Origin: Pricia antarctica
GTDB lineage: Bacteria; Bacteroidota; Bacteroidia; Flavobacteriales; Flavobacteriaceae
Assembly: GCA_011050085.1 (NCBI GenBank)
Contig: DRGL01000022.1
Coordinates: forward strand, 1 to 64,000
Reading direction: 5' to 3'
DNA: 64,000 nt
Shown here: piece by piece, positions 1-64,000 of the stretch
Position numbering within the stretch: position 1 is the first letter of the stretch
Layout of the letters: every line of letters begins with the position of its first letter
The notes under the pieces: generated by a model
The model's input: only the letters and a program-made list of their open reading frames with translations
Told to the model about the DNA's origin: nothing
The model's database searches: none
Program-made: the position numbers and the translations under genes

Positions 1-1092
1 AAGATAAACGGCCTCACCTGTTTTATTAACCCCAAAACCGGCATCACAACGTTCTTTGGCCGCACGTGAAGCAACATCCCTAGGCACCAAATTACCAAAG
101 GCAGGATATCGGCGTTCTAGATAATAATCACGATCCTCTTCTTTAAGTTGTGTAGGCTTTAATTTCCCGGAACGAATATCGTCAGCATCTTCTTTACGCG
201 CAGGCACCCAAATTCGGCCATCGTTTCGCAAAGATTCTGACATCAAAGTTAATTTAGATTGATGGTCTCCCGAAACGGGGATACAGGTCGGATGTATTTG
301 GGTAAAACAGGGGTTTGCAAAGAAAGCACCCCTTCGATGAGCACGCCATGCGGCCATGACATTACTTCCCATGGCATTTGTAGATAAATAAAATACGTTT
401 CCATAACCACCACTGGCCAGCACTACAGCATGTGCCGAATGTCGTTCAATTTCACCTGTAACTAGGTCGCGAGCAATAATACCTCTAGCTTTTCCATCTA
501 CCAAAACCAAATCCATCATTTCATGACGGTTAAAAGGCTTGATTTTTCCACGATTGATTTGTCGGTTCATGGCGGCATAACAGCCCAACAATAACTGCTG
601 TCCGGTCTGACCTTTGGCATAAAATGTACGGGATACGAGAACGCCTCCGAACGAACGGTTATCCAATAATCCACCGTATTCTCGGGCGAAAGGGACCCCT
701 TGGGCAACGCATTGGTCAATGATATTACTCGATTCTTCTGCGAGACGGTAAACGTTAGCCTCCCGAGAACGGTAGTCACCCCCTTTTACCGTATCGTAAA
801 ATAGACGATACGCACTGTCACCATCTCCTTGATAATTTTTTGCCGCATTAATACCACCTTGTGCCGCAATCGAGTGTGCACGTCGAGGTGAGTCTTGGTA
901 GCAAAACGTTTTAACATTATATCCCAATTCGGCAAGGGTTGCCGCGGCAGAACCACCTGCAAGTCCAGTACCGACAACAATAACGTCGATATTTCGTTTG
1001 TTCGCTGGATTGACCAGATTAATTTCGTTCTTATGATTTGTCCATTTATCGGCCAATGGCCCTGATGGAACTTTAGAATCCAATATGCCCAT
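1..1092 (-). CDS. sdhA: Succinate dehydrogenase flavoprotein subunit (partial)
   Basis: This is the catalytic FAD subunit of succinate dehydrogenase (complex II), which oxidises succinate to fumarate on the cytoplasmic face of the inner membrane. The frame is open from an ATG at 1092 to base 1, giving 364 codons; the C-terminal part lies outside the window. Reading the minus strand I see the dinucleotide-binding loop GTGLAGG (about residues 41-47), the covalent flavin site [11 protein letters not shown] with His73, and a substrate-site motif HPTCIP. It follows sdhC by 4 bp on the same strand, so the two are co-transcribed; the iron-sulfur subunit is expected next, beyond the left edge. The N-terminus, with a short leader before the FAD loop, fits the Bacteroidota/Bacillus-type enzyme rather than the E. 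coli type. Confidence 0.96.
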
Positions 1093-1096
1093 AAAT

Positions 1097-1765
1097 CTAA
1101 TGTGTTATTGGGTTAAAATGATGATAGAGTGCGATAAATATGAATCCTGCGGGAATCGCAACCGCGTATATTTTTGTGAATCCGGAAATAGCGGCCGAAT
1201 ACTTATTATTGACACCCATTGTCTGGAATGACGATGCAAAACCATGCCACAAATGCAAAGAAAGCAGTATAAAGGCGCCGACGTAAATCAAGGTTCTTGG
1301 TAAGGACTCGAATTTATGTACCGTTTCCTCAAGATATCTTGAAGCCTCCGCTGGGTTGCCCTCTATGTATTTATAGTTCATTTCAGGAAGCCAAAAATCA
1401 TAAAAATGTAATCCAAGGAAAGCCAAAACGACCGCCCCGGTAATAATCATGTTACGAGAAACCCACGAAGCATTGGAGCTGCCGTTGTATTTCTTGTATT
1501 TTATCGCCCGTGCTTTATTGTTCTGTAACTCGAGAACAATACCCATCACAAAATGTACGATAACCCCGGCAATCAGAATCGGTTGCAAAATAAATTGCAC
1601 CAACCCATTGTACCCCATGAAATGGGACCATTCGTTAAAGGTTTCGGGAGCCAGCACCGAGGTAACGTTAATGGTAAAGTGCTGTGCCAAAAAGAAAACA
1701 AGAAAAAGTCCGGACAAAGCCATGACGACTTTTCGGGCTATTGAAGATTTTATCAATCCGCTCAT
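1097..1765 (-). CDS. sdhC: Succinate dehydrogenase cytochrome b subunit
   Basis: Membrane anchor of complex II (cytochrome b558 family, as in Bacillus and Bacteroidota), 222 residues, carrying haem and passing electrons to menaquinone. Five hydrophobic helices are visible (near residues 13-30, 55-75, 104-122, 158-178 and 195-215). Candidate haem-ligand histidines lie in or near them: QHF in helix 1, H67 in the second, GLHFYDF in the third, LHLWHGF in the fourth, and YHHF at the C-terminus. The ATG at 1765 gives a normal family N-terminus. It is first in the operon sdhC-sdhA, with a well-matched promoter 54 bases or more upstream. Confidence 0.95.
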
Positions 1766-1818
1766 TATAGTAGCTTGGAATTATGGATATAAGGTAACAT
1801 CCAGATTTTGAATGTCTA

Positions 1819-1850
1819 CAAAATTAGGGCATAGGCGCCTGTTTAACAAA
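1819..1850 (-). promoter_or_regulatory. Promoter of the sdhCA operon
   Basis: On the minus strand a TTTG (1847-1850) is followed after 20 bases by TAATTTTG (1819-1826). This matches the Bacteroidota sigma-ABfr consensus of TTTG at -33 and TAnnTTTG at -7. The implied start of transcription is near 1812, leaving a leader of about 47 bases before sdhC. Confidence 0.7.
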
Positions 1851-1954
1851 CTTTACAAAGCTTTCCTATCTTTATTTGGAGGAATTCTAAAAAACTTTCA
1901 AAAGCTGTTTAAGGGATAAATGGATATTGATTGATTGTAGCGCTTTTCGTTCAA

Positions 1955-1980
1955 CAAAAATTCGTTTGATTGCAAACGAA
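1955..1980 (-). terminator. Rho-independent terminator after the HU/SPOR gene
   Basis: On the minus strand TTCGTTTG and CAAACGAA form a perfect 8-bp stem around a 4-base loop (1961-1980), directly followed by a run of five T (1956-1960). It lies about 60 bases past the stop of the gene ending at 2043. The arm at 1975-1984 can also pair with 1942-1951 (10 bp), giving an alternative longer hairpin. Confidence 0.65.
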
Positions 1981-2042
1981 AAGCTTTAAAATTTGCATGG
2001 AAGTGGGCGAAATAAAATAGGATAACTCTATTGCCCGGTCTT

Positions 2043-3002
2043 TTAATGCGTAGATTTTAGCCAAGCATCTTTTTGTGAAACCTTGATTTCACGAAGGGCT
2101 TGAAGAGCACGACCTGCATCGGAGAAGCTGTCGTAAGCTACCATGTGTAATCCGAAAGGATTCGTACCAATGTAAGATGGATGAAAACCTAAGGCTGTCA
2201 GTTGTGAAATTTTCTTATCTGCATTGGTTTTGTATCGAAAAGCCCCAGCGATAATATGATGAATCTTTTTGTCCGAATTTTCAATGGCCGCTTTCTTTGT
2301 GGTTTTTAGGGTAATTGTTGGTAATTCTAGCGGATCCGTATCAAAAAAAGTAGCTTCTTGAATACGTTTGGAAACCTGTTGGTGCGCCTCTTCACGAACG
2401 AGCTGTTGGTTGTTTTGATCTGCCTTATAAAATTGGTAGCCCCCAAATCCGGTGGTCAGAGCCAACAAAACTACAGCGGCATATCTCACGTACGGCCGGG
2501 CAGCTACTGTGTTCCGTTTTTCTGGTGTGAAGGCAATAGGTGTTTTTTCCTCTAAAACCTTTACTTCTTCTTTCATCACCTCTCGAGAGACAGGTTGGGC
2601 GACAAATGATGACATACCGTAAGATGAGGTCAAATAATTAGCTTTTCCTGAGGGCTGAAACTGTATTTTGTTCTCTGAACTGGACCAAAGCTCTCCAATG
2701 TCGGCCAATGTTAATCTTTCGCCTTTACTAAGTCGAAGTTTCCAATCGGCGACCTCTTCTTCAACTTGTTTAAACATATCGTCGAAAGAAATCTTTTGGG
2801 CTTCAGCCACATATGAAACTAACAACCCGTCATTGGATAATAGCTGTTGATTGAAGGATACGGTCTTTGAAGGAGGATATAAGGTATGTGTTTCTTCGTG
2901 GATGATTGCCGAGCTCGCCTGAGTCAAAAATGCTCCGAAACCGGGAACAACGACACAGTTGTATCGGTATAGTAATTCTGAAATGTAGTGTTCTAACGCC
3001 AT
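2043..3002 (-). CDS. HU-CCDC81 and SPOR domain protein
   Basis: Flavobacterial protein of about 319 residues. The N-terminal ~130 residues match the paired HU-like modules named HU-CCDC81 (motif YNCVVVPGFGAFL near residues 14-26). One transmembrane helix follows near 172-190 (YAAVVLLALTTGFGGYQFY), and the last ~70 residues form a SPOR domain (HHIIAGAFRYKTNADKKISQL), which in other proteins binds denuded peptidoglycan at division sites. The protein would therefore link a DNA-binding-like cytoplasmic part to the periplasmic wall; that role is inferred from domains only. I chose ATG 3002 because a TTG nine bases further upstream gives an odd extra MSI. It is monocistronic, divergent from dprA. 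Confidence 0.85.
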   Translation of the reverse strand: MALEHYISELLYRYNCVVVPGFGAFLTQASSAIIHEETHTLYPPSKTVSFNQQLLSNDGLLVSYVAEAQKISFDDMFKQVEEEVADWKLRLSKGERLTLADIGELWSSSENKIQFQPSGKANYLTSSYGMSSFVAQPVSREVMKEEVKVLEEKTPIAFTPEKRNTVAARPYVRYAAVVLLALTTGFGGYQFYKADQNNQQLVREEAHQQVSKRIQEATFFDTDPLELPTITLKTTKKAAIENSDKKIHHIIAGAFRYKTNADKKISQLTALGFHPSYIGTNPFGLHMVAYDSFSDAGRALQALREIKVSQKDAWLKSTH

Positions 3003-3065
3003 GATAGACAAATATTAGAAAATATAAAGGGGGATGCCAGTCACCATCGTACTTTTTATTAACAT

Positions 3066-3073
3066 TATATTTG
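3066..3073 (+). promoter_or_regulatory. -7 element of the dprA promoter
   Basis: TATATTTG fits the TAnnTTTG -7 consensus and lies 34 bases before the dprA ATG. The -33 region is weak. A second match, TAACTTTG at 3088-3095, is too close to the start codon to be the main site. Confidence 0.4.
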
Positions 3074-3107
3074 ATATGTTTTGTGAATAACTTTGATGAC
3101 TTTTTAG

Positions 3108-4211
3108 ATGGATGAAAATGAAATGATTGCGGTATTACGATTGCAGAACGTTGCGAATATTGGCGATGTCTCGGCCAAAAAATTGATATCGTATTGTGGA
3201 AGTCCCGCAGCTGTTTTCTCAGATAAACGTGACCATCTTTTAAAGATTGAGGGCATCGGATCTTTCACCTTACGTGGTCTTTATGACGAAAAACACCGCA
3301 AAGCCGCTGAAGAGGAGCTTGCTTACATCCAAAAGAACAATATCGAGTACACCTATTTTGAGGATGCCAATCACCCCAAATTATTAAAACATTGTACGGA
3401 TAGCCCAATTCTACTTTTTAAGCGTGGGAATATTGATCTTACGGGAAGAAAAATTATAAGCGTTGTTGGCACTCGGAAGATTACCAGCTATGGAACTGCG
3501 TTCTGCGAGAAATTTATAGAAGATATTGCGCTATTAAACCCGATTATCGTGAGCGGATTTGCTTATGGTGTAGATATTACCATTCAAAAGCTAGCTGTCA
3601 AACACGGCCTACAGACGATTGGATGCCTTGCACACGGGCTCAACCAAATGTATCCGAAAACACATGCGAAATATATCAAAGAGGTAGAGAAAAACGGTGG
3701 ATTTTTCACTGAATTTTGGAGTACCAGCCAGCCTGAACGTGAACATTTTTTAAAACGTAATCGCATTATTGCTGGTATGAGTGAAGCAACCATCGTGGTA
3801 GAATCTGCTGAAAAAGGGGGCAGCTTAGTTACCGCAGATATCGCGAACAGCTACAACCGAGATGTCTTTGCCGTGCCAGGTCGAACCGGAGACACGTACA
3901 GTACCGGATGCAATAACCTTATTAAACAGCAAAAAGCACATATGATGACCTCCGCTGCCGACTTGGTTTATCTATTGAATTGGGATGTCAAGGAAAAAAA
4001 GACGCCAAGTGTGCAAAAACAGCTTTTCGTCGAGCTAGACGAAACCGAACAATCCATTTACGATTATTTATTTGAAAACGGAAAACAGCAATTGGACAGT
4101 ATTGCCTTGGAATGCCGATTACCGATTTTCAAAGTATCTTCTACCTTGTTGAATATGGAAATGAAAGGAGTGGTTAGGCCGTTACCGGGAAAGTTGTTCG
4201 AAGCCCTTTAA
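3108..4211 (+). CDS. dprA: DNA-processing protein DprA
   Basis: DprA loads RecA onto incoming single-stranded DNA during natural transformation. The protein has 367 residues, the usual length. It starts with a helix-hairpin-helix/SAM-like region (NVANIGDVSAKKLISYCG), followed by the DprA Rossmann core with VGTRKITSYG, SGFAYGVD, FLKRNRIIAGMS and GGSLVTA..A signatures and a final VFAVPG, and ends in a winged-helix domain (residues ~305-367). The core residues look intact. It stands alone, divergent from the HU/SPOR gene and convergent with a decayed gene and trpS. Its presence suggests competence, although no uptake genes are in the window. Confidence 0.95.
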   Translation: MDENEMIAVLRLQNVANIGDVSAKKLISYCGSPAAVFSDKRDHLLKIEGIGSFTLRGLYDEKHRKAAEEELAYIQKNNIEYTYFEDANHPKLLKHCTDSPILLFKRGNIDLTGRKIISVVGTRKITSYGTAFCEKFIEDIALLNPIIVSGFAYGVDITIQKLAVKHGLQTIGCLAHGLNQMYPKTHAKYIKEVEKNGGFFTEFWSTSQPEREHFLKRNRIIAGMSEATIVVESAEKGGSLVTADIANSYNRDVFAVPGRTGDTYSTGCNNLIKQQKAHMMTSAADLVYLLNWDVKEKKTPSVQKQLFVELDETEQSIYDYLFENGKQQLDSIALECRLPIFKVSSTLLNMEMKGVVRPLPGKLFEAL

Positions 4212-4249
4212 TAGCTTAGGGATATTAGAACTCGTTGGGCCGAAATCCC

Positions 4250-4492
4250 TTAAATGTCTTCAAAAAAATCTTGCGAATTCTCAATATTCAGTTTCATACT
4301 GTCTTTATACGTTTCGTTTTTCTGTCAATAGACAAAACCCAATGACAGACCGAGCAGTCTGTTGGATTTCCGTTTATTGATGAGAGAGGCGCGAATCGGT
4401 AGTTCATCGATGAAAAACTTCCGAAAATCCAACTGATAACAAAATACAGTGCTAAAGCGCTTAGCAAAAACAAACTGAATAGTTGGTCTCGT
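4250..4492 (-). pseudogene. Remnant of an unidentified gene (beta-strand-rich fragment)
   Basis: Directly after the trpS stop on the same strand the sequence reads as about 54 codons of plausible protein (pieces such as TRPTIQFVFAKRF and ELPIRASLINKRKSNRLLG), then an in-frame TGA at 4325-4327, then 24 more plausible codons (KLNIENSQDFFEDI) up to a TAA at 4250. There is no start codon, so the 5' part is gone. The alternating hydrophobic pattern resembles an outer-membrane barrel C-terminus or similar beta-rich domain, but I do not recognise the family. It could also be chance; composition and the clean continuation past the stop favour decay. Confidence 0.4.
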
Positions 4493-4498
4493 TTTGAT

Positions 4499-5467
4499 TC
4501 AATACCCCAACTTCTCCCTAACCCTTTCCAGAACTCCGTTCGCTACCTTCTTTGCCTTTGCGGCACCGATTGAAAGCGCTTCGTCAACCTCATCGTGATG
4601 ATTATTATAATAGTCATACTTCTCACGGGCAATATCGAATTTCTGGACAACAACTTCGTAGAGCGCCTGTTTGGCGTGACCATATCCGTAATTTCCTGCG
4701 AGGTAGTTGGCACTCATTTCTTCGATCTGCTCTACTGATGCCAGAAGTTTATATAGCGCAAATATAGTATCGTTAGAAGGGTCCTTTGGGTCTTCCATCG
4801 GAGTGCTGTCTGTTGCAATGCCCATAATCTGTTTGCGCAACTTCTTATCCGGTTGAAAAAGATTGATCAGGTTACCCCGGCTTTTGCTCATCTTTTCTCC
4901 ATCGGTGCCGGGCACATACTTAGTTTCTTCTTGAACCTTACCTTCTGGAATCACGAATGTTTCTCCCATCTGCGCATGAAACCGGGATGCCACATCACGG
5001 GTCATTTCTATATGTTGCAACTGATCTTTGCCCACAGGTACTATATTCGCGTCGTATAAGAGAATATCGGCAGCCATCAACATGGGATAGCTAAAAAGCC
5101 CTGCATTTACGTCACCAAGCCGATCAGACTTGTCTTTAAAAGAATGGGCAAGGGTCAAACGTTGATAGGGGAAAAAACAACTTAAGTACCATGCCAGTTC
5201 GGTTACTTGTGATACATCGCTTTGGCGATAAAAAACCGTTTTCTCAATATCAAGTCCGAATGCGAGCCAGGCAGAGGCGATGGCATAGGTGTTCTGTCGT
5301 AGCTCATCGGCATTTTTAATCTGTGTGAGCGAATGCATATCCGCAATAAAGAGAAAAGATTCGTTTTCCGGATTTTGTGCCATTTCAATTGCTGGCATAA
5401 TCGCCCCTAAAATATTGCCTAAATGCGGGGTGCCCGTACTCTGTATGCCTGTTAAAATTCTTGCCAT
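4499..5467 (-). CDS. trpS: Tryptophanyl-tRNA synthetase
   Basis: Class I aminoacyl-tRNA synthetase that charges tRNA-Trp, 322 residues, the normal size for the compact bacterial enzyme. The HIGH-like motif appears as TGTPHLGNILG (residues 11-21) and the KMSKS loop is exact at 192-196. The helix DMHSLTQI and the PMLMAADILLY segment are typical for TrpRS. The ATG at 5467 gives MARILTGIQ, the family N-terminus. It is transcribed alone, divergently from plsC, with 181 bp between the two starts. No T-box-like leader is visible. Confidence 0.97.
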   Translation of the reverse strand: MARILTGIQSTGTPHLGNILGAIMPAIEMAQNPENESFLFIADMHSLTQIKNADELRQNTYAIASAWLAFGLDIEKTVFYRQSDVSQVTELAWYLSCFFPYQRLTLAHSFKDKSDRLGDVNAGLFSYPMLMAADILLYDANIVPVGKDQLQHIEMTRDVASRFHAQMGETFVIPEGKVQEETKYVPGTDGEKMSKSRGNLINLFQPDKKLRKQIMGIATDSTPMEDPKDPSNDTIFALYKLLASVEQIEEMSANYLAGNYGYGHAKQALYEVVVQKFDIAREKYDYYNNHHDEVDEALSIGAAKAKKVANGVLERVREKLGY

Positions 5468-5648
5468 TTTTAAAATATTGGAGGTTTTGGCTCAATTTCG
5501 CGCAATTCTGAACTCCGATAGAACCGAATTATGCTAATTTGCACGAATCTGCTTTTCTAAACCTTAATTTGTTGAAGGTCGGTATGACCAAATCGAAAGT
5601 CAAATATAGAAAAACGGTAGTATCTATTGAAATCATTACCTCTAATCG

Positions 5649-6389
5649 ATGATAGAATTTCTCAATAAAATAGGTTACACCATTTATCGAATCTGGTTCT
5701 ACATTCTGGTAACCCTCCCCATAATTATCTTCTTCCCTTTTTTAGTATTGGCCACACTAGGAGAGAAATGGTATCCCCAATTCTTCTGGATGGCCCGAAA
5801 TCTTTGGGCAACCCCCATTCTATATGGAATGGGTTGTCCGCCAAAAATTAAAAGGGAGCAGCGAATGGAGCGTAAAAAAAGCTATATGTTGGTTGCCAAT
5901 CACACTAGTATGTTGGATATTATGTTGATGCTTTATATCAGCAAAAATCCTTTTGTTTTTGTTGGAAAGAAAGAACTTGTTAAAATTCCTCTATTCGGAT
6001 TTTTTTATAAACGCGTCTGTATCTTAGTAGATAGGGAGGATACCAGAAGCCGAACGGGAGTCTATCGTCGGGCGCAAAAACGTTTGAACCAAGGGCTTAG
6101 TATCTGCATTTTTCCCGAAGGCGGAGTACCCGACGATGAAAACGTTTTACTGGATACATTTAAGGATGGAGCTTTTAAAATGGCTATTGCGCATAAAATT
6201 TCAGTAGTGCCAATTACTTTTAATGACAATAAAAAAAGATTCTCTTTTACATTTTTTAGCGGAAGCCCTGGAAAAATTCGAGCGACAGTGCATCGCTTTT
6301 TCGAAACTAGACTTTTAAACGAAAGTGATAAAGTATCTTTGAAGACAGAGGTCAGAAGCGTTATTTTGAAAGAGCTTCAATTGGATTAG
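5649..6389 (+). CDS. plsC: 1-acyl-sn-glycerol-3-phosphate acyltransferase (PlsC family)
   Basis: Membrane-bound enzyme that adds the second acyl chain to lysophosphatidate to make phosphatidate in phospholipid synthesis. It has 246 residues. A hydrophobic helix at 17-37 anchors the N-terminus. The catalytic HX4D motif is NHTSMLD (84-90, His85 and Asp90) and the acceptor-binding motif is FPEGG (155-159). The region VGKKELVKIPLFGFF between them is typical of PlsC. It is a single gene with no close neighbour on its strand. The family includes other lysophospholipid and ornithine-lipid acyltransferases, so the exact acceptor is inferred. Confidence 0.9.
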   Translation: MIEFLNKIGYTIYRIWFYILVTLPIIIFFPFLVLATLGEKWYPQFFWMARNLWATPILYGMGCPPKIKREQRMERKKSYMLVANHTSMLDIMLMLYISKNPFVFVGKKELVKIPLFGFFYKRVCILVDREDTRSRTGVYRRAQKRLNQGLSICIFPEGGVPDDENVLLDTFKDGAFKMAIAHKISVVPITFNDNKKRFSFTFFSGSPGKIRATVHRFFETRLLNESDKVSLKTEVRSVILKELQLD

Positions 6390-6480
6390 TATTTTAGCGC
6401 GTTTGTGTTTTCTAGAAGAAGACATCCTAGTTCTTTTCCTATTTTGGTATTGAAATTGTTTACTTACCTTCCGTAAGCTT

Positions 6481-8271
6481 CTAAAGCTTAAAGTTCAGCC
6501 CACTATAAACGCCAATCGAAAAAGGTCGAAAGTTGCCGGAGACATTAGAAAATGTGTTCAGTTGATATTTAAATACCGGCTCTATATTCAGTTGTATTTT
6601 GGGCGTAAATTTATAGTTGACACCAAAACCGATATTGGTACTAAAATTAATATCATTCAAGTTTCGGGCCTCACCGATTTCCGTGGTCAGCTCACCTGAG
6701 CTGAGGCTTATTGAATTATTCGTTAGAAACAAAGAACTGATACCACCGACCACATTTATACCAAACCTACTATCAAGCAACGCATAATCAAGTTCCAAGG
6801 GTACTTCGAGGTATCCGAACTGCTGTAAAACAGTACCATCGCGTAAGTCAGTCATGTTGTTGACCTCTGGGGAAAAACTCTCTGGAGACCCCGAATCCGA
6901 GACAGAATTGTTCAAGGCCAAATTCTGCGCACCGCCGTCATAAACAATATTCTGTAACCCCCTGCTATTCGATGCCGCCAATGTTGGCGAGAACGCTACA
7001 TTATCGGTGTTGTAGCCATACTCGGTTTTATGAATGCCTGATCGCACACTCAACCTATTAGACACGGCATAAGCTATCGATAGCCCATAACTCATATTCG
7101 TACTGCCCGATTTAGCATTCGGGGAAAAACCTGGGTCAATGGGCGACCCTTCTCCTAACGCATCAAAATAAACTGGGGCCACGTTCGGGCCACCAGACCA
7201 CCGGTTAGTTGACGCTTCCGCTAGCTCTTCTTCCTCATTCTGCGCCTCGACTGCCTCAAAGATTGATTTTTTATTATTTGTCACTAGAGTGTCTTTTGCC
7301 TGTTCATCTTTCTCAATCTGAGTACTTTGGGCAATCGCCGTATCCGAAACTTCGGAAGCTCTATTGTCATTTTCATGACTTTTTACAACGGCATCTTTAG
7401 TTTTACTGTTTTCATCGGCTTGTAAAGTATTAGTGTTTTTCGAATTCTCAGCATCAAATGTAACAATGGCCTTATTAGGGTCTTTATAAAGACTAGGATT
7501 ATTACTATCAGACTCAGACGTATTGCTATCGTCCATACTACTGCGTTTCAAATTGTTGGTTGCCAATTGAATTTTTTCAGGAGCATGATTTTCTCCATTT
7601 TTATCAATGTCGAAGTCTCTTTCGACGCTGCCATTTGATGATACCCTATCACTTTCTCTGACGTCGGTATCCAATGGTATATTCGGTAAGGTTTTGTTTT
7701 TGGCGCTTCGATTAACATACTCTTCGGAACTATCTTGGCTTCCGTTTTTACTACTTGTCAATTCATTTCTACTTTTTTCTTGTATTTGTAAAGTGTTCTT
7801 TTGATTGCTCCTTTTGTCTTTATTGGAACTATATATATCATCCGAGTTTTCCGAATCGCCTACCGCTCCCTGATCAGTAATAGAATGGCCTTCGGCATCA
7901 TTGTCAACATCCTTCTTATCAGTGTTGCTTACCACTGGATTTTCTGAAGACTCATTAATTTCTAAAGCATTTTTTTGAACTTGCTCTACATCGGTTTCGG
8001 CACCATCTTGTTTTCCCTTTGTAGTATTTGTCTTTTCGGTGTCTGTAATTGTTGACGGTATTTTATCAGGCTTGTTTAAGGAGTAGAAAGAAATTAATGC
8101 AATGGCCAATACTGCAGCTACACCCCCCAATTGCCACCATAGAGGAATTATTCGCCTTTTTCGTTTTTTATCAAGCGAATTTTCGATATCCCTCCAGATC
8201 TTTTCATCGGGTATTTCCCGAAAGCTCTTGAACTTTTCCCGAAAGAGTTCGTCTATATTTTTCTTGTCCAT
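6481..8271 (-). CDS. Anti-sigma-like / outer-membrane beta-barrel fusion (Dma-type candidate)
   Basis: Protein of 596 residues with an unusual layout. Residues 1-40 are charged and cytoplasmic (MDKKNIDELFREKFKSF, IWRDIENSLDKKRKRR), like the short sigma-binding segment of Bacteroidota anti-sigma factors. Residues about 44-65 form one transmembrane helix (WWQLGGVAAVLAIALISF). Residues 66 to about 355 are a low-complexity Ser/Asn/Asp/Glu/Lys-rich linker. The last ~235 residues look like an outer-membrane barrel with alternating strands and a GLNFKL end. The ECF sigma gene lies 32 bp upstream. As I recall, this architecture was described in Bacteroides as dual membrane-spanning anti-sigma factors (Dma). 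I infer that it senses the outer membrane and holds the sigma factor. Confidence 0.75.
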   Translation of the reverse strand: MDKKNIDELFREKFKSFREIPDEKIWRDIENSLDKKRKRRIIPLWWQLGGVAAVLAIALISFYSLNKPDKIPSTITDTEKTNTTKGKQDGAETDVEQVQKNALEINESSENPVVSNTDKKDVDNDAEGHSITDQGAVGDSENSDDIYSSNKDKRSNQKNTLQIQEKSRNELTSSKNGSQDSSEEYVNRSAKNKTLPNIPLDTDVRESDRVSSNGSVERDFDIDKNGENHAPEKIQLATNNLKRSSMDDSNTSESDSNNPSLYKDPNKAIVTFDAENSKNTNTLQADENSKTKDAVVKSHENDNRASEVSDTAIAQSTQIEKDEQAKDTLVTNNKKSIFEAVEAQNEEEELAEASTNRWSGGPNVAPVYFDALGEGSPIDPGFSPNAKSGSTNMSYGLSIAYAVSNRLSVRSGIHKTEYGYNTDNVAFSPTLAASNSRGLQNIVYDGGAQNLALNNSVSDSGSPESFSPEVNNMTDLRDGTVLQQFGYLEVPLELDYALLDSRFGINVVGGISSLFLTNNSISLSSGELTTEIGEARNLNDINFSTNIGFGVNYKFTPKIQLNIEPVFKYQLNTFSNVSGNFRPFSIGVYSGLNFKL

Positions 8272-8303
8272 ATTACTAACGACTTGGTACTTGGTCTAAT
8301 CGG

Positions 8304-8879
8304 CTATAAGCAACTTTCCATAATTATAAATAGAAGTATGCCGAGGATTGCAATATTCCGTTTCATTTCGATTTTCTCCTTTAAAATCATTCGGGCACGG
8401 GCCAGGTTTGACTTTGATGTACCTGGTGACGTTCCTAAAAGTGCTCCAATTTCCTGATGGGTATATCCGTCCAAAACATACATAGTAAAGGTCAATCGAT
8501 ATTTGTTCGGTAGTTCTTGAATATAACCCAACAACGTCTCTAAACTTATATTGGCATGGTCCGATTCAATTTCAACGTTAACCTCTTCTTCAAAATTATC
8601 GGTTACCAAATTCAAATGCTCTTCTTTACGGTATTTCTGCATCACGGTATTTACCGTTATGCGTTTGGCCCATCCTTCAAAAGATCCTTTGGCCTTAAAT
8701 TGACCGATTTTATCGTATATGGTCATGAAGCTATCGTGCAGATTGTCTTCGGCCTCCGTTCTATTGCGCGAGTATTTAAGGCAGGTGCCGAACAACATAG
8801 GGGAAAACTCCCGATATAGTTGTTCTTGCGCCTTCCTATTGCCCTGTTTGCAGCGTTCGATGAGTGGTTCGAGACTCAA
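8304..8879 (-). CDS. ECF RNA polymerase sigma factor with hydrophobic C-terminal tail
   Basis: Sigma-70 family ECF factor of 191 residues. Region 2 is seen around residues 25-95 (GTCLKYSRNRTEAEDNLHD, then FEGWAKRITVNTVMQKYRK) and region 4 at about 115-170 (LPNKYRLTFTMYVLDGYTHQEIG, SNLARARMILK). No upstream ATG exists in frame before a stop, so the start is TTG at 8879, with a -7 box 36-43 bases upstream. It sits between a lipoprotein gene and the anti-sigma/barrel fusion, so it is very likely the partner of that fusion. The last 20 residues are strongly hydrophobic (IAILGILLFII), which is unusual for an ECF factor and could tie it to the membrane. Confidence 0.9.
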   Translation of the reverse strand: MSLEPLIERCKQGNRKAQEQLYREFSPMLFGTCLKYSRNRTEAEDNLHDSFMTIYDKIGQFKAKGSFEGWAKRITVNTVMQKYRKEEHLNLVTDNFEEEVNVEIESDHANISLETLLGYIQELPNKYRLTFTMYVLDGYTHQEIGALLGTSPGTSKSNLARARMILKEKIEMKRNIAILGILLFIIMESCL

Positions 8880-8914
8880 AATTATAGGTTGGATTATGTG
8901 CAGGTCTACTACTT

Positions 8915-8922
8915 CAAATATA
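8915..8922 (-). promoter_or_regulatory. -7 element upstream of the ECF sigma gene
   Basis: The minus strand reads TATATTTG, an exact TAnnTTTG match, 36-43 bases before the TTG start. The -33 position carries only a weak TTTC. This suggests that the sigma and fusion genes have their own housekeeping promoter in the 83-bp gap after the lipoprotein gene. Confidence 0.45.
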
Positions 8923-8962
8923 ATACCAATTCAGTGTAAGAAAGTATCTGAAGGAGTAGGTT

Positions 8963-9403
8963 TTAAGGCTGATGGTTATCTCTGACAGGAACTTCGATTT
9001 CCAGAAATTTAGCCTCTCCGCTTGCATCTTCCCCAGAATAAAATTTAAAAACATAAGGTTTGGTGTACAGAACCTCAAATTGAAATGCATCCTGAACTGA
9101 GTCGTTCGCTATTGCACAATCTTCTTGATCCAATTTGATACCTATTGCAGCAACGGTTCTAATGTTTAGGGTATCGTTAAAATCGCGTCTCACGTCAAAG
9201 GTTTCTGCAAACGTACATTCATCTGGCCGCAATAATTTTACATCTATAGTATACACCCTACCTAAATCAAACGTATCAGGTAAACTTGCGCTTAGCGTTT
9301 CTAGGGTGGTGTATTCAAAATTGGTGCGGTCATCATCGAGGCTACAGGAGATCGATAGTATTGCCACTAAAATCGCACATAAAAAAATGGATATTCTTTT
9401 CAT
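8963..9403 (-). CDS. Small conserved flavobacterial lipoprotein
   Basis: Predicted lipoprotein of 146 residues. The signal sequence ends in a lipobox ILSISC with the acylated Cys at residue 20, followed by acidic SLDDD, which in Bacteroidota can direct export to the cell surface. The mature part is short and beta-rich, with two further cysteines (DECTF and EDCAI) that could form a disulfide, and ends in FLEIEVPV. I recognise the general shape of a conserved flavobacterial lipoprotein but know no function. It is transcribed towards the ECF sigma gene 83 bp downstream, so it may be part of the same envelope-stress locus. Confidence 0.75.
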   Translation of the reverse strand: MKRISIFLCAILVAILSISCSLDDDRTNFEYTTLETLSASLPDTFDLGRVYTIDVKLLRPDECTFAETFDVRRDFNDTLNIRTVAAIGIKLDQEDCAIANDSVQDAFQFEVLYTKPYVFKFYSGEDASGEAKFLEIEVPVRDNHQP

Positions 9404-9499
9404 ACTATTAGTTCTTTTTCTATTAGATGAAAGAAAGTGGGAAGGGTTGCGTTGAAAAAAATTATTTTTCTACTAATTGTTTTTAATTCTTAAACCGAA

Positions 9500-9541
9500 A
9501 TAGGCACAATACCAAAAATGGTATTGTGCCTATTATTTTTT
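9500..9541. terminator. Strong bidirectional terminator after recA
   Basis: A perfect 15-bp inverted repeat (9500-9514 with 9519-9533) around an AAAA loop, followed on the plus strand by TATTTTTT. On the minus strand it follows the recA stop (9612) by about 80 bases and would end recA transcription before the lipoprotein gene. Confidence 0.85.
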
Positions 9542-9611
9542 AACTGTGATTTTTTTTCGGTGCTTTGTGATGTATTGGCCAACACTGAACGCACCTGCAT
9601 AAAGCGATTAA

Positions 9612-10637
9612 TCAGTCTTTTAACGCTCCAATGGCATCCCGAATCTTACCATCCAATTCCTCGAAGAGCTCAGGGTTGTCCAGTAAAAGGCCCTTCACTG
9701 CATCTCTACCTTGCCCGAGTTTAGTATCTCCATAGCTAAACCAAGAACCGCTCTTTTTAATGATTTCGTATTCTACTCCAAGATCTACTATTTCACCAAC
9801 CTTCGAAACGCCTTGACCGTACATAATATCGAATTCAGCCGTTCTAAAAGGAGGTGCAACCTTGTTTTTGACCACTTTCACACGTGTCTTGTTTCCTTTG
9901 ACATTACCGTCGGTATCTTTTATTTGGGTAGAACGACGAATATCTAAACGTACGGAACAGTAAAATTTTAGGGCATTACCTCCAGTAGTAGTCTCGGGAT
10001 TACCGAACATTACCCCAATTTTTTCTCGCAATTGGTTGATAAATATGACCGTACACTTTGTTTTACTGATGGATCCGGTAAGTTTACGCAGGGCTTGGGA
10101 CATTAAACGTGCGTGAAGCCCCATTTTCGAATCTCCCATCTCACCTTCAATCTCGCTTTTCGGTGTCAAAGCCGCCACGGAATCGATAACCACAATATCA
10201 ATCGCACCGGATCGGATTAGATTATCGGCTATCTCTAAAGCCTGCTCCCCGTTATCAGGTTGTGATATAATAAGGTTATCGATATCTACGCCTAAATTTT
10301 GGGCGTAGTACCGATCAAAAGCATGTTCCGCATCAATAAAGGCAGCAATACCACCTGCCTTTTGTGCTTCTGCCATAGCATGTAAGGTCAAGGTCGTTTT
10401 ACCAGATGATTCCGGACCATAAATTTCAATAACTCGGCCTCGAGGATATCCTCCAACGCCTAAGGCAATATCAAGACCAAGAGATCCTGATGGAATCGCA
10501 TCGATATCTTCCACAACACTATCACCCATTTTCATAACAGCGCCTTTACCGTAGGTTTTATCCAGCTTGTCTAAGGTCAATTTTAAGGCTTTCAATTTTG
10601 CTTCTTTTTCGGAACTCATATCTGTGGTTTTGGACAT
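9612..10637 (-). CDS. recA: Recombinase RecA
   Basis: Strand-exchange ATPase for homologous recombination and activator of the SOS response, 341 residues. Walker A is GPESSGKTT (74-82) and the Walker B region reads [14 protein letters not shown]. The L1/L2 DNA-binding loops are seen around [15 protein letters not shown] and [19 protein letters not shown]. The end [10 protein letters not shown] lacks the long acidic tail of E. coli RecA, as is usual in Bacteroidota. There is no intein. It is a single gene ending in a strong terminator. No LexA-like operator was identified in its upstream region (10638-10870). Confidence 0.98.
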
Positions 10638-10827
10638 TCTTTATAGGGATTTTATATGCTCATCGCATTTTTTCGGGGGTCGCTAATTTACTATTTCTTT
10701 TTGCAAATATTCCCAATCCGGAGAGAAAATCTGTGCGTTAGACCGTTCAAAGTCACAATAAATCGATCATTCTATACGCTGTGAATCCTTAAAGGCATCT
10801 ATACTATCTCAAATGCTAGCTATCTAC

Positions 10828-10835
10828 TATATTTG
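10828..10835 (+). promoter_or_regulatory. -7 element of the trhO promoter
   Basis: TATATTTG, an exact match to TAnnTTTG, 37 bases before the trhO ATG. No good -33 TTTG is visible at the expected distance. Confidence 0.4.
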
Positions 10836-10871
10836 TATTCGTATAACTCCTTTAACTAACATTCGTATAGC

Positions 10872-11903
10872 ATGCAACTGTACAATACCTTAAGTGCAAA
10901 GGAAAGAAAAAAGCTAATCGAAGATGCAGGTCAAGAACGCTTGACCATTTCTTTCTACCGCTACGCACATATTCGTGACCCTCAAGAATTTCGAGACGCT
11001 CTTTTTATGCAATGGAACAGTCTTGACGTACTCGGCCGTATCTATGTCGCCAACGAAGGCATCAACGCCCAATTATCTTTACCTGCCGAAAATTTCGAAT
11101 CTTTCAAGGCGCATTTAGATACTATTTCCTTCCTAAAAAATGTACGCCTTAATATCGCCATTGAACAAGACAATCTGTCTTTTTTAAAGTTGAAGGTGAA
11201 GGTTCGGAATAAAATTGTGGCCGATGGGCTTAACGATGCCACTTTTGACGTTACCGACAAAGGTATTCATGTCGATGCTGAAGCCTTTAACGCCCTTATC
11301 GATGACCCCGATACGATTTTGGTAGATATGCGCAACCATTACGAAAGTGAAATCGGGCATTTCAAGAATGCCATTACTCCCGATGTAGATACCTTCCGCG
11401 ATTCGCTGGATAGTATTGAAAAGGATTTAGCGGATCATAAGGAAGACAAAAAATTAGTCATGTACTGTACTGGAGGCATTCGCTGCGAAAAAGCCAGTGC
11501 CTACTACAAACACAAAGGCTTTAAACAGGTCTACCAACTTGAAGGGGGTATTATCGATTATGCCCGACAAGTCGAAAAAAGGAAGCTGGAAAATAAATTC
11601 ATTGGGAAAAATTTCGTTTTTGACGATCGGCGGAGTGAACGGATTACCGAGGATGTCATTGCCCAATGCCACCAATGCGGCGATGCCTGCGACACCCATA
11701 CCAATTGCACCAATAAAGCTTGTAATCTCTTGTTCATTCAATGCGAAAACTGTGCTGCAAAGACCCAAAATTGCTGTTCGGATGCTTGTCAAGAAGTCTT
11801 CAATATGAGTTTTGAAGAACAGAAAGCTTTGCGGATGGGCAAAGGCAATAGTAATAAAATCTTTAAGAAGGGAAGGTCAAGTGTTTTGAAATTTAAAAGT
11901 TGA
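10872..11903 (+). CDS. trhO: tRNA uridine(34) hydroxylase TrhO (rhodanese family)
   Basis: Oxygen-dependent hydroxylase that makes 5-hydroxyuridine at the wobble position of tRNA (formerly UPF0176/YceA). It has 343 residues. The N-terminal acylphosphatase-like part (RIYVANEGINAQLSLP, residues 56-71) and the central rhodanese domain with active-site loop CTGGIRC (Cys199) are typical. Residues ~263-305 are rich in cysteine (CHQCGDAC, NCTNKACN, CENCAAKTQNCCSDAC), as in the long form of the family, and probably bind metal. Single gene, divergent from recA. Confidence 0.93.
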   Translation: MQLYNTLSAKERKKLIEDAGQERLTISFYRYAHIRDPQEFRDALFMQWNSLDVLGRIYVANEGINAQLSLPAENFESFKAHLDTISFLKNVRLNIAIEQDNLSFLKLKVKVRNKIVADGLNDATFDVTDKGIHVDAEAFNALIDDPDTILVDMRNHYESEIGHFKNAITPDVDTFRDSLDSIEKDLADHKEDKKLVMYCTGGIRCEKASAYYKHKGFKQVYQLEGGIIDYARQVEKRKLENKFIGKNFVFDDRRSERITEDVIAQCHQCGDACDTHTNCTNKACNLLFIQCENCAAKTQNCCSDACQEVFNMSFEEQKALRMGKGNSNKIFKKGRSSVLKFKS

Positions 11904-12003
11904 GGGGTATTTAGAAAATTCACATCCCATCAAAAAATTCCTACCTTTACAATTAAGTATATACGAACCTTATCCCGGCTTTAACGGGACCAAGATATAA
12001 CAT

Positions 12004-13266
12004 ATGAGCTGTAGCAGTTGTTCGACCGGTAAGGACGGACAACCTCGTGGATGCAAGAATAACGGAACTTGTGGTACCGATGGTTGTAATAAATTAACGG
12101 TCTTTGATTGGCTTTCGAATATGTCACTTCCCAACGGCGCCAAGCCGTTCGACTGTGTCGAAGTCCGCTTTAAGAACAGTAGAAAAGAATTTTTTAGAAA
12201 TAACGAGAACCTATCCCTTTCTATAGGCGATATCGTTGCTACCGAGGCGCAATCGGGGCATGACATTGGCATGGTCACTTTGGTCGGCGAATTGGTCAAG
12301 GTGCAGATGAAGCGCAAAAAGGTAGATGCTAAGAGCGAAGACTTGCCCAAGGTTTATCGAAAGGCCTCCCAAAATGATATCGACATATGGCAGAAGTGCC
12401 GAGATAGGGAAGAAGAAATTAAAAAAAGGGCCAGGGAAATCGCTATCATCCTCAACCTGCAAATGAAGATATCCGATGTGGAATTTCAGGGTGACGGATC
12501 GAAAGCCACCTTTTACTACACTGCAGAAGACCGGGTCGATTTTCGACAGTTAATCAAGGATATGGCCAAGGCGTTCGGCATCCGAATCGAGATGCGGCAA
12601 ATCGGCTATCGGCAAGAAGCACAGCGTTTGGGCGGTATCGGATCTTGTGGTCGCGAACTTTGCTGCTCGACATGGTTGACCGATTTTAGGTCAGTATCTA
12701 CCTCAGCCGCGCGGTATCAGCAATTATCACTAAACCCACAAAAGTTAGCGGGTCAATGTGGTAAGTTGAAATGCTGTCTCAATTATGAATTGGATACCTA
12801 TTTGGAAGCGTTAAAGGATTTACCCTCAAACGATACAAAACTGTTTACGGAAAAAGGGCTCGCATTTTGCCAGAAAACGGATATTTTTAAAGGTATTCTT
12901 TGGTTCTCCTATCGTGACGACCCCTCGAACTGGCACGAGCTTACCAAAGAACAGGTAAAAGAAATCTTAGGTAAGAATAAAAAGAAAGAAAAAGTTACAA
13001 GTCTCGAGGAATATACCGTCAATAATTTCGTTAAGGAAGAGAAGGTGTTCGAAGACGTGGTAGGCCAAGATAGCTTGACCCGATTTGATCGGCCGAAAAA
13101 AGCGAAGAGCCGAAATAGGAATAAGAATAGAAAGAAGACCAGTACCCGAAAAGTTAACCAGTCTCCAGAGACTGGTCAAGGTAAGGATTCCGCCGGGAAA
13201 AACCAGAGCGGAAAAAAGCCGAATAATCGAAATAGCAATAAACGAAGACGTCCTAACAATGCGTAG
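12004..13266 (+). CDS. ricT: RicT-like PSP1 domain protein
   Basis: Homologue of RicT/YaaT, a PSP1-domain subunit which in Bacillus forms an iron-sulfur complex with RicA and RicF that guides RNase Y. It has 420 residues. The N-terminus is cysteine-rich (SCSSCSTG, GCKNNGTCGTDGC), the PSP1 core covers about residues 45-300 with CGRELCCSTWL and CGKLKCCLNYE, and the last ~70 residues are strongly basic (RNRNKNRKK), suggesting RNA contact. The start is ATG 12004. Its last 8 bases overlap gldH (ATGCGTAG). The ricT-gldH-PBP order is one I associate with flavobacteria. Partners RicA/RicF are not in the window. Confidence 0.9.
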   Translation: MSCSSCSTGKDGQPRGCKNNGTCGTDGCNKLTVFDWLSNMSLPNGAKPFDCVEVRFKNSRKEFFRNNENLSLSIGDIVATEAQSGHDIGMVTLVGELVKVQMKRKKVDAKSEDLPKVYRKASQNDIDIWQKCRDREEEIKKRAREIAIILNLQMKISDVEFQGDGSKATFYYTAEDRVDFRQLIKDMAKAFGIRIEMRQIGYRQEAQRLGGIGSCGRELCCSTWLTDFRSVSTSAARYQQLSLNPQKLAGQCGKLKCCLNYELDTYLEALKDLPSNDTKLFTEKGLAFCQKTDIFKGILWFSYRDDPSNWHELTKEQVKEILGKNKKKEKVTSLEEYTVNNFVKEEKVFEDVVGQDSLTRFDRPKKAKSRNRNKNRKKTSTRKVNQSPETGQGKDSAGKNQSGKKPNNRNSNKRRRPNNA

Positions 13267-13744
13267 TATATTATCGGTTTTAGGCTTACTCGTAGCAATG
13301 GTTTCCTGTAATGACGAATTGATACTATCTGAATACAAGGCCACCGATGGCGGCTCTTGGAATAAAGATAATACTATGGCATTTTCATTTTCCGAAATGG
13401 ATACGCTTCAAAGGCACAACCTTTTTATTACCGTTCGTAACGACGCGACCTACCCCTACAGTAATCTTTTTTTAATCGCTGAATTGGAGTCGCCTACCGG
13501 TGAGACAATTAAGGACACCCTACAGTACCGCATGGCGCTACCTGATGGTACGTGGCTGGGCAAGGGATTTGGAAGTATGAAAGAAAATAAATTATGGTAT
13601 AAAGAAAATATCATATTTCCGACTTCCGGTGTTTATCATGTAAGACTATCGCAGGCAATGCGCAAAAACGGCAGCGTTAATGGCGTAGTCAATTTGAAAG
13701 GGGTGACCGATGTGGGGTTTGAAATTGAAAAAAGTTTGGAATAG
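13259..13744 (+). CDS. gldH: Gliding motility lipoprotein GldH
   Basis: Lipoprotein of 161 residues required for gliding in Flavobacterium johnsoniae, where it belongs to the gld set linked to the type IX secretion system. The signal peptide ends at the lipobox MVSC (Cys17). The mature part begins NDELILSEYKATDGG and contains FSFSEMDTLQRHNLFITVRN and a C-terminal GVTDVGFEIEKS, typical of GldH. I chose ATG 13259, which overlaps the ricT stop, because a longer reading frame starting inside ricT lacks a signal sequence. Translational coupling with ricT is likely. Confidence 0.92.
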   Translation: MRSILSVLGLLVAMVSCNDELILSEYKATDGGSWNKDNTMAFSFSEMDTLQRHNLFITVRNDATYPYSNLFLIAELESPTGETIKDTLQYRMALPDGTWLGKGFGSMKENKLWYKENIIFPTSGVYHVRLSQAMRKNGSVNGVVNLKGVTDVGFEIEKSLE

Positions 13745-13864
13745 GGTTTAATTTCATGTAAAAGCGGAAGGGCACGAATCAGCCTTTATAGACGCCATAA
13801 GCAATGAATTAAATACCAGTTTTACATAAGCAATTAATAGTACTAATTAGTAATTTTTTCCACG

Positions 13865-16210
13865 ATGGCAAAAAAGGCTGTTAAAAAGAAAAAGACCACA
13901 GGTTTTTTTAAATTCATCAAATGGTTTTGGATACTATTTTTAGCAGGTATCCTTTCTGTAGTATTCTTATTTTTATTTGCTTCCTGGGGCTTTCTCGGAG
14001 AGATGCCTGAATATGAATACCTAGAGAATCCGCAAACCAATCTAGCGACCGAAATTATTTCATCGGATGGCAAGACCCTAGGGAAATTTTACCTTGATGA
14101 TAACCGTACACCGGTGCCCTTCGATAGCCTTCCCGCTAATCTTGTAAATGCTCTGATTGCTACGGAGGATGCTCGATTTTACGAACACTCTGGCATTGAT
14201 GCGTTCGGTGTAATGCGTGCAGTAGCCTATTTAGGCACTAAAGGGGGTGCAAGTACAATAACCCAACAGTTGGCGCGAGCACTTTTTGTAGGGGTGCGAT
14301 CAAAGAATACCTTTGAAACCCTCAAGCAGAAATCAATGGAATGGGTACTGGCAACACGTCTTGAAAGGCAGTATACCAAGGAAGAGATTATAGCCATGTA
14401 TCTCAACCAGTATGATTTTCTCTATAATGCCGATGGTATCCGTTCAGCCGCAAAAATCTATTTTGGTAAAGAACCTCAGGAATTAAAAACAGAAGAATCC
14501 GCAGTATTGGTCGGGATGCTTAAAAACTCGTCTTATTATAATCCTATCCGAAGAAAAGAACTGGTACTCAATCGCAGAAATACGGTATTGGGCCAAATGG
14601 CGAAATACGATTTAATTACCGAACAAGAGAAAGATTCGCTTCAAAAAACTAAAATGTCGATTCGGTTCAATCCCGAATCCCACAAAGAGGGATTGGCCAC
14701 CTACTTTAGGATGTATCTTCAGCGCTTTATGAACGGGTGGATCGCTAAAAATCCGAAACCGGCCCTAGAAGGTCAACGTGATCGCTGGAATCTATTTCTT
14801 GATGGACTAAAAATTTATACAACCGTAGATTCGCGAATGCAGACGAATGCGGAGAACGCCGTACAAAAACACATGGCAAAGCTACAGGCAGAGTTTTTTC
14901 ATCAAAATACGCCCGAAAGAAATGCTACCACCCCATTTTACGATCTTGAGACATCGGAAATCAATAGTATAATGGAAAGGGCAATGAAGAATTCGCCCCG
15001 ATGGGCCAAGATGAAGGATGAGGGGAAATCAGAAAAAGTCATACGTGAATCGTTCTCCAAGAAAACAGAGATGACCGTCTTCGATTGGAAAAGTGATGGG
15101 CGTGAAAAGGACACCATCATGACCCCTATGGATTCCATTCGGTATTATAAAACCTTCTTACGGGCCGGTATGATGTCAATGGATCCTCAGACCGGGCACG
15201 TTAAGGCTTGGGTAGGCGGTACCGATTACCGACATTTTCAATATGACAATGTAAGCCAAGGATTGCATCAGGTAGGCTCAACGTTCAAACCTTTTGTATA
15301 CGCTGCGGCCATCGATCAGCTACGATTGTCACCTTGCGATAAATTTCCGGATACGCAATACTGTATCGAAGCCGGAAAGCATGGGAATATGGAATCGTGG
15401 TGCCCGAAAAACTCTGACGGAAGGTACTCCGGCAGGGAGTATACACTTAAGTCGGCCCTTGCCAACTCCGTAAATACCGTAACTGCACAGCTTATCGATA
15501 GGGTCGGCCCAAGATCCGTTGTTTCCATTGTCCATAACCTGGGCTTTACGCGACCGATTCTCGAAGTGCCCTCTATAGCCTTGGGTACAGAGGTCTTTAA
15601 CGTCTATGAAATGGTAGGCGCTTACGGTGCTTTCGCAAATCAAGGGGTTTATGTCAAACCGGTCATGGTTACGCGTATAGAGGATAAAAACGGTACAGTG
15701 CTTTACGAGTATGTACCGGAAACCAAGGATGTTTTAAGTAAAGAGGTGGCATATACCATGTTGAATTTGATGGAAGGGGTTACGGAAAGCGGTTCAGGTT
15801 CGCGCTTGCGCCACTCGTCCCAAACAGATAAATCGGAGTATAAGGAAATCATAACAGGATACCCTTACGGCTTTACCAACCCTATCGCCGGTAAAACAGG
15901 TACTACCCAAAACCAAAGTGATGGTTGGTTTATGGGCATGGTACCGAATTTGGTGACGGGTGTTTGGGTAGGTGGTGAAGACCGTGCCATTCACTTTGAG
16001 GATACTAAATACGGCCAAGGTGCATCAGTAGCCTTGCCGATTTGGGCATTGTATATGAAGTCGAACTACGAAGATAAGGACCTTGGTATTTCGGACAAAG
16101 AATTTGTCAAGCCCGAAGAAATGACCATTAACCTCGACTGTGACAAACAGGTCGATGAAGAGCCGAAGGAAACTGATGTCGAAGAAGATCTTGAGGATTT
16201 GAATTTCTAA
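13865..16210 (+). CDS. Penicillin-binding protein 1A (bifunctional)
   Basis: Class A PBP of 781 residues which polymerises and cross-links peptidoglycan in the periplasm. A basic tail and one membrane helix (about 17-40) are followed by the GT51 transglycosylase domain with ATEDARFYEHSGID (catalytic Glu101) and GGASTITQQLAR, and EEIIAMYLNQ. The transpeptidase domain has SxxK as STFK (around 471), SxN as SVN (around 533) and KTG as GKTGTTQ (around 676). The acidic C-terminus (EEDLEDLNF) is short. It lies 120 bp after gldH and is closed by a strong terminator. Confidence 0.96.
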   Translation: MAKKAVKKKKTTGFFKFIKWFWILFLAGILSVVFLFLFASWGFLGEMPEYEYLENPQTNLATEIISSDGKTLGKFYLDDNRTPVPFDSLPANLVNALIATEDARFYEHSGIDAFGVMRAVAYLGTKGGASTITQQLARALFVGVRSKNTFETLKQKSMEWVLATRLERQYTKEEIIAMYLNQYDFLYNADGIRSAAKIYFGKEPQELKTEESAVLVGMLKNSSYYNPIRRKELVLNRRNTVLGQMAKYDLITEQEKDSLQKTKMSIRFNPESHKEGLATYFRMYLQRFMNGWIAKNPKPALEGQRDRWNLFLDGLKIYTTVDSRMQTNAENAVQKHMAKLQAEFFHQNTPERNATTPFYDLETSEINSIMERAMKNSPRWAKMKDEGKSEKVIRESFSKKTEMTVFDWKSDGREKDTIMTPMDSIRYYKTFLRAGMMSMDPQTGHVKAWVGGTDYRHFQYDNVSQGLHQVGSTFKPFVYAAAIDQLRLSPCDKFPDTQYCIEAGKHGNMESWCPKNSDGRYSGREYTLKSALANSVNTVTAQLIDRVGPRSVVSIVHNLGFTRPILEVPSIALGTEVFNVYEMVGAYGAFANQGVYVKPVMVTRIEDKNGTVLYEYVPETKDVLSKEVAYTMLNLMEGVTESGSGSRLRHSSQTDKSEYKEIITGYPYGFTNPIAGKTGTTQNQSDGWFMGMVPNLVTGVWVGGEDRAIHFEDTKYGQGASVALPIWALYMKSNYEDKDLGISDKEFVKPEEMTINLDCDKQVDEEPKETDVEEDLEDLNF

Positions 16211-16299
16211 TTTTAAGTCGCATTCTTATTCCAGAAACTTAGGTGACAATCACAAAAACCTGAATCTATAGCCTACGCGCTTCCAGTTCAATCAATTTC

Positions 16300-16345
16300 A
16301 AAAGCCCTTTGCTTTATCTAAAAAAGCAAAGGGCTTTTCTCGTTT
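16300..16345 (+). terminator. Terminator after the PBP1A gene
   Basis: A perfect 16-bp stem (16300-16315 with 16323-16338) around a 7-base loop. The right arm ends in TTTT, followed by CTCGTTTT. It sits 90 bases past the PBP stop and before scoA. Confidence 0.85.
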
Positions 16346-16406
16346 TAATATTGTATTTTAAACCCTTTAAAGGGGTAGCCTAAAACCCAAACAACATGCA
16401 TAGTAT

Positions 16407-17108
16407 ATGATCAATAAGTCGGTAAGCAATGTGAAAACAGCCCTTAAGGGGGTTGAAAACAGTATGACCTTTATGCTTGGTGGATTCGGTCTTTGTGGCA
16501 TCCCTGAAAATGCCATTGAAGAATTGGTGCGTTTAGGTGTATCGGATATTACCTGTATCTCAAACAATGCCGGAGTCGATGATTTCGGACTTGGCCTTTT
16601 ACTTCAAAAACATCAGATAAAAAAAATGATTGCCTCATACGTGGGAGAGAACAAAGAATTCGAGCGCCAAATGTTGAGCGGTGAAATGGAGGTCGAACTT
16701 GTTCCACAGGGTACTTTGGCCCAAAGATGTCAGGCCGCTCAAGGCGGATTTCCGGCGTTTTACACTCCGGCCGGTTATGGAACTGAGGTGGCCGAGGGTA
16801 AGGAATCGCGGTCGTTCAATGGAAAAATGTATATTTTGGAGGAAGCCTTCAAAGCCGACTTCTCTTTTGTTAAAGCTTGGAAAGGTGATGAGGCTGGAAA
16901 CTTAATTTTTAAGGGTACGGCGCGAAATTTTAATCCCTGTATGTGCGGTTCGGCCAATATTACAGTTGCGGAAGTAGAAGAACTTGTGCCTGCAGGTGAA
17001 CTAGACCCTAACCAAATACATGTGCCCGGAATATTTGTACAGCGTATTTTTCAGGGGACAGCCTACGAGAAGCGGATTGAACAAAGAACTGTTCGCCAAA
17101 GAAACTAA
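16407..17108 (+). CDS. scoA: 3-oxoacid CoA-transferase subunit A
   Basis: Alpha subunit of succinyl-CoA:3-ketoacid CoA transferase, which moves CoA between succinyl-CoA and acetoacetate in ketone-body use. It has 233 residues. The glycine-rich CoA-binding segment [13 protein letters not shown] is at 27-39, followed by the typical [15 protein letters not shown]. The family signature near [10 protein letters not shown] and [10 protein letters not shown] is present. It begins at ATG 16407 and precedes the beta subunit by 102 bp, in the same direction. Other CoA transferases (butyrate, acetate) share the fold, so the acyl acceptor is inferred from overall likeness. Confidence 0.93.
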
Positions 17109-17210
17109 GGAAATTCTACTATGAACTCGTACCCTTGCATGTAAAACTTTAGCGCGTGCGGTTTAGCTATAAATTAAAATTTTTCAACCCGGTATTTTCA
17201 AATTGACAGA

Positions 17211-17864
17211 ATGCTAGATAAAAACGGAATTGCAAAAAGAATCGCAAAGGAAGTCAAAGACGGCTACTATGTAAACCTTGGCATTGGCATACCAACCTTG
17301 GTGGCAAACTTTGTACGAGATGACATAGATGTCGAATTTCAAAGTGAGAACGGTATTCTGGGCATGGGGCCTTTTCCGGTCGAAGGCGAAGAAGATGCCG
17401 ACCTTATCAACGCCGGTAAGCAAACTATAACCGCATTACCCGGTGCATCCTTTTTTGATTCCGCTACTAGTTTTGCCATGATTCGTGGCCGTCATGTAGA
17501 CCTTACTATTTTAGGCGCGATGGAAGTCGCAGAAAACGGTGATATTGCCAACTGGAAAATTCCAGGGAAAATGGTAAAAGGTATGGGTGGGGCGATGGAT
17601 CTGGTAGCATCCGCAGAAAACATAATTGTTGCGATGATGCACACGAATCGAGCGGGCGAATCAAAGCTTTTGAAACGATGTACCCTACCGCTTACTGGCG
17701 TCGGATGCGTAACTAAGATTGTCACCAACCTTGCTGTATTAGAAGTTACCTCGAACGGGTTTCTACTTAAGGAAAGGGCACCTGGAGTTAGCGTGGAAGA
17801 GATTCAGAATGCAACGGAAGGTAAATTACACATTGAGAGCGACGTTCCTGAAATGGAACTTTAA
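17211..17864 (+). CDS. scoB: 3-oxoacid CoA-transferase subunit B
   Basis: Beta subunit of the same CoA transferase, 217 residues. It carries the catalytic glutamate in SENGILGMGP (Glu46), which forms the gamma-glutamyl-CoA thioester intermediate. VNLGIGIPTLVANF (21-34) and the MVKGMGGAMDLV segment are characteristic. It forms a pair with scoA and both subunits are complete, so the enzyme should work. No other ketone-body genes are adjacent. Confidence 0.95.
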   Translation: MLDKNGIAKRIAKEVKDGYYVNLGIGIPTLVANFVRDDIDVEFQSENGILGMGPFPVEGEEDADLINAGKQTITALPGASFFDSATSFAMIRGRHVDLTILGAMEVAENGDIANWKIPGKMVKGMGGAMDLVASAENIIVAMMHTNRAGESKLLKRCTLPLTGVGCVTKIVTNLAVLEVTSNGFLLKERAPGVSVEEIQNATEGKLHIESDVPEMEL

Positions 17865-18035
17865 ATTACAAAATCAATACTCTTTTGTCTATAAAGCTAA
17901 GCGTTTGTATTTTTCACAACACTATAGCCTCAGTTCACAACAATAGTTTTAATTAATGAAAGTTCGAACGTAAGTTTACAGTGTTATTAATTGAAAGTCT
18001 AACCCCAAGTCAGACCTCGAACAAAACCTAAAGCT

Positions 18036-18137
18036 ATGGAAGTCCAAATGAACCATCAACAAGAAGAGATTCAAGTGTACAAAAACGATTTTTTAAGCGG
18101 AATCGTAATGTTGACCAGAAAATTATTTATGCTATAA
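18036..18137 (+). CDS. Candidate 33-residue small protein
   Basis: Short frame ATG 18036 to TAA 18137 inside the 431-bp gap after scoB. The peptide starts with a polar, glutamine- and glutamate-rich half (MEVQMNHQQEEIQVYK) and ends with a hydrophobic/basic half (SGIVMLTRKLFML). A strong terminator begins 40 bases after its stop, as expected for a short transcript. I do not recognise it and cannot exclude chance. It could equally mark a small regulatory RNA ending at that terminator. Confidence 0.3.
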   Translation: MEVQMNHQQEEIQVYKNDFLSGIVMLTRKLFML

Positions 18138-18177
18138 AAACCTACTTAAGCATTACCTACTTATCAACCCCCAATTT

Positions 18178-18211
18178 AAAAAAAGCGGCCTTCCCCAGGG
18201 CCGCTTTTTTT
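18178..18211 (+). terminator. Terminator after scoB / small ORF
   Basis: A 13-bp stem with A7-GCGGCC (18178-18190) and GGCCGC-T7 (18199-18211) around an 8-base loop. It ends the scoAB transcript or a separate short transcript. Confidence 0.9.
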
Positions 18212-18295
18212 ATGCCTATTTGTTGCGAAGGCATGCAGTCTTAAAATTTCATTTGACTTTTTCTATATTTAGGCCTTCACCAAGTCAATAAAACC

Positions 18296-18817
18296 ATGAG
18301 ATTAATCCTTCGCCAATGCAAATTGTCAGATTTAGAAATTCTTATCGATATTTCGAAAACTACCTTTATCAATGCTTTCGAAAAAGAGAACTCTCCTAAA
18401 GATTTTAAGGCGTATCTCGATTTTGCCTTTGAGCGTAAAAAGATATCGTCGGAACTTGAAAACCCCAACACCGCATTTTATTTTGTTTATGAAGATGTGA
18501 ACTTAATCGGTTATTTAAAATTGAACGAAAAAGACGCGCAAACCGATATCAATTCAGAGCATGGAATCGAATTGGAACGCATTTATGTACTTCAGCAGTA
18601 TCAAGGGCAACAAATTGGGCAATGGATGATGAATGAAGCTAAGAAATTGGCTTACTTTAAAAAGAAAAACTTTTTATGGCTGGGCGTTTGGGAAAATAAC
18701 CTCAAGGCCATCCGGTTTTACGAAAAACACGGATTCTCGAAATTCGGAACCCACCCTTATTATATAGGTAAAGACAAACAGACCGACTGGTTAATGCGAT
18801 TCAATCTGAAAGAATAG
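18296..18817 (+). CDS. GNAT family N-acetyltransferase
   Basis: Acetyl-CoA-dependent N-acyltransferase of 173 residues. The beta4-alpha3 acetyl-CoA site is seen at about 97-120 (IYVLQQYQGQQIGQWMMNEA, with the Q-x-x-G-x-x pyrophosphate loop), followed by LWLGVWENNLKAIRFYEKHGF, the classic motif B. The substrate is unknown; family members acetylate small amines, polyamines, antibiotics or protein N-termini. It begins at ATG 18296 just after a terminator, and converges on an aminotransferase gene. Confidence 0.88.
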   Translation: MRLILRQCKLSDLEILIDISKTTFINAFEKENSPKDFKAYLDFAFERKKISSELENPNTAFYFVYEDVNLIGYLKLNEKDAQTDINSEHGIELERIYVLQQYQGQQIGQWMMNEAKKLAYFKKKNFLWLGVWENNLKAIRFYEKHGFSKFGTHPYYIGKDKQTDWLMRFNLKE

Positions 18818-18875
18818 AATTAAAATTTAAGTGCTTTAGCTTGTGAAGCTTGACATACATATCCTTTTGGTTTTG

Positions 18876-18898
18876 AATATCCGTTTTGATATTTTTTT
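18876..18898 (+). terminator. Probable terminator of the GNAT gene
   Basis: AATATC and GATATT form a 6-bp stem around a 6-base loop, followed by five T. It lies in the 112-bp space between two convergent genes. The stem is short and AT-rich. Confidence 0.45.
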
Positions 18899-18929
18899 GA
18901 CTTAAAACACTTTCTTGAAAATGCTTGCT

Positions 18930-20102
18930 TTACCCTTCACTATTGGAAAAATTAGTTAAAATTTCGGAGGCGAATTCCAAAGTTTCCCGTTTCTTGGCAA
19001 AGCAGAAGCGAAGCACTTTATCATCGCGATTGTTGACATTAAATGAAGATATAGGTATACATGCCAATTTATAATCGAGAATCAAACGTTCAGCGAGTTG
19101 TTCATCGGGTTCATCGGTAATCGCGGTATAGTCCAGCAATTGAAAATAACTACCCTGTGAAGGCTTGAATGTAAACCTAGACCCTTTTAAACCCTCCAAA
19201 AAGAAATCCCTTTTTTGCTGATAAAAAGCATTGAGTGAAAGACAATGTTTCTCATTTTTAAGATACTCGGCTAAGGCTCGCTGTACGGGATGATCGACAC
19301 AGAATACGGCAAACTGATGAACCTGACGGAATTCGTGCATCAGTGCTGCGGGTGCGGCGCAGTACCCCATCTTCCACCCGGTTACATGAAAGGTTTTTCC
19401 GAATGAAGCACATACGAAACTTCGTGACGCAAGGTCATCGAAACGCGACGCACTTTGATGTTCTTTCCCATCGAAAACAATGTGTTCGTAGACCTCGTCG
19501 CTTATCAATATAATGTTGGTTGGCCTCAAAATTTCCTGTAATTGTAGCATATCATCTTCCGAAAATATTCTGCCGCTTGGGTTGTGGGGCGTATTGATAA
19601 CAACCATTCGGGTCTTATTGGTGATTTTGCCCTTGAAAGCGTCCCAGTCCACTTTATACCCATTGGCAGCTAATTGCAACACAATGGGTATTCCACCATT
19701 GATTTTAATAGCCGGCTCATAACAATCATATGCCGGTTTTAAAATGATAACCTCATCACCAGGATGCACGAATGCCGTAATCGCGGTATAAATGGCTTGA
19801 GTGGCGCCTACGGTTATGGTGATTTCCTTTTCGGGATGGTACTTTCTGTGGTGGAGCTTTTCTATTTTCTGGGCAATCGTTTCCCGTAATCCGAAATATC
19901 CGGGCATTGCTGCGTACTGGTTGTGGCCCTCGAGCATTGCTTGATGTACCAAGTTGATTAACCGACTATCCGCTTCGAAGTTTGGGAAGCCCTGTGATAG
20001 GTCAACGGCATCGTGTTTTCGGGCCAGATCACCAACGGTAGTGAATATCGTGGTTTTAACATCCGGGAGTTTGGAGCTAAAATGTAATTTATTGGGAATC
20101 AT
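18930..20102 (-). CDS. PLP-dependent methionine/aromatic aminotransferase
   Basis: Fold-type I aminotransferase of 390 residues, closest in feel to methionine aminotransferase YbdL and kynurenine aminotransferase. Key residues are visible: QYAAMPGYFGLRE (62-74), NTPHNPSG with Asn174, SDEVYE with Asp202 and Tyr205, the Schiff-base lysine in SFGKTFHVTGWK (Lys236) and the carboxylate-binding arginine in LRFCFAKK near the end. The start MIPNKLHFSSKLPD is typical. Such enzymes act in methionine salvage or on aromatic and glutamine substrates; the context (no salvage genes beside it) does not decide. Confidence 0.9.
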   Translation of the reverse strand: MIPNKLHFSSKLPDVKTTIFTTVGDLARKHDAVDLSQGFPNFEADSRLINLVHQAMLEGHNQYAAMPGYFGLRETIAQKIEKLHHRKYHPEKEITITVGATQAIYTAITAFVHPGDEVIILKPAYDCYEPAIKINGGIPIVLQLAANGYKVDWDAFKGKITNKTRMVVINTPHNPSGRIFSEDDMLQLQEILRPTNIILISDEVYEHIVFDGKEHQSASRFDDLASRSFVCASFGKTFHVTGWKMGYCAAPAALMHEFRQVHQFAVFCVDHPVQRALAEYLKNEKHCLSLNAFYQQKRDFFLEGLKGSRFTFKPSQGSYFQLLDYTAITDEPDEQLAERLILDYKLACIPISSFNVNNRDDKVLRFCFAKKRETLEFASEILTNFSNSEG

Positions 20103-20504
20103 GAAATAGTTTTTTACGAAACATTAAATTTACTGCTAATAAGCTTTAAAAGAATTTAACCATCAAATTATGAATACCCTTTAATAAAAGGTAATTTGAT
20201 GCCGAAACTACTTTTCTAGTACATTCGCAGAGAACATTGCACTGGATGATCAGTTCCGTTCGCTTTTTCAAATTTGGTGGCGAATTATAATTTCTGCCCT
20301 CGTGTGAAGTCGGGTAAACTCCAATAGGTTCGATGGTTACCTTCACATATTCAAGCGGAAAAATAGGATGTAAAGTTTAAAATAGGGGCAAATCAGTTAT
20401 ATTATAATCAAAATTTAAATTTATACCGATGAAAAAAAATCGATTACCGCTATAATAAAGAACAGAGATTAACTAAGTATCATTATTTAAAATAAATTTA
20501 ATCA
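20103..20504. other. 402-bp gap with one uncertain short ORF
   Basis: The space between divergent genes holds an open frame on the minus strand (20346-20146, 66 codons) starting MKVTIEPIGVYPTSHEG. This opening is reminiscent of the first strand of TrmO-type tRNA methyltransferases, but nothing after it fits. TATTTTTC, one base off the -7 consensus, lies upstream. An inverted repeat CATCAAATTA/TAATTTGATG (20161-20170 and 20192-20201) lies about 60 bases before the aminotransferase start. I cannot tell whether the ORF is a gene, a truncated remnant, or chance. Confidence 0.3.
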
Positions 20505-21482
20505 ATGAAAAATATCTTCTTGACCGTTATAGGTCTTTGCACGTTCGCCGTTCAGGCACAATCAAAAACTACAAAAGTAGCATCCCAAATAAAGGTGCTT
20601 ATCGTAGACGGTCAGAATAATCATGAAGAATGGCCTAAACTAACCTTCATCCTAAAACAGGAAATGGAAGCGACCGGACTTTTTTCTGTTGATGTAGCTC
20701 GTTCGGCCTATACTTGGGAAGGGGATGATTTTTTGGAAGAATATGCTATCGATGGACTACCGAAAACCGAAGCTATGGAAGATCCAAAAGCGGATCCTAA
20801 CTTTAGTCCAGATTTTTCGAAATACGATGTGGTCATCAATAATTTTGGATGGAACGCCGCCGCTTGGCCCGAAAAAACTCAAGACAATTTTGAGAAATAT
20901 ATGAAAAAAGGTGGAGGATTGGTTGTATTTCACGCCGCCGATAATTCCTTTCCGAAATGGAAGGCGTACAACCAAATGATTGGTCTAGGCGGATGGGGCG
21001 ATCGTACCGAAAAAGATGGTCCATTTGTATATTACAACGACGCTGGAGAAATAATTCGCGATGATTCTCCCGGAAACGCTGGTTCCCACGGCCCACAAAG
21101 CGAATATCAAATTCAGGTTAGAGACAATCAACATCCCATTACCAAAGGTATGCCGACTACCTGGATGCATACGAAGGATGAACTATATAATAGTTTACGA
21201 GGCCCTGCGGAAAACATGGAGATTCTTGCAACGGCGTATTCCGAACCTGAAAATAAAGGTACAGGGCGACATGAACCAGCACTGATGACCCTGTCCTTCG
21301 GCAAGGGTCGGGTTTTTCATAATATCATGGGACATGCAGACTATTCGGTATTGGGAGTAGGCTTTTTGACCTCAATGCTTCGTGGTACGGAGTGGGCGGC
21401 TACCGGTAAAGTGACCCAAGATATACCCGATGACTTTCCTACAGCGGAAAATACAAGTTCACGTCAATTCGAAAAAAAATAA
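20505..21482 (+). CDS. Exported ThuA domain protein
   Basis: ThuA-like protein of 325 residues (glutamine-amidotransferase-like fold named after trehalose utilisation). A signal peptide covers residues 1-19 (LTVIGLCTFAVQAQ), so it acts in the periplasm or outside. The core begins KVLIVDGQNNHEEWP and includes FSKYDVVINNFGWNAAAWP, KKGGGLVVFHAADNSFP, and MTLSFGKGRVFHNIMGHADYS near the C-terminus, which are hallmarks of the family. In marine Bacteroidota these proteins are frequent in carbohydrate-degradation loci; reactions are mostly unknown. It stands alone here. Confidence 0.9.
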   Translation: MKNIFLTVIGLCTFAVQAQSKTTKVASQIKVLIVDGQNNHEEWPKLTFILKQEMEATGLFSVDVARSAYTWEGDDFLEEYAIDGLPKTEAMEDPKADPNFSPDFSKYDVVINNFGWNAAAWPEKTQDNFEKYMKKGGGLVVFHAADNSFPKWKAYNQMIGLGGWGDRTEKDGPFVYYNDAGEIIRDDSPGNAGSHGPQSEYQIQVRDNQHPITKGMPTTWMHTKDELYNSLRGPAENMEILATAYSEPENKGTGRHEPALMTLSFGKGRVFHNIMGHADYSVLGVGFLTSMLRGTEWAATGKVTQDIPDDFPTAENTSSRQFEKK

Positions 21483-21667
21483 AAGTGTTTCTGTACTATA
21501 GTTTAAAGGATAAATTACAGAACATTCACTTGCACTATGCGGTCAAACTTTATTATTTAACCTCAACTAATTTTTAGATTAAATCATTTCGGGCGACTAG
21601 CTTTCATCATCGATTCTTAAAGTCATAAGGTTCTTATATTTTTTAAAATATGCTATCACGATAACAT

Positions 21668-22057
21668 ATGGAATTATCATTAAGTATTCCTGCCCTGCTT
21701 TTTCCCGCTATTTCGTTGACTATGTTGGCCTATAATGCCAGATATTTAGCCATTGCGGCATTGATTCGGCAATTGCATCAAAAATATCAGGAAACGAAAT
21801 CTGACGCTATCGCACTTCAAGTTCAACAACTCCGCAAGCGACTGACCATTATCAAGAATATGCAGGCCACAGCAATTTTTAGTTTTCTGCTTGCAGTAAT
21901 TACCATGTCGTTAATTTACTTTGAACTCCGCTTTTGGGCTAAACTCATCTTCGGCATAAGCCTGTTTGCCCTTATGGTATCTTTAGTGCTATCTCTAATT
22001 GAGGTACAATTATCTACTAAGTCTCTTTCTATACAATTACGGGATATGGAAAACTGA
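21668..22057 (+). CDS. DUF2721 family membrane protein
   Basis: Small inner-membrane protein of 129 residues with three hydrophobic helices (about 7-30, 67-86 and 91-112) and a charged loop between the first two (QLHQKYQETKSDAIALQVQ). The pattern LLFPAISLTMLAYNARYLAI at the start is typical of DUF2721. No function is known for the family. It lies 92 bp before the thioesterase gene on the same strand. Confidence 0.8.
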   Translation: MELSLSIPALLFPAISLTMLAYNARYLAIAALIRQLHQKYQETKSDAIALQVQQLRKRLTIIKNMQATAIFSFLLAVITMSLIYFELRFWAKLIFGISLFALMVSLVLSLIEVQLSTKSLSIQLRDMEN

Positions 22058-22149
22058 TATTCGCCAGTCAAGTTTGTTTGTCATCCAAGCAGGACGAATG
22101 GGGAAGATTATTTTAAGATAAGACCGTACCTTTGGGAAAAATTTTAAAT

Positions 22150-22683
22150 ATGCAGCCTAAACACCCTAGCGAATCTCGAACAATGATGACCGATATGGTA
22201 CTCCCAAGCGAAACCAACCCGATTAACAATCTGTTCGGGGGAGAACTTTTGGCCCGGATGGACCGTGCCGGAAGTATAGCTGCCCGCCGCCATAGCCGAC
22301 GTATTACGGTCACTGCTTCGGTGAATCATGTCGCCTTTAACCAAGCTGTGCCTTTGGGCAGCGTGCTAACCGTCGACGCCAAGGTATCACGTGCTTTCAG
22401 GACTTCTATGGAAGTATATATCGATGTTTGGATGGAAGATCGTTTTAGTGGTGAACGTTCTAAGGCGAATGAAGCCATTTACACCTTTGTAGCCGTAGAC
22501 GAGAATGGAAAACCAACTGAAGTTCCCCCATTGGCACCAGAGACCGATCAAGAAAAAGAACGTTATGACGGTGCTCTACGAAGAAAGCAATTAAGCTTGG
22601 TACTTGCTGGCAAAATGAAGGCTGACGAAGCTACTGAATTGAAGGCATTGTTTACGGCATCGGCGCCCCTGCCTCAAAAATAG
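22150..22683 (+). CDS. Acyl-CoA thioesterase (hotdog fold)
   Basis: Acyl-CoA thioester hydrolase of the YciA/BACH type, 177 residues. The hotdog domain shows the helix NPINNLFGGELLARMDRAGS with the active-site Asn/Gly/Asp region and the second strand pair VNHVAFNQAVPLGSVLTVDA. A C-terminal helical tail (ALRRKQLSLVLAGKMKADEA) is seen in the longer members. I chose ATG 22150 because a TTG 18 bases earlier gives six extra residues with no family match. The chain-length preference cannot be read from the sequence. Confidence 0.9.
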   Translation: MQPKHPSESRTMMTDMVLPSETNPINNLFGGELLARMDRAGSIAARRHSRRITVTASVNHVAFNQAVPLGSVLTVDAKVSRAFRTSMEVYIDVWMEDRFSGERSKANEAIYTFVAVDENGKPTEVPPLAPETDQEKERYDGALRRKQLSLVLAGKMKADEATELKALFTASAPLPQK

Positions 22684-23118
22684 ATGCGCTTTTTGTATTG
22701 ATATATCCTGATTGAAAATCGGAATAGTTCAATTGTTGTACTGGGCTATGATAAATACTATTTACCCCTATACAGAATAATGAAAGCAATTATTCCTTTA
22801 GCATGTCCTGCCCAAGCAATACGCTGGGTAAAACAATAGACCTTCACTTTTCGATACATATCTATCACCGGAAAAATCTGGTAAAGGATTCTCAAAACCT
22901 TCGCTTACATCCGCTCTGAAAAAAAACTATTGTCTTCATAATCGATTTGCCCGTCACTAAAAATCAGCGCTAGACCAAATACAACTGAAAGCTACATGCT
23001 AAACATATTGAACTAATACATACCGTAAATCTAATCGGAATTTAAAGTAACGAAAATTTATAGGTGTTTTTGAAAACTATTTTGAAATGCTCCTAACGGT
23101 AGGTTTATGACTGACCTA
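22684..23118. other. 435-bp gap, no feature recognised
   Basis: This AT-rich space lies between the thioesterase stop and the tetR stop (convergent genes). No open frame of credible composition, hairpin with T-run, or promoter box was found. It is longer than needed for two terminators and may hold unrecognisable decayed sequence. Confidence 0.4.
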
Positions 23119-23736
23119 TTAAATCATAACAGCTTTTGGTTCCATACTCTTGAAGTAACTGCGCAACTGTGACATAAAACGATATTTTCTGGCGCTCGGC
23201 GCTGTTTCGACCATAAGCGTTCGCACTCCAATATAAGCGCTCATCAGATAAACGGCCACACCCTCGCTATCGACATGTCTATCGATATAACCATTGAATT
23301 TTCCACGCTGAATAGCGGTCACGAGATTGACTTCCCAAATTTTAAGAATCTCGTTCAGATGCTTCATGATTTTCTCATTGCGACCATTAAACTCGCTAAT
23401 AAAGTTGCTTAACACAAAACCGAAATCGAGTTCGTTATGAACGGCAGTTTCCAAAGCGTCTTCGAAACATTCCATAATCAAGTCAAGGGTATTTTCGTGC
23501 CCCTCTATAGGCTCGATTAGCATACTGTACATCTTACGAACCAAAAGATTTTCGATTATTTGAATAAGAAAATCTTCCTTTGACTCGAAATGATAGTAAA
23601 AAGCACCTTTAGAAAGTGACAGTTCCTTTAAAATATCATCTACACTGGTGTTGTAGTAGCCGTTTTTGTAAAATAATTCAAGTCCGGTTACTTGCATACG
23701 TTGCTTGGTGGCCATCCTTTTTATACTCTTATCCAT
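23119..23736 (-). CDS. TetR/AcrR family transcriptional regulator
   Basis: Repressor of 205 residues. The N-terminal helix-turn-helix covers about 14-58 (ELFYKNGYYNTSVDDILKELSLSKGAFYYHFESKEDF), a very good TetR signature; the rest is an all-helical ligand-binding and dimerisation domain (EDALETAVHNELDFGFVLSNF). TetR proteins usually control a neighbouring operon. Here the upstream sequence on the same strand contains only broken genes, so the regulated genes may have been lost or may lie elsewhere. No palindromic operator was identified in the upstream region. Confidence 0.92.
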   Translation of the reverse strand: MDKSIKRMATKQRMQVTGLELFYKNGYYNTSVDDILKELSLSKGAFYYHFESKEDFLIQIIENLLVRKMYSMLIEPIEGHENTLDLIMECFEDALETAVHNELDFGFVLSNFISEFNGRNEKIMKHLNEILKIWEVNLVTAIQRGKFNGYIDRHVDSEGVAVYLMSAYIGVRTLMVETAPSARKYRFMSQLRSYFKSMEPKAVMI

Positions 23737-23763
23737 GATATTAGTGATTTTGGGTTAAACAAA

Positions 23764-24005
23764 CTAAGTGGTCTCATAGGTAAAACCTGTAGCTGTGTCT
23801 TTTATTAAAATGGCGGGATGGGCTGCCGATTTTTTCGCTGTATAGCATGTATTGGATAGAATGGCGTCATCACTTGGGCGAATACAAACCAAGTAGTTCT
23901 TCTTCAAAAGTTTTGATATTAATCAATTCTGCCCATTTCAATGTAGGACTCATTTCCATATAAAATTGAATGGTTCTTATTGAGATGCCACACTTCGTTT
24001 GACTG
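23764..24005 (-). pseudogene. Frameshifted remnant upstream of tetR
   Basis: Three consecutive stretches of plausible protein occur in different frames on the minus strand: SNEVWHLNKNHSILYGNES followed by YIEMGRID, then LINIKTFEEELLGLYSP, then SDDAILSNTCYTAKKSAAHP continuing as AILIKDTATGFTYETT to a stop at 23764. Joined, they read as one polypeptide of about 80 residues interrupted by at least two frame changes. I do not recognise the family. It is oriented towards tetR, only 28 bp away. Confidence 0.4.
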
Positions 24006-24077
24006 AACACTACCGAAAAATTACTAGGTTAAATTCACAAACACGAAGGTTTTATTAAAAGAAAAGGGAATCCATAT

Positions 24078-24508
24078 TTAGTTGAGCCATCCATTTTTCG
24101 CAGCTCCCTTACTATAGAAATAGAGAAAAATCGAAATCGCGATTACGGCAAGTGGCATTATGAACAAGGTTAAGCCAATGACGTCGATAACCCCGTTCCG
24201 AATATACAATAGCCTTGCGCTACCAATACCGTCAACAGCGAGATGCCAAAAAGAACTACCGTACTTCTTTTACGAAGCAACATACCAATACAACCTATAA
24301 GGCCCGTGAAAACGACAATGGCGAAAATCACTATATACCACGTGGGTATGCCTCTATATATGTCGGCTTAGTTCAGCGGCAAACTTTCTACCGTCGCATC
24401 TAGATTGAAAGTAGTTAGGAAAAATTGGGTCACTCCCATAATATTCCATAGTAATGCTATAATACTGATGACCCAAAAGCTCTTGGACGCTTTTACATAT
24501 AAATTCAC
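24078..24508 (-). pseudogene. Broken small membrane protein gene
   Basis: The minus strand encodes a four-helix membrane protein of roughly 140 residues that is clearly inactivated. The first helix reads KSFWVISIIALLWNIMGV, then an in-frame TAA (24368-24370) falls within the first loop after LPLN. The same frame continues as IPTWYIVIFAIVVFTGLIGC and RKRSTVVLFGISLLTVLVAQ. A frameshift near 24190-24210 then moves to the frame of VIDVIGLTLFIMPLAVIAIS, ending YSKGAAKNGWLN at 24078. The pattern matches a flavobacterial family of small integral membrane proteins of unknown role, sometimes annotated as sugar transporter. The likely original start is GTG 24508. Confidence 0.7.
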
Positions 24509-24773
24509 AATATATTGGTTTATAAGGTTGTATGAATTTAATATATCAACTTTTTATCTTTTAAAGGCTATTGATAGTAGACTAGGTATTTTTTCAGAAA
24601 GAACGATTATCTTTAAACATTCAATGACCGTTACTGCCAGAGCACCAACATGTACCGCTCTTTTTAGTTACTATCTTCTAGTTGTTGGCTATATGCTTTC
24701 AGTCTAGAATGTCATTATACTTGAAATAAAAAATACCAACTAATTTTAAAAAAAATTATTAAATAGCCTCACC

Positions 24774-25145
24774 ATGAAAGGAAACATAAGAACAGCTTTA
24801 CCAGTAATCGCTTTGTGCGCTATGCTGCTTTTTAGTAGTTGCAACGATACTTCTACGGAAAAAACTATTGCAGGTCAATACGAATCCGTTGGTGATTCTG
24901 ATGATCAAAAGATAACGTACCATATTACGCATATTAAAGAGAATGTTTATGGTATCAAAGTAGATGCCTCTTTCGATGGCACCGATAGCCAGACCGATTA
25001 CTTAGAAGGGTCATTTAATCCAGAAGAGCGAATATTGACCACAAAGCGGTCAAACGTAGTACTCAACTATCAATTTTCTTCGGATTATAATTCGGTTGGC
25101 TTAATGGGAGATGAAAACGACATAAAATTAGAACGAATAGAATAA
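24774..25145 (+). CDS. Small hypothetical lipoprotein
   Basis: Predicted lipoprotein of 123 residues with signal sequence and lipobox LFSSC (Cys23) followed by NDTSTEK. The mature part is a compact beta-rich domain (IAGQYESVGDSDDQKITYHI, LEGSFNPEERILTTKR), resembling lipocalin-like small proteins that report on ligand or fold stability, but I cannot assign a family. It stands alone with 266 bp of decayed sequence upstream and 147 bp before the DUF2064 gene. Confidence 0.65.
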   Translation: MKGNIRTALPVIALCAMLLFSSCNDTSTEKTIAGQYESVGDSDDQKITYHITHIKENVYGIKVDASFDGTDSQTDYLEGSFNPEERILTTKRSNVVLNYQFSSDYNSVGLMGDENDIKLERIE

Positions 25146-25292
25146 AGGTTAGCTAATTTTAAAGTTGTGTTTGCTGGTTTTAGTTGTAGGAAAAAGTAAC
25201 TAAATTTTAAATTCACGCGTAAGATTACATCCTTCTTTGCTACCTTGCACTAAACTTAAGTTTTCGTTAGGTTTTACGACCAACCTATTTGA

Positions 25293-26021
25293 ATGGGGCA
25301 AAGAAACACCGATACCGCAGTATTGATTTTTTCACTTTCCGCTAGACGGGAAGCGAAAAGAAAGAGATTGTTCGGTCGTGGCCGAGAAAACAGCACTAGC
25401 GAATTTTTCCAGCATCTTATCAGGCGCACAAAGAACCTTGCAGCGAAGAGCGGAGTAGCGGTTTTTTTTGTTGATGAAGGCCAACAAAGGGGCGATACCT
25501 TCGGTGAACGTTACGCCAACGCTTTTCAGGAAATTTTTGATAAAGGGTATAGCAAGGTTGTTTCCATCGGTAATGATACGCCCGATTTAACCGCTGATAC
25601 TTTAAGGAAGGCCGTTGAAAAAATACAGCATAACGACATAGTCGTCGGACCATCAATCGATGGCGGAATTTATTTGCTTGGACTTAGTCGTTTTATGTTT
25701 AATACCGATGAGTTTTTAAAACTTCCTTGGTTGAAAGCTTCCCTTTATGATGCCCTAACGCAGCGCTCATATTGGCAGCAGGGCGATATATTTTCTTTAG
25801 GCCTATTGGCCGATATTGATGATAAGGCATCCCTTTTACACTATGTGCAAGTTTCATCCGAAGGTTTTTTGACGGAATTTATCCTAATGCACTTATTAAC
25901 TACAAGACTTGATTTCTACCATCTTGTAGTCTCCAATTTTGAAACCAATATTTCTCCATTATCCTTTCGTGGCCCCCCTTCCTTTCCATCACGCTTTAAA
26001 AGCGAAAACAAGGCTGCCTAA
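25293..26021 (+). CDS. DUF2064 / TIGR04282-like glycosyltransferase-fold protein
   Basis: Protein of 242 residues of the DUF2064 group, which has a nucleotide-sugar transferase fold and includes TIGR04282 proteins named after arsenosugar synthesis. The diagnostic core is VVSIGNDTPDLTADTL and IVVGPSIDGGIYLLGL (about 91-135), where the Asp residues bind the nucleotide-metal. The N-terminus (LIFSLSARREAKRKRL) lacks the usual KTRL loop of the TIGR04282 proteins, so this belongs to a divergent flavobacterial branch. It is followed 108 bp later by the SusC gene. Arsenic genes are absent here, so a link with arsenosugars is not supported. Confidence 0.75.
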   Translation: MGQRNTDTAVLIFSLSARREAKRKRLFGRGRENSTSEFFQHLIRRTKNLAAKSGVAVFFVDEGQQRGDTFGERYANAFQEIFDKGYSKVVSIGNDTPDLTADTLRKAVEKIQHNDIVVGPSIDGGIYLLGLSRFMFNTDEFLKLPWLKASLYDALTQRSYWQQGDIFSLGLLADIDDKASLLHYVQVSSEGFLTEFILMHLLTTRLDFYHLVVSNFETNISPLSFRGPPSFPSRFKSENKAA

Positions 26022-26129
26022 CCCATTAATTGGCAACCTTTCGAGGATTTCCTAAATTTTTACGGAGCATCCATCCAGAAAATCTGCATAATCAACAAGC
26101 AGGTAATTCAAATTCTATTATTCCCTTAT

Positions 26130-29100
26130 ATGAAAATAGCACTAATAGGGTTTTTACAACTCTATACGGTCATGGCATTCTGCCAGACTAACACCTATAC
26201 CGCTACGGTAGTAGATGACAATAACCAGCCCATACCCTTTGCTGCCGTCAGCCAAACAGGTACAAACAATTATGCCACAACTGATGATACCGGGGTTTTT
26301 ACGCTAACTACGGAAGCAGTCAATTTTAATTTGAGTATATCTTCTATAGGCTATACTACTTTAGAGGTCAACGTAACAAACGGCAACCTCCAACAGGTTA
26401 TTCGCATGCAGAACGCTTCCGAGCAGTTAGATGAGATTGTCGTAACCGCCTTGGGTATCGAACGCGAGAGACAGTCATTGGTATCTGCCGTAACTACGGT
26501 AACCCCAGAACAATTGACCGAGGTTCCGATGACCAATTTGGTGAACAGCTTGGCTGGGCAAGTTGCCGGGGTTCAGATAACCAACGGGTCTTCAGGGGTC
26601 GGCTCATCTTCACGTATCGTTATTCGAGGTGAAAATTCTTTGAGCGGCAGTAACCAGCCTCTTTTTGTGGTTGATGGCGTGCCTATCAGCAACGAACAGA
26701 TTACCAGTGACCTAGTGAACAACGGGGCGCTACAAGAAGTGGATTACGGTAACGGGGGCTCGGAAATCAGTACTGATGACATCGCATCGATATCTATTCT
26801 AAAAGGTGCAGGTTCCGCTGCACTTTATGGGGCCAGGGCAGCAAATGGCGTGGTGGTCATTACTACAAAACGGGGTCGAAGGCAAAAGGGACTTGGTGTG
26901 AGCATCAGCAGCTCTCTTACTGTAGAGTCGCTTTTGACACTTCCTGACTATCAAAACGAATATGGTCTTGGGTCAAACGGTCAGTATGCCTTTCAAAACG
27001 GAATCGGTGCGGGAACCAACGACGGTGGCATCAGCAGCTACGGCCCAAGATTAGATCAAGGGCAGCTCATAGCGCAATTCGATAGTCCGTCGACCGATAT
27101 CAACGGCAATCCGGTACGGGGCGGAGATGTCATCGCAAGAATTCTGCCTGACGGCTCCTATACCGATATCACTCCTACCCCATGGATATCGCGGCCCGAC
27201 AATGTGCGCAACTTTTTCGAGACAGGCATTACCAATCAGAACAATATTGCGATAACCTCAGCCGGTGAAAATGGAAGTAGCCGTATTTCGTACAGCGGCC
27301 TTCGCAACGATGGTATTGTACCGAATACCGACCTCAAGCGTGATGGACTCGCACTTAGTCTAGACCAAAATGTCGGTGAACATTTAAAGATAAAAGCTTT
27401 TGTCAACTACATCAATAGTCGAAGCGGCAATCGGCCAAATTTAGGCTATGGTTATGAAAATCCGCTTTACGGATTTAACTGGACGGGCAGGCAGACCGAT
27501 GTTGCCGCCTTGAAAGACTATTGGCAAGCGGGACAGACCGGCGTGCAGCATTACGATATCAACTATCTCTGGCTGACGAACCCTTATCTCACCGTTTTTG
27601 AGAATACCAATAGCTTTAATAAGAACCGGGTATTGGGCAATGTATCCGCTACCTATGATTTTACCGATAAACTGAGTCTTAGTGTTCGTATCGGGATGGA
27701 TACTTACGATGATAACCGTGAGTTTAGAAGAGCGGTAAGCACTAACAATAACCCGTTGGGTAGCTATAGGGAAGATGTCGTTCGGTTCAGGGAGACGAAT
27801 GCGGACTTTCTTCTTTCACATACCGATACAATTTCTACCGACTGGAAATATACGGTCTCTGCAGGAGGCAATGTGCTCAACCAGGGCATCAATTACAAAT
27901 TTGCGGAAGCTTCCCAACTTTCAATTCCGGGAGTCTACACCTTAGCAAACTCAAGAACCCCATTAAAGGGAAATAGCCAGGTATTCGACAAGCGAATCAA
28001 CAGTATTTATGGTACAGGAAATTTAGGCTTTAAAAATTCGCTATACCTCGACTTGACTTTTCGTAACGATTGGAGCAGCACGTTGCCCAGCAATAGTAAT
28101 TCTTTTGGATATTACTCTGCAGGCCTTAGCTATGTAGTAAGTAACATGTTCGAATTCCCGGATGCTATATCGTATTTAAACCTGCGTCTGAGCGCGGCTA
28201 GTGTGGGTAATGATACGGACCCATATCAAAATGCCCAGAGTTTTCTCTTTAACCAGAACTATGGTGCCGATGCCAGGGTAACCAACGAAACTGTCTTGAA
28301 GAACGCCAATTTAAAACCGGAACGCTTAGACGCATTGGAGGCAGGTCTTGAAGCATGGTTTTTAAAGGGTAGGATTCAATTGGATTTGGCAGCATATCAA
28401 AATACTAGTATCGACCAGATAATTTCTAGACCTATTTCGCAAACTAGTGGTTTTGCGAACTTCAATGTTAATGGCGGCGAGGTGCGCACAAGAGGGTTTG
28501 AAGCATCTTTGAGTGGGGCCGTGGTTCAGCTTGAAGATTTTAAATGGGAGTCATCCCTGAATTATTCAACCTACCGTAGCGTGGTGACCGAGCTCCCCGA
28601 AGGAGTCGATCAGTTTGTTACGGGTTCCGCCAATATTTTTTCCGGTGCCGGGGGCAATCAAGTATTGTACATAGCACGTAAAGATGGTAGGGTAGGCGAC
28701 ATGTACGGCACCGGCTTTATCGAGGTCGATGGCCAAGTACTTTATGGAGCGAACGGTCTGCCAACGCAAGACCCGAACTTAAGATTGCTTGGTAATTATA
28801 ATCCGGATTTTACCTTAGGGTTCAATAATAAATTTTCGTACAAGGGACTTGATTTGACCATTTTATGGGATTGGCGCAAAGGCGGCACAATCGTTTCCAG
28901 AATTAAAGCATTGGGTAGTACTTCTGGTGTTTTAAAGGAAACTTTGGTTGGCCGTGAAGATGGTGTTATCGGTGAAGGTATAGTCAATGTCGGAACGTCG
29001 GAAAATCCGCAATACGCCCCTAATACCACGCCAGTCGCGGCCAGTTCGTTTTATAATAACTTTTATGACCGCGGTAATGAAGCTAGTGCTTTATATAGTG

Positions 29101-29345
29101 CATCGTACGTGAAGCTGCGACAAGTAGCTTTATATTATACCTTGCCCAGCAACTTGACAAATTCGATAGGGTTCGATACGATTAAACTAGGCGTTATAGG
29201 CAGCAACCTTTTGCTATTTACCGAAAATCCACATTTTGACCCCGAACTTAATGCGGTTCAGGAAAGAAGCGTCATTTATGGTGTCGATGATTTCTCGTAC
29301 CCATCAACACGAAGTTTTGGGTTTAGTTTGAAAACGGAATTCTAA
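26130..29345 (+). CDS. SusC/RagA family TonB-dependent outer-membrane transporter
   Basis: Outer-membrane TonB-dependent importer of 1071 residues. A signal peptide ends near FCQ (residues 1-19), then a carboxypeptidase-D-like regulatory domain (about 22-90, ATVVDDNNQPIPFAAVSQTG). The plug follows with LDEIVVTALGIERERQSL, SLAGQVAGVQI, RGENSLSG..QPLFVVDGVPI and LKGAGSAALYGARAANGVVVI. The remainder is a 22-strand barrel ending STRSFGFSLKTEF. It pairs with the SusD-like lipoprotein 82 bp downstream. Such pairs bind and import oligomers or other large nutrients. No sugar-degrading enzymes are adjacent, so the substrate is not predicted from a polysaccharide locus. Confidence 0.95.
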   Translation: MKIALIGFLQLYTVMAFCQTNTYTATVVDDNNQPIPFAAVSQTGTNNYATTDDTGVFTLTTEAVNFNLSISSIGYTTLEVNVTNGNLQQVIRMQNASEQLDEIVVTALGIERERQSLVSAVTTVTPEQLTEVPMTNLVNSLAGQVAGVQITNGSSGVGSSSRIVIRGENSLSGSNQPLFVVDGVPISNEQITSDLVNNGALQEVDYGNGGSEISTDDIASISILKGAGSAALYGARAANGVVVITTKRGRRQKGLGVSISSSLTVESLLTLPDYQNEYGLGSNGQYAFQNGIGAGTNDGGISSYGPRLDQGQLIAQFDSPSTDINGNPVRGGDVIARILPDGSYTDITPTPWISRPDNVRNFFETGITNQNNIAITSAGENGSSRISYSGLRNDGIVPNTDLKRDGLALSLDQNVGEHLKIKAFVNYINSRSGNRPNLGYGYENPLYGFNWTGRQTDVAALKDYWQAGQTGVQHYDINYLWLTNPYLTVFENTNSFNKNRVLGNVSATYDFTDKLSLSVRIGMDTYDDNREFRRAVSTNNNPLGSYREDVVRFRETNADFLLSHTDTISTDWKYTVSAGGNVLNQGINYKFAEASQLSIPGVYTLANSRTPLKGNSQVFDKRINSIYGTGNLGFKNSLYLDLTFRNDWSSTLPSNSNSFGYYSAGLSYVVSNMFEFPDAISYLNLRLSAASVGNDTDPYQNAQSFLFNQNYGADARVTNETVLKNANLKPERLDALEAGLEAWFLKGRIQLDLAAYQNTSIDQIISRPISQTSGFANFNVNGGEVRTRGFEASLSGAVVQLEDFKWESSLNYSTYRSVVTELPEGVDQFVTGSANIFSGAGGNQVLYIARKDGRVGDMYGTGFIEVDGQVLYGANGLPTQDPNLRLLGNYNPDFTLGFNNKFSYKGLDLTILWDWRKGGTIVSRIKALGSTSGVLKETLVGREDGVIGEGIVNVGTSENPQYAPNTTPVAASSFYNNFYDRGNEASALYSASYVKLRQVALYYTLPSNLTNSIGFDTIKLGVIGSNLLLFTENPHFDPELNAVQERSVIYGVDDFSYPSTRSFGFSLKTEF

Positions 29346-29427
29346 AAATCTTGAAGAGATTTGCTACCTGTGAATTAGCATTTAAAATTTCCACTTTTAG
29401 CCAATCGCTAATTAATAAAAAATATCG

Positions 29428-30867
29428 ATGAGAACAAAATACATAATCACCCTCTTCACCGCGATGCTGTTCACGTTCAGCTGCACCGATGATTTCGAAA
29501 ACATCAATGAAAACCCCAATTCACCACAAGATGTAGGTCCGCAGTTTCTTTTGGCCAACGTAATCTCGGTCGAGGCCGACCAAAATGCATTTTATCAGGG
29601 CTTTCGTTTGGCAAACTACCTTGCACAATTTGCGGCAAGTGTAGAATTTGAACGTATCGACCGTTACGAAATGGGAACCAATAGCGAATATTGGAACACT
29701 ATATTTCGATTGTTGACCGATATTGAATCGATGAAAAATGCCGAAGGGTCAAATGAAGCGTATGCAGCAGTTGGCAATATTATGCAAAGCTATATGTTCT
29801 CGCAGCTTACGGATCTTTGGGGCGATGTGCCTTATACCGATGCCCTAAAAGCGCTTGACGGACAGTTTACACCAAAATATGACACCCAGGAAAGTATTTA
29901 CACCGACCCCGAAACCGGAATTTTAGCAGTTTTGGAGAGATCGGCGACAACTTTAGGGAACACCAATACTTCTATACAAGGAGATGTCATGTTCAGTGGT
30001 GATTTAGACAAATGGGTTCGCTTCGCCAATTCTTTACGCTTGCGTTATCTGCTGCGTATCAGCAAAAGGCTGACCGACTTTTCAGGTTTACAAGCTTTGG
30101 CCGATTCTGGAAATCTTATGGAAAGCAATGAACAAAATGCGGTAGTGCCCTATTTGGGGGCGGCACCTAACCAATATCCATTGGTAAACTCATCTTTAGG
30201 TCTTTATTTGGAGCATCGAATGACCCGAACTGTAGATTCCGTTTTAAGTCTTTGGAACGACCCAAGGGTAACTGTATTATATAGGCCAACAGAAGTAAGT
30301 GTACAGGCCGGTATGCCGGAATATAAAGGTTTATTGAACGGTCAGGACAGGGAAACTATATCTGCCGCCAATATCAACTTGGATGATATATCGGCGTTCG
30401 GAAGTATTTTCAGGGAAGTTCCGGACGGTGTGGATGCCCAATTTATGCAATATTCCGAGGTACAGTTCGCTTTGGCGGAGGCTGCGGAACGTGGCTATAT
30501 TACGGGGGATGTAGAAACCTATTATCAAAATGGTATCTCCGCCAGTTTTGCCTATTACGGCGTTGCGTTACCAGCCGATTATTTTACAAGGGAAGCTATA
30601 GCGCTTAACGGCACCGACAACCTTAATAAAATTCTGACCCAAAAATGGTTAAGTCTTATTTCCAATGGCCATGAAGCTTGGTTCAACATTCGCAGAACCG
30701 GAATTCCAAATTTAAAGCCAGGACCTGACAACCTAAATAACGATAGGTATCCTGTTCGGTATTTTTATCCGGAATCTGAACAGGCAACCAACAGCGCGAA
30801 TTATGCTGAGGCCGCAGAGCGCATAGGAGGAGATGATATAAATAGCAAAGGATGGTGGGAAAAATAA
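29428..30867 (+). CDS. SusD/RagB-like outer-membrane lipoprotein
   Basis: Surface lipoprotein of 479 residues that caps the SusC transporter and binds substrate. The lipobox is TFSC with Cys19, followed by TDDFENINENPNSP, the typical start of the SusD-like_2 group. TPR-like helices follow (YAAVGNIMQSYMFSQLTDLWGDVPYTDAL at about 111-139), and the C-terminal part ILTQKWLSLISNGHEAWFNIRRTGIP is a hallmark. The length fits. It forms an operon with SusC. Confidence 0.94.
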   Translation: MRTKYIITLFTAMLFTFSCTDDFENINENPNSPQDVGPQFLLANVISVEADQNAFYQGFRLANYLAQFAASVEFERIDRYEMGTNSEYWNTIFRLLTDIESMKNAEGSNEAYAAVGNIMQSYMFSQLTDLWGDVPYTDALKALDGQFTPKYDTQESIYTDPETGILAVLERSATTLGNTNTSIQGDVMFSGDLDKWVRFANSLRLRYLLRISKRLTDFSGLQALADSGNLMESNEQNAVVPYLGAAPNQYPLVNSSLGLYLEHRMTRTVDSVLSLWNDPRVTVLYRPTEVSVQAGMPEYKGLLNGQDRETISAANINLDDISAFGSIFREVPDGVDAQFMQYSEVQFALAEAAERGYITGDVETYYQNGISASFAYYGVALPADYFTREAIALNGTDNLNKILTQKWLSLISNGHEAWFNIRRTGIPNLKPGPDNLNNDRYPVRYFYPESEQATNSANYAEAAERIGGDDINSKGWWEK

Positions 30868-31210
30868 AAGGTAGTCGACGGAATTGTTGACCATAGAATT
30901 ATAATAGGAAATATCTTGACCCATGAAATTCTATTTACATATGTTTTCAAATTCTGGAAAATACAACTTAATACTTATTTGGAAGGAAACAATTCTAAAT
31001 TGTATAATCTAGAGCTTTAGATTGAATTGGAAATAGCTGAGCTGATGTTTGAATTTATGCATATGCCATGAATTCAGATTTTGGTATAATGGATAATGCA
31101 TGAGAGTTTAAGCTTGCGTATCACTTTTTTTAGGATTAAAATAAGGCTTGTATTAATCACCACATTATTTGGTCAACTTACTATCGTAGTAAAAAATTGT
31201 TATAGAATGT
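30868..31210. other. 343-bp gap between SusD and the ABC importer
   Basis: AT-rich, with no credible ORF and no clear terminator. The -7 consensus does not occur near the start of the next gene (best is ATTATTTGG near 31167). I looked for a TPP-type riboswitch because of the YnjBCD likeness and found no convincing one. Confidence 0.4.
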
Positions 31211-32434
31211 ATGTATAAACTTATAAATATACCGATTGTAATTATAGCATGTGTTCTCTGCCTATCCTGCGGAGAAGAAAATACTAGCAACAACGAGGAT
31301 TTAAAAAAAGCAGCTTGGAAAGAAATAACCGAAGCGGCAAATGGTACCACCGTCAATTTCATGATGTGGCAGGGTAGCCCGGCCATTAACGCTTATATCA
31401 ATAATTATGTAACACCGACCGTTAAAGAAAAATACAACATCGACTTACAGATTAGCGGTGGTCAAGGCCCTGAAATCGTACAATTAGTCATGGGCGAAAA
31501 ACAAGCCAATATCAAAAGCGGACAAGTAGATATGGTATGGATTAACGGCGAAACTTTTTTTCAGCTGCGGAAGGTAAATGGTCTATGGGGGCCGTTTGTA
31601 AAACAACTGCCAAATGCAGTGTATATTAATATGAACGACTCATTTATAAATACTGATTTTCAACAACCCGTTAAAGGCATGGAAGCGCCGTGGAGCCTTA
31701 ATCAGTTCGCTATCGTATACGATTCAATCAAAATTGAAAATCCGCCAAAAAACATACCGGAACTATCAAACTATCTCGAACAGCATCGTGGAACCTTTAC
31801 CATTTCCAACGATTTTACGGGCATGACTTTTCTCAAGAGTTTACTGGCCGAACTTGGCGGTAGCCCAAACAGTCTAGATGGACCTTTCGACGAAGCTACA
31901 TATCAAACACTTTCCCAAAAATTATGGGACTATATAAACGCCCATAAGAAGTATTTTTGGAAAGAAGGTCAAACATTTCCGAAAGAACAATCCAAAATGG
32001 GACAGTTATATGCCAATGGGGAACTTTTACTTATTTACGGTTTCAGTGAAGGCGGTATTGAAGAAAAAGTACTGAGCGGTCTTTATCCTAAATCTACTCG
32101 GGGTTATGCTTGGGAGAATGGTACCATTAAAAACTCGAACTATCTTGGAGTGCTTCACAATGCACCACAGAAGGCAGGCGCCATGCAGGTTATCAATTTT
32201 TTACTGTCTCCTGAGGCCCAACTCAAAAAAGCCGATGTCAATGGCATGAACTCCAATACCGTATTAGACATTAATAGCTTGCCTTCGGAGTGGCAGGAAA
32301 AATTTAAAAAAGTCGCCAAACGCAAGTATGGCCCTGAAATGAGTGCCTTGGAAAAAAATGCTATTGCCGAACCTGCACCTGAGTATATGATTCGCCTTTA
32401 TGACGATTTTAGAAAGTACGTAATTGAAAAATAG
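31211..32434 (+). CDS. ABC transporter substrate-binding lipoprotein (YnjB-like)
   Basis: Extracellular solute-binding protein of 407 residues anchored by a lipobox LCLSC (Cys20). The mature part has the features of the family that includes E. coli YnjB: VNFMMWQGSPAINAYINNYV, then VDMVWINGETFFQLRKVNGLWGPF, and APWSLNQFAIVYDS. It ends by overlapping the first permease by 11 bases, which points to translational coupling. The YnjB ligand is unknown. Homologues also include iron- and thiamine-binding proteins, so metal or thiamine transport is possible. Confidence 0.85.
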   Translation: MYKLINIPIVIIACVLCLSCGEENTSNNEDLKKAAWKEITEAANGTTVNFMMWQGSPAINAYINNYVTPTVKEKYNIDLQISGGQGPEIVQLVMGEKQANIKSGQVDMVWINGETFFQLRKVNGLWGPFVKQLPNAVYINMNDSFINTDFQQPVKGMEAPWSLNQFAIVYDSIKIENPPKNIPELSNYLEQHRGTFTISNDFTGMTFLKSLLAELGGSPNSLDGPFDEATYQTLSQKLWDYINAHKKYFWKEGQTFPKEQSKMGQLYANGELLLIYGFSEGGIEEKVLSGLYPKSTRGYAWENGTIKNSNYLGVLHNAPQKAGAMQVINFLLSPEAQLKKADVNGMNSNTVLDINSLPSEWQEKFKKVAKRKYGPEMSALEKNAIAEPAPEYMIRLYDDFRKYVIEK

Positions 32435-33278
32435 AACGAATAATTTTATAATTTCCCTCTTTATCGCAATCGGGGTAATTCCTTTTGCTGCGGCGTTTGT
32501 ATATGCCTTACTTTATAGTTTCGGAATCATCGGCATTGCCAACGATGGTTTTACAACGGCATTTTGGTCAGCCGTTTGGTCTTCTGGAACGTTTTTTCAG
32601 TCCTTTTTATACAGTTTTTCGATAGCTTTAGTGTCCATAACACTTTCTGTAGGTGGCGCACTTTGGGCGACCCTTAAATTCCGAAAGCAGCTGGAGCAAA
32701 AATTTCTGTCGTTTATACTCTATCTACCATTAGCGGTACCGGGTATTGTTACCGGGTTTTTTACGTTTCAACTTTTCTCAAAAAGCGGATTTTTTTCCCG
32801 TATCGGCTACCAAATGGGATGGATATCACAGCCTTCACAGTTTCCTGACTTGGTCAACGACGTTTTTGCCTTCGGTATAGTGCTATCTTTTGTAACGATG
32901 ATTATGCCTTTTTTTCTTTTACTTTTCTTGAATGTTTATAAAAATGAACGCGTTGAAGAGCTTTCTGTTCTGGCTCAGGCATTAGGTGCAAACGCAAAAC
33001 AGGTTACACAGCGCATTTTTTTACCCATTTTGATTAAAAAAACCTGGGTGATAATTGTCCTATATTTCATTTTCTTGCTGGGTGCTTACGAGGTACCTTT
33101 GATTTTAGGGCAAGAATCACCCCAAATGTTGTCTGTATTGATTATCCAAGAGATAAAACAATATGATTTGGATAGAATTTCCGAGGGCTATGTTATTGCC
33201 GTAATGTATACGCTAATTGTTTCGGTAGCGGCCATACTACTATTCCTTCCTAGAAGAAAGCCTGCATATGAAACTTAG
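32424..33278 (+). CDS. ABC transporter permease 1 (YnjC-like N-half)
   Basis: Inner-membrane permease of 284 residues with about six hydrophobic segments. The cytoplasmic EAA loop that contacts the ATPase reads ELSVLAQALGANAKQVTQRIFLPI (about 175-200). It starts with TTG at 32424, 11 bases inside the preceding gene, and no better ATG exists near. In E. coli the two permeases are fused as YnjC; here they are separate genes with an 11-base overlap between them. Confidence 0.85.
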   Translation: MKNRTNNFIISLFIAIGVIPFAAAFVYALLYSFGIIGIANDGFTTAFWSAVWSSGTFFQSFLYSFSIALVSITLSVGGALWATLKFRKQLEQKFLSFILYLPLAVPGIVTGFFTFQLFSKSGFFSRIGYQMGWISQPSQFPDLVNDVFAFGIVLSFVTMIMPFFLLLFLNVYKNERVEELSVLAQALGANAKQVTQRIFLPILIKKTWVIIVLYFIFLLGAYEVPLILGQESPQMLSVLIIQEIKQYDLDRISEGYVIAVMYTLIVSVAAILLFLPRRKPAYET

Positions 33279-34041
33279 CTGGAAACCTTTTGTACTGAGT
33301 CTTGCGGTGCTACTAATCTTATTTCCCTTTGCGTACCTCGTGCTGCTCTCTTTAGCTTCGGATTGGCGTTTTCCCGACCTATTCCCATCCTATATAGGGC
33401 TGAAGAACTGGTCTAAAATTTTAAGTTCGGAGACCGGTTTGCTAACTAGTTTTGCATCCTCCCTTTTGATATCACTTTCTGTGGCCATTGTCTCAACCGT
33501 TTCGGGATTTCTGATCAGTCGAGCTGTATTTTACCATCCAAAGAAAAACACTTTGACCCTATTAGCCTATTTTCCCTACATTTTAGCTCCGGTTGTCTTT
33601 GCCGCGTGTCTTAGTTTCTTCTTTCTCAAAATGGGCCTTTTTGGAAATGTTATGGGTGTAATTATAGCCCAGTTTATCATCGCTTTTCCGTACGCGCTCT
33701 TATTTTTCAGTAGTTTTTGGAATAAAAAGGTGAAGAGCTATGAAGATCTCGTCGCAACCTTGGGCGGAAACCGATGGCAGACCTATATAAAAGTGTTGTT
33801 CCCCTTGGCTAAAGGATTGCTACTGATTTGCTTTTTTCAAACCTTTTTAATTTCATGGTTCGAATACGGACTCACTTCCATCATCGGTATAGGAAAGGTA
33901 CAAACACTGACCATCAAAGTTTTTCTTTTTATTAAAGAAGCAAATTATTATTATGGGGCACTGAGTTGCTGCTTGCTGATTTTTCCGCCCATAGTTTTGT
34001 TGTATTTTAACAAGCGTTACGTTTTTAAAAAGTTAGCGTGA
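33268..34041 (+). CDS. ABC transporter permease 2 (YnjC-like C-half)
   Basis: Second permease of 257 residues, again with about six membrane helices (such as PFVLSLAVLLILFPFAYLVLL at the start) and an EAA loop YEDLVATLGGNRWQTYIKVLFPL (about 157-180). Starts at ATG 33268 within the end of permease 1. Together the two permeases would make the heterodimeric channel of the importer. Confidence 0.85.
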   Translation: MKLSWKPFVLSLAVLLILFPFAYLVLLSLASDWRFPDLFPSYIGLKNWSKILSSETGLLTSFASSLLISLSVAIVSTVSGFLISRAVFYHPKKNTLTLLAYFPYILAPVVFAACLSFFFLKMGLFGNVMGVIIAQFIIAFPYALLFFSSFWNKKVKSYEDLVATLGGNRWQTYIKVLFPLAKGLLLICFFQTFLISWFEYGLTSIIGIGKVQTLTIKVFLFIKEANYYYGALSCCLLIFPPIVLLYFNKRYVFKKLA

Positions 34042-34236
34042 TACTATACATTCGTTGAGGAATGTCAATAATTAACAAAATATCAAATGCGTACCATTAA
34101 TTTATGAAATAGAGAGGGTCGATCTGGTGCCGTTATTGCATTCTAATTAAATATCTAGCGACATAGCCTCATACAATTTCAAATAAAAGATTCTTCGCAT
34201 TAATTTCTCGGAAAATAGGAAAAAGGAGATAACAGA

Positions 34237-34989
34237 ATGTTTCTAGAAATACAGAACATAGTAAAAAATTTCGGTCAAGAGCAAGTTGTCAAAAACCTGA
34301 GCTTTTCTTTGGATGCAAAAAAAACGCTAAGTATTTTAGGAAAGTCAGGCTGTGGAAAGACGACAATGCTAAAGACGATTGGGGGATTATTATCGCCCGA
34401 TTCAGGAAGTATCCGTCTTAATGGAGAGGACATTACCCATAAAAAGCCCGAAAAGCGGAATATCGTGTATCTATATCAGGAAGATTTATTATTCCCCCAC
34501 CTTAATGCCTTCGAAAATATTGCATTCGGACTACGACTAAAAAATATTCCAAAGAGTATAATCACTGATCGGGTCAATCATATGTTGAAAAGCCTAGAAC
34601 TAGAAAATCAGTCCCAGAAAATGCCGAACCAACTTTCAGGTGGCCAACGGCAAAGGGTTTCTTTTGGGAGAGCAATCATTACTAATCCTTCTTTACTGCT
34701 ACTCGATGAGCCCTTCGGAAGTCTCGACGCTGGAACCCGGCATCGTATGCAGGGCCTATTCAAAAATCTTTCAAAGGAGTTCGAGATTTCATCCCTCTTT
34801 GTGACGCACGATTTAAAGGAAGCTGTGCTCATGGGAGACGAAATCGGTTTCATGCAAGCAGGTAACCTAAAAGTCTATACCGATAAAAATGAGTTTATTG
34901 CCGACCCCGAGACAGGCGTCGAAGAAGAAATTAAATTTTGGGGTGCATTGGCGGGACTAGAAAAGAATGTAGATTTAAAAAAACACTAA
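34237..34989 (+). CDS. ABC transporter ATP-binding protein (YnjD-like)
   Basis: ATPase of 250 residues driving the importer. Walker A is GKSGCGKTT (35-43), signature LSGGQRQRVSFGRA and Walker B LLLLDEPFGSLDAG are intact, and the switch His is in FVTHDLKEA. It starts at ATG 34237 after a 195-bp gap from the permeases and has a clear Shine-Dalgarno-like AAGGAG ten bases upstream of the ATG, uncommon for this phylum. One base separates its stop from the nucleoside hydrolase start. Confidence 0.92.
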   Translation: MFLEIQNIVKNFGQEQVVKNLSFSLDAKKTLSILGKSGCGKTTMLKTIGGLLSPDSGSIRLNGEDITHKKPEKRNIVYLYQEDLLFPHLNAFENIAFGLRLKNIPKSIITDRVNHMLKSLELENQSQKMPNQLSGGQRQRVSFGRAIITNPSLLLLDEPFGSLDAGTRHRMQGLFKNLSKEFEISSLFVTHDLKEAVLMGDEIGFMQAGNLKVYTDKNEFIADPETGVEEEIKFWGALAGLEKNVDLKKH

Positions 34990-34990
34990 C

Positions 34991-35914
34991 ATGGAAATAA
35001 AAAAAGTTTGGATCGATACTGATCTCTCAGTCGGCATGAAACGCCATGAAAGGGAAGGGTATTGCGATGTCGACGACGGCTTTGCCGTTTTGCAGTTGAT
35101 AAAGGCAAAAAATATCGAAATCTGCGGTATCAGCGCCGTCTTTGGAAATACGGGCATCGAAAATGCCTTAATGCTGAGTAAGTTCATGAGCAAGGCATTT
35201 GCCAAAAATCAAATTCCGGTTTTTAAAGGTGCCAAAGAAGGTATCGATTTACGCGATGTTCAGACCAATGCCGGTGTGGAAGCCCTCGCGGCAGCTTTGA
35301 AAAAACGACCCATGGTTATTATGGCTATCGGCCCTGCTACCAATATCGGGTTGTTACTGCTTAAATACCCAGAGTTGAAAGAAAATATAATTGAAGTAGT
35401 ATTAGTTGCCGGAAGACGGAAAGCGACCGATTATTTCAGAATTGGGAATAAAGGTAATCATGCCCGAGACCTTAACTTCGATTTAGATAATGATGCCTTT
35501 CGCACAATGTTCGAACTTGGTGTGTCGGTTACCCTCTGCCCTTTTGAGATTTCAAACAAAGTTTGGATACAACAGGCGGATCTCGATAAACTTGCGTATA
35601 GTGGTGATGCAGGAAATGAATGGTTGGCCGAGGCTTCCCAAGCCTGGTTACAACAATGGCTCGACCAGGGTGCAATTGGATTCAATCCGTTTGATGTTTT
35701 AGCGAGCCACTACATAATTGCACCTGAAGATATTATATCTGAAGAACTGAATGCCCGATTGGAAATTCATCCTGACGACACAATTAAGGCTAACGAACAA
35801 AATATTTTCAAACAATATCTGTTATGTGATAAAGGCCCGGGATTCTCGGTAAAGTATTGCTACGATGTCGTGGCTGATTATCATAATCATCTTTTGAAGA
35901 GCTTATTGGCGTAA
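34991..35914 (+). CDS. Nucleoside hydrolase (inosine-uridine preferring family)
   Basis: Hydrolase of 307 residues that splits the N-glycosidic bond of ribonucleosides. The metal-binding aspartates are at the N-terminus (DTDLSVG then CDVDDGFAVLQL), where the classical DTDPGIDDA is split by an insert of about a dozen residues. Other landmarks: ISAVFGNTG (56-64), MAIGPATNIG and FDLDNDAF. The gene follows the ATPase with one base between, so import and cleavage are very likely coupled. No signal peptide, so it acts in the cytoplasm. Whether the substrate is a true ribonucleoside or a related ribosyl compound cannot be read directly. Confidence 0.88.
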   Translation: MEIKKVWIDTDLSVGMKRHEREGYCDVDDGFAVLQLIKAKNIEICGISAVFGNTGIENALMLSKFMSKAFAKNQIPVFKGAKEGIDLRDVQTNAGVEALAAALKKRPMVIMAIGPATNIGLLLLKYPELKENIIEVVLVAGRRKATDYFRIGNKGNHARDLNFDLDNDAFRTMFELGVSVTLCPFEISNKVWIQQADLDKLAYSGDAGNEWLAEASQAWLQQWLDQGAIGFNPFDVLASHYIIAPEDIISEELNARLEIHPDDTIKANEQNIFKQYLLCDKGPGFSVKYCYDVVADYHNHLLKSLLA

Positions 35915-35918
35915 AGCT

Positions 35919-35950
35919 CATCAAAACAACAGTTGAGTTGTTGATTTTTT
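35919..35950 (+). terminator. Weak terminator after the nucleoside hydrolase
   Basis: AACAAC (35925-35930) and GTTGTT (35937-35942) form a short stem with a 6-base loop, followed by GATTTTTT. It could end the ABC/hydrolase operon; the stem is only 6 bp. Confidence 0.35.
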
Positions 35951-36043
35951 AAACAAAGCCGAATAGCTCTAAACACATTTTCACCATCCGTATTTAATCT
36001 GAGTACCCTATGGTATAAAAAATATCTAGTCCAAAGTTACCAT

Positions 36044-36772
36044 ATGAATTGTAAAATATTTCTAGCAATTTTCTTTCTCCTTGTATCAACGATCGGTTAT
36101 TCCCAAATTGATACCGTACATATCAAACCCAAGCGGACCTTACTATATAAAAGCATTTTACCCGCAGGATTGATTGCCTCTGGCATCTTGCTTTCGGACA
36201 GCAAGTTTGAAAAATCCTTGAATCGTGAAACCCGTAATCGCGTGGGTAATAGTTTTAATTATGGTATCGACGAATATACGCGGTTTGCGCCAACAGCTTT
36301 AATGTATATCGGCGATCTTGCAGGGGTAGAGGCTAAAAACCACTGGTTTGACCAAACCAAAAACATGACCCTGTCTATTATAATTACCGATATCATTACC
36401 AACACGATGAAACGGCACATTTACAAAGTCAGACCCGATGGCAGCAATGCTAAATCATTCCCATCAGGTCATTCTTCGCTAACCTTTACATCTGCTGCTG
36501 TGCTATATGAAGAATTCAGCGACACCAGCCCCTTATTGGCCTACAGCGGCTATGGATTTGCTGCGGTTACCGGATCATTCAGGATGCTGAACAACAGACA
36601 CTACCTCTCAGATGTGCTTGCCGGTGCGGGCATAGGTATTTTAGTAGCTAAATTGGTGTACCATTTCGATTATCTTTTTAAATGGAACCCCTTTTTGAAA
36701 TCTAAGGATATGACATTGATTCCTAGGTACGAACACGGAACGGCAGGTATCTACTTTTCAAAAACATTTTAA
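36044..36772 (+). CDS. PAP2 superfamily phosphatase
   Basis: Membrane phosphatase of 242 residues of the phosphatidate phosphatase / undecaprenyl-pyrophosphate phosphatase type 2 group. A signal sequence (1-20, FFLLVSTIGYSQ) precedes a segment anchored by several helices. The three catalytic motifs are visible: KRHIYKVRP (about 127-135), PSGHSS (143-148) and SFRMLNNRHYLSDVLAGAG (about 180-198; His for nucleophilic attack). The substrate is a lipid phosphate in the family, but not determined here. A patatin gene follows on the same strand after 210 bp. Confidence 0.9.
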   Translation: MNCKIFLAIFFLLVSTIGYSQIDTVHIKPKRTLLYKSILPAGLIASGILLSDSKFEKSLNRETRNRVGNSFNYGIDEYTRFAPTALMYIGDLAGVEAKNHWFDQTKNMTLSIIITDIITNTMKRHIYKVRPDGSNAKSFPSGHSSLTFTSAAVLYEEFSDTSPLLAYSGYGFAAVTGSFRMLNNRHYLSDVLAGAGIGILVAKLVYHFDYLFKWNPFLKSKDMTLIPRYEHGTAGIYFSKTF

Positions 36773-36934
36773 CGCTTTCCCATACATTATCAGCAAGCCT
36801 TTCGTCTGAACCTTGTCACTGAACTAATTACACAAATATTCTATATTCCAGTTTCCCTAAAATTGAAATGCAGTGGCCGTTGAATCTTTTCTACCCTAAA
36901 GTTTCGATAAAAGAACTAGCACATCGTAATTGCG

Positions 36935-36942
36935 TACTTTTG
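36935..36942 (+). promoter_or_regulatory. -7 element upstream of the patatin gene
   Basis: TACTTTTG matches TAnnTTTG 41-48 bases before the ATG. No good TTTG at -33. Confidence 0.35.
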
Positions 36943-36982
36943 AAACGTATCATTATTCAAATTTCAACTCGCTTCAATCAAC

Positions 36983-37765
36983 ATGAACGATTTAAAATCA
37001 AAATCTATCGGACTGGTACTTTCTGGAGGAGGCGTACGTGGTATGGCCCACATCGGGTTGATTCAAGCTTTGGAGGAACATGGCATTTCAGCACAGACCG
37101 TTAGCGGAAGTAGTATCGGCGCCCTCGTGGGGGGATTGTATGCCAATGGTAATTCTGTCGAAGATATGCTTTCGCTTTTTACGGAAACCCCTTTATTCCG
37201 CTATAATTTTTTAACCATAGTCAAGCCAGGTTTTATCAATACCGACCGGTATTTTGATGTGTTTAAGGCATATTTTCCTGAGAATTCATTTGAAGCTTTA
37301 GAGCGAAGGCTCACCGTGGTAGCTACGAATTTACAAAAGGGGGAACTCCGCTATTTTTCGGAAGGCGAGTTGATTCCGCCTTTATTGGCATCGGCCGCCT
37401 TGCCCCCTGTTTTTAGCCCTGTTGAACTAGAGGGAGAGCTCTTTGCCGATGGCGGCATCATGAATAACTTTCCCCTAGAACCCATACAGGATAAAGTGGA
37501 TTTTATAATCGGTAGTAACGTTTCAAAAGTCGGAAAACTATATAAAAACGCTTTGAAAAACTCATGGCAAATTACCGGTAGGGTAACCAGTTTAATGATT
37601 TATGCCATAAACCGGAGTAAATTAGAATCTTGCGATTTGCTATTGGAATTTCCTGCTCTTGAAAAGATAGGAGTCTTGGATCGAAAAGGAATTGAAAAAG
37701 CCTATCTAATAGGATATGAATATACAAGTCGAGTTTTGGACAAAATGGGGATGAAAGAAAATTAG
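36983..37765 (+). CDS. Patatin-like phospholipase
   Basis: Serine lipid acyl hydrolase of 260 residues of the RssA type. The oxyanion loop GGGVRG (15-20), nucleophile elbow GSSIG with Ser44, and the dyad aspartate in FADGGIMNNFP (near 153) are all present. No signal peptide, so cytoplasmic or membrane-associated. Starts at ATG 36983 and ends 6 bases before the convergent gene on the minus strand. The natural substrate is unknown. Confidence 0.9.
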   Translation: MNDLKSKSIGLVLSGGGVRGMAHIGLIQALEEHGISAQTVSGSSIGALVGGLYANGNSVEDMLSLFTETPLFRYNFLTIVKPGFINTDRYFDVFKAYFPENSFEALERRLTVVATNLQKGELRYFSEGELIPPLLASAALPPVFSPVELEGELFADGGIMNNFPLEPIQDKVDFIIGSNVSKVGKLYKNALKNSWQITGRVTSLMIYAINRSKLESCDLLLEFPALEKIGVLDRKGIEKAYLIGYEYTSRVLDKMGMKEN

Positions 37766-37771
37766 TCTACC

Positions 37772-38575
37772 TTAAAATAAAACTTCGTTGTTCAACCATT
37801 TCCGTATGAGTTTCTCATTATGTGAGATATCCACCAAGTGAAATTTAGTAAAGTTTTTGAATACCCGTGCCGTAGCCAAGGGTTCAATGCATACAGATAT
37901 CGGAGATAAATAATTAGAGTGCACTAAGTACAACGTGTTATTTTGCTTCATTAAAAAACCAACATGACCGGTATCGAATCCGATGAAGTAAATACCTTCT
38001 TGTACAAACTTGTTGATGGCTACAAGTGCCTGGTTTGAATCATTATCTGAAATAGTTTTTATTTCCGTACCGCAGCTAATTGCTTTAGCCTCATCGATGG
38101 GAGACTTTTGTGCTAATGTAAAGCGGTTTAATTTTAGACCCATATCTTTCAGCGTAGTAGAGACAAAGTAACCACAAGCAATTTTTCCTTTTCTTGGCGT
38201 CGAAGTATGTCCCCCAAAACTCCAGGGAGTACCGTACCAATACGGAATAAGTTGGTGCATCAATTGGTCACTGAAGGTGCGCTTTACACTATCGATATCG
38301 ATTCGGTTATCGTTAAGGTCATTGCGCAGTCGTCCTCTTAATAAGTCGATTTGTTTTTTGGTTACCGTATAAGATAAAGTGTCGGATTGATTATCGACCT
38401 TATTTTTTTTTATCTGGCTCTCCGATGTCTTCCGTAAATAAGTAATGGAAGATTCCGTGCTATCATCGCGCTCTTGTGATTTTGAATCGACTTGTTCCAG
38501 AGCTGTATTCTGTAAACCACTCCATAAAAGTAAAAAGCTTAAAAAAAGCATGACCGATAGTTTAAGTAATCGCAT
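37772..38575 (-). CDS. Exported NlpC/P60-like protein
   Basis: Protein of 267 residues with an N-terminal hydrophobic segment (MLFLSFLLLWSG, 9-20). The second half resembles an NlpC/P60 cysteine hydrolase: YWYGTPWSFGGHTSTP (112-127), then a catalytic-type Cys134 in KIACGYFVSTTLKDMG, His204 in FDTGHVGF, and a third candidate His219 in LVHSNY. The order Cys-His-His and the GTPW..GG lead-in match the family. Such enzymes cut peptidoglycan stem peptides or related amides. The spacing and the DNA-neighbour context do not define the substrate. A Ser/Asp/Lys-rich linker (30-75) separates the anchor from the domain. Confidence 0.65.
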   Translation of the reverse strand: MRLLKLSVMLFLSFLLLWSGLQNTALEQVDSKSQERDDSTESSITYLRKTSESQIKKNKVDNQSDTLSYTVTKKQIDLLRGRLRNDLNDNRIDIDSVKRTFSDQLMHQLIPYWYGTPWSFGGHTSTPRKGKIACGYFVSTTLKDMGLKLNRFTLAQKSPIDEAKAISCGTEIKTISDNDSNQALVAINKFVQEGIYFIGFDTGHVGFLMKQNNTLYLVHSNYLSPISVCIEPLATARVFKNFTKFHLVDISHNEKLIRKWLNNEVLF

Positions 38576-38704
38576 TATTCATAAGTTATAAATTTAAAGT
38601 TAAGACCAAAAGTATCTTAATACCAAAGCGACGTATTGAACTAACGAAAAAAGAGCTTTCAAATTGGATGCCATCCGAAAAAATTCAAAGCCAACTAAAG
38701 GAGT

Positions 38705-39541
38705 CTAAACCTTAAGATTAACTCCCCACCATATCTCATAATCTCTAGGAACCAGTGCCCGATAGCTTTGGTAGCCTTGATCGGCTATTCTCATCCCTTC
38801 AATTACTCCTTTTCTATTTCGTTCATACCTCAAAAAGATGAAAGAATGTCCGTAAGGATCGAAATCCAATACTTCGACCCCTCTGCGCACTTTTTCATAG
38901 TCTTCTTTTAATCTCCATACCTGTACAAGCGCACCAGGTCGAAGTCGTCCGTTCCATATGCCTTCTGTATCTATTATTTCGCCAAGGCCCCCGATTGCGA
39001 GAGCACCTGCATTTCCCTTAGCCCTATATCTACGGGGTAGGTTACGCCATTCAGGCTCATTTTTTGTGGCCGTAATATATAAGTTATCAAATACCTGATT
39101 CGGAGTCAGTTGTTTGGTAGCGATAGTATTGGGCAAGTCTTCGTAAAAAGGATTGCCATAGACCTCTTCATAGGCTTTTCTAAATCGATCCTTACTAACG
39201 ACAAGACAGTGTCCGCCGGGAGTTTTGTTGCTACTCCCATAATAATTTTCAACAATTTTTTGGGCAACTGGGTATTCGGGTTGTAGGTATAGGGTTTTTC
39301 TGGGCAAGGCAAAGTTGGAGGCGTCCGTCGGTATTGATTTAATAGGTGCCAAAACTAAATTAAGTATTACTTTTTTTAACGCCGCTGAATCCTTCTTGAC
39401 CTGATAGCATTTCGAATAGTCATAATTAGCCAAATTAGCTTCCTCACTGTCTCTCGGAAAATCAACTCCATAAAATAATAAGGGGCAAATCAAAAAATAG
39501 ATTAGCCAAAGGCCAGTTCTCATAGTTAATTTTAATAGCAT
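38705..39541 (-). CDS. Exported protein of unknown function
   Basis: Protein of 278 residues with an N-terminal hydrophobic signal or anchor (GLWLIYFLICPLLFYGV, 10-26). It has no family that I recognise. Motif-like blocks are IGGLGEIIDTEGIWNGRLRP followed by GALVQVW, then FDPYGHSFIFLRY and GMRIADQGYQSY, which resemble the middle strands of papain-like amidases, but no clear catalytic Cys occupies the right place. It shares strand, export signal and an amidase-like look with the NlpC-like gene 129 bp downstream, so they may be related in function. The ATG at 39541 was chosen; MRTG at 39523 is also possible. Confidence 0.55.
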   Translation of the reverse strand: MLLKLTMRTGLWLIYFLICPLLFYGVDFPRDSEEANLANYDYSKCYQVKKDSAALKKVILNLVLAPIKSIPTDASNFALPRKTLYLQPEYPVAQKIVENYYGSSNKTPGGHCLVVSKDRFRKAYEEVYGNPFYEDLPNTIATKQLTPNQVFDNLYITATKNEPEWRNLPRRYRAKGNAGALAIGGLGEIIDTEGIWNGRLRPGALVQVWRLKEDYEKVRRGVEVLDFDPYGHSFIFLRYERNRKGVIEGMRIADQGYQSYRALVPRDYEIWWGVNLKV

Positions 39542-39995
39542 TTTAGGAAATCATAATTGTAATAAATAGAATATTTAAATCGCCCCAACTGTTACAATCT
39601 TTGTGCCGTATCCTATCAGTGAACTTTTAGAAAAAAACCCTATAGGTTTTACAACGTACCGACAACGAACTGTCTAGAGCTGAACAAATTTAAATCACAT
39701 TATGAAATACATGTAAAAAGAAAGAAATGAAGTTTAGCTCCAGGACGCTTTTTTCAATTCCATAGAAAACCTTCAATCGTTTACACCAAATGAGGCAATT
39801 ATAACCAGACCTTCAATAAATAGGTTTAAATCTGAGCCAACTACTACTTGCGAGTTTAATTATAAAAGTAAGAAGACATTGTCCTTTGAAATTCGATAAC
39901 CCAACCAAAATTTAAAAAACACTTATAATAAATCAAAAAGGCATGTTTAATATTAAGATGTGAGATTTTATAACGCCATTTGTAACTTGAACTTA
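39542..39995. other. 454-bp gap, no feature recognised
   Basis: AT-rich sequence upstream of the previous gene and downstream of the oxidoreductase gene, both on the minus strand. It contains one small inverted repeat AAAACC/GGTTTT (39644-39661) without a T-run. I found no credible ORF in six frames and no promoter box close to 39541. Confidence 0.4.
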
Positions 39996-41045
39996 TCAAA
40001 CATCATCATAATCTACTTTAAGGGTCGGCGTAAGTGGATGCGCCTGACAGGTAAGAATAAATCCTTCTTCAATTTCACCGTCGGTTAAAATCTGATTTTT
40101 CGCCATTTCGGCTTTTCCTTCCGTGACACGGGCGATACAGGTACTACATACACCCCCTTGACAAGAATAGGGCGCATCAATGTTTTGCTTGAGCACCGCG
40201 TCTAAAACGACCTCTTTTCTATCCATAGAAAAATTAAACACCTCATCATCTACAGTAACTGTCACTTGAGTTTGCCCTTCCGCGGTTACGGGGCGTTCGT
40301 CTAAAATCTCCGTACTTGTAAAAAGCTCGAAATGGATCTTATCCTTTGGAACGTCATTATCTTTCAACGTATCTGAAACCAAATCAATCATCGCCTCAGG
40401 ACCACATAGGTAGTAGGCATCAAAGTCGATATCTTTATGTTTATTCTTTACGGCATAGTTCACCATAGCGGTGTCGACGCGACCGAAACGCGAATCATCT
40501 TCTTGGGTCTGGCTGGTTACAAAATGTACAAAGAACCTGTCGGAATGGTCGAGCTCCAGTTTTACCAAATCGGTATAGAACATCGTCTCCTTTGCTGACT
40601 TGTTACCATAAACAAGAACGAATTTACTTTTAGGATGGCTTTTCAACACGGCCTTGGCAATACTCATAATGGGAGTGATTCCGCTTCCCGCAGCAAAGGC
40701 TGCAATGTTCTTAGGTTTTCCAGTAGATTGAAAAGTAAACCGGCCCTCAGGAGGCATAACTTCCAAAGTGTCGCCTGCCGCTAAATGCGTGTGTGCAAAA
40801 TCGGAAAATCCGCCTTTATCCACCTTTTTTACCCCAATGGTAAAACAATCACTTTTCGGAGAGGAGCAAATGGAGTAGGCTCTACGCAGTTCCTTACCTT
40901 TAATTTCGGTTTTAATCGTGATATACTGGCCGGGAACGAAGTCATAGGTTTGAATCAGTTCTTTGGGAATATTAAACGTAATCGCCACAGAACTTGGCGT
41001 TAATGTTTTGATGTGTTTTACAGTAAGGGGATGAAAATCTGCCAT
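39996..41045 (-). CDS. Ferredoxin-NADP reductase / PaaE-like oxidoreductase
   Basis: Three-domain electron-transfer protein of 349 residues: FAD domain with RRAYSICSS (about 54-62), NADPH domain with AAGSGITPIMS (about 113-123) and YYLCGPEAMI, and a plant-type 2Fe-2S domain with CQGGVCSTC and a fourth Cys in ILTCQAHP near the C-terminus. This fits the reductase partner of phenylacetyl-CoA epoxidase (PaaE) and similar proteins. The other paa genes are absent here, so a more general role is possible. Start at ATG 41045 (MADFHPLTV) matches the family better than an upstream ATG at 41060. Confidence 0.9.
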   Translation of the reverse strand: MADFHPLTVKHIKTLTPSSVAITFNIPKELIQTYDFVPGQYITIKTEIKGKELRRAYSICSSPKSDCFTIGVKKVDKGGFSDFAHTHLAAGDTLEVMPPEGRFTFQSTGKPKNIAAFAAGSGITPIMSIAKAVLKSHPKSKFVLVYGNKSAKETMFYTDLVKLELDHSDRFFVHFVTSQTQEDDSRFGRVDTAMVNYAVKNKHKDIDFDAYYLCGPEAMIDLVSDTLKDNDVPKDKIHFELFTSTEILDERPVTAEGQTQVTVTVDDEVFNFSMDRKEVVLDAVLKQNIDAPYSCQGGVCSTCIARVTEGKAEMAKNQILTDGEIEEGFILTCQAHPLTPTLKVDYDDV

Positions 41046-41115
41046 ATTATTTATAGTCATGAAGTGAAAAGGCAATACTGCGGCTAGCAACTATTTACCG
41101 TGCATTTAAGGATTG

Positions 41116-41123
41116 CAAAAATA
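41116..41123 (-). promoter_or_regulatory. -7 element of the PaaE-like gene
   Basis: The minus strand reads TATTTTTG, matching TAnnTTTG, 71-78 bases upstream of the ATG at 41045. The -33 region has only GTTT. Confidence 0.4.
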
Positions 41124-41229
41124 AGGATTGGAAAATCGAATTAAAACGGAAAAAGTAAAAAACATAACTTGCGCTTGTAACTATTATTAGTATTATACTA
41201 CATATCCACCAAACAAAGCTTTAGATAAC

Positions 41230-42702
41230 ATGCTCAAACACTTTCTCAAACTCCAATGGAAGTCTTTCATTAGGGCGGCCTCTTTCAAGACCAACTTGAT
41301 TTTTAAGATTTTCATGGGGTTTATGGCCCTGTATTTTATTGTGATGTTTTTGGCAATGGGGGTCGGGACGTTCTTTATCATTCAAGACCGTCAATGGGGT
41401 GACCCGCTTCGGGTCGTGAACCAATTTATGATTTACTATTTGGCGGCCGACCTGGCGTTCCGCTATGCGGTTCAGAAAATGCCTATTACCAATATCAAAC
41501 CTCTGCTCTATTTACCCTTCAAAAAAGCCCAAGTTGTACGATATTCCCTAGGTAAGACCGTGGTTTCCTTTTTTAATTTGGCCCACGCCTTTTTCTTCAT
41601 ACCGTTTTCCATAGTTCTTTTACTGGAAGGCTATTCCCCTATTGGTGTCATCGGCTGGCATCTGGGTATAATGGCGCTTTTTTATTGCAACAACTTTCTG
41701 AATATTCTTCTAAACAATACTGATAGCGTTCTCATTCCCTTAGCCATAATCTTTGCCGGTTTGGGAATCTCTCAATACTACGGGTTTTTTGATATCACCT
41801 TATATACTACCCCTATCTTTGATGCCTTTTATGATTTGCCTTGGATGGCTATTATTCCATGGGTACTTCTCGTAAGTTTATATGCCGCGGCATTCAGTTA
41901 TTTCAAAAAATATATGTTTTTGGATGCCGGCCTTGCCCAAAAACATGCTATCGCGAAGACCGAAGATTACACTTGGTTAGACCGTTTTGGAAATCTCGGT
42001 ATCTTCCTAAAAAACGACATCAAGCTTATAAGGCGAAACAAACGCTCAAAAACGACCGTATTGACCAGTATTTTCTTTCTTTTTTATGGACTTTTATTTT
42101 TTACTGGAGCCGTTGAATCCTATGACGGTCCGGTTTGGAAAATTTTCGCGGGAATTTTTATTTCCGGAGGTTTCCTTTTTACGTTCGGTCAGTTCGTGCC
42201 CAGTTGGGATAGTTCGTATTATCCGCTAATGATGAGCCAGAATATTAAGTATAAGGATTATTTGAATTCTAAATGGTACTTGATAATTATAGCTACCTTG
42301 ATTAGCACAATACTGGCATCACCTTATTTGTACTTCGGATGGGATGCCTATCTAGCGGTCTTGGTTGGCGCAGTATACAATATGGGCGTAAACTCGTATT
42401 TAGTACTTTGGGGCGGAGCTTACATCAAAACACCAATTGACCTTACATCCAACAAAAAAGCCTTCGGAGACAAACAGTCTTTCAACCTAAAGACAATGCT
42501 AATGACCATACCGAAATTGCTTTTGCCATTGGCTATTTATAGCTTGGGACATTATCTAATAAATCCGACCGCGGGATATATTTTAGTGGCCTTGACAGGG
42601 GTTGCGGGTTTCGCCTTTAAGAACATTGTATTTAAACAAATAGAAAAAGTCTATAAAAAAGAGAAGTACAAGACGTTATTAGCGTATAAGCAGACCTCTT
42701 AA
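41230..42702 (+). CDS. DUF5687 family membrane protein (ABC permease-like)
   Basis: Membrane protein of 490 residues with about ten hydrophobic segments (e.g. IFMGFMALYFIVMFLAMGVGTFFI at residues 19-42) and basic loops. DUF5687 proteins of Bacteroidota stand next to a lone ABC ATPase, as here (50 bp away), and are taken to be the membrane half of an exporter-type ABC transporter. Substrate unknown. Start ATG 41230. Confidence 0.85.
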   Translation: MLKHFLKLQWKSFIRAASFKTNLIFKIFMGFMALYFIVMFLAMGVGTFFIIQDRQWGDPLRVVNQFMIYYLAADLAFRYAVQKMPITNIKPLLYLPFKKAQVVRYSLGKTVVSFFNLAHAFFFIPFSIVLLLEGYSPIGVIGWHLGIMALFYCNNFLNILLNNTDSVLIPLAIIFAGLGISQYYGFFDITLYTTPIFDAFYDLPWMAIIPWVLLVSLYAAAFSYFKKYMFLDAGLAQKHAIAKTEDYTWLDRFGNLGIFLKNDIKLIRRNKRSKTTVLTSIFFLFYGLLFFTGAVESYDGPVWKIFAGIFISGGFLFTFGQFVPSWDSSYYPLMMSQNIKYKDYLNSKWYLIIIATLISTILASPYLYFGWDAYLAVLVGAVYNMGVNSYLVLWGGAYIKTPIDLTSNKKAFGDKQSFNLKTMLMTIPKLLLPLAIYSLGHYLINPTAGYILVALTGVAGFAFKNIVFKQIEKVYKKEKYKTLLAYKQTS

Positions 42703-42752
42703 TATTCGATAAATGGGGTCTCTTTTACGTGAGATTACTAAATGAGCGACAT

Positions 42753-43502
42753 ATGATTACGACACAAAACCTTACCAAAAAATACGGTGATCAAACCGTT
42801 CTACGTATAGAAAGTCTAGAAATACCCAAAGGTCAAAGTTTTGGATTGGTAGGTAATAATGGTGCAGGAAAAACTACTTTTTTTAGCCTTTTGCTAGACC
42901 TCATCCAGCCTACAACTGGTCATATCATCAACAATGAGGTTCAGGTAAATCAAAGTGAGGCGTGGAAACCCTTTACATCAGCCTTTATCGATGAGACCTT
43001 TCTAATCGGATATCTGACACCGGAGGAATACTTTTACTTTATAGGCGAATTGCGCGGGCAAAACAAGGCCGACGTCAATACCCTACTGTCCAATTTTCAG
43101 GATTTCTTCCACGATGAAATTTTGGGACAAAAAAAATATCTGCGTGACTTATCTAAAGGCAACCAGAAGAAAGCAGGAATTGTAGCCTCTTTTATCGGTA
43201 ATCCTGAAGTGGTAATTCTTGACGAGCCTTTTGCCAATCTTGACCCTACCACTCAAATACGTTTAAAAGATATTATTAGAGATTTGGCTGCTAAGCAAGG
43301 GGTTACCATTTTGGTGTCGAGCCACGATTTAATTCATGTCACAGAGGTATGCGAACGTATCGTAGTTTTGAACAAAGGCGAAATCGTCAAGGATATCGAA
43401 ACTTCGGCGGAGACCCTCAAACAGTTAGAGCTATTCTTTAGTGGAAATGAGCCGCCCGTAGTTAACGATGATGCGGAATTAGGGGAAGGTTTACCCTCAT
43501 AG
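42753..43502 (+). CDS. ABC transporter ATP-binding protein
   Basis: ATPase of 249 residues that pairs with the DUF5687 protein. Walker A is GNNGAGKTT (34-42), the signature reads LSKGNQKKAGI, Walker B VVILDEPFANLDP, and the switch His is in LVSSHDL. Starts at ATG 42753 (MITTQNLTKKYG); a GTG 24 bases earlier adds eight residues without support. The SKGNQKK signature is of the type found in Bcr/Nat-like exporters. Confidence 0.92.
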   Translation: MITTQNLTKKYGDQTVLRIESLEIPKGQSFGLVGNNGAGKTTFFSLLLDLIQPTTGHIINNEVQVNQSEAWKPFTSAFIDETFLIGYLTPEEYFYFIGELRGQNKADVNTLLSNFQDFFHDEILGQKKYLRDLSKGNQKKAGIVASFIGNPEVVILDEPFANLDPTTQIRLKDIIRDLAAKQGVTILVSSHDLIHVTEVCERIVVLNKGEIVKDIETSAETLKQLELFFSGNEPPVVNDDAELGEGLPS

Positions 43503-43881
43503 TCTAGGTTTCCGCGAAAATTTTTAAAATTTCAGAACCGACTGCCTGGTCTGTTTAGGCCTATAGCAATTATAACAGCTTCAAAATTTAGTACGATGAA
43601 AAGTTGATAATCGTCCATCAATTTCTTAAAATCAGCATGAGTTGGTCGCGGAAAAGTAATTACAGACTATGCGGTCGGTTGCAATTGATTCTTGAAAGCC
43701 TTGGCTACCCATTCACTTGTTATTGGAGGATGGTTTAATTGAGCATTGCTATATGCTCTATTCTTGTTTTCTTCGGTTACTAGCCTTCATTGTTAGCGAC
43801 CCTATCCTACAAACTTTTCTCGACGAACAACATAATAATACGGCAGTTTTGCAGTTTAGGTAGATAGGTACTTTAACAATC
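43503..43881. other. 379-bp gap before sprE
   Basis: No credible ORF, terminator or consensus promoter was seen. The sequence just before sprE has no TAnnTTTG box. Confidence 0.4.
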
Positions 43882-46428
43882 TTGAAACATCCATATACAT
43901 ACATCCTTTTTATCCTATTGACAAGCATCGTTTTCAACGCCTGCTCTACCAAGAAAGATAAATTTATCAACCGCAACTGGCATGCGCTGAATACCAAGTA
44001 CAATACCTTGTACAATGGTAACATCGCTTTTGAGGAAGGGCGTGAAGAACTAAACAACAATTACAGGGATGATTATTGGGAAATACTTCCCGTTGAACGC
44101 CTTGAGGTGACCGAAGACATCAAGCTTGATTCGGAAGACAATAACCCGAACTTTATAATTGCCGAAGAAAAAGCGAGCAAAGCCATACAGAAACATAGTA
44201 TGGACATTAAGGACGAGGAGCGGAATCCGCAAACGGACGAAGCTTTTCTACTGTTGGGCAAAGCGCGTTACTTTGACCAACGGTACATTCCCGCTTTAGA
44301 AGCCTTCAATTACATCATCAATAAATACAACTATAGCGATAAGCTAGGCGAAGCGAATATTTGGCGCGAGAAAGTAAATATTCGATTAGAGAACGAAGAC
44401 CTCGCTATCAAAAACCTTAAACGTGTTTTCAAATACGAAAACCTGAACGATCAAGAATATGCCGATGCACGGGCTATGTTGGCACAAGCCTATATCAACT
44501 TAGACTCGCTGGGAAAGGCGGTGCAACAGTTGAAAATCGCATCCTATCATACCAAAAAGAATCCGGAGAAAGGCAGGTATTATTTTATTATCGGACAGCT
44601 TTATAATCGTCTGAACCAGAAAGACAGTGCCAATTATGCCTTTAATAAGATTGTAGAACTGAACCGTAAATCTCCGCGGGTTTATATGATCAATGCGGAA
44701 ATCGAAAAGATTAGGAATACCGAAATCACAAATGAGAATCAAGCAGAAATGCTCGAATTTCTAACCAAGATGGAAGAAAATCGTGAGAACAGACCGTTCT
44801 TGGATAAAATTTACCGACAAATTGCCGAATATCATCTCGAGCAGAAAAATGACAGTGTCGCCCTTGCCTATTTCAACAAGTCGTTGCGCGCTACTGAACT
44901 AGAGCCCAAACTGAATGCGCTCAACTATGAGAATCTAGCGGTCTATAATTTCGACAAAAACGATTATAAAACCTCCGGAGCCTATTACGACAGTGTATTG
45001 ACAAATCTTGAGGAGAACACCAAGAAATTCCGTTCGACTAAAAAGAAATTGGATAATTTGGAGGATGTCGTCAAGTATGAGGACATCGCCCAAAATGCCG
45101 ATAGTGTAATCACCCTATATAATCTTCCGGTCGACGACCAAATCGCTTATTTCGAGAAGTATGTCGCAAAATTACAGGCTGAAAAACTCGCCGCTGCCAA
45201 AAAGGAAGAAAACCGTATTACCGCCGGGTTCGCACAATTTGCAGAAAGTAAGGGTGGTAAAGAAAATAAAGGAAAGTTCTACTTCTACAACCTGACCAGT
45301 TTAGGATACGGAAAGAACGATTTCGTTCAAAAATGGGGTAAGCGACAATTGGAAGACGATTGGCGTTGGAGCAAGAAAGGTAGGGCATTGACTTCTGAAG
45401 CCACCGGTGAATTGGTCGCCGCCAACGACAGCCTAAATGGCGAACCCACCGGGGAAGAGCGATTGACAGTAGATTTTTATATGGATAGGGTCCCCACGGA
45501 GGAAGCGTTTATCGATAGTTTAAAGACCGAGCGCAATTTCGCCAATTACCAATTGGGACTCATTTATAAAGAAAAGTTCAAGGAAAATAGCTTAGCCGCC
45601 AAAAAATTAGAAGATGTTCTGGCATCCAATCCGGAAGAGCGTTTGGTTCTTCCTTCTAAGTATAATCTATATAAAATTTATGAGGAAGAGGGTAGTCCGT
45701 TAATGGCGCAAATGAAAGCGAACATTCTCGAAAACCACGCCGATTCCCGCTATGCGGAATTATTGCTTAATCCAAGGGCGGTTTTAGAAGACGATTCAGA
45801 TAGTCCGGAAGCACGTTATGCCGCATTGTATCGATTGTATCAACAACAAGAGTATTTGCTAACGATAACGGGTGCAGAAGAAAATATCGACAAATATACA
45901 GGCGACCCTATAGTGCCAAAATTTGAAATGTTGAAAGCCAATGCTATAGGAAGATTGAACGGTTACGAGCCCTTCAAAGAGCAACTTGATTATGTCGCAT
46001 TGACTTATCCCAATAATCCGGAAGGTAAAAAAGCGGAACAGATGGTGGCAGAACAATTACCAAAATTGGCTATAAAAGATTTTTCTTCGGAAGTAGGGTC
46101 TACCGGCACGGGCAATTGGAAGGTAGTTTTTCCATTTCGAAGAAGTAACAATGAGATAGCACTACGCGTAAAAGGTGATTTGGAAGCGGCAATAAAAGAT
46201 TTGAAATACCGCAACATCATATCTAAAGACATTTATACCTTGGAAGATCAGTTTGTTGTAGTACACGGATTTCCTTCCAAGGACTACGCCCTTGGCTTTG
46301 CGGAACTCATCAGATTTAACAAGGATTATCTTATTAAGAATGAGAATTTTGTAATTTTATCCTCCAACTATAAAATAATCCAAGTACATAAAAACCTACA
46401 GGAGTATAAGGAGCAAATATTGAATTAA
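43882..46428 (+). CDS. sprE: SprE/PorW-like gliding and type IX secretion lipoprotein
   Basis: Large lipoprotein of 848 residues, matching SprE of Flavobacterium johnsoniae and PorW of Porphyromonas, needed for type IX secretion and gliding. Signal sequence with lipobox VFNAC (Cys21) then STKKDKFINRNWHALNTKYN, typical of SprE. The body is a long array of TPR-like helices (ARYFDQRYIPALEAFNYIINKY, AMLAQAYINLDSLGKAVQQL) and the end carries a SPOR-like segment (NYKIIQVHKNLQEYKEQIL). The start is TTG 43882, the only start placing the signal peptide at the N-terminus. It precedes bactofilin and the ATP synthase genes, an arrangement I associate with flavobacteria. Confidence 0.9.
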   Translation: MKHPYTYILFILLTSIVFNACSTKKDKFINRNWHALNTKYNTLYNGNIAFEEGREELNNNYRDDYWEILPVERLEVTEDIKLDSEDNNPNFIIAEEKASKAIQKHSMDIKDEERNPQTDEAFLLLGKARYFDQRYIPALEAFNYIINKYNYSDKLGEANIWREKVNIRLENEDLAIKNLKRVFKYENLNDQEYADARAMLAQAYINLDSLGKAVQQLKIASYHTKKNPEKGRYYFIIGQLYNRLNQKDSANYAFNKIVELNRKSPRVYMINAEIEKIRNTEITNENQAEMLEFLTKMEENRENRPFLDKIYRQIAEYHLEQKNDSVALAYFNKSLRATELEPKLNALNYENLAVYNFDKNDYKTSGAYYDSVLTNLEENTKKFRSTKKKLDNLEDVVKYEDIAQNADSVITLYNLPVDDQIAYFEKYVAKLQAEKLAAAKKEENRITAGFAQFAESKGGKENKGKFYFYNLTSLGYGKNDFVQKWGKRQLEDDWRWSKKGRALTSEATGELVAANDSLNGEPTGEERLTVDFYMDRVPTEEAFIDSLKTERNFANYQLGLIYKEKFKENSLAAKKLEDVLASNPEERLVLPSKYNLYKIYEEEGSPLMAQMKANILENHADSRYAELLLNPRAVLEDDSDSPEARYAALYRLYQQQEYLLTITGAEENIDKYTGDPIVPKFEMLKANAIGRLNGYEPFKEQLDYVALTYPNNPEGKKAEQMVAEQLPKLAIKDFSSEVGSTGTGNWKVVFPFRRSNNEIALRVKGDLEAAIKDLKYRNIISKDIYTLEDQFVVVHGFPSKDYALGFAELIRFNKDYLIKNENFVILSSNYKIIQVHKNLQEYKEQILN

Positions 46429-46527
46429 ATCAATTCGATATACTAAATCATCAAATTATTTCGTTGAACTAATCTAAACTATCGACAAGGGTATTTTAGG
46501 AGTTCACTAACCCCAAAATTATAAACA

Positions 46528-46998
46528 ATGTTTTCTGACAACAAAAAACCACGAACCATGAATGAAATAGGCGGACAACCCAACAGAATTGAAAAAAACA
46601 CTAAAATCAAAGGTGATATTGTATCCGAGGCCGATTTTAGGATCGATGGTAAATTAGATGGTAATGTAAAGACTTCAGGTAAGGTTGTTATCGGTAAAGA
46701 TGGCTATATTCACGGAAAAGTAGAATGTGTAAACGCCGATATCGAAGGCAGCTTTAATGGCGAATTATTGGTTTCCGACCTACTATCATTGAAATCATCA
46801 GCCGTTATCGAGGGAACCGTCGAAGTCAGTAAATTAGCTGTTGAGCCGGGAGCCACTTTTAACGCAACCTGTTCGATGAAAGGCAAGAGCGGTTCATTAA
46901 ACCGAAACCTAAGCGGTTCATCATCAACCAACGATTTCAAATCAACATTAACCAATACCAGCTCAAGCAGAAGCAATGAGCCAGCAAAAGCCTCGTAA
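46528..46998 (+). CDS. Bactofilin (polymer-forming cytoskeletal protein)
   Basis: Bactofilin of 156 residues that self-assembles into filaments at the cytoplasmic membrane and helps with cell shape or positioning. The beta-helical core runs from about 20 to 120 (ADFRIDGKLDGNVKTSG, SAVIEGTVEVSKLAVEPGA) and the ends are disordered and polar, with a serine-rich tail. It overlaps the start of the next gene by 23 bases, tying it to the ATP synthase cluster. Confidence 0.92.
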   Translation: MFSDNKKPRTMNEIGGQPNRIEKNTKIKGDIVSEADFRIDGKLDGNVKTSGKVVIGKDGYIHGKVECVNADIEGSFNGELLVSDLLSLKSSAVIEGTVEVSKLAVEPGATFNATCSMKGKSGSLNRNLSGSSSTNDFKSTLTNTSSSRSNEPAKAS

Positions 46999-47209
46999 AG
47001 AGAATAAAGACAATAGCGGATTAAGAACCGCGGCCAAGTTATCGGGCATTGGCCTACAAATGGGTCTCACCATTTATCTTGGCAATCTATTAGGGTCATG
47101 GCTAGATCAAAAGTTCGCAAAGGATTTTTGGGAAATTAGCGTGACCCTTTTTGCTATTGCAGTCTCTTTATATTCCGTTATCAAACAGGCGAACGAACTA
47201 AACAAGTAA
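46976..47209 (+). CDS. AtpZ/AtpI-family protein
   Basis: Small inner-membrane protein of 77 residues with two helices (LSGIGLQMGLTIYLGNLLGSWLDQ at about 23-46 and the C-terminal VTLFAIAVSLYSVIKQ), separated by a short charged loop. This matches the AtpI/AtpZ family, whose members assist c-ring assembly or form Mg/Ca channels with the ATP synthase. It lies at the head of the atp cluster, as usual. Confidence 0.8.
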   Translation: MSQQKPRKENKDNSGLRTAAKLSGIGLQMGLTIYLGNLLGSWLDQKFAKDFWEISVTLFAIAVSLYSVIKQANELNK

Positions 47210-47213
47210 TAGG

Positions 47214-47615
47214 GTGCTTAAAACTGTGTTATGTTACATCTTATCTTTCGGACTACTATTTTTGATCGGATTTTATGTTCATGAGTATATGATATCATCG
47301 AACGGGATACAGCTTGATTTTTCACTGTTCCAAATATACGTTTTCCATGCGGTTTTCTCTTTCGCCATCTGCACCTTATTACTAGTACTTTCTAAACGTC
47401 CGAATCTATTTCCGCAACTAGGGTTTCTCTATTTGGGGGGTTTCTTGTTGAAGTTTTTAGCTTTCGCTATTGTCTTTCGACGGATAATCTTAGGCGAAAG
47501 CACTTTATCCGTAACTAATTCGATTTCGCTAATGCTTCCCATCATTCTTTTTTTAGGTTTAGAAGTGTATTTCGTCGCTAAACTACTACGAGTGATAGAT
47601 ACTGATCAGAAATAA
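47214..47615 (+). CDS. Small membrane protein of the atp cluster (AtpI-like position)
   Basis: Hydrophobic protein of 133 residues with four membrane helices (LCYILSFGLLFLIGFYVH, FHAVFSFAICTLLLVLS, FLYLGGFLLKFLAFAIVF, SISLMLPIILFLGLEVYFVA). It starts with GTG 47214, four bases after AtpZ. No strong family signature is visible, but this position and helix number are those of the uncharacterised flavobacterial protein between AtpZ and atpB, which may substitute for AtpI. Confidence 0.7.
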   Translation: MLKTVLCYILSFGLLFLIGFYVHEYMISSNGIQLDFSLFQIYVFHAVFSFAICTLLLVLSKRPNLFPQLGFLYLGGFLLKFLAFAIVFRRIILGESTLSVTNSISLMLPIILFLGLEVYFVAKLLRVIDTDQK

Positions 47616-47626
47616 AGAAATTTTGG

Positions 47627-47656
47627 TTTGGGAAAACATTTTATTCGTTACCTTTG
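47627..47656 (+). promoter_or_regulatory. Promoter of atpB and the following ATP synthase genes
   Basis: TTTGGG (47627-47632; TTTG at 47627-47630), 18 bases, then TACCTTTG (47649-47656), an excellent fit to the Bacteroidota consensus. Transcription would start near 47663, leaving about 30 bases before the ATG at 47694. This also shows that a TTG start at 47628, inside the promoter, is wrong. Confidence 0.75.
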
Positions 47657-47693
47657 CGCGACTTTTAAAGAGCCACTTTTTGAACGATTTGCA

Positions 47694-48869
47694 ATGAGAA
47701 AAGCGATGCCGAGCTTGCGATATTTGATAATTTTTTTACTATCGATAACTTGTTTTCAAGGATTTTCCAATGTACCTCAAGAAGAAGAGGGCCCGGTAAG
47801 TTCCAAGGAAGAGGTTGACGAATATATTCAGCACCACATTAAGGATGCCCATGATTTTCATCTTTTCTCCTACACTAACGATGCTGGCGAGAGAAAACAC
47901 GTAGGCTTTCCATTACCGGTTATTCTTTGGTCAAGCAACGGAATGGTTGCGTTTATGTCCTCAGAATTCCATTATGACGATGAAGGTGAAGTAATCGTTG
48001 AAAAGGGCGGATCCAGCTTTGTCAAATATCATACTAAAATTTACGAATTACAGTCGGGCACGAAAAACCTATCATTTGATGAGGAGCATCACCCGACCAA
48101 TGCGACAAGGGTATTGGACTTCTCAATTACCCAAAGTGTTGTAGGTATTCTTCTAGTTGGCCTCCTTATGCTATGGGTATTTTCATCTCTAGCGCGCCAA
48201 TATACCAAAAGAAAGGTCCCTAAAGGTTTTGGTCGTGTTCTGGAACCGCTGGTCATCTACGTTCGCGACGAAATTTCTCGTCCTAACATCGGAGAAAAAC
48301 ACTACCGCAAATTCACAGGCTATCTACTAACCGTTTTCTTCTTTATTTGGATCCTAAACCTATTAGGCCTAACACCTTTCGGCTTCAACGTAACAGGACA
48401 AATAGCGGTGACTGCAGCCTTGGCCATTTTCACGCTAATTATTTATACTTTTAGTGGCAACAAGGAATACTGGCAACATATTTTATGGATGCCGGGGGTA
48501 CCTTATCTCATTCGTCCCGTTTTGGCAATCATTGAATTAGCGGGAGCGTTTCTAATTAAACCCTTTTCACTTATGGTGCGACTTTTCGCCAACATTTCGG
48601 CAGGTCACATCGTAGTTATGAGTTTAATTGCCATTATGTTCACTTTAAAAGCAAGTTTAGGCGTCGTCGGTGCCACAGCCCTATCGCTCATCCTATCCTT
48701 CTTTATTACGCTTATCGAGGTGTTGGTCGCTTTTTTACAGGCCTATATTTTCACTATGTTATCAGCCCTTTTTATCGGAATGGCAGTTGCCGATCACCAT
48801 GGCGACCATGTATTTGGCGAGAATGATGATGTGGATGACGCTGAAGAAGCGCGTGAAAATTTTATTTAG
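47694..48869 (+). CDS. atpB: ATP synthase F0 subunit a
   Basis: Subunit a of the H+-translocating F1F0 ATP synthase, 391 residues. An N-terminal signal-like helix (LRYLIIFLLSITCFQGFS) precedes a long periplasmic extension of about 120 residues, typical of Bacteroidota AtpB. The membrane part has the essential arginine helix KPFSLMVRLFANISAGH (near residue 300) and the final proton-channel helices (LIEVLVAFLQAYIFTMLSALFIG). Start chosen at ATG 47694 on the basis of the promoter just upstream. Confidence 0.95.
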   Translation: MRKAMPSLRYLIIFLLSITCFQGFSNVPQEEEGPVSSKEEVDEYIQHHIKDAHDFHLFSYTNDAGERKHVGFPLPVILWSSNGMVAFMSSEFHYDDEGEVIVEKGGSSFVKYHTKIYELQSGTKNLSFDEEHHPTNATRVLDFSITQSVVGILLVGLLMLWVFSSLARQYTKRKVPKGFGRVLEPLVIYVRDEISRPNIGEKHYRKFTGYLLTVFFFIWILNLLGLTPFGFNVTGQIAVTAALAIFTLIIYTFSGNKEYWQHILWMPGVPYLIRPVLAIIELAGAFLIKPFSLMVRLFANISAGHIVVMSLIAIMFTLKASLGVVGATALSLILSFFITLIEVLVAFLQAYIFTMLSALFIGMAVADHHGDHVFGENDDVDDAEEARENFI

Positions 48870-48885
48870 AGTTCATTTAATTTAA

Positions 48886-49092
<207 letters not shown>

Positions 49093-49108
49093 GGAACATT
49101 AAGAAAAG

Positions 49109-49147
49109 ACATTTCCCTGTAACGGTTGGTTACAGGGAATGTTTTTA
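49109..49147 (+). terminator. Terminator-like hairpin between atpE and atpF
   Basis: ACATTTCCCTGTAAC (49109-49123) and GTTACAGGGAATGT (49129-49142) form a 10-bp inner stem with a 5-base loop and 4 more bp beyond a single bulged T; five T follow. Inside an operon this would attenuate or trim the message, so that the c subunit is made in excess. Confidence 0.6.
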
Positions 49148-49219
49148 TATCTTCAATTTGTTAGAAACATCCCGATTCGGGAAATGATTTAGACTGGATT
49201 ACTTACAATTTTAAGCGAT

Positions 49220-49720
49220 ATGGAAGTTTTAATAAACGATTTTTCACCGGGATTATTTGTGGTTCAGACCATCCTATTATTAGGATTAATATTTTTACTG
49301 GTAAAATTTGCTTGGAAACCGATACTAACCTCATTGAACGAAAGGGAATCAGGAATTGAGGATGCTCTTCTAGCGGCAGAAAATGCCCGGAAGGAAATGC
49401 AGAACCTGCAAGCAGACAATGAAAAATTACTCAAAGAAGCTCGAGCCGAACGCGAAGCCATGCTTAAAGAGGCCCGTGAAATCAAGAATAAAATGATTTC
49501 GGATTCAAAGGAACAAGCCAAGGTTGAAGGTGATAAAATGATACGTCAGGCACAGTCCGCTATCGAAAGCGAAAAAAAAGCCGCTCTTGCCGATATCAAG
49601 AATCAAGTTGCCGAACTATCCGTAGAAATCGCAGAAAAAGTCTTGAAAGAACAGTTGTCAAACAAAACTGAACAACTAAAACTTGTCGAGAATCTTTTGG
49701 GCGATGTAAAACTGAACTAA
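49220..49720 (+). CDS. atpF: ATP synthase F0 subunit b
   Basis: Peripheral stalk subunit of 166 residues. One N-terminal membrane helix (LFVVQTILLLGLIFLLVKF, 12-30) is followed by a long charged coiled coil (ERESGIEDALLAAENARKEM, LKEAREIKNKMISDSKEQAK) that dimerises and reaches to the delta subunit. Follows the hairpin after atpE by 73 bp. Confidence 0.94.
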   Translation: MEVLINDFSPGLFVVQTILLLGLIFLLVKFAWKPILTSLNERESGIEDALLAAENARKEMQNLQADNEKLLKEARAEREAMLKEAREIKNKMISDSKEQAKVEGDKMIRQAQSAIESEKKAALADIKNQVAELSVEIAEKVLKEQLSNKTEQLKLVENLLGDVKLN

Positions 49721-49727
49721 GAAAGCT

Positions 49728-50264
49728 ATGAATCAAAGAGCAGCCTTACGTTATGCAAAAGCGGTCTTAGATTTGGCCGTCGATAACAAAGCTACCGATG
49801 CGGTTGAAAAAGACATGCGCGATATTGTAGCTACAATGGCCGATAGTAAAGAACTTAGAATGCTATTGGCTAGCCCGGTAGTGAATGGGAATACTAAAAA
49901 AGAAGCCTTATTGGCAATTTTTACAGGAGCCAGTGAAATAACAAAAGGATTACTGAATACATTGACCGAAAATAAGCGTATCGGTCTATTAAACGAAGTT
50001 GCCCTAAAGTATGTCATTCTCAACCAAGATTTGAAAGGAGAAGGTGTTGCTTATGTTACCACTGCGGTAGCCTTGACTCCTGAGTTGGAGAAAATGGTAT
50101 TAAAGCAGGTTGCCAAAATTACCGACGATACCGTAACCATCGAAAATAAAATTGACGAAAGTATCATTGGCGGTTTCATTTTACGCGTTGGCGATTTGCA
50201 ATATGACGCAAGCGTTGCACATAAATTAAGCGAAATAAAAAGGGAATTCGCAGATAGTCTATAG
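49728..50264 (+). CDS. atpH: ATP synthase F1 subunit delta
   Basis: F1 delta subunit of 178 residues linking the stalk to the F1 head. The typical signatures are AALRYAKAVLDLAVDNKA (N-terminal helix pair) and the C-terminal DESIIGGFILRVGDLQYDASV. It starts 8 bases after the atpF stop. Confidence 0.94.
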   Translation: MNQRAALRYAKAVLDLAVDNKATDAVEKDMRDIVATMADSKELRMLLASPVVNGNTKKEALLAIFTGASEITKGLLNTLTENKRIGLLNEVALKYVILNQDLKGEGVAYVTTAVALTPELEKMVLKQVAKITDDTVTIENKIDESIIGGFILRVGDLQYDASVAHKLSEIKREFADSL

Positions 50265-50362
50265 TAAATAAAGAGTTTCAGGCAACTTGCCAACGTACAA
50301 GTTTTATCTGATATCCCATAATTAACTGCCGCCAGGCAGGTCTAACATTTAAGTCAAAGAAA

Positions 50363-51943
50363 ATGGCAGGAGTAAAAGCGGCCGAAGTATCGGCAATCTT
50401 AAAAAAACAATTATCCGGATTCGATTCTTCAGCTTCCTTAGACGAAGTGGGAACCGTTTTACAAGTGGGTGATGGAATCGCACGTGTATACGGACTTTCA
50501 AATGTACAGTACGGAGAATTGGTCGAATTCGAAGGCGGACTAGAAGGCATTGTTCTGAACTTGGAAGAAGATAACGTGGGCGTTGTACTCTTAGGCCCTT
50601 CTAAAGAGATTATGGAAGGTGCCACTGTAAAGCGTACACAGCGTATTGCCTCTATTAAAGTTGGTGAAGGTATTGTTGGCCGTGTGGTAGATACCTTGGG
50701 AAATCCTATTGATGGAAAGGGACCAATTTCAGGCGAAACTTACGAAATGCCATTGGAGCGCAAAGCGCCGGGCGTAATTTTCCGTGAACCAGTTACCGAG
50801 CCTATGCAAACTGGCATTAAGGCGATAGATGCCATGATTCCAGTAGGGCGCGGACAGCGGGAATTAGTAATTGGTGACCGTCAAACCGGAAAAACAACGG
50901 TTTGTATCGATACTATCCTGAATCAAAAAGAATTTTACGATGCCGGACAACCGGTATATTGTATATATGTGGCCATCGGTCAAAAAGCTTCAACGGTAGC
51001 TGCCATTGCACAAAACCTGGAAGATAAAGGTGCACTTGCCTATACGACGATTGTGGCCGCAAACGCATCCGATCCCGCTCCTATGCAGGTGTATGCTCCC
51101 TTTGCAGGAGCATCTATCGGTGAATATTTCCGAGATACCGGTCGACCTGCTTTAATCGTATATGATGACTTGTCCAAACAGGCTGTTGCTTACCGTGAAG
51201 TATCCTTACTTTTAAGACGGCCACCGGGGCGTGAAGCGTATCCTGGTGATGTTTTTTACCTGCACTCCCGTTTACTGGAACGTTCATCAAAGGTGATCAA
51301 CGATGACAAGATTGCAAGGGAAATGAACGATTTGCCAGACGTTTTGAAACCCATGGTTAAAGGAGGTGGTTCATTGACCGCTTTACCCATTATCGAAACA
51401 CAGGCAGGTGATGTATCCGCCTATATTCCAACAAACGTTATTTCGATTACGGACGGACAGATATTTTTGGAACAAGATCTTTTCAACCAAGGAGTGCGCC
51501 CTGCTATTAACGTAGGTATTTCGGTATCCCGTGTGGGTGGTAATGCACAAATCAAGTCGATGAAAAAAGTAGCGGGTACCCTAAAACTAGATCAAGCTGC
51601 TTTCCGTGAATTGGAAGCCTTTGCGAAATTTGGATCAGACCTTGACGCCGCAACCTTGAACGTCATTGAAAAGGGACGTCGTAACGTAGAAATATTGAAA
51701 CAAGCGGAGAACGATCCGTTTACGGTTGAAGATCAGATTGCCATTATATATGCCGGTTCGAAAAACCTATTGCGCGATGTGCCCGTCAATAAAGTAAAAG
51801 AATTTGAAAGGGATTACCTTGAGTTTTTAAACGCCAAGCATAGAGGTACATTAGATACCCTAAAGGCCGGTAAGTTAACCGATGATGTAATTGACGTGCT
51901 AACTACTGTTGCCAAAGATTTATCAGGAAAATATAGGAGTTAA
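50363..51943 (+). CDS. atpA: ATP synthase F1 subunit alpha
   Basis: Regulatory and nucleotide-binding alpha subunit of the F1 hexamer, 526 residues. Walker A is GDRQTGKTT (about 171-179), the beta-barrel N-terminus reads [16 protein letters not shown], and the arginine-finger region [18 protein letters not shown] is intact. The catalytic beta subunit (atpD) and epsilon (atpC) are not in this window; in Bacteroidota they commonly lie elsewhere. Confidence 0.97.
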
Positions 51944-52033
51944 GCGTTTTGCACATCAGAGTGCACCAAAAACGATTAAAACTAGGTTTGCAAGTGCTGA
52001 TGTAGCAATACACTGCACAAAATTCGATTAAAA

Positions 52034-52894
52034 ATGGCCAATTTAAAGGAAATACGAAATAGAATCTCATCGGTATCTTCGACCATGCAGATAACGAGTG
52101 CCATGAAAATGGTATCTGCCGCCAAATTGAAAAAGGCACAGGATGCTATCACGGCAATGCGACCTTATTCGGATAAACTCTCGGAGCTTTTGCAAAGCTT
52201 AAGTGCAAGTTTAGATGAGGATTCTGGTAGCAAGTATTCCGATAACCGCGAGGTCAACAAGGTGTTAATTGTTGCTATCACTTCAAATAGAGGACTTGCA
52301 GGTGCATTTAACACTAATATTTTAAAGCAATGTACTTTTTTGATTAATGAAACCTATGCTGGAAAGCAAGTTGATTTTATGGCCATTGGCAAGAAAGCGA
52401 ACGATTTTTTGAAAAAGAAATCTACAGTAATTTCGAATCACAGCAGTTTGTATGAAGACCTGAATTTTGAACGCGTTTCCGATATCGCTGAAGAATTGAT
52501 GGAGCAATTTACCTCTGGTAAATATGATTGTATAGATATTGTGTACAATAAGTTCAAGAACGCTGCGACACAACTTGTTATGACCGAGCAATTCTTACCG
52601 ATAGTACCCATAGAGGGCGCGGAAAACCTCAGCACGGATTATATCTTCGAACCCTCGAAAATAGAAATAGTTGATCAATTGATTCCTAAATCCTTGAAAA
52701 CACAACTTTATAAAGGTATCAGGGATTCTTTTGCCAGCGAGCATGGTGCACGTATGACGGCGATGCACAAAGCTACCGACAATGCTACCGAACTGCGGGA
52801 TGACTTAAAATTGAAATACAATAAAGCGCGCCAGGCATCGATAACAAATGAAATTCTAGAGATTGTTGGGGGAGCGGAGGCTTTGAATAATTAA
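52034..52894 (+). CDS. atpG: ATP synthase F1 subunit gamma
   Basis: Central rotor subunit of 286 residues. The N-terminal helix ANLKEIRNRISSVSSTMQIT and C-terminal helix GARMTAMHKATDNATELRDD, which form the antiparallel coiled coil of the shaft, are clear, and the Rossmann-like middle is normal. It ends the cluster and is followed by a strong terminator. Confidence 0.96.
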   Translation: MANLKEIRNRISSVSSTMQITSAMKMVSAAKLKKAQDAITAMRPYSDKLSELLQSLSASLDEDSGSKYSDNREVNKVLIVAITSNRGLAGAFNTNILKQCTFLINETYAGKQVDFMAIGKKANDFLKKKSTVISNHSSLYEDLNFERVSDIAEELMEQFTSGKYDCIDIVYNKFKNAATQLVMTEQFLPIVPIEGAENLSTDYIFEPSKIEIVDQLIPKSLKTQLYKGIRDSFASEHGARMTAMHKATDNATELRDDLKLKYNKARQASITNEILEIVGGAEALNN

Positions 52895-52972
52895 TTCATT
52901 TCTTCACTGTTAGTATGAAATGAAATTTATGTATTAACAAACCGTAGTACGTAAACAAATTATACTTTAATG

Positions 52973-53008
52973 AAAGCCGCCTCAAAGTAAAGAGACGGCT
53001 TTTTTTTT
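52973..53008 (+). terminator. Terminator of the atp operon
   Basis: AAAGCCGCCTC (52973-52983) pairs with GAGACGGCTTT (52992-53002) with one mismatch around an 8-base loop, followed by more T (to 53008). It lies 78 bases past the atpG stop. Confidence 0.85.
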
Positions 53009-53139
53009 GGTTTTTTCTCGAACTTCTACAAGACAGCAATCCGTATTTAAAAAACAGCAGAAAGGGACACATTCTTTTATTTTAGTCCTTGAATCATTAC
53101 TGCAATTTAATCCTATTTTTAGTCGACTTTTACACTGAA

Positions 53140-54363
53140 ATGACTTCAAACAAAACTGCGCTGCTCTTTATCTTCATCACCATTCTGGTCGATGTTATAG
53201 GTATCGGCATCATTCTCCCCATAATTCCTGATCTTATCATGGAACTCACTGGAGAAGGCACACACATGGCCGTGATATATGGTATGTGGCTGACCACCGC
53301 TTTTGCAGGGATGCAGTTTTTGTTTTCACCAGTTCTGGGAGAAATTTCAGATCAATACGGCAGGAAGCCGATTTTATTGATGGCTTTATTGGGTTTAAGC
53401 ATCGATTATCTGATTCATGCTTGGGCCCCGACTATAGCTTGGCTTTTTCTAGGACGTTTTCTAGCAGGTATTACCGGAGCAAGCTTTACAGTCGCCTCAG
53501 CTTACATCGCCGATGTCAGCACCAAAGAGAACAAAGCCAAAAATTTCGGATTAATTGGCGCTGCATTCGGCTTAGGCTTTATCATTGGCCCAGGCATCGG
53601 AGGGTTTTTTGGTGAAATCAATATACGCCTCCCTTTCTATATCGCTGCTGGACTCACATTCGCAAATTTTATTTTTGGATGGATTTTTGTTCCAGAATCA
53701 TTGGTGACAGAAAACAGGAGGCAGCTTAATATTAAAAATATGGTGCCCGGGGTTTCATTATTGAGCCTTCGAAATTATAAAGGGGTATTGTTGCTAATTC
53801 TAGCTTTTTTTCTAGCGAATCTGGCGGGGCAAGCCTTACCTTCTACTTGGTCATATTACGGCATTGAACGCTATGACTGGAGCCCAAAGGAAATCGGGGT
53901 GTCGCTGATGGTCGTCGGATTATTGGTGGCCATTGTTCAAGGCTTTCTAGTAGGCATGGTGGTCAAAAAATTCGGAAAGCGAAATGTAATCACCGTGGGC
54001 TTTCTTCTTTGGACTGTAGGTATGTTCCTATTTTCATTAGCAACAGAGCCTTGGATGCTCTACGCCTTTCTAATCCCGTATGCCCTTGGTGGAATTGCGG
54101 GGCCAACGGTGCAGGGGGTTATCTCAAACCAAGTTTCCGAAAGGGAACAGGGTAATTTGCAGGGCGCTATTACCAGCTTGTTAAGCATCACAGCTATATT
54201 AGGACAATTGGTATTTTCACCTGTCTTCTATTTTTTCATACGTCCAGACGGAGATATTTATTTTCCAGGTGCACCCTATGCATTGGCAGCCTTGTTTTTA
54301 TTAACAGCCTTTATTTTTGCCCTATGGGCTATGAGACGGATGAACCTTCAAGACGAAGATTAA
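53140..54363 (+). CDS. TCR/Tet family MFS efflux transporter
   Basis: Major facilitator of 407 residues with 12 predicted helices, of the tetracycline-exporter group. Motif A in the loop between helices 2 and 3 reads GEISDQYGRKPILL, and helix 4-5 contains the TetA-like ADVSTKENKAKNFGLIGAAFG and GFIIGPGIGG. Start chosen at ATG 53140 (MTSNKTALLFIFITILVDVIG) because an upstream ATG at 53089 adds a non-homologous stretch. No TetR gene lies beside it, so it is more likely a housekeeping exporter than acquired resistance. Confidence 0.9.
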   Translation: MTSNKTALLFIFITILVDVIGIGIILPIIPDLIMELTGEGTHMAVIYGMWLTTAFAGMQFLFSPVLGEISDQYGRKPILLMALLGLSIDYLIHAWAPTIAWLFLGRFLAGITGASFTVASAYIADVSTKENKAKNFGLIGAAFGLGFIIGPGIGGFFGEINIRLPFYIAAGLTFANFIFGWIFVPESLVTENRRQLNIKNMVPGVSLLSLRNYKGVLLLILAFFLANLAGQALPSTWSYYGIERYDWSPKEIGVSLMVVGLLVAIVQGFLVGMVVKKFGKRNVITVGFLLWTVGMFLFSLATEPWMLYAFLIPYALGGIAGPTVQGVISNQVSEREQGNLQGAITSLLSITAILGQLVFSPVFYFFIRPDGDIYFPGAPYALAALFLLTAFIFALWAMRRMNLQDED

Positions 54364-54604
54364 AATAGTTCCAAAGTCCATTTCAGGGAAAGCTATTCCG
54401 TATTTAGGTTAATCGAAAGGACAAGAAATTTCAGCAAACTAGTTTTAACGATATTTACTCTTTTAAAATGAGGCTGAAATATTCTAGAATGGGTTTAAAC
54501 TCTTTCAATATGAAAAGTCTCTGCAAAATAGTGACACATAAAAGATAGGCTTGCTAAACTTTGTTAAGAGTTCTTGATTACCACTTGGGGCTTGCAAATG
54601 AGTG

Positions 54605-54849
54605 GTGAAACTTAAATTTTATATTAATGGAAAAGATGGCCCTTATACTTATCGAACTGACAACAAGCTGTAAAGGGCAATTGAGAATACTGTAATCACT
54701 CATACAGATACAAGAATACAGGGGCAGTTTCGTTAGATAGAGATGGTAACATAGACAAATATGAATCATTTCGCTTCGAGCAGACCGAAACCTTACCCCT
54801 AATCAGTTATTTAAAAAAACATTGTTTTGGATTACCAGAAATAAAGTAA
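54605..54849 (+). pseudogene. Broken small gene before the flippase
   Basis: Within the 623-bp gap an opening with GTG 54605 reads KLKFYINGKDGPYTYRTDNK and then meets TAA. A different frame then carries YKNTGAVSLDRDGNIDKYES and FRFEQTETLPLISYLKKHC up to a TAA at 54849. Together this is the likely 3' half of a small secreted or membrane protein interrupted by a stop and a frameshift. I do not recognise the family. The rest of the gap (54364-54604 and 54850-54986) shows no coding signal. Confidence 0.45.
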
Positions 54850-54986
54850 GCATGGGAATCTGCAGGTGAAACATCCCAGCAAATCTACCAAGTTGGGTCG
54901 GCAGAATCGGTTCTCGTTAAGAGCTTACCTAAACTTTGCCACATCTCCTTAAAAAAGGTACTTTTGACGTTTAATCCGCACTGGTA

Positions 54987-56453
54987 TTGAACCCGCTCAA
55001 GAAACTCTTTCAACAAACTGCCATTTACGGTCTGGCGACGGTGCTACCGCGAATGTTTTCCTTTATATTGGTGCCGCTCTACACGAGCGTTATGGCTACT
55101 AACCTATATGGCGAGGTCAACATTATCTTTGCCTGGTTCGCCATTTTTAATGTCTTTTTGGCTTATGGTATGGAAACCGCCTTCTTCCGCTTTTTCAATA
55201 AAACGGAAGATAAAAATGTCGTAATATCTACTTCATTGATCTCAATCTTGTTTACTACGGCTGCTTTCGCCGCTGTAGCACTTCTGTTGCAAAACAGTTT
55301 GGCGAATCTGTTGGGCATGAATGTAAAATACCTGTGGTATGTCGTGGTCATCTTGTCGCTAGATGCTTTGGTAATTATACCTTTTGCTTGGCTTAGGGCT
55401 ACCGAAAAGCCAATGAAGTACGCCGTAATCAAGATTGGCAATGTTGCTATAAACCTCGGCTTCAACATCTTTTTCCTATTGCTTTTGCCCGAAATAGTAA
55501 AAGAAAATTCTGATAGTTTCTTTGGATGGATGTACCGCCCCGACTTCGAAATTTCCTTTATCCTAATCTCGAATTTGATGGCCAGCGGAGTTACCCTATT
55601 GCTAATGCTACCGTTGTATCTAAAAGGAAAATACGTATTTGACAACCAGCTTTGGCAACGAATGATGCACTATGCATGGCCGGTACTAATAGCAGGGGTC
55701 GCCTTCACGATTAACGAGGTTTTTGATAAAATCATGTTAGAAAATTTACTGCCCGAAGACATTGCCGAAAGTGAAATCGGAAAATATTCCGCTTGTTATA
55801 AGCTAGGATTATTTATGACCCTTTTCGGTACAGCTTTTCGCATGGGTATCGAGCCTTTCTTTTTTAGCCATGCGGGCACAGAAAATCCACAGAAAGCGTA
55901 CGCCCAGATTACTAATTATTTTGTGGTGCTCGGCAGTATCATTTTATTGGCCGTCATCGTGTATGCAGATATCCTCAAGGTTATCATTGTTCAGGACGAA
56001 GCGTATTGGGAAGCCATGAACATTGTTCCACTGATTGTTCTGGCCAGTTTCTTTCTCGGCATTTACCACAACTTGTCCGTTTGGTATAAAGTAACGGACA
56101 AAACACGTTACGGAGCCTTAATATCAATTGCCGGTGCGATTATAACCATCAGTATAAATTATTTCTTTATCCCGAGTATCGGATATATGGCTTCGGCAAT
56201 TGCAACCGTTTCCGCTTATGGCGCGATGATGGTGTTATCGTATTATTTCGGAAAATCACGCTACCCCATCCCTTACAATTTCCGGAAAATCTTGTTCTAT
56301 CTTGGGGTTTCCATTTCGTTCTCCGGTCTATCCTTTTATGTCTTCGATAGGAATTTATACGTAGGAACTACGCTACTTTTAATATTTTTAGGTTTGGTAT
56401 ATAAATTGGAGAACGATATGTTGAGAAAGATATTAATGAAGCAAAAAGGCTAG
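54987..56453 (+). CDS. Oligosaccharide flippase family protein
   Basis: Polysaccharide export protein of 488 residues of the MATE/MurJ-Wzx superfamily, with about 14 hydrophobic helices. It moves lipid-linked sugars across the inner membrane. The start LKKLFQQTAIYGLATVLPRM is typical of the flavobacterial branch. TTG 54987 is the only sensible start. It precedes dut (217 bp), TPR, DUF4292 and EnvC-like genes, an order I associate with flavobacteria. Confidence 0.9.
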   Translation: MNPLKKLFQQTAIYGLATVLPRMFSFILVPLYTSVMATNLYGEVNIIFAWFAIFNVFLAYGMETAFFRFFNKTEDKNVVISTSLISILFTTAAFAAVALLLQNSLANLLGMNVKYLWYVVVILSLDALVIIPFAWLRATEKPMKYAVIKIGNVAINLGFNIFFLLLLPEIVKENSDSFFGWMYRPDFEISFILISNLMASGVTLLLMLPLYLKGKYVFDNQLWQRMMHYAWPVLIAGVAFTINEVFDKIMLENLLPEDIAESEIGKYSACYKLGLFMTLFGTAFRMGIEPFFFSHAGTENPQKAYAQITNYFVVLGSIILLAVIVYADILKVIIVQDEAYWEAMNIVPLIVLASFFLGIYHNLSVWYKVTDKTRYGALISIAGAIITISINYFFIPSIGYMASAIATVSAYGAMMVLSYYFGKSRYPIPYNFRKILFYLGVSISFSGLSFYVFDRNLYVGTTLLLIFLGLVYKLENDMLRKILMKQKG

Positions 56454-56485
56454 ATTGAACATATAACGAAAAAATACGTTACGAA

Positions 56486-56535
56486 TGTATATGTCATAAA
56501 GGTGAATTTTAAAATTCACAAATAAGTCATATACA
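56486..56535. repeat. Nested inverted repeat between flippase and dut
   Basis: Outer arms TGTATATG (56486-56493) and CATATACA (56528-56535) flank a perfect 18-bp palindrome, GTGAATTTTAAAATTCAC (56502-56519). There is no T-run, so it is not a typical terminator. It could be an operator or a hairpin in the dut leader. AT-rich palindromes also arise by chance. Confidence 0.45.
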
Positions 56536-56670
56536 TATACAGAAAACTAATAGCAATTTTAGTAGCATAGCAATTATGTCAACACCTAGAGGGATAAAAA
56601 TAATGAATGGCAGTGTTAGAAACGCAGTAATTTCGATTTAGCCATTGTATCACCACCAAAAAAAACAAAT

Positions 56671-57105
56671 ATGCATATCAAGATTATAAACAAATCATCC
56701 CACGATTTGCCGAAGTATGAAACAGATGCCTCGGCAGGTATGGACCTTCGAGCCAATATTTTTGAAAAAATTTCTTTAGATCCATTAGAAAGGGCCGTCG
56801 TCAAAACAGGACTTTACATTGAACTTCCCAAAGGTATCGAAGCCCAAATTCGGCCACGTAGTGGTTTAGCCGCTAAGAAGGGTATCACCGTACTAAATGC
56901 CCCTGGCACGATTGATGCGGATTATCGGGGGGAAATCGGCGTAATTCTCGTAAACCTGTCCAACGAATCGTATACGATTGAAAACGGTGAACGTATTGCT
57001 CAAATGGTCATCTCCCGCCACGAAAGGGCCGAATGGAACGAAGTCGAAGAGCTTTCCCAAACGGACAGGGGCGAAGGCGGTTTTGGGAGTACCGGAACAA
57101 AATAA
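56671..57105 (+). CDS. dut: Deoxyuridine 5'-triphosphate nucleotidohydrolase
   Basis: Trimeric dUTPase of 144 residues that cuts dUTP to dUMP and keeps uracil out of DNA. All five motifs are present: AGMDLRA (1), [12 protein letters not shown] (2), [11 protein letters not shown] with the catalytic Asp (3), GERIAQMVI (4) and the C-terminal [10 protein letters not shown] (5). Start ATG 56671. Confidence 0.97.
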
Positions 57106-57142
57106 AATTTACGCAAGCACATAGCATCAAATCACCATCTGC

Positions 57143-57173
57143 TTAAGCATAGATAAATTAATACTATGCTTAA
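57143..57173. repeat. Inverted repeat after dut
   Basis: TTAAGCATAG (57143-57152) and CTATGCTTAA (57164-57173) form a perfect 10-bp stem with an 11-base loop, 38 bases past the dut stop. A weak AT-rich tail follows, without a T-run. It may end dut transcription or serve as a protein-binding site in the 241-bp gap to the next gene. Confidence 0.45.
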
Positions 57174-57346
57174 ACAATTATAAGTGTAGTGGGAATAAAC
57201 TAAGTTATCAAACATACCCGCATCACAACTCAATGTTTATTTGACTTAAAAAGGATAACTTATCAAGATTTAAATGCTGTGTCAATCTTAATTTATTTAG
57301 TTTACAACGATACACTGACTGCCTCAAAAACTGGAGAAGTTTAAAA

Positions 57347-58333
57347 ATGCCAAAAAAATATTCCATAATAGCTTACGCACTAGGGCTTCTTCTCATCCCT
57401 TTACATATCTATGCCCAAGAAATCCCCATTCCAGAACCCGATTCCGAAATTGACATCGAGAATAGCGCTGAGGTCTTTCTAGAGGGCTATTCCGACGAAT
57501 TTCAGGAATATTTTTTTGAGGCGCTTAAACAAAAAGGTATTGAAAACTATGATAAGGCGATAAATGCCTTGCTAAAATGTAAAAAGCTCGATGCATCGAA
57601 CCCAGTCGTCGACTATGAATTGGCCAAGGCTCATTTTGCAGTGAGACAATATCCCTTGGCCGAAGAATATGCATTGTCAGCGCTGCAATCAAGTGCAGAT
57701 AATATATGGTATGCCAATACTTTAATCGACATTCTTGAAAGACAAGGGAAATCCGTCGACGACTTAACTACGGAACTTCCTTTTGATCAACCGGAGTTCA
57801 CCGAAAATTTAGCATCCCTTTACTTGAAGAAAGGTAATTATGTCACTGCCTTGGCCATCATTAAAAAGGCCAATCACAACAGTACGACAAAGGCAATGAC
57901 CGTAAAAATCAATGACTCTATTCAAAAACAAAAAGATTCCGTTGAGGCTAGTTCCTATAGAGCTTTCAATCCCACGGTTATGTCCAACACAACCGTAGAA
58001 GCAAAATCAGATAACAATCCATTAGAACAATATAAAATTGAAATGGAGAATTTGATACAATCCGACGATTTCCCATCCCTTCAAAAGCTAACTGAGGAAG
58101 CTTTGGAAAATTATCCCGCTCAACCTTTTTTCTATTATGCAAATGGCTATGCACTAACTAAAATAGGAAAACATCGTGATGCCATAGAAGCCCTCGAAAC
58201 AGCACTTGACTACCTCATCGACGATACATCCTTAGAAAATAAAATCTATCAAGAATTAGTAGATGCAAATACCGCAATTAATGATCCTGTTAAGGCAAAT
58301 ATGTATCTTCGTAAGATAAAACCAGGATTCTAA
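57347..58333 (+). CDS. Exported tetratricopeptide repeat protein
   Basis: Protein of 328 residues with a signal peptide (1-24, YALGLLLIPLHIYAQE). Helical repeats follow: KGIENYDKAINALLKCKKLDAS, VDYELAKAHFAVRQYPLAEEYALSALQ, and near the end FFYYANGYALTKIGKHRDAIEALETAL. The middle (residues ~190-220) is a polar linker. It lies just before the DUF4292 lipoprotein (15 bp), so it is probably part of an envelope-biogenesis operon. Confidence 0.88.
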   Translation: MPKKYSIIAYALGLLLIPLHIYAQEIPIPEPDSEIDIENSAEVFLEGYSDEFQEYFFEALKQKGIENYDKAINALLKCKKLDASNPVVDYELAKAHFAVRQYPLAEEYALSALQSSADNIWYANTLIDILERQGKSVDDLTTELPFDQPEFTENLASLYLKKGNYVTALAIIKKANHNSTTKAMTVKINDSIQKQKDSVEASSYRAFNPTVMSNTTVEAKSDNNPLEQYKIEMENLIQSDDFPSLQKLTEEALENYPAQPFFYYANGYALTKIGKHRDAIEALETALDYLIDDTSLENKIYQELVDANTAINDPVKANMYLRKIKPGF

Positions 58334-58348
58334 AGCCTGCTATACACT

Positions 58349-59146
58349 ATGAAAATAAATTTCCAATCATTCCCTAGATATATAGCCCTTGTAATTATGC
58401 TGGTGCTTACTTTCTCTTGTAAATCGAAAAAAGTGGTTGCCAACGGTACCATTGATGAAGGTATCACTGCAAAAGCCATTATCCGCAAGCATTATGAAAG
58501 CGCCCTAGATTTCAAAACGCTGAGTGGTAAAATGCGTATCGATTACGCGGATGGGGAAGATTCGCAAGGTGTTGCAGTGACCCTACGGATGGAGAAAGAC
58601 AAAGCCATTTGGATCAGTGCTCCTTTTGGCGTAGTCAAAGCGCTAATTACGCCTGGTCGGGTAACGTTCTACAACAAACTACAAAACGAATATTTTGATG
58701 GAGACTTTAGCTACCTAAGCAAATTCGTTGGTGTAGAACTGAATTTTGAACAGGTACAGAACCTATTACTGGGGCAGGCACTGCTGAACCTTAAAGATGC
58801 TAAATATGACGTAGGAGTCGTTGGTACTAACTATCAATTGAAGCCTAAAAAAGCACTAGAACTTTTTAAAGTTCTTTTTCAAGTAGAGCCCAAAAATTTT
58901 AGGATTGCTTCGCAACAAGTATCGCAGCCGGTAAAAAAGAGATTGTTACAAATTAATTATACCGATTACCAGCAAATTAATAAGTGGCTACTTCCACAGA
59001 AAATAGCTGTTGCCGCTATAGACAAAGATAAGCGCAGTACGATAGATATCGAATACCGCAATATCGAATTCGACCGGCCACTTAATTTTCCCTACGATAT
59101 ACCGAGCGGTTTTGATGAGATTAAACTAAAGGATGATACCTTATAG
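58349..59146 (+). CDS. DUF4292 lipoprotein
   Basis: Lipoprotein of 265 residues with lipobox TFSC (Cys24) followed by KSKKVV. The DUF4292 fold is a beta-rich LolA/LolB-like sheet: FKTLSGKMRIDYADG, KAIWISAPFGVVKALITPGR and RSTIDIEYRNIEFDRPL. In Bacteroidota it is taken as a LolB-like outer-membrane component, but this role is not proven. It overlaps the next gene by 14 bases. Confidence 0.88.
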   Translation: MKINFQSFPRYIALVIMLVLTFSCKSKKVVANGTIDEGITAKAIIRKHYESALDFKTLSGKMRIDYADGEDSQGVAVTLRMEKDKAIWISAPFGVVKALITPGRVTFYNKLQNEYFDGDFSYLSKFVGVELNFEQVQNLLLGQALLNLKDAKYDVGVVGTNYQLKPKKALELFKVLFQVEPKNFRIASQQVSQPVKKRLLQINYTDYQQINKWLLPQKIAVAAIDKDKRSTIDIEYRNIEFDRPLNFPYDIPSGFDEIKLKDDTL

Positions 59147-60365
59147 AGCCCATTTTATCGTTTTCCTATATGTACTTTTTGCTTTAGGTAACCACTCCCT
59201 TAGTGCTCAGATTGATGAACAAGAGGCTTTAGAGGCCAAACGGGAACAATTGCAGAAGGAGATTGAACAGATAAACCTACTCCTGTTTGATCAGAAAGAA
59301 AAGCGTGGTACTGTTTTGGAGCAAATGGAAGCTTTGAACCAAAAAATAAAGGTACGCCAGCGTATCATCAATGTAACCAACGAACAATCTAATCTCCTTG
59401 ATCGAAAAATCACCGCCAATGTGAATGCTATTTCCGAATTACGTGCGGCATTGGCCAAACTGAAGGAAGATTATGCCTTAATGATTCAAAAAGGTTATCA
59501 GAGCAAGATTCAGCAAAGCAAATTGATGTTCTTATTATCTTCCGAGAATTTTTTCCAGGCCTTTAAACGCTTACAATACATAAAACAGTACACAGATTTT
59601 CGAAGGCAGCAGGGAGAAGAAATCGTTGTCAAAACGGATACGCTTACTAAATTGAATATCGACCTCAGCGCGCAACGTAAAGAAAAAGAACGTCTTATTG
59701 CCGATAACAGGAGTGCCAAGCGCGAGATGGAGCGAGAACGAAACACGCAACAGACGTTGCTGGGTTCTATTCGAAAAGACGAGACCAAATTTGCATCCGC
59801 CATCCGCGACAAACAACGGGAGGCAAAGCAAATTGATGCACAAATTGAAGAACTTATTCGTTCGGCTATCGCCGCCGACAATGCTGCCTCTGGCAAAGAT
59901 GATTCCGACCCCAGTAAGTTTCTGCTAACCCCTGAAGCCGCCATAGTGGCGAATAGTTTTTCGGCTAATAAAGGCAAAATGATATGGCCAGTCGAAAAAG
60001 GTTTTAAAAGTCAAGGTTATGGGGTATATGCCGATGCGATATATCCCGGTATCAAACATGAAAGCAATGGCGTGGTCATAACTACTGATGCAGGTGCCAA
60101 GGCCAGGGCGATTTTCAGGGGCGAGGTAATTGGCATATTATCCATACCAGGGGGAAATAAAGCTGTACAGGTTAAGCATGGAAACTTTATCAGCACCTAT
60201 TATAATCTTTCTACTATTTATGTCAAAAAAGGGGACCGGGTCAATGCGAAAACTGTTCTCGGTGATATTTATACTAATCGATCAAATGGTCAAACACGTC
60301 TAAAATTTTATCTGCACCAGAATACATCAAAGCTAAATCCCGAAGATTGGGTATTTCAATTGTGA
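59133..60365 (+). CDS. EnvC-like murein hydrolase activator (degenerate LytM)
   Basis: Periplasmic protein of 410 residues with a signal peptide (1-25). A long coiled coil follows (about 28-245; EALEAKREQLQKEIEQINLL, AQRKEKERLIADNRSAKREM). The C-terminal ~125 residues form an M23/LytM domain (KGKMIWPVEKGFKSQGYG). The metal ligands look altered: the usual HxxxD is HESNG here and the HxH near the end is FYLHQN, so as in EnvC it is probably not a hydrolase but switches on amidases at the division site. Starts inside the end of the DUF4292 gene. Confidence 0.88.
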   Translation: MIPYRAHFIVFLYVLFALGNHSLSAQIDEQEALEAKREQLQKEIEQINLLLFDQKEKRGTVLEQMEALNQKIKVRQRIINVTNEQSNLLDRKITANVNAISELRAALAKLKEDYALMIQKGYQSKIQQSKLMFLLSSENFFQAFKRLQYIKQYTDFRRQQGEEIVVKTDTLTKLNIDLSAQRKEKERLIADNRSAKREMERERNTQQTLLGSIRKDETKFASAIRDKQREAKQIDAQIEELIRSAIAADNAASGKDDSDPSKFLLTPEAAIVANSFSANKGKMIWPVEKGFKSQGYGVYADAIYPGIKHESNGVVITTDAGAKARAIFRGEVIGILSIPGGNKAVQVKHGNFISTYYNLSTIYVKKGDRVNAKTVLGDIYTNRSNGQTRLKFYLHQNTSKLNPEDWVFQL

Positions 60366-60649
60366 ATATAAAATCTCTCTGCTATCTCGATAGTGAAAGG
60401 AAGTTTCGAAGCTTTTCCATTTTCGTATAAATAAGTGTATCGTTCGTTGAACCAAAAATGGGTGTTTTTCTGGATGAAAAATTCTCCAACCGAATTTTTG
60501 GATACTCTAAAACACCAACTTATTCAAACGCACTAGCCTTTTTAGTAATACCGAGCTTAACTTTCTTTACTTTCAATTACTTTAATAAAAAAATATATTC
60601 ATCGCGTTTAGAATCATGTTTTATTATTAGACGCTTTCAAAATACATAA

Positions 60650-61486
60650 ATGAAAAATATTACGGACCTCAAAGGAACTTTCAAACTTCATAACGATGTA
60701 GCTATGCCCTACCTAGGTCTGGGCACCTATCAAGCAGATAATGACAGTGAAATCACCAAGGCGGTTAAACATGCATTAGAAGTAGGCTATCGTCATATAG
60801 ATACGGCGGCGGTCTATAAGAATGAAGAAGGCGTGGGCAAAGGAATTTTAGAAAGCGAAATTAATCGGGAAGAAATTTTCGTGACGAGCAAGGTTTGGAA
60901 TACAGATCAAGGTTATGAAAGCACTTTACAGGCTTTTGAAAATAGTCTTGACCGTCTTAATCTCGATTATCTTGACCTCTATCTTGTACATTGGCCGGTT
61001 CCTAGAAAATTTAAGGATACTTGGCGCGCCCTAGAAAAATTATACAAAGAGAAACGCGTCCGGGCAATTGGGGTTAGCAACTTTTTGCAACACCATCTGG
61101 AGGATGTTCTTACGGATGCCGAAACCGTTCCCATGGTAAATCAAATGGAATTTCATCCTTACCTAGTACAACAACCACTCATCGACTTTTGCGATAGCCA
61201 TAAAATACAATATGAATCATGGTCTCCTTTTTTACAGGGTGAACTTTTCGATTTGGAAATTACAAAGGGACTAGAGGAAAAGTACAATAAGAGTGCCGCC
61301 CAAATAGTATTACGCTGGAACTTACAAAAAGGCGTTGTTGCTATTCCGAAATCCGTTCATAAAAAGCGAATCGAACAAAATGCGGATATTTTTGATTTTC
61401 AGCTCACCGATGGAGAAATCACGTATCTCGATAGTTTAGATCAAGGAAAGCGAACCGGTCCGGATCCGGATGGTTTTGATTTGTAG
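60650..61486 (+). CDS. Aldo/keto reductase
   Basis: NADPH-dependent reductase of 278 residues with the TIM-barrel AKR fold. HIDTAAVYKNEEGVGKGI includes the catalytic Asp and Tyr, followed by VTSKVW with the Lys and LYLVHWP with the His. The C-terminal cofactor loop is GVVAIPKSVHKKRIEQNA. Members reduce 2,5-diketogluconate, glyoxal and other small carbonyls. It begins at ATG 60650, where a short frame of 63 codons directly upstream has no support. Confidence 0.93.
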   Translation: MKNITDLKGTFKLHNDVAMPYLGLGTYQADNDSEITKAVKHALEVGYRHIDTAAVYKNEEGVGKGILESEINREEIFVTSKVWNTDQGYESTLQAFENSLDRLNLDYLDLYLVHWPVPRKFKDTWRALEKLYKEKRVRAIGVSNFLQHHLEDVLTDAETVPMVNQMEFHPYLVQQPLIDFCDSHKIQYESWSPFLQGELFDLEITKGLEEKYNKSAAQIVLRWNLQKGVVAIPKSVHKKRIEQNADIFDFQLTDGEITYLDSLDQGKRTGPDPDGFDL

Positions 61487-61561
61487 GAAAGAAAATGGAT
61501 TCAGTAGATTTCTGTTCTATTAGTATGTACAAAAAGAACTGAAATCTATACCATCCTATCT

Positions 61562-62650
61562 TCATTGAAAAGCTTTCCCTATTAAAATATTTTCAATCTT
61601 TTCAAAAACTTTCTCTGGAGAAATTGTTGCAATGGCCTTTTCATAACCCTTTGGCATTTTATTACCATATATAGAAGTCGGAACCAGGGGGTATTTTTCC
61701 CTATCGGCTAAAAGCGCATTATTTGCTTTTTGGCCAAAAGGATAAAAACCGGCATATGGATGTGTTACTCCCCATAACGTTATCACCGGAACTCCATACA
61801 TAGCCGCTAGATGCCCGTTGCCACTATCCATGGATAGCATAACCTCAAGGTTAGAAATTATGGAAATTTCTTCGGAAAAAGATAGTTTTCCTGCAAGGTT
61901 GATACAAGATTCGAAACGAGTTTCAAAACCATCCAATTTTTTCTCCTCTTCATCACCTCCCCCGAACAACAAAATTGTATACTTATTGGTATTATTTAAT
62001 TTTTCAAGGACCGACTCCATTAGGTGCGGTGGATATTTTTTACCTTCAAATGCCGCAAAAGGAGCAACTCCCACGAATTTTTTAGACTTTTTACCTATAA
62101 CATTTAAGGTCTTTTCAGAAAGCGGTTCTACAGAAAGCGGTTTGCTGATTGATAAATTAATTGGAAAGCCTAGTGCTTCAAAAACGTCAGCATAACGCTC
62201 AAAAGTTGTCTTTAACGGCTTAAAAACTTTGTTATGAGTTGCGGTCAAAGCCTTCTTTTCAGCCCTCGCCTTGTCGATTTGAAAGAAAGGAATTCCTTCG
62301 AATTTGAAGTAGCGTTTCAGCACTTTGCTCCGCAACACATTGTGAAGGTCCGCTACAGCATCTATTTTAAGAACCTGAAGCTCTTTATACAACGACCATA
62401 GTCCAAATACGCCACTATGCTTTCCTTTTACTTGGGCTTCAAAGACGGATACGTTCTTTAGCTGTGCAAAAAGTGGCGCGAAAAATGGTTTTGTGAGTAC
62501 GGTAACCTTTAGGTCGGGATATTGATGCGTTAATACTGAAAGCACTGGAACGGTCATGGCTACATCCCCCATGGCGGACAAGCGTATTACAAGAAGCCTA
62601 TTTATCTGTTTGGAGGATGCTTTCTTTAATTTCGCCATATCCTTTTCCAT
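61562..62650 (-). CDS. Glycosyltransferase family 9 (heptosyltransferase-like)
   Basis: GT-B fold protein of about 362 residues of family 9, which adds heptose or a similar sugar to lipopolysaccharide core. The N-terminal LLVIRLSAMGDVAMTVPVL (near 20-40) is the classical nucleotide-sugar transferase opening, and the C-terminal sugar-nucleotide site reads SMDSGNGHLAAMYGVPVITL followed by WGVTHPYAGFYPFG. I chose ATG 62650; ATG 62638 is equally possible, and a TTG 12 bases before it is less likely. Downstream partner of DUF4254 in envelope synthesis. Confidence 0.9.
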   Translation of the reverse strand: MEKDMAKLKKASSKQINRLLVIRLSAMGDVAMTVPVLSVLTHQYPDLKVTVLTKPFFAPLFAQLKNVSVFEAQVKGKHSGVFGLWSLYKELQVLKIDAVADLHNVLRSKVLKRYFKFEGIPFFQIDKARAEKKALTATHNKVFKPLKTTFERYADVFEALGFPINLSISKPLSVEPLSEKTLNVIGKKSKKFVGVAPFAAFEGKKYPPHLMESVLEKLNNTNKYTILLFGGGDEEEKKLDGFETRFESCINLAGKLSFSEEISIISNLEVMLSMDSGNGHLAAMYGVPVITLWGVTHPYAGFYPFGQKANNALLADREKYPLVPTSIYGNKMPKGYEKAIATISPEKVFEKIENILIGKAFQ

Positions 62651-62703
62651 TATCAAGGTCAATCACATCGAACTTTACGTCTTACCAGAAATTAGCTGTT
62701 GAA

Positions 62704-63324
62704 TTAATCCTTAGTTGTGTGGTAAAGATTTCTCAATATTGGATTCATCTCCGCATCGTTGTACATCTTCATTTGCTTATAGACCTTCATATATTTACGG
62801 CCTGCCTCGATATCGGTCAATAATTGATCAATTGCCGTTGATAAATCATTTCGCTGTTCAAGCAATATATTGAGCTTGTCACGACATTTTTTGAGGTGTT
62901 CCGAAGAAGCATCCGCACGCTCCGCCTCTTCTTGCATATGATAGATTTTAAGCGCCAAGATTGAAAGGCGGTCAATAGCCCAAGCCGGACTTTCCGTATT
63001 GATGGTGGCATCTTCCTTAACTATTACCGAACGGTATTTATTTAAAAAATGGCTGTCGATGTACTCGACTAAATCCGTTCTATTTTGATTACTTGCGTCT
63101 ATTTTCCGTTTTAATTCAAGAGCGGCCTTTGGCTCAATGTCAGGATCCCTGATAATATCCTCATAATGCCATTGTACCGTATCTATCCAATTTTTCTGAT
63201 ACAGTAATTTCGTGATGTCATCATTGGCATACGGATTGACAAAAGTTTGGTAAACGTCGTTTTTAACGTGGTATCTATCTATACTCTCTTTGAAGATTTT
63301 ATTTGCAAAAGCACTGAATTCCAT
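62704..63324 (-). CDS. DUF4254 domain protein
   Basis: Helical cytoplasmic protein of 206 residues with no signal peptide. It is of the DUF4254 family, found in Bacteroidota next to glycosyltransferases (here 53 bp before the GT9 gene), so a link with lipopolysaccharide synthesis is likely though not proven. Sequence blocks: FKESIDRYHVKNDV, VQWHYEDIIRDPDIEP, RSVIVKEDATINTES. The ATG at 63324 (MEFSAFANKIF) is favoured because a -7 box lies 16-23 bases upstream. Confidence 0.85.
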   Translation of the reverse strand: MEFSAFANKIFKESIDRYHVKNDVYQTFVNPYANDDITKLLYQKNWIDTVQWHYEDIIRDPDIEPKAALELKRKIDASNQNRTDLVEYIDSHFLNKYRSVIVKEDATINTESPAWAIDRLSILALKIYHMQEEAERADASSEHLKKCRDKLNILLEQRNDLSTAIDQLLTDIEAGRKYMKVYKQMKMYNDAEMNPILRNLYHTTKD

Positions 63325-63339
63325 ATTTCCGATTTTACC

Positions 63340-63347
63340 CAAAGTTA
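63340..63347 (-). promoter_or_regulatory. -7 element before the DUF4254 gene
   Basis: The minus strand reads TAACTTTG, an exact TAnnTTTG match, with no clear -33 TTTG. It implies a very short leader (about 9 bases) for the start at 63324. Confidence 0.35.
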
Positions 63348-63481
63348 TCGATAATTATTGAAGATTAAGATGCGGCCGATTCATCCTTACCTTTATAAAG
63401 AACACCTATTAAATCTTCATTATCACTTTCGATAATATCAAAAATCAATACTTTTGGACTTAACCTTTACGCCTATATATC

Positions 63482-64000
63482 CTATTGAATCGCCATTCCT
63501 GTCAGTAATACAGCGAACGGAATAATAATGCTTGCAATGAGCAAAATTTCTCTAATACGTGCCCTACGGATCGACTCAATATATTTTGTCATCAATATAA
63601 CTGCTGGTAAAAATGTGATTATCACCGGATATACGTTATCCGATAATTTTAAAATGTTCACTAGTAAGCCAATGACAAACGAAAAGGCAATTAATCTCAT
63701 GGTCACTACTCTACCAAAGCCCGCCTTCCCCAATTTCACGAAAGCGAGCAGACCGGTAAGAAAGGTAATTACGGCAAACAGAATAAGCTTGGTGCTGTGG
63801 CCCCAATACGTAAAATAGGCTACATCTACAGAAAAATTGAATTGGTAATGTGTTACCAAGAACTGCTTTTGATTCGCTAAAATCAATATGCTTTTTGCTA
63901 TCATATACACCGTGAAAATTCCTGCAAAAGGCACCAGCCAATTCCGAATATCATTTGCTTGGTAAAAAAATATTGCGGCAAATACCAATATAAGGTAGAG
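63482..64000 (-). CDS. DUF6427 family membrane protein (partial)
   Basis: Hydrophobic protein whose N-terminal part lies beyond the right edge; 172 codons are in the window, open to base 64000. Segments such as LVFAAIFFYQANDIRNWLVP followed by FAGIFTVYMIAK, then VVTMRLIAFSFVIGLLVNIL and YPVIITFLPAVILMTKYIES, match the C-terminal half of the flavobacterial DUF6427 family. It stands upstream of DUF4254 and GT9 on the same strand, as in other flavobacteria, and may help in envelope-sugar synthesis. Confidence 0.8.
   Translation of the reverse strand, partial: LYLILVFAAIFFYQANDIRNWLVPFAGIFTVYMIAKSILILANQKQFLVTHYQFNFSVDVAYFTYWGHSTKLILFAVITFLTGLLAFVKLGKAGFGRVVTMRLIAFSFVIGLLVNILKLSDNVYPVIITFLPAVILMTKYIESIRRARIREILLIASIIIPFAVLLTGMAIQ

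Follow-up and report, generated by a model that had tools for sequence, protein, structure and literature searches.

Next to recA in the window analysed here (a stretch of 64,000 nucleotides from Pricia antarctica), an ECF sigma factor gene is followed by a gene for a long protein with a predicted C-terminal barrel, and the question raised by this arrangement is whether this protein is an anti-sigma factor reaching from the cytoplasm to the outer membrane, what it senses, and which genes respond. The best overall explanation (probability about 0.7) is that it is a Dma/Reo-type envelope-spanning anti-sigma factor that senses outer membrane damage or barrel assembly, and that its sigma factor drives a regulon of lipoproteins and micropeptides.

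Organization of the locus

The three genes of the operon lie on the reverse strand, as do all features described below unless stated otherwise, and are read in the order lipoprotein, sigma factor, Dma-type protein. The first gene encodes a lipoprotein of 146 residues (8963..9403), with Cys20 in the sequence CSLDDD, three invariant cysteines (20, 63 and 96) and a predicted seven-stranded β-sandwich. The second gene, having a TTG start, encodes an ECF sigma factor of 191 residues (8304..8879), as seen from Pfam matches (Sigma70_r2, 4.8e-12; r4_2, 3.9e-14), from 71 related loci and from an alignment (A3) of 25 sequences chosen by us. Its matches in the libraries searched, in which no ECF21 model was seen, are to generic ECF models or to equivalogs below their cut-offs. 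The sigma factor also has a hydrophobic C-terminal tail (residues 174-191, 8307..8360), absent from the original prediction, which is clade-specific in the alignment. After a gap of 32 bp (8272-8303) follows the gene of the Dma-type protein (596 residues, ATG start, 6481..8271), defined by its ORF, an alignment of 38 sequences and AlphaFold2. At the related loci L040, L041, L048, L051 and L054 these two genes overlap by 4 bases, suggesting that their translation may be coupled.

Upstream of the operon, a predicted sigma-dependent promoter (ACGCAACC-N15-CATCTA, 9424..9452), found by comparison of 39 loci (39/39), contains a -35-like GCAACC (9445-9450) and a -10-like CATCT (9425-9429). Between this promoter and recA (9612..10637; Pfam RecA, 1.1e-140), a conserved upstream neighbour that is context and not a component, an inverted repeat can be read from the sequence (GGCACAATACCA/TGGTATTGTGCC, 9502..9530, not assigned to a strand), which is possibly the recA terminator.

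Architecture of the Dma-type protein

The N-terminal segment (residues 1-38, 8158..8271) is predicted to be cytoplasmic and to bind the sigma factor; it is modelled by AlphaFold2, with moderate confidence (pLDDT 57-78), as two helices (residues 4-13 and 23-38), and its Trp26 is present in each of 26 aligned N-termini from various Bacteroidota. A single inner membrane helix (residues 44-65, 8077..8142) is predicted by hydropathy, the best 19-residue windows beginning at residues 41-48, and by AlphaFold2. It is preceded by KKRKRR, which by the positive-inside rule would place the N-terminus inside. Residues 66-332 (7276..8076) form a disordered, presumably periplasmic tether, as judged from the composition and from pLDDT values below 50 throughout; the region 65-355 is rich in Ser, Asn, Asp, Glu, Lys and Thr and has only 6 aromatics in 291 residues. 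With our own boundary rule this linker is 289 residues long, the longest of the 39 measured (range 159-289, median 196). A short helix (residues 337-351, KKSIFEAVEAQ..., 7219..7263), seen in the alignment and the AlphaFold2 model and kept in most aligned sequences, precedes the predicted eight-stranded outer membrane barrel (residues 355-596, 6484..7209), which ends in GVYSGLNFKL.

The barrel region is modelled with eight long strands and one short strand, from residue 358 to 595, and its block-mean pLDDT is 68-94, falling to 37-60 in the loop region 421-480. The low pTM of the whole model (0.41) is expected, since half of the chain is disordered. Foldseek finds structural matches of the barrel with E-values down to 7e-8, and VIA superimposes it on barrels of the OmpA/NspA type with Z-scores of 18.1, 17.7 and 17.6. 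The Pfam family OMP_b-brl matches the window protein under its cut-off (5.7e-4; 20.5 versus 28.7 bits), and OMP_b-brl_2 is matched by 33 of 38 aligned members at E<=0.1. These 38 sequences have 47 invariant columns in common, and by this measure the sequence is conserved beyond chance.

The original prediction had described a protein of 596 residues, 32 bp after an ECF gene, with a charged start, one transmembrane helix, a disordered linker and a C-terminal barrel; ORFs, hydropathy and AlphaFold2 all agree with this layout, and the structure prediction that it called for gives a confident barrel by AlphaFold2, Foldseek and VIA. Its comparison with the dual membrane-spanning anti-sigma factors (Dma) also holds, as the four-part arrangement equals the Dma description in the accessible sections of PMC13088901. 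Membership of the Dma group is characterized by a sigma-binding N-terminus, a transmembrane helix, a tether, a barrel, an ECF gene alongside, a sigma factor of the ECF21 type and occurrence in Bacteroidota only. A single transmembrane helix, a long disordered tether, a C-terminal β-barrel and an adjoining ECF sigma gene are all found here, and the modelled architecture thus supports placing the window protein in a flavobacterial group of Dma/Reo anti-sigma factors.

Conservation and the nature of the signal

Homologues of the Dma-type protein occur in 165 of 199 sampled Flavobacteriaceae genomes. The neighbourhood, whose conservation the original prediction proposed to check, is indeed kept: the close loci L011-L050 have the lipoprotein in 39/40 and the barrel protein in 37/40 cases, two of the three exceptions ending at a contig edge. 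Alignment A1 omits L011 and L032 (start-site doubt, near duplicate) as well as L049 and L051 (other upstream gene), and alignment A2 omits L032, L039, L042 and L049. In distant Bacteroidota relatives the C-terminus matches an OMP barrel family in 10/10 cases at E<=0.05, some of them below the curated cut-off. The records holding loci of this layout are titled as Bacteroidota, apart from L048, which is in a MAG labelled Bifidobacterium and probably misbinned; in L060 (a MAG titled Balneolaceae) the N-terminus and the transmembrane helix are seen. No Dma-like ORF is found behind the sigma matches in the Pseudomonas, Salinicola, Acidobacteriota and Alphaproteobacteria records (L076-L079, L081). 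Within the own genome, no second complete Dma is present at the 28 loci around ECF or other sigma matches (two pairs of which overlap). At one of these genomic sites (L087, C70) a Dma-like N-terminus (E 3e-8) lies in a 245-residue ORF that is followed by an overlapping 420-residue ORF, with no barrel family match in either. Another own-genome match (L010, C31; E 0.0135) was rejected as a Dma, looking like another anti-sigma type.

It is conceivable that the sigma/anti-sigma pair is the same and that the barrel acts as a ligand receptor, whose large variable loop (about residues 425-475) would pull on or reshape the tether upon binding of a glycan or another molecule. It is indeed residues 428-437 and 448-473 of the barrel that vary in length and are modelled with low confidence, as judged from the alignment and the AlphaFold2 model, and glycan sensing is proposed for Dma2 by its authors in the part of PMC13088901 available. 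Nevertheless, this is unlikely, since a general signal fits better with a homologue being present in 165/199 genomes, and beside recA in 19 loci checked, and since the relative from P. vulgatus responds to envelope toxins, according to the accessible text of PMC13114119 and PMC9308784.

A conserved predicted promoter

The ECF-type promoter GCAACC-N15-CATC precedes the lipoprotein gene in 39 of 39 loci, and its spacer is 15 bp in each of these operons, even when the search, with boxes fixed, allows spacers of 12-18; a match is found in 1 of 7800 dinucleotide shuffles. The count comprises the window and 38 loci (the start of L011 being set by hand) and omits L028, which is at a contig edge, and L049, where the lipoprotein is a different one but the site is present; the genomes and loci compared are related, many of the 39 being from Maribacter. 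The strict motif occurs in 141/165 Dma-positive genomes and in 0/34 Dma-negative genomes, and the reversed-pattern control gives 0 in all 199. Most of the Dma-negative genomes are small, with 9 of the 34 reaching 2.2 Mb. The motif is absent from 24 of the 165 Dma-positive genomes, one of these being in the same genus. Nine sites with at most one mismatch are found in the own genome versus 0 in the control, and no enrichment is seen there when the gap is varied (11-19; 19 versus 17 in the control). Four of the five own-genome sites with a spacer of 15 lie ahead of lipoprotein genes, versus 0/14 for other spacers; one of the five is inside another gene. Outside Flavobacteriaceae the motif is found in 1/55 genomes versus 1/61 in the control, so no phylum-wide promoter is claimed.

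Autoregulation is the rule among ECF factors, and the predicted link between this sigma factor and the motif is built on autoregulation and on the co-occurrence described above. These points also bear on the idea that a different ECF factor recognizes the GCAACC-N15-CATC promoters and has the Dma operon as just one of its targets: the strict motif is missing from every Dma-negative genome, and of 19 loci lacking the lipoprotein, 10 have the site between recA and the sigma gene, adjoining the latter. This idea is therefore very unlikely, even though 30 places in the own genome match Sigma70_r2. It can also draw on F. psychrophilum, which has seven ECF factors; SM6, a CGT-box motif inferred there, lies ahead of one pair of sigma and anti-sigma genes and of a gene for a YceA rhodanese (PMC9723704, as far as its text is accessible).

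The operon lipoprotein

A homologue of the lipoprotein is present in 136 of 199 Flavobacteriaceae genomes. Membership of the NigD family is not supported by sequence, as no NigD model is among the families matched by 38 members at E<=1, and the PF17415 profile finds nothing in the own genome. The best VIA superpositions, both with Z-scores under 8, are with the Bacteroidales proteins 5bmt (Z 7.9, rmsd 3.8, 109 aligned residues) and 3nqi (Z 6.3, rmsd 3.4, 103 aligned residues). No sequence relatives are found in the PDB, the single match having an E-value of 0.38. As to whether 5bmt and 3nqi are themselves NigD proteins, the probe has no PDB match and the literature search gave nothing on either. 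The suggestion that it is a third component of the system is borne out insofar as its gene opens the operon, directly behind the conserved promoter. In Dma-positive genomes that gave no lipoprotein match, however, all 19 loci examined lack the gene and retain the order recA-sigma-Dma, so the lipoprotein is not obligatory.

The predicted regulon

A search of 60 genomes yields 148 motif sites, of which 117 distinct ones were examined, most others being at the recA locus. A long ORF lies downstream of 78/117 sites, and 65 of these 78 are lipoprotein-like by a crude rule of our own, compared with 37/316 background ORFs (22/178 and 15/138); with nine operon-family rows removed the fraction is 56/69. 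With a stricter lipobox it is 16/78, versus 7/178 and 1/138 in the background. In the own genome, 6/9 sites precede lipoprotein-like genes. Acidic N-termini are also seen in the own-genome background, in 9/15 loosely called lipoproteins, and being common there they do not mark the regulon. A family 2 glycosyltransferase is among the predicted targets in at least two genomes.

Of the remaining 39 sites, 29 precede ORFs shorter than 40 residues, which were sorted by our own rules and by eye into two families; at 10/39 there is neither a long ORF nearby nor a micropeptide. The first family is a membrane peptide of 28-38 residues, some members resembling minimal lipoproteins (...LLLQFSCNDAAEPETPEDE), and the second, found beside recA, has 30 residues and a C-terminal CKADGG or variant. 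Small RNAs in place of micropeptides were rejected, since short ORFs belonging to the two families follow 29/39 sites; the sRNA reading is kept, as no more than a thought, at three sites next to recA (L168, L173 and L174). We lean slightly towards a family-wide outer membrane stress regulon, run by the Dma-type protein, that comprises diverse surface lipoproteins and two undescribed micropeptide families and not folding factors; as its effectors, these lipoproteins and peptides would shield or reshape the cell surface.

Proposed mechanism

As suggested by the layout and by the relatives, the N-terminal helices would hold the co-encoded sigma factor at the inner membrane, from where, in the predicted architecture and topology, the same chain would pass through this membrane and cross the periplasm as a disordered tether to the eight-stranded barrel. 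The BAM machine would have to insert this barrel into the outer membrane. On outer membrane damage or failed barrel assembly, the protein may be cleaved or broken down from its periplasmic side, by analogy with regulated intramembrane proteolysis, which would free the sigma factor. By comparative genomics, the freed sigma factor would then read the GCAACC-N15-CATC promoters of its own operon and of a regulon that consists mostly of small lipoproteins with acidic, surface-export-like N-termini, the two micropeptide families and the family 2 glycosyltransferase. That the protein is mainly a structural tether between the inner and outer membranes, and not an anti-sigma factor, is extremely improbable: by its predicted structure it could physically link both membranes, and no Pfam anti-sigma domain matches its N-terminus, but at the loci examined its gene directly follows or overlaps that of the ECF sigma factor, and genetic evidence indicates that Dma1, Dma2 and Reo, which share this layout, hold back their sigma factors (PMC13088901, PMC13114119 and PMC9308784, in the sections accessible).

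Comparison with known systems

In the SigmaE-RseA system of Escherichia coli, a membrane anti-sigma factor also holds an ECF factor, with outer membrane stress output and autoregulation; there, however, OMPs are sensed by DegS, a protease distinct from the anti-sigma factor, whereas in the present system the barrel belongs to the predicted anti-sigma factor itself, and the output differs. Dma1/Das1 and Dma2/Das2 of Bacteroides thetaiotaomicron share the transmembrane helix, disordered tether, barrel and ECF gene alongside, and have a sigma-binding N-terminus such as is predicted here; the Dma2 operon has three genes, as here, and loss of Dma1 raises NigD1 (PMC13088901, available part). The flavobacterial locus differs in its position beside recA, its wide occurrence in Flavobacteriaceae, a lipoprotein without a NigD model match, and a lipoprotein/micropeptide regulon defined by a promoter.

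The closest precedent is the EcfO-Reo/NigD system of Phocaeicola. EcfO-Reo (Phocaeicola vulgatus, Bacteroides fragilis) likewise has an anti-sigma factor with an outer membrane barrel; its regulon includes an LPS glycosyltransferase and three NigD surface lipoproteins, of which one adjoins ecfO by its locus tag, and BcpT and Bd-A, the latter taken by us to be the BamA inhibitor bacteroidetocin A, strongly induce ecfO-reo of P. vulgatus (accessible text of PMC13114119 and PMC9308784). In the flavobacterial system, by contrast, the lipoprotein is unmatched by NigD models and two micropeptide families are predicted, while micropeptides are unmentioned in those portions of PMC13114119 and PMC9308784. 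What appears to be new here, from genome comparison, is the lipoprotein heading the operon, the conserved promoter, the co-occurrence of motif and Dma, and the lipoprotein and micropeptide targets.

According to the available parts of these papers, Dma/Reo factors are known from gut Bacteroidales, where neither the signal nor what the induced NigD lipoproteins are for is understood. A widespread flavobacterial relative with a defined promoter would provide a second, non-gut system with ready reporters, and the two families of micropeptides would represent new effectors of the response to envelope stress. If both groups have surface lipoproteins as their output though the proteins differ, inducing replaceable surface lipoproteins, perhaps with their vesiculation, could be an ancestral answer of Bacteroidota to outer membrane attack.

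Architecture of the operon and its putative anti-sigma factor

The three minus-strand genes lie where the original prediction had placed them, as confirmed by ORF calling: a lipoprotein of 146 residues (8963-9403), an ECF sigma factor of 191 residues (8304-8879) and a Dma/Reo-type putative anti-sigma factor of 596 residues (Dma; 6481-8271). The ECF identity of the second is supported by matches to Sigma70_r2 and r4_2. In the AlphaFold2 model of Dma, calculated from 38 aligned sequences, two N-terminal helices are followed by a transmembrane helix (residues 44-65), a disordered region (residues 66-332), a short helix (residues 337-351) and eight long strands (residues 358 to 595). The C-terminal barrel that had been anticipated is borne out by the model, and also by Foldseek and VIA comparisons, in which this part resembles OmpA-type outer-membrane barrels (VIA Z of 18.1 for a Legionella porin, 17.7 for an OmpA model and 17.6 for NspA). 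As the strand number is even, both ends of the modelled barrel would be periplasmic, matching what a tether requires.

In Pricia and in Maribacter-type loci the C-terminus of the ECF factor is a hydrophobic tail about 15-18 residues long (8307-8360 in the window; L011, L012, L015, L021-L023, L027-L034, L036 and L050), which is absent in Croceitalea/Eudoraea-type loci. This tail could anchor the sigma factor at the membrane. Elsewhere in the same genome (L087, G000:C70), another ECF gene is followed by a 245-residue ORF with a Dma-like N-terminus and a transmembrane helix, overlapping a 420-residue ORF; this pair is perhaps a split relative.

Conservation of the locus and its linkage to recA

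A search with the sigma factor gave 71 related loci in named genomes. The expected conservation of the neighbourhood is seen in the 40 closest loci (L011-L050), where the lipoprotein family precedes the sigma gene in 39 and the barrel protein follows it in 37. Two of the remaining three (L039 and L042) are cut by the contig end behind the sigma gene, and in L049 no ORF for a barrel protein was seen between the sigma gene and the contig end. Tests on ten distant loci (from Cyclobacteriaceae, Saprospiraceae, Chitinophagaceae and others) gave a C-terminal outer-membrane barrel match at E<=0.05 in every case, in some under the curated cut-off.

Among 199 Flavobacteriaceae genomes, 165 have a Dma homologue (E<=1e-6) and at least 136 the operon lipoprotein, a lower bound as up to 20 candidates were scored per genome. 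In 19 loci inspected from Dma-positive genomes without a lipoprotein match, recA, sigma and Dma genes are consecutive in all and the lipoprotein model matches in none; 18 of them also carry the acyltransferase gene seen facing Dma in the window. From these counts and loci, the sigma-Dma pair looks like an old neighbour of recA (9612-10637 in the window), and the lipoprotein is common yet dispensable. The suggestion that the lipoprotein may be a third component is supported genetically by its place at the operon head in the closest loci, but these 19 show that it is not obligatory. The first gene also seems exchangeable, because in L049 (Flavobacterium; 4217-4948) the same promoter and sigma gene are combined with a different lipoprotein of 243 residues.

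A predicted ECF-type promoter and its link to Dma

ECF promoters typically combine a -35 box that contains AAC with a short -10 box. Ahead of the lipoprotein gene, GCAACC and CATC are separated by exactly 15 bases in 39/39 loci, which are not independent since many are Maribacter; the regular expression fixed both boxes and left the spacing free over 12-18. The exact pattern occurred in one of 7800 shuffled upstream regions. When the last base of the -35 box was left open, 10 of the 19 lipoprotein-less loci had a site of this form in the recA-sigma interval. In a more distant flavobacterium (L054, 38% sigma identity), the site precedes a lipoprotein-like gene, sigma and Dma.

The strict pattern (GCAACC-N15-CATC) is present in 141/165 Dma-positive versus 0/34 Dma-negative genomes (Fisher 5e-23, a value inflated by relatedness and small genomes), and in none of the nine Dma-negative genomes of at least 2.2 Mb. 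Outside Flavobacteriaceae there was one match (1/55 genomes), and the control gave one in 61.

Predicted targets of the regulon

The Pricia genome has nine sites with at most one mismatch versus none for the reversed control. Six start 40-62 bp before lipoprotein-like genes: that of the operon, four encoding 152, 135, 172 (DUF5004/lipocalin-like) and 154 residues, and one for a DUF4249 protein of 419 residues, with the lipobox near residue 47 when counted from the called start. Of the other three sites, one lies 176 bp ahead of a family 2 glycosyltransferase gene and two lack an obvious target.

The strict pattern occurs in 49/60 Flavobacteriaceae genomes (control 0), and 117 of the 148 sites in these 60 genomes were examined. 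An ATG ORF of at least 80 residues, with its start 29-130 bp away from the pattern's first base, follows 78 sites, at distances of 38-75 bp and once at 120. By a loose rule 65 of these 78 ORFs start lipoprotein-like, versus 22/178 and 15/138 in the background (56/69 once nine operon-family rows are removed; Fisher 8e-30, uncorrected for relatedness); the strict lipobox gives 16/78 versus 7/178 and 1/138. Several of the 13 uncalled rows look secreted by eye, and L199 (LWSCNDDD) is an apparent lipoprotein that the loose rule missed. After ten operon-model matches (E<=1e-3) are removed, the remaining 55 lipoprotein-like ORFs form 24 sequence clusters. Many different lipoproteins would thus share one promoter.

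Asp is the commonest residue at +4 (35/65) and +5 (40/65) after the lipidation Cys; acidic residues at these positions are part of the Capnocytophaga surface-export signal, according to PMC5080379, and are also common in background lipoproteins from the own loci (9/15).

Micropeptides and recA-side promoters

Of the 39 sites without a long ORF, 18 precede a hydrophobic peptide ORF of 28-38 residues (L152, L156, L157, L178, L180, L184, L186, L194, L196, L211, L214, L220, L222, L231, L236-L238, L251) and 11 a 30-residue peptide ORF beside recA with a DGG end after a conserved Cys (L150(-), L153, L162, L166, L171, L177, L235, L252, L254, L255, L258). The other ten precede neither, and two of them are the promoter of the sigma gene itself. 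The micropeptides are predicted from short ORFs; for three representatives the best NCBIfam match had E 0.08, and Pfam gave nothing at E<=0.01. The 28-38-residue family comprises predicted single-helix membrane peptides, some of which resemble minimal lipoproteins in having FSC and an acidic tail. The 30-residue ORF ends in CKADGG or a variant and often has an inverted repeat after it; trhO comes next in L235, L254, L255 and L258.

In L168, L173 and L174, the promoter lies beside recA and, by eye, there are inverted repeats and a run of T but no evident micropeptide; a small RNA is possible there. TrhO (tRNA uridine hydroxylase; 10872-11903) is encoded by the divergent neighbour of recA in the window, where no promoter site aimed at trhO was seen; such sites lie 254-329 bp upstream of trhO in L168, L235, L254, L255, L258 and L259.

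Proposed mechanism and comparison with known systems

The operon, the promoter and the target classes are observed, and the layout is predicted. In the proposed mechanism, Dma would sequester the sigma factor, sense a signal and, on being cut, release the sigma factor. The presence of an M50 protease in the Pricia genome is non-discriminating, since all 14 control genomes also have one. The signal we favour is the barrel assembly state or outer-membrane damage, for two reasons: the sensor is predicted to be a BAM client, and, by analogy, the ecfO-reo pair of P. vulgatus is induced by BcpT or Bd-A. In PMC13114119 and PMC9308784, this is reported as the most upregulated gene pair under either agent, and bacteroidetocin A is described as an inhibitor of BamA.

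Among the papers listed in searches of open-licence full text, no description of a recA-linked flavobacterial system, its promoter or its micropeptides was seen. Similar glycosyltransferase-like ORFs (FADEI-VVDS-S-DGTYE) lie behind the promoter in two genera (L146, G000:C24:120414, which the Pfam check covered, and L216, G053:C4), and they recall the LPS glycosyltransferase in the regulon of P. vulgatus. Both the anti-sigma layout and a lipoprotein output are already known from Dma/Reo systems, the latter in the form of the NigD surface lipoproteins.
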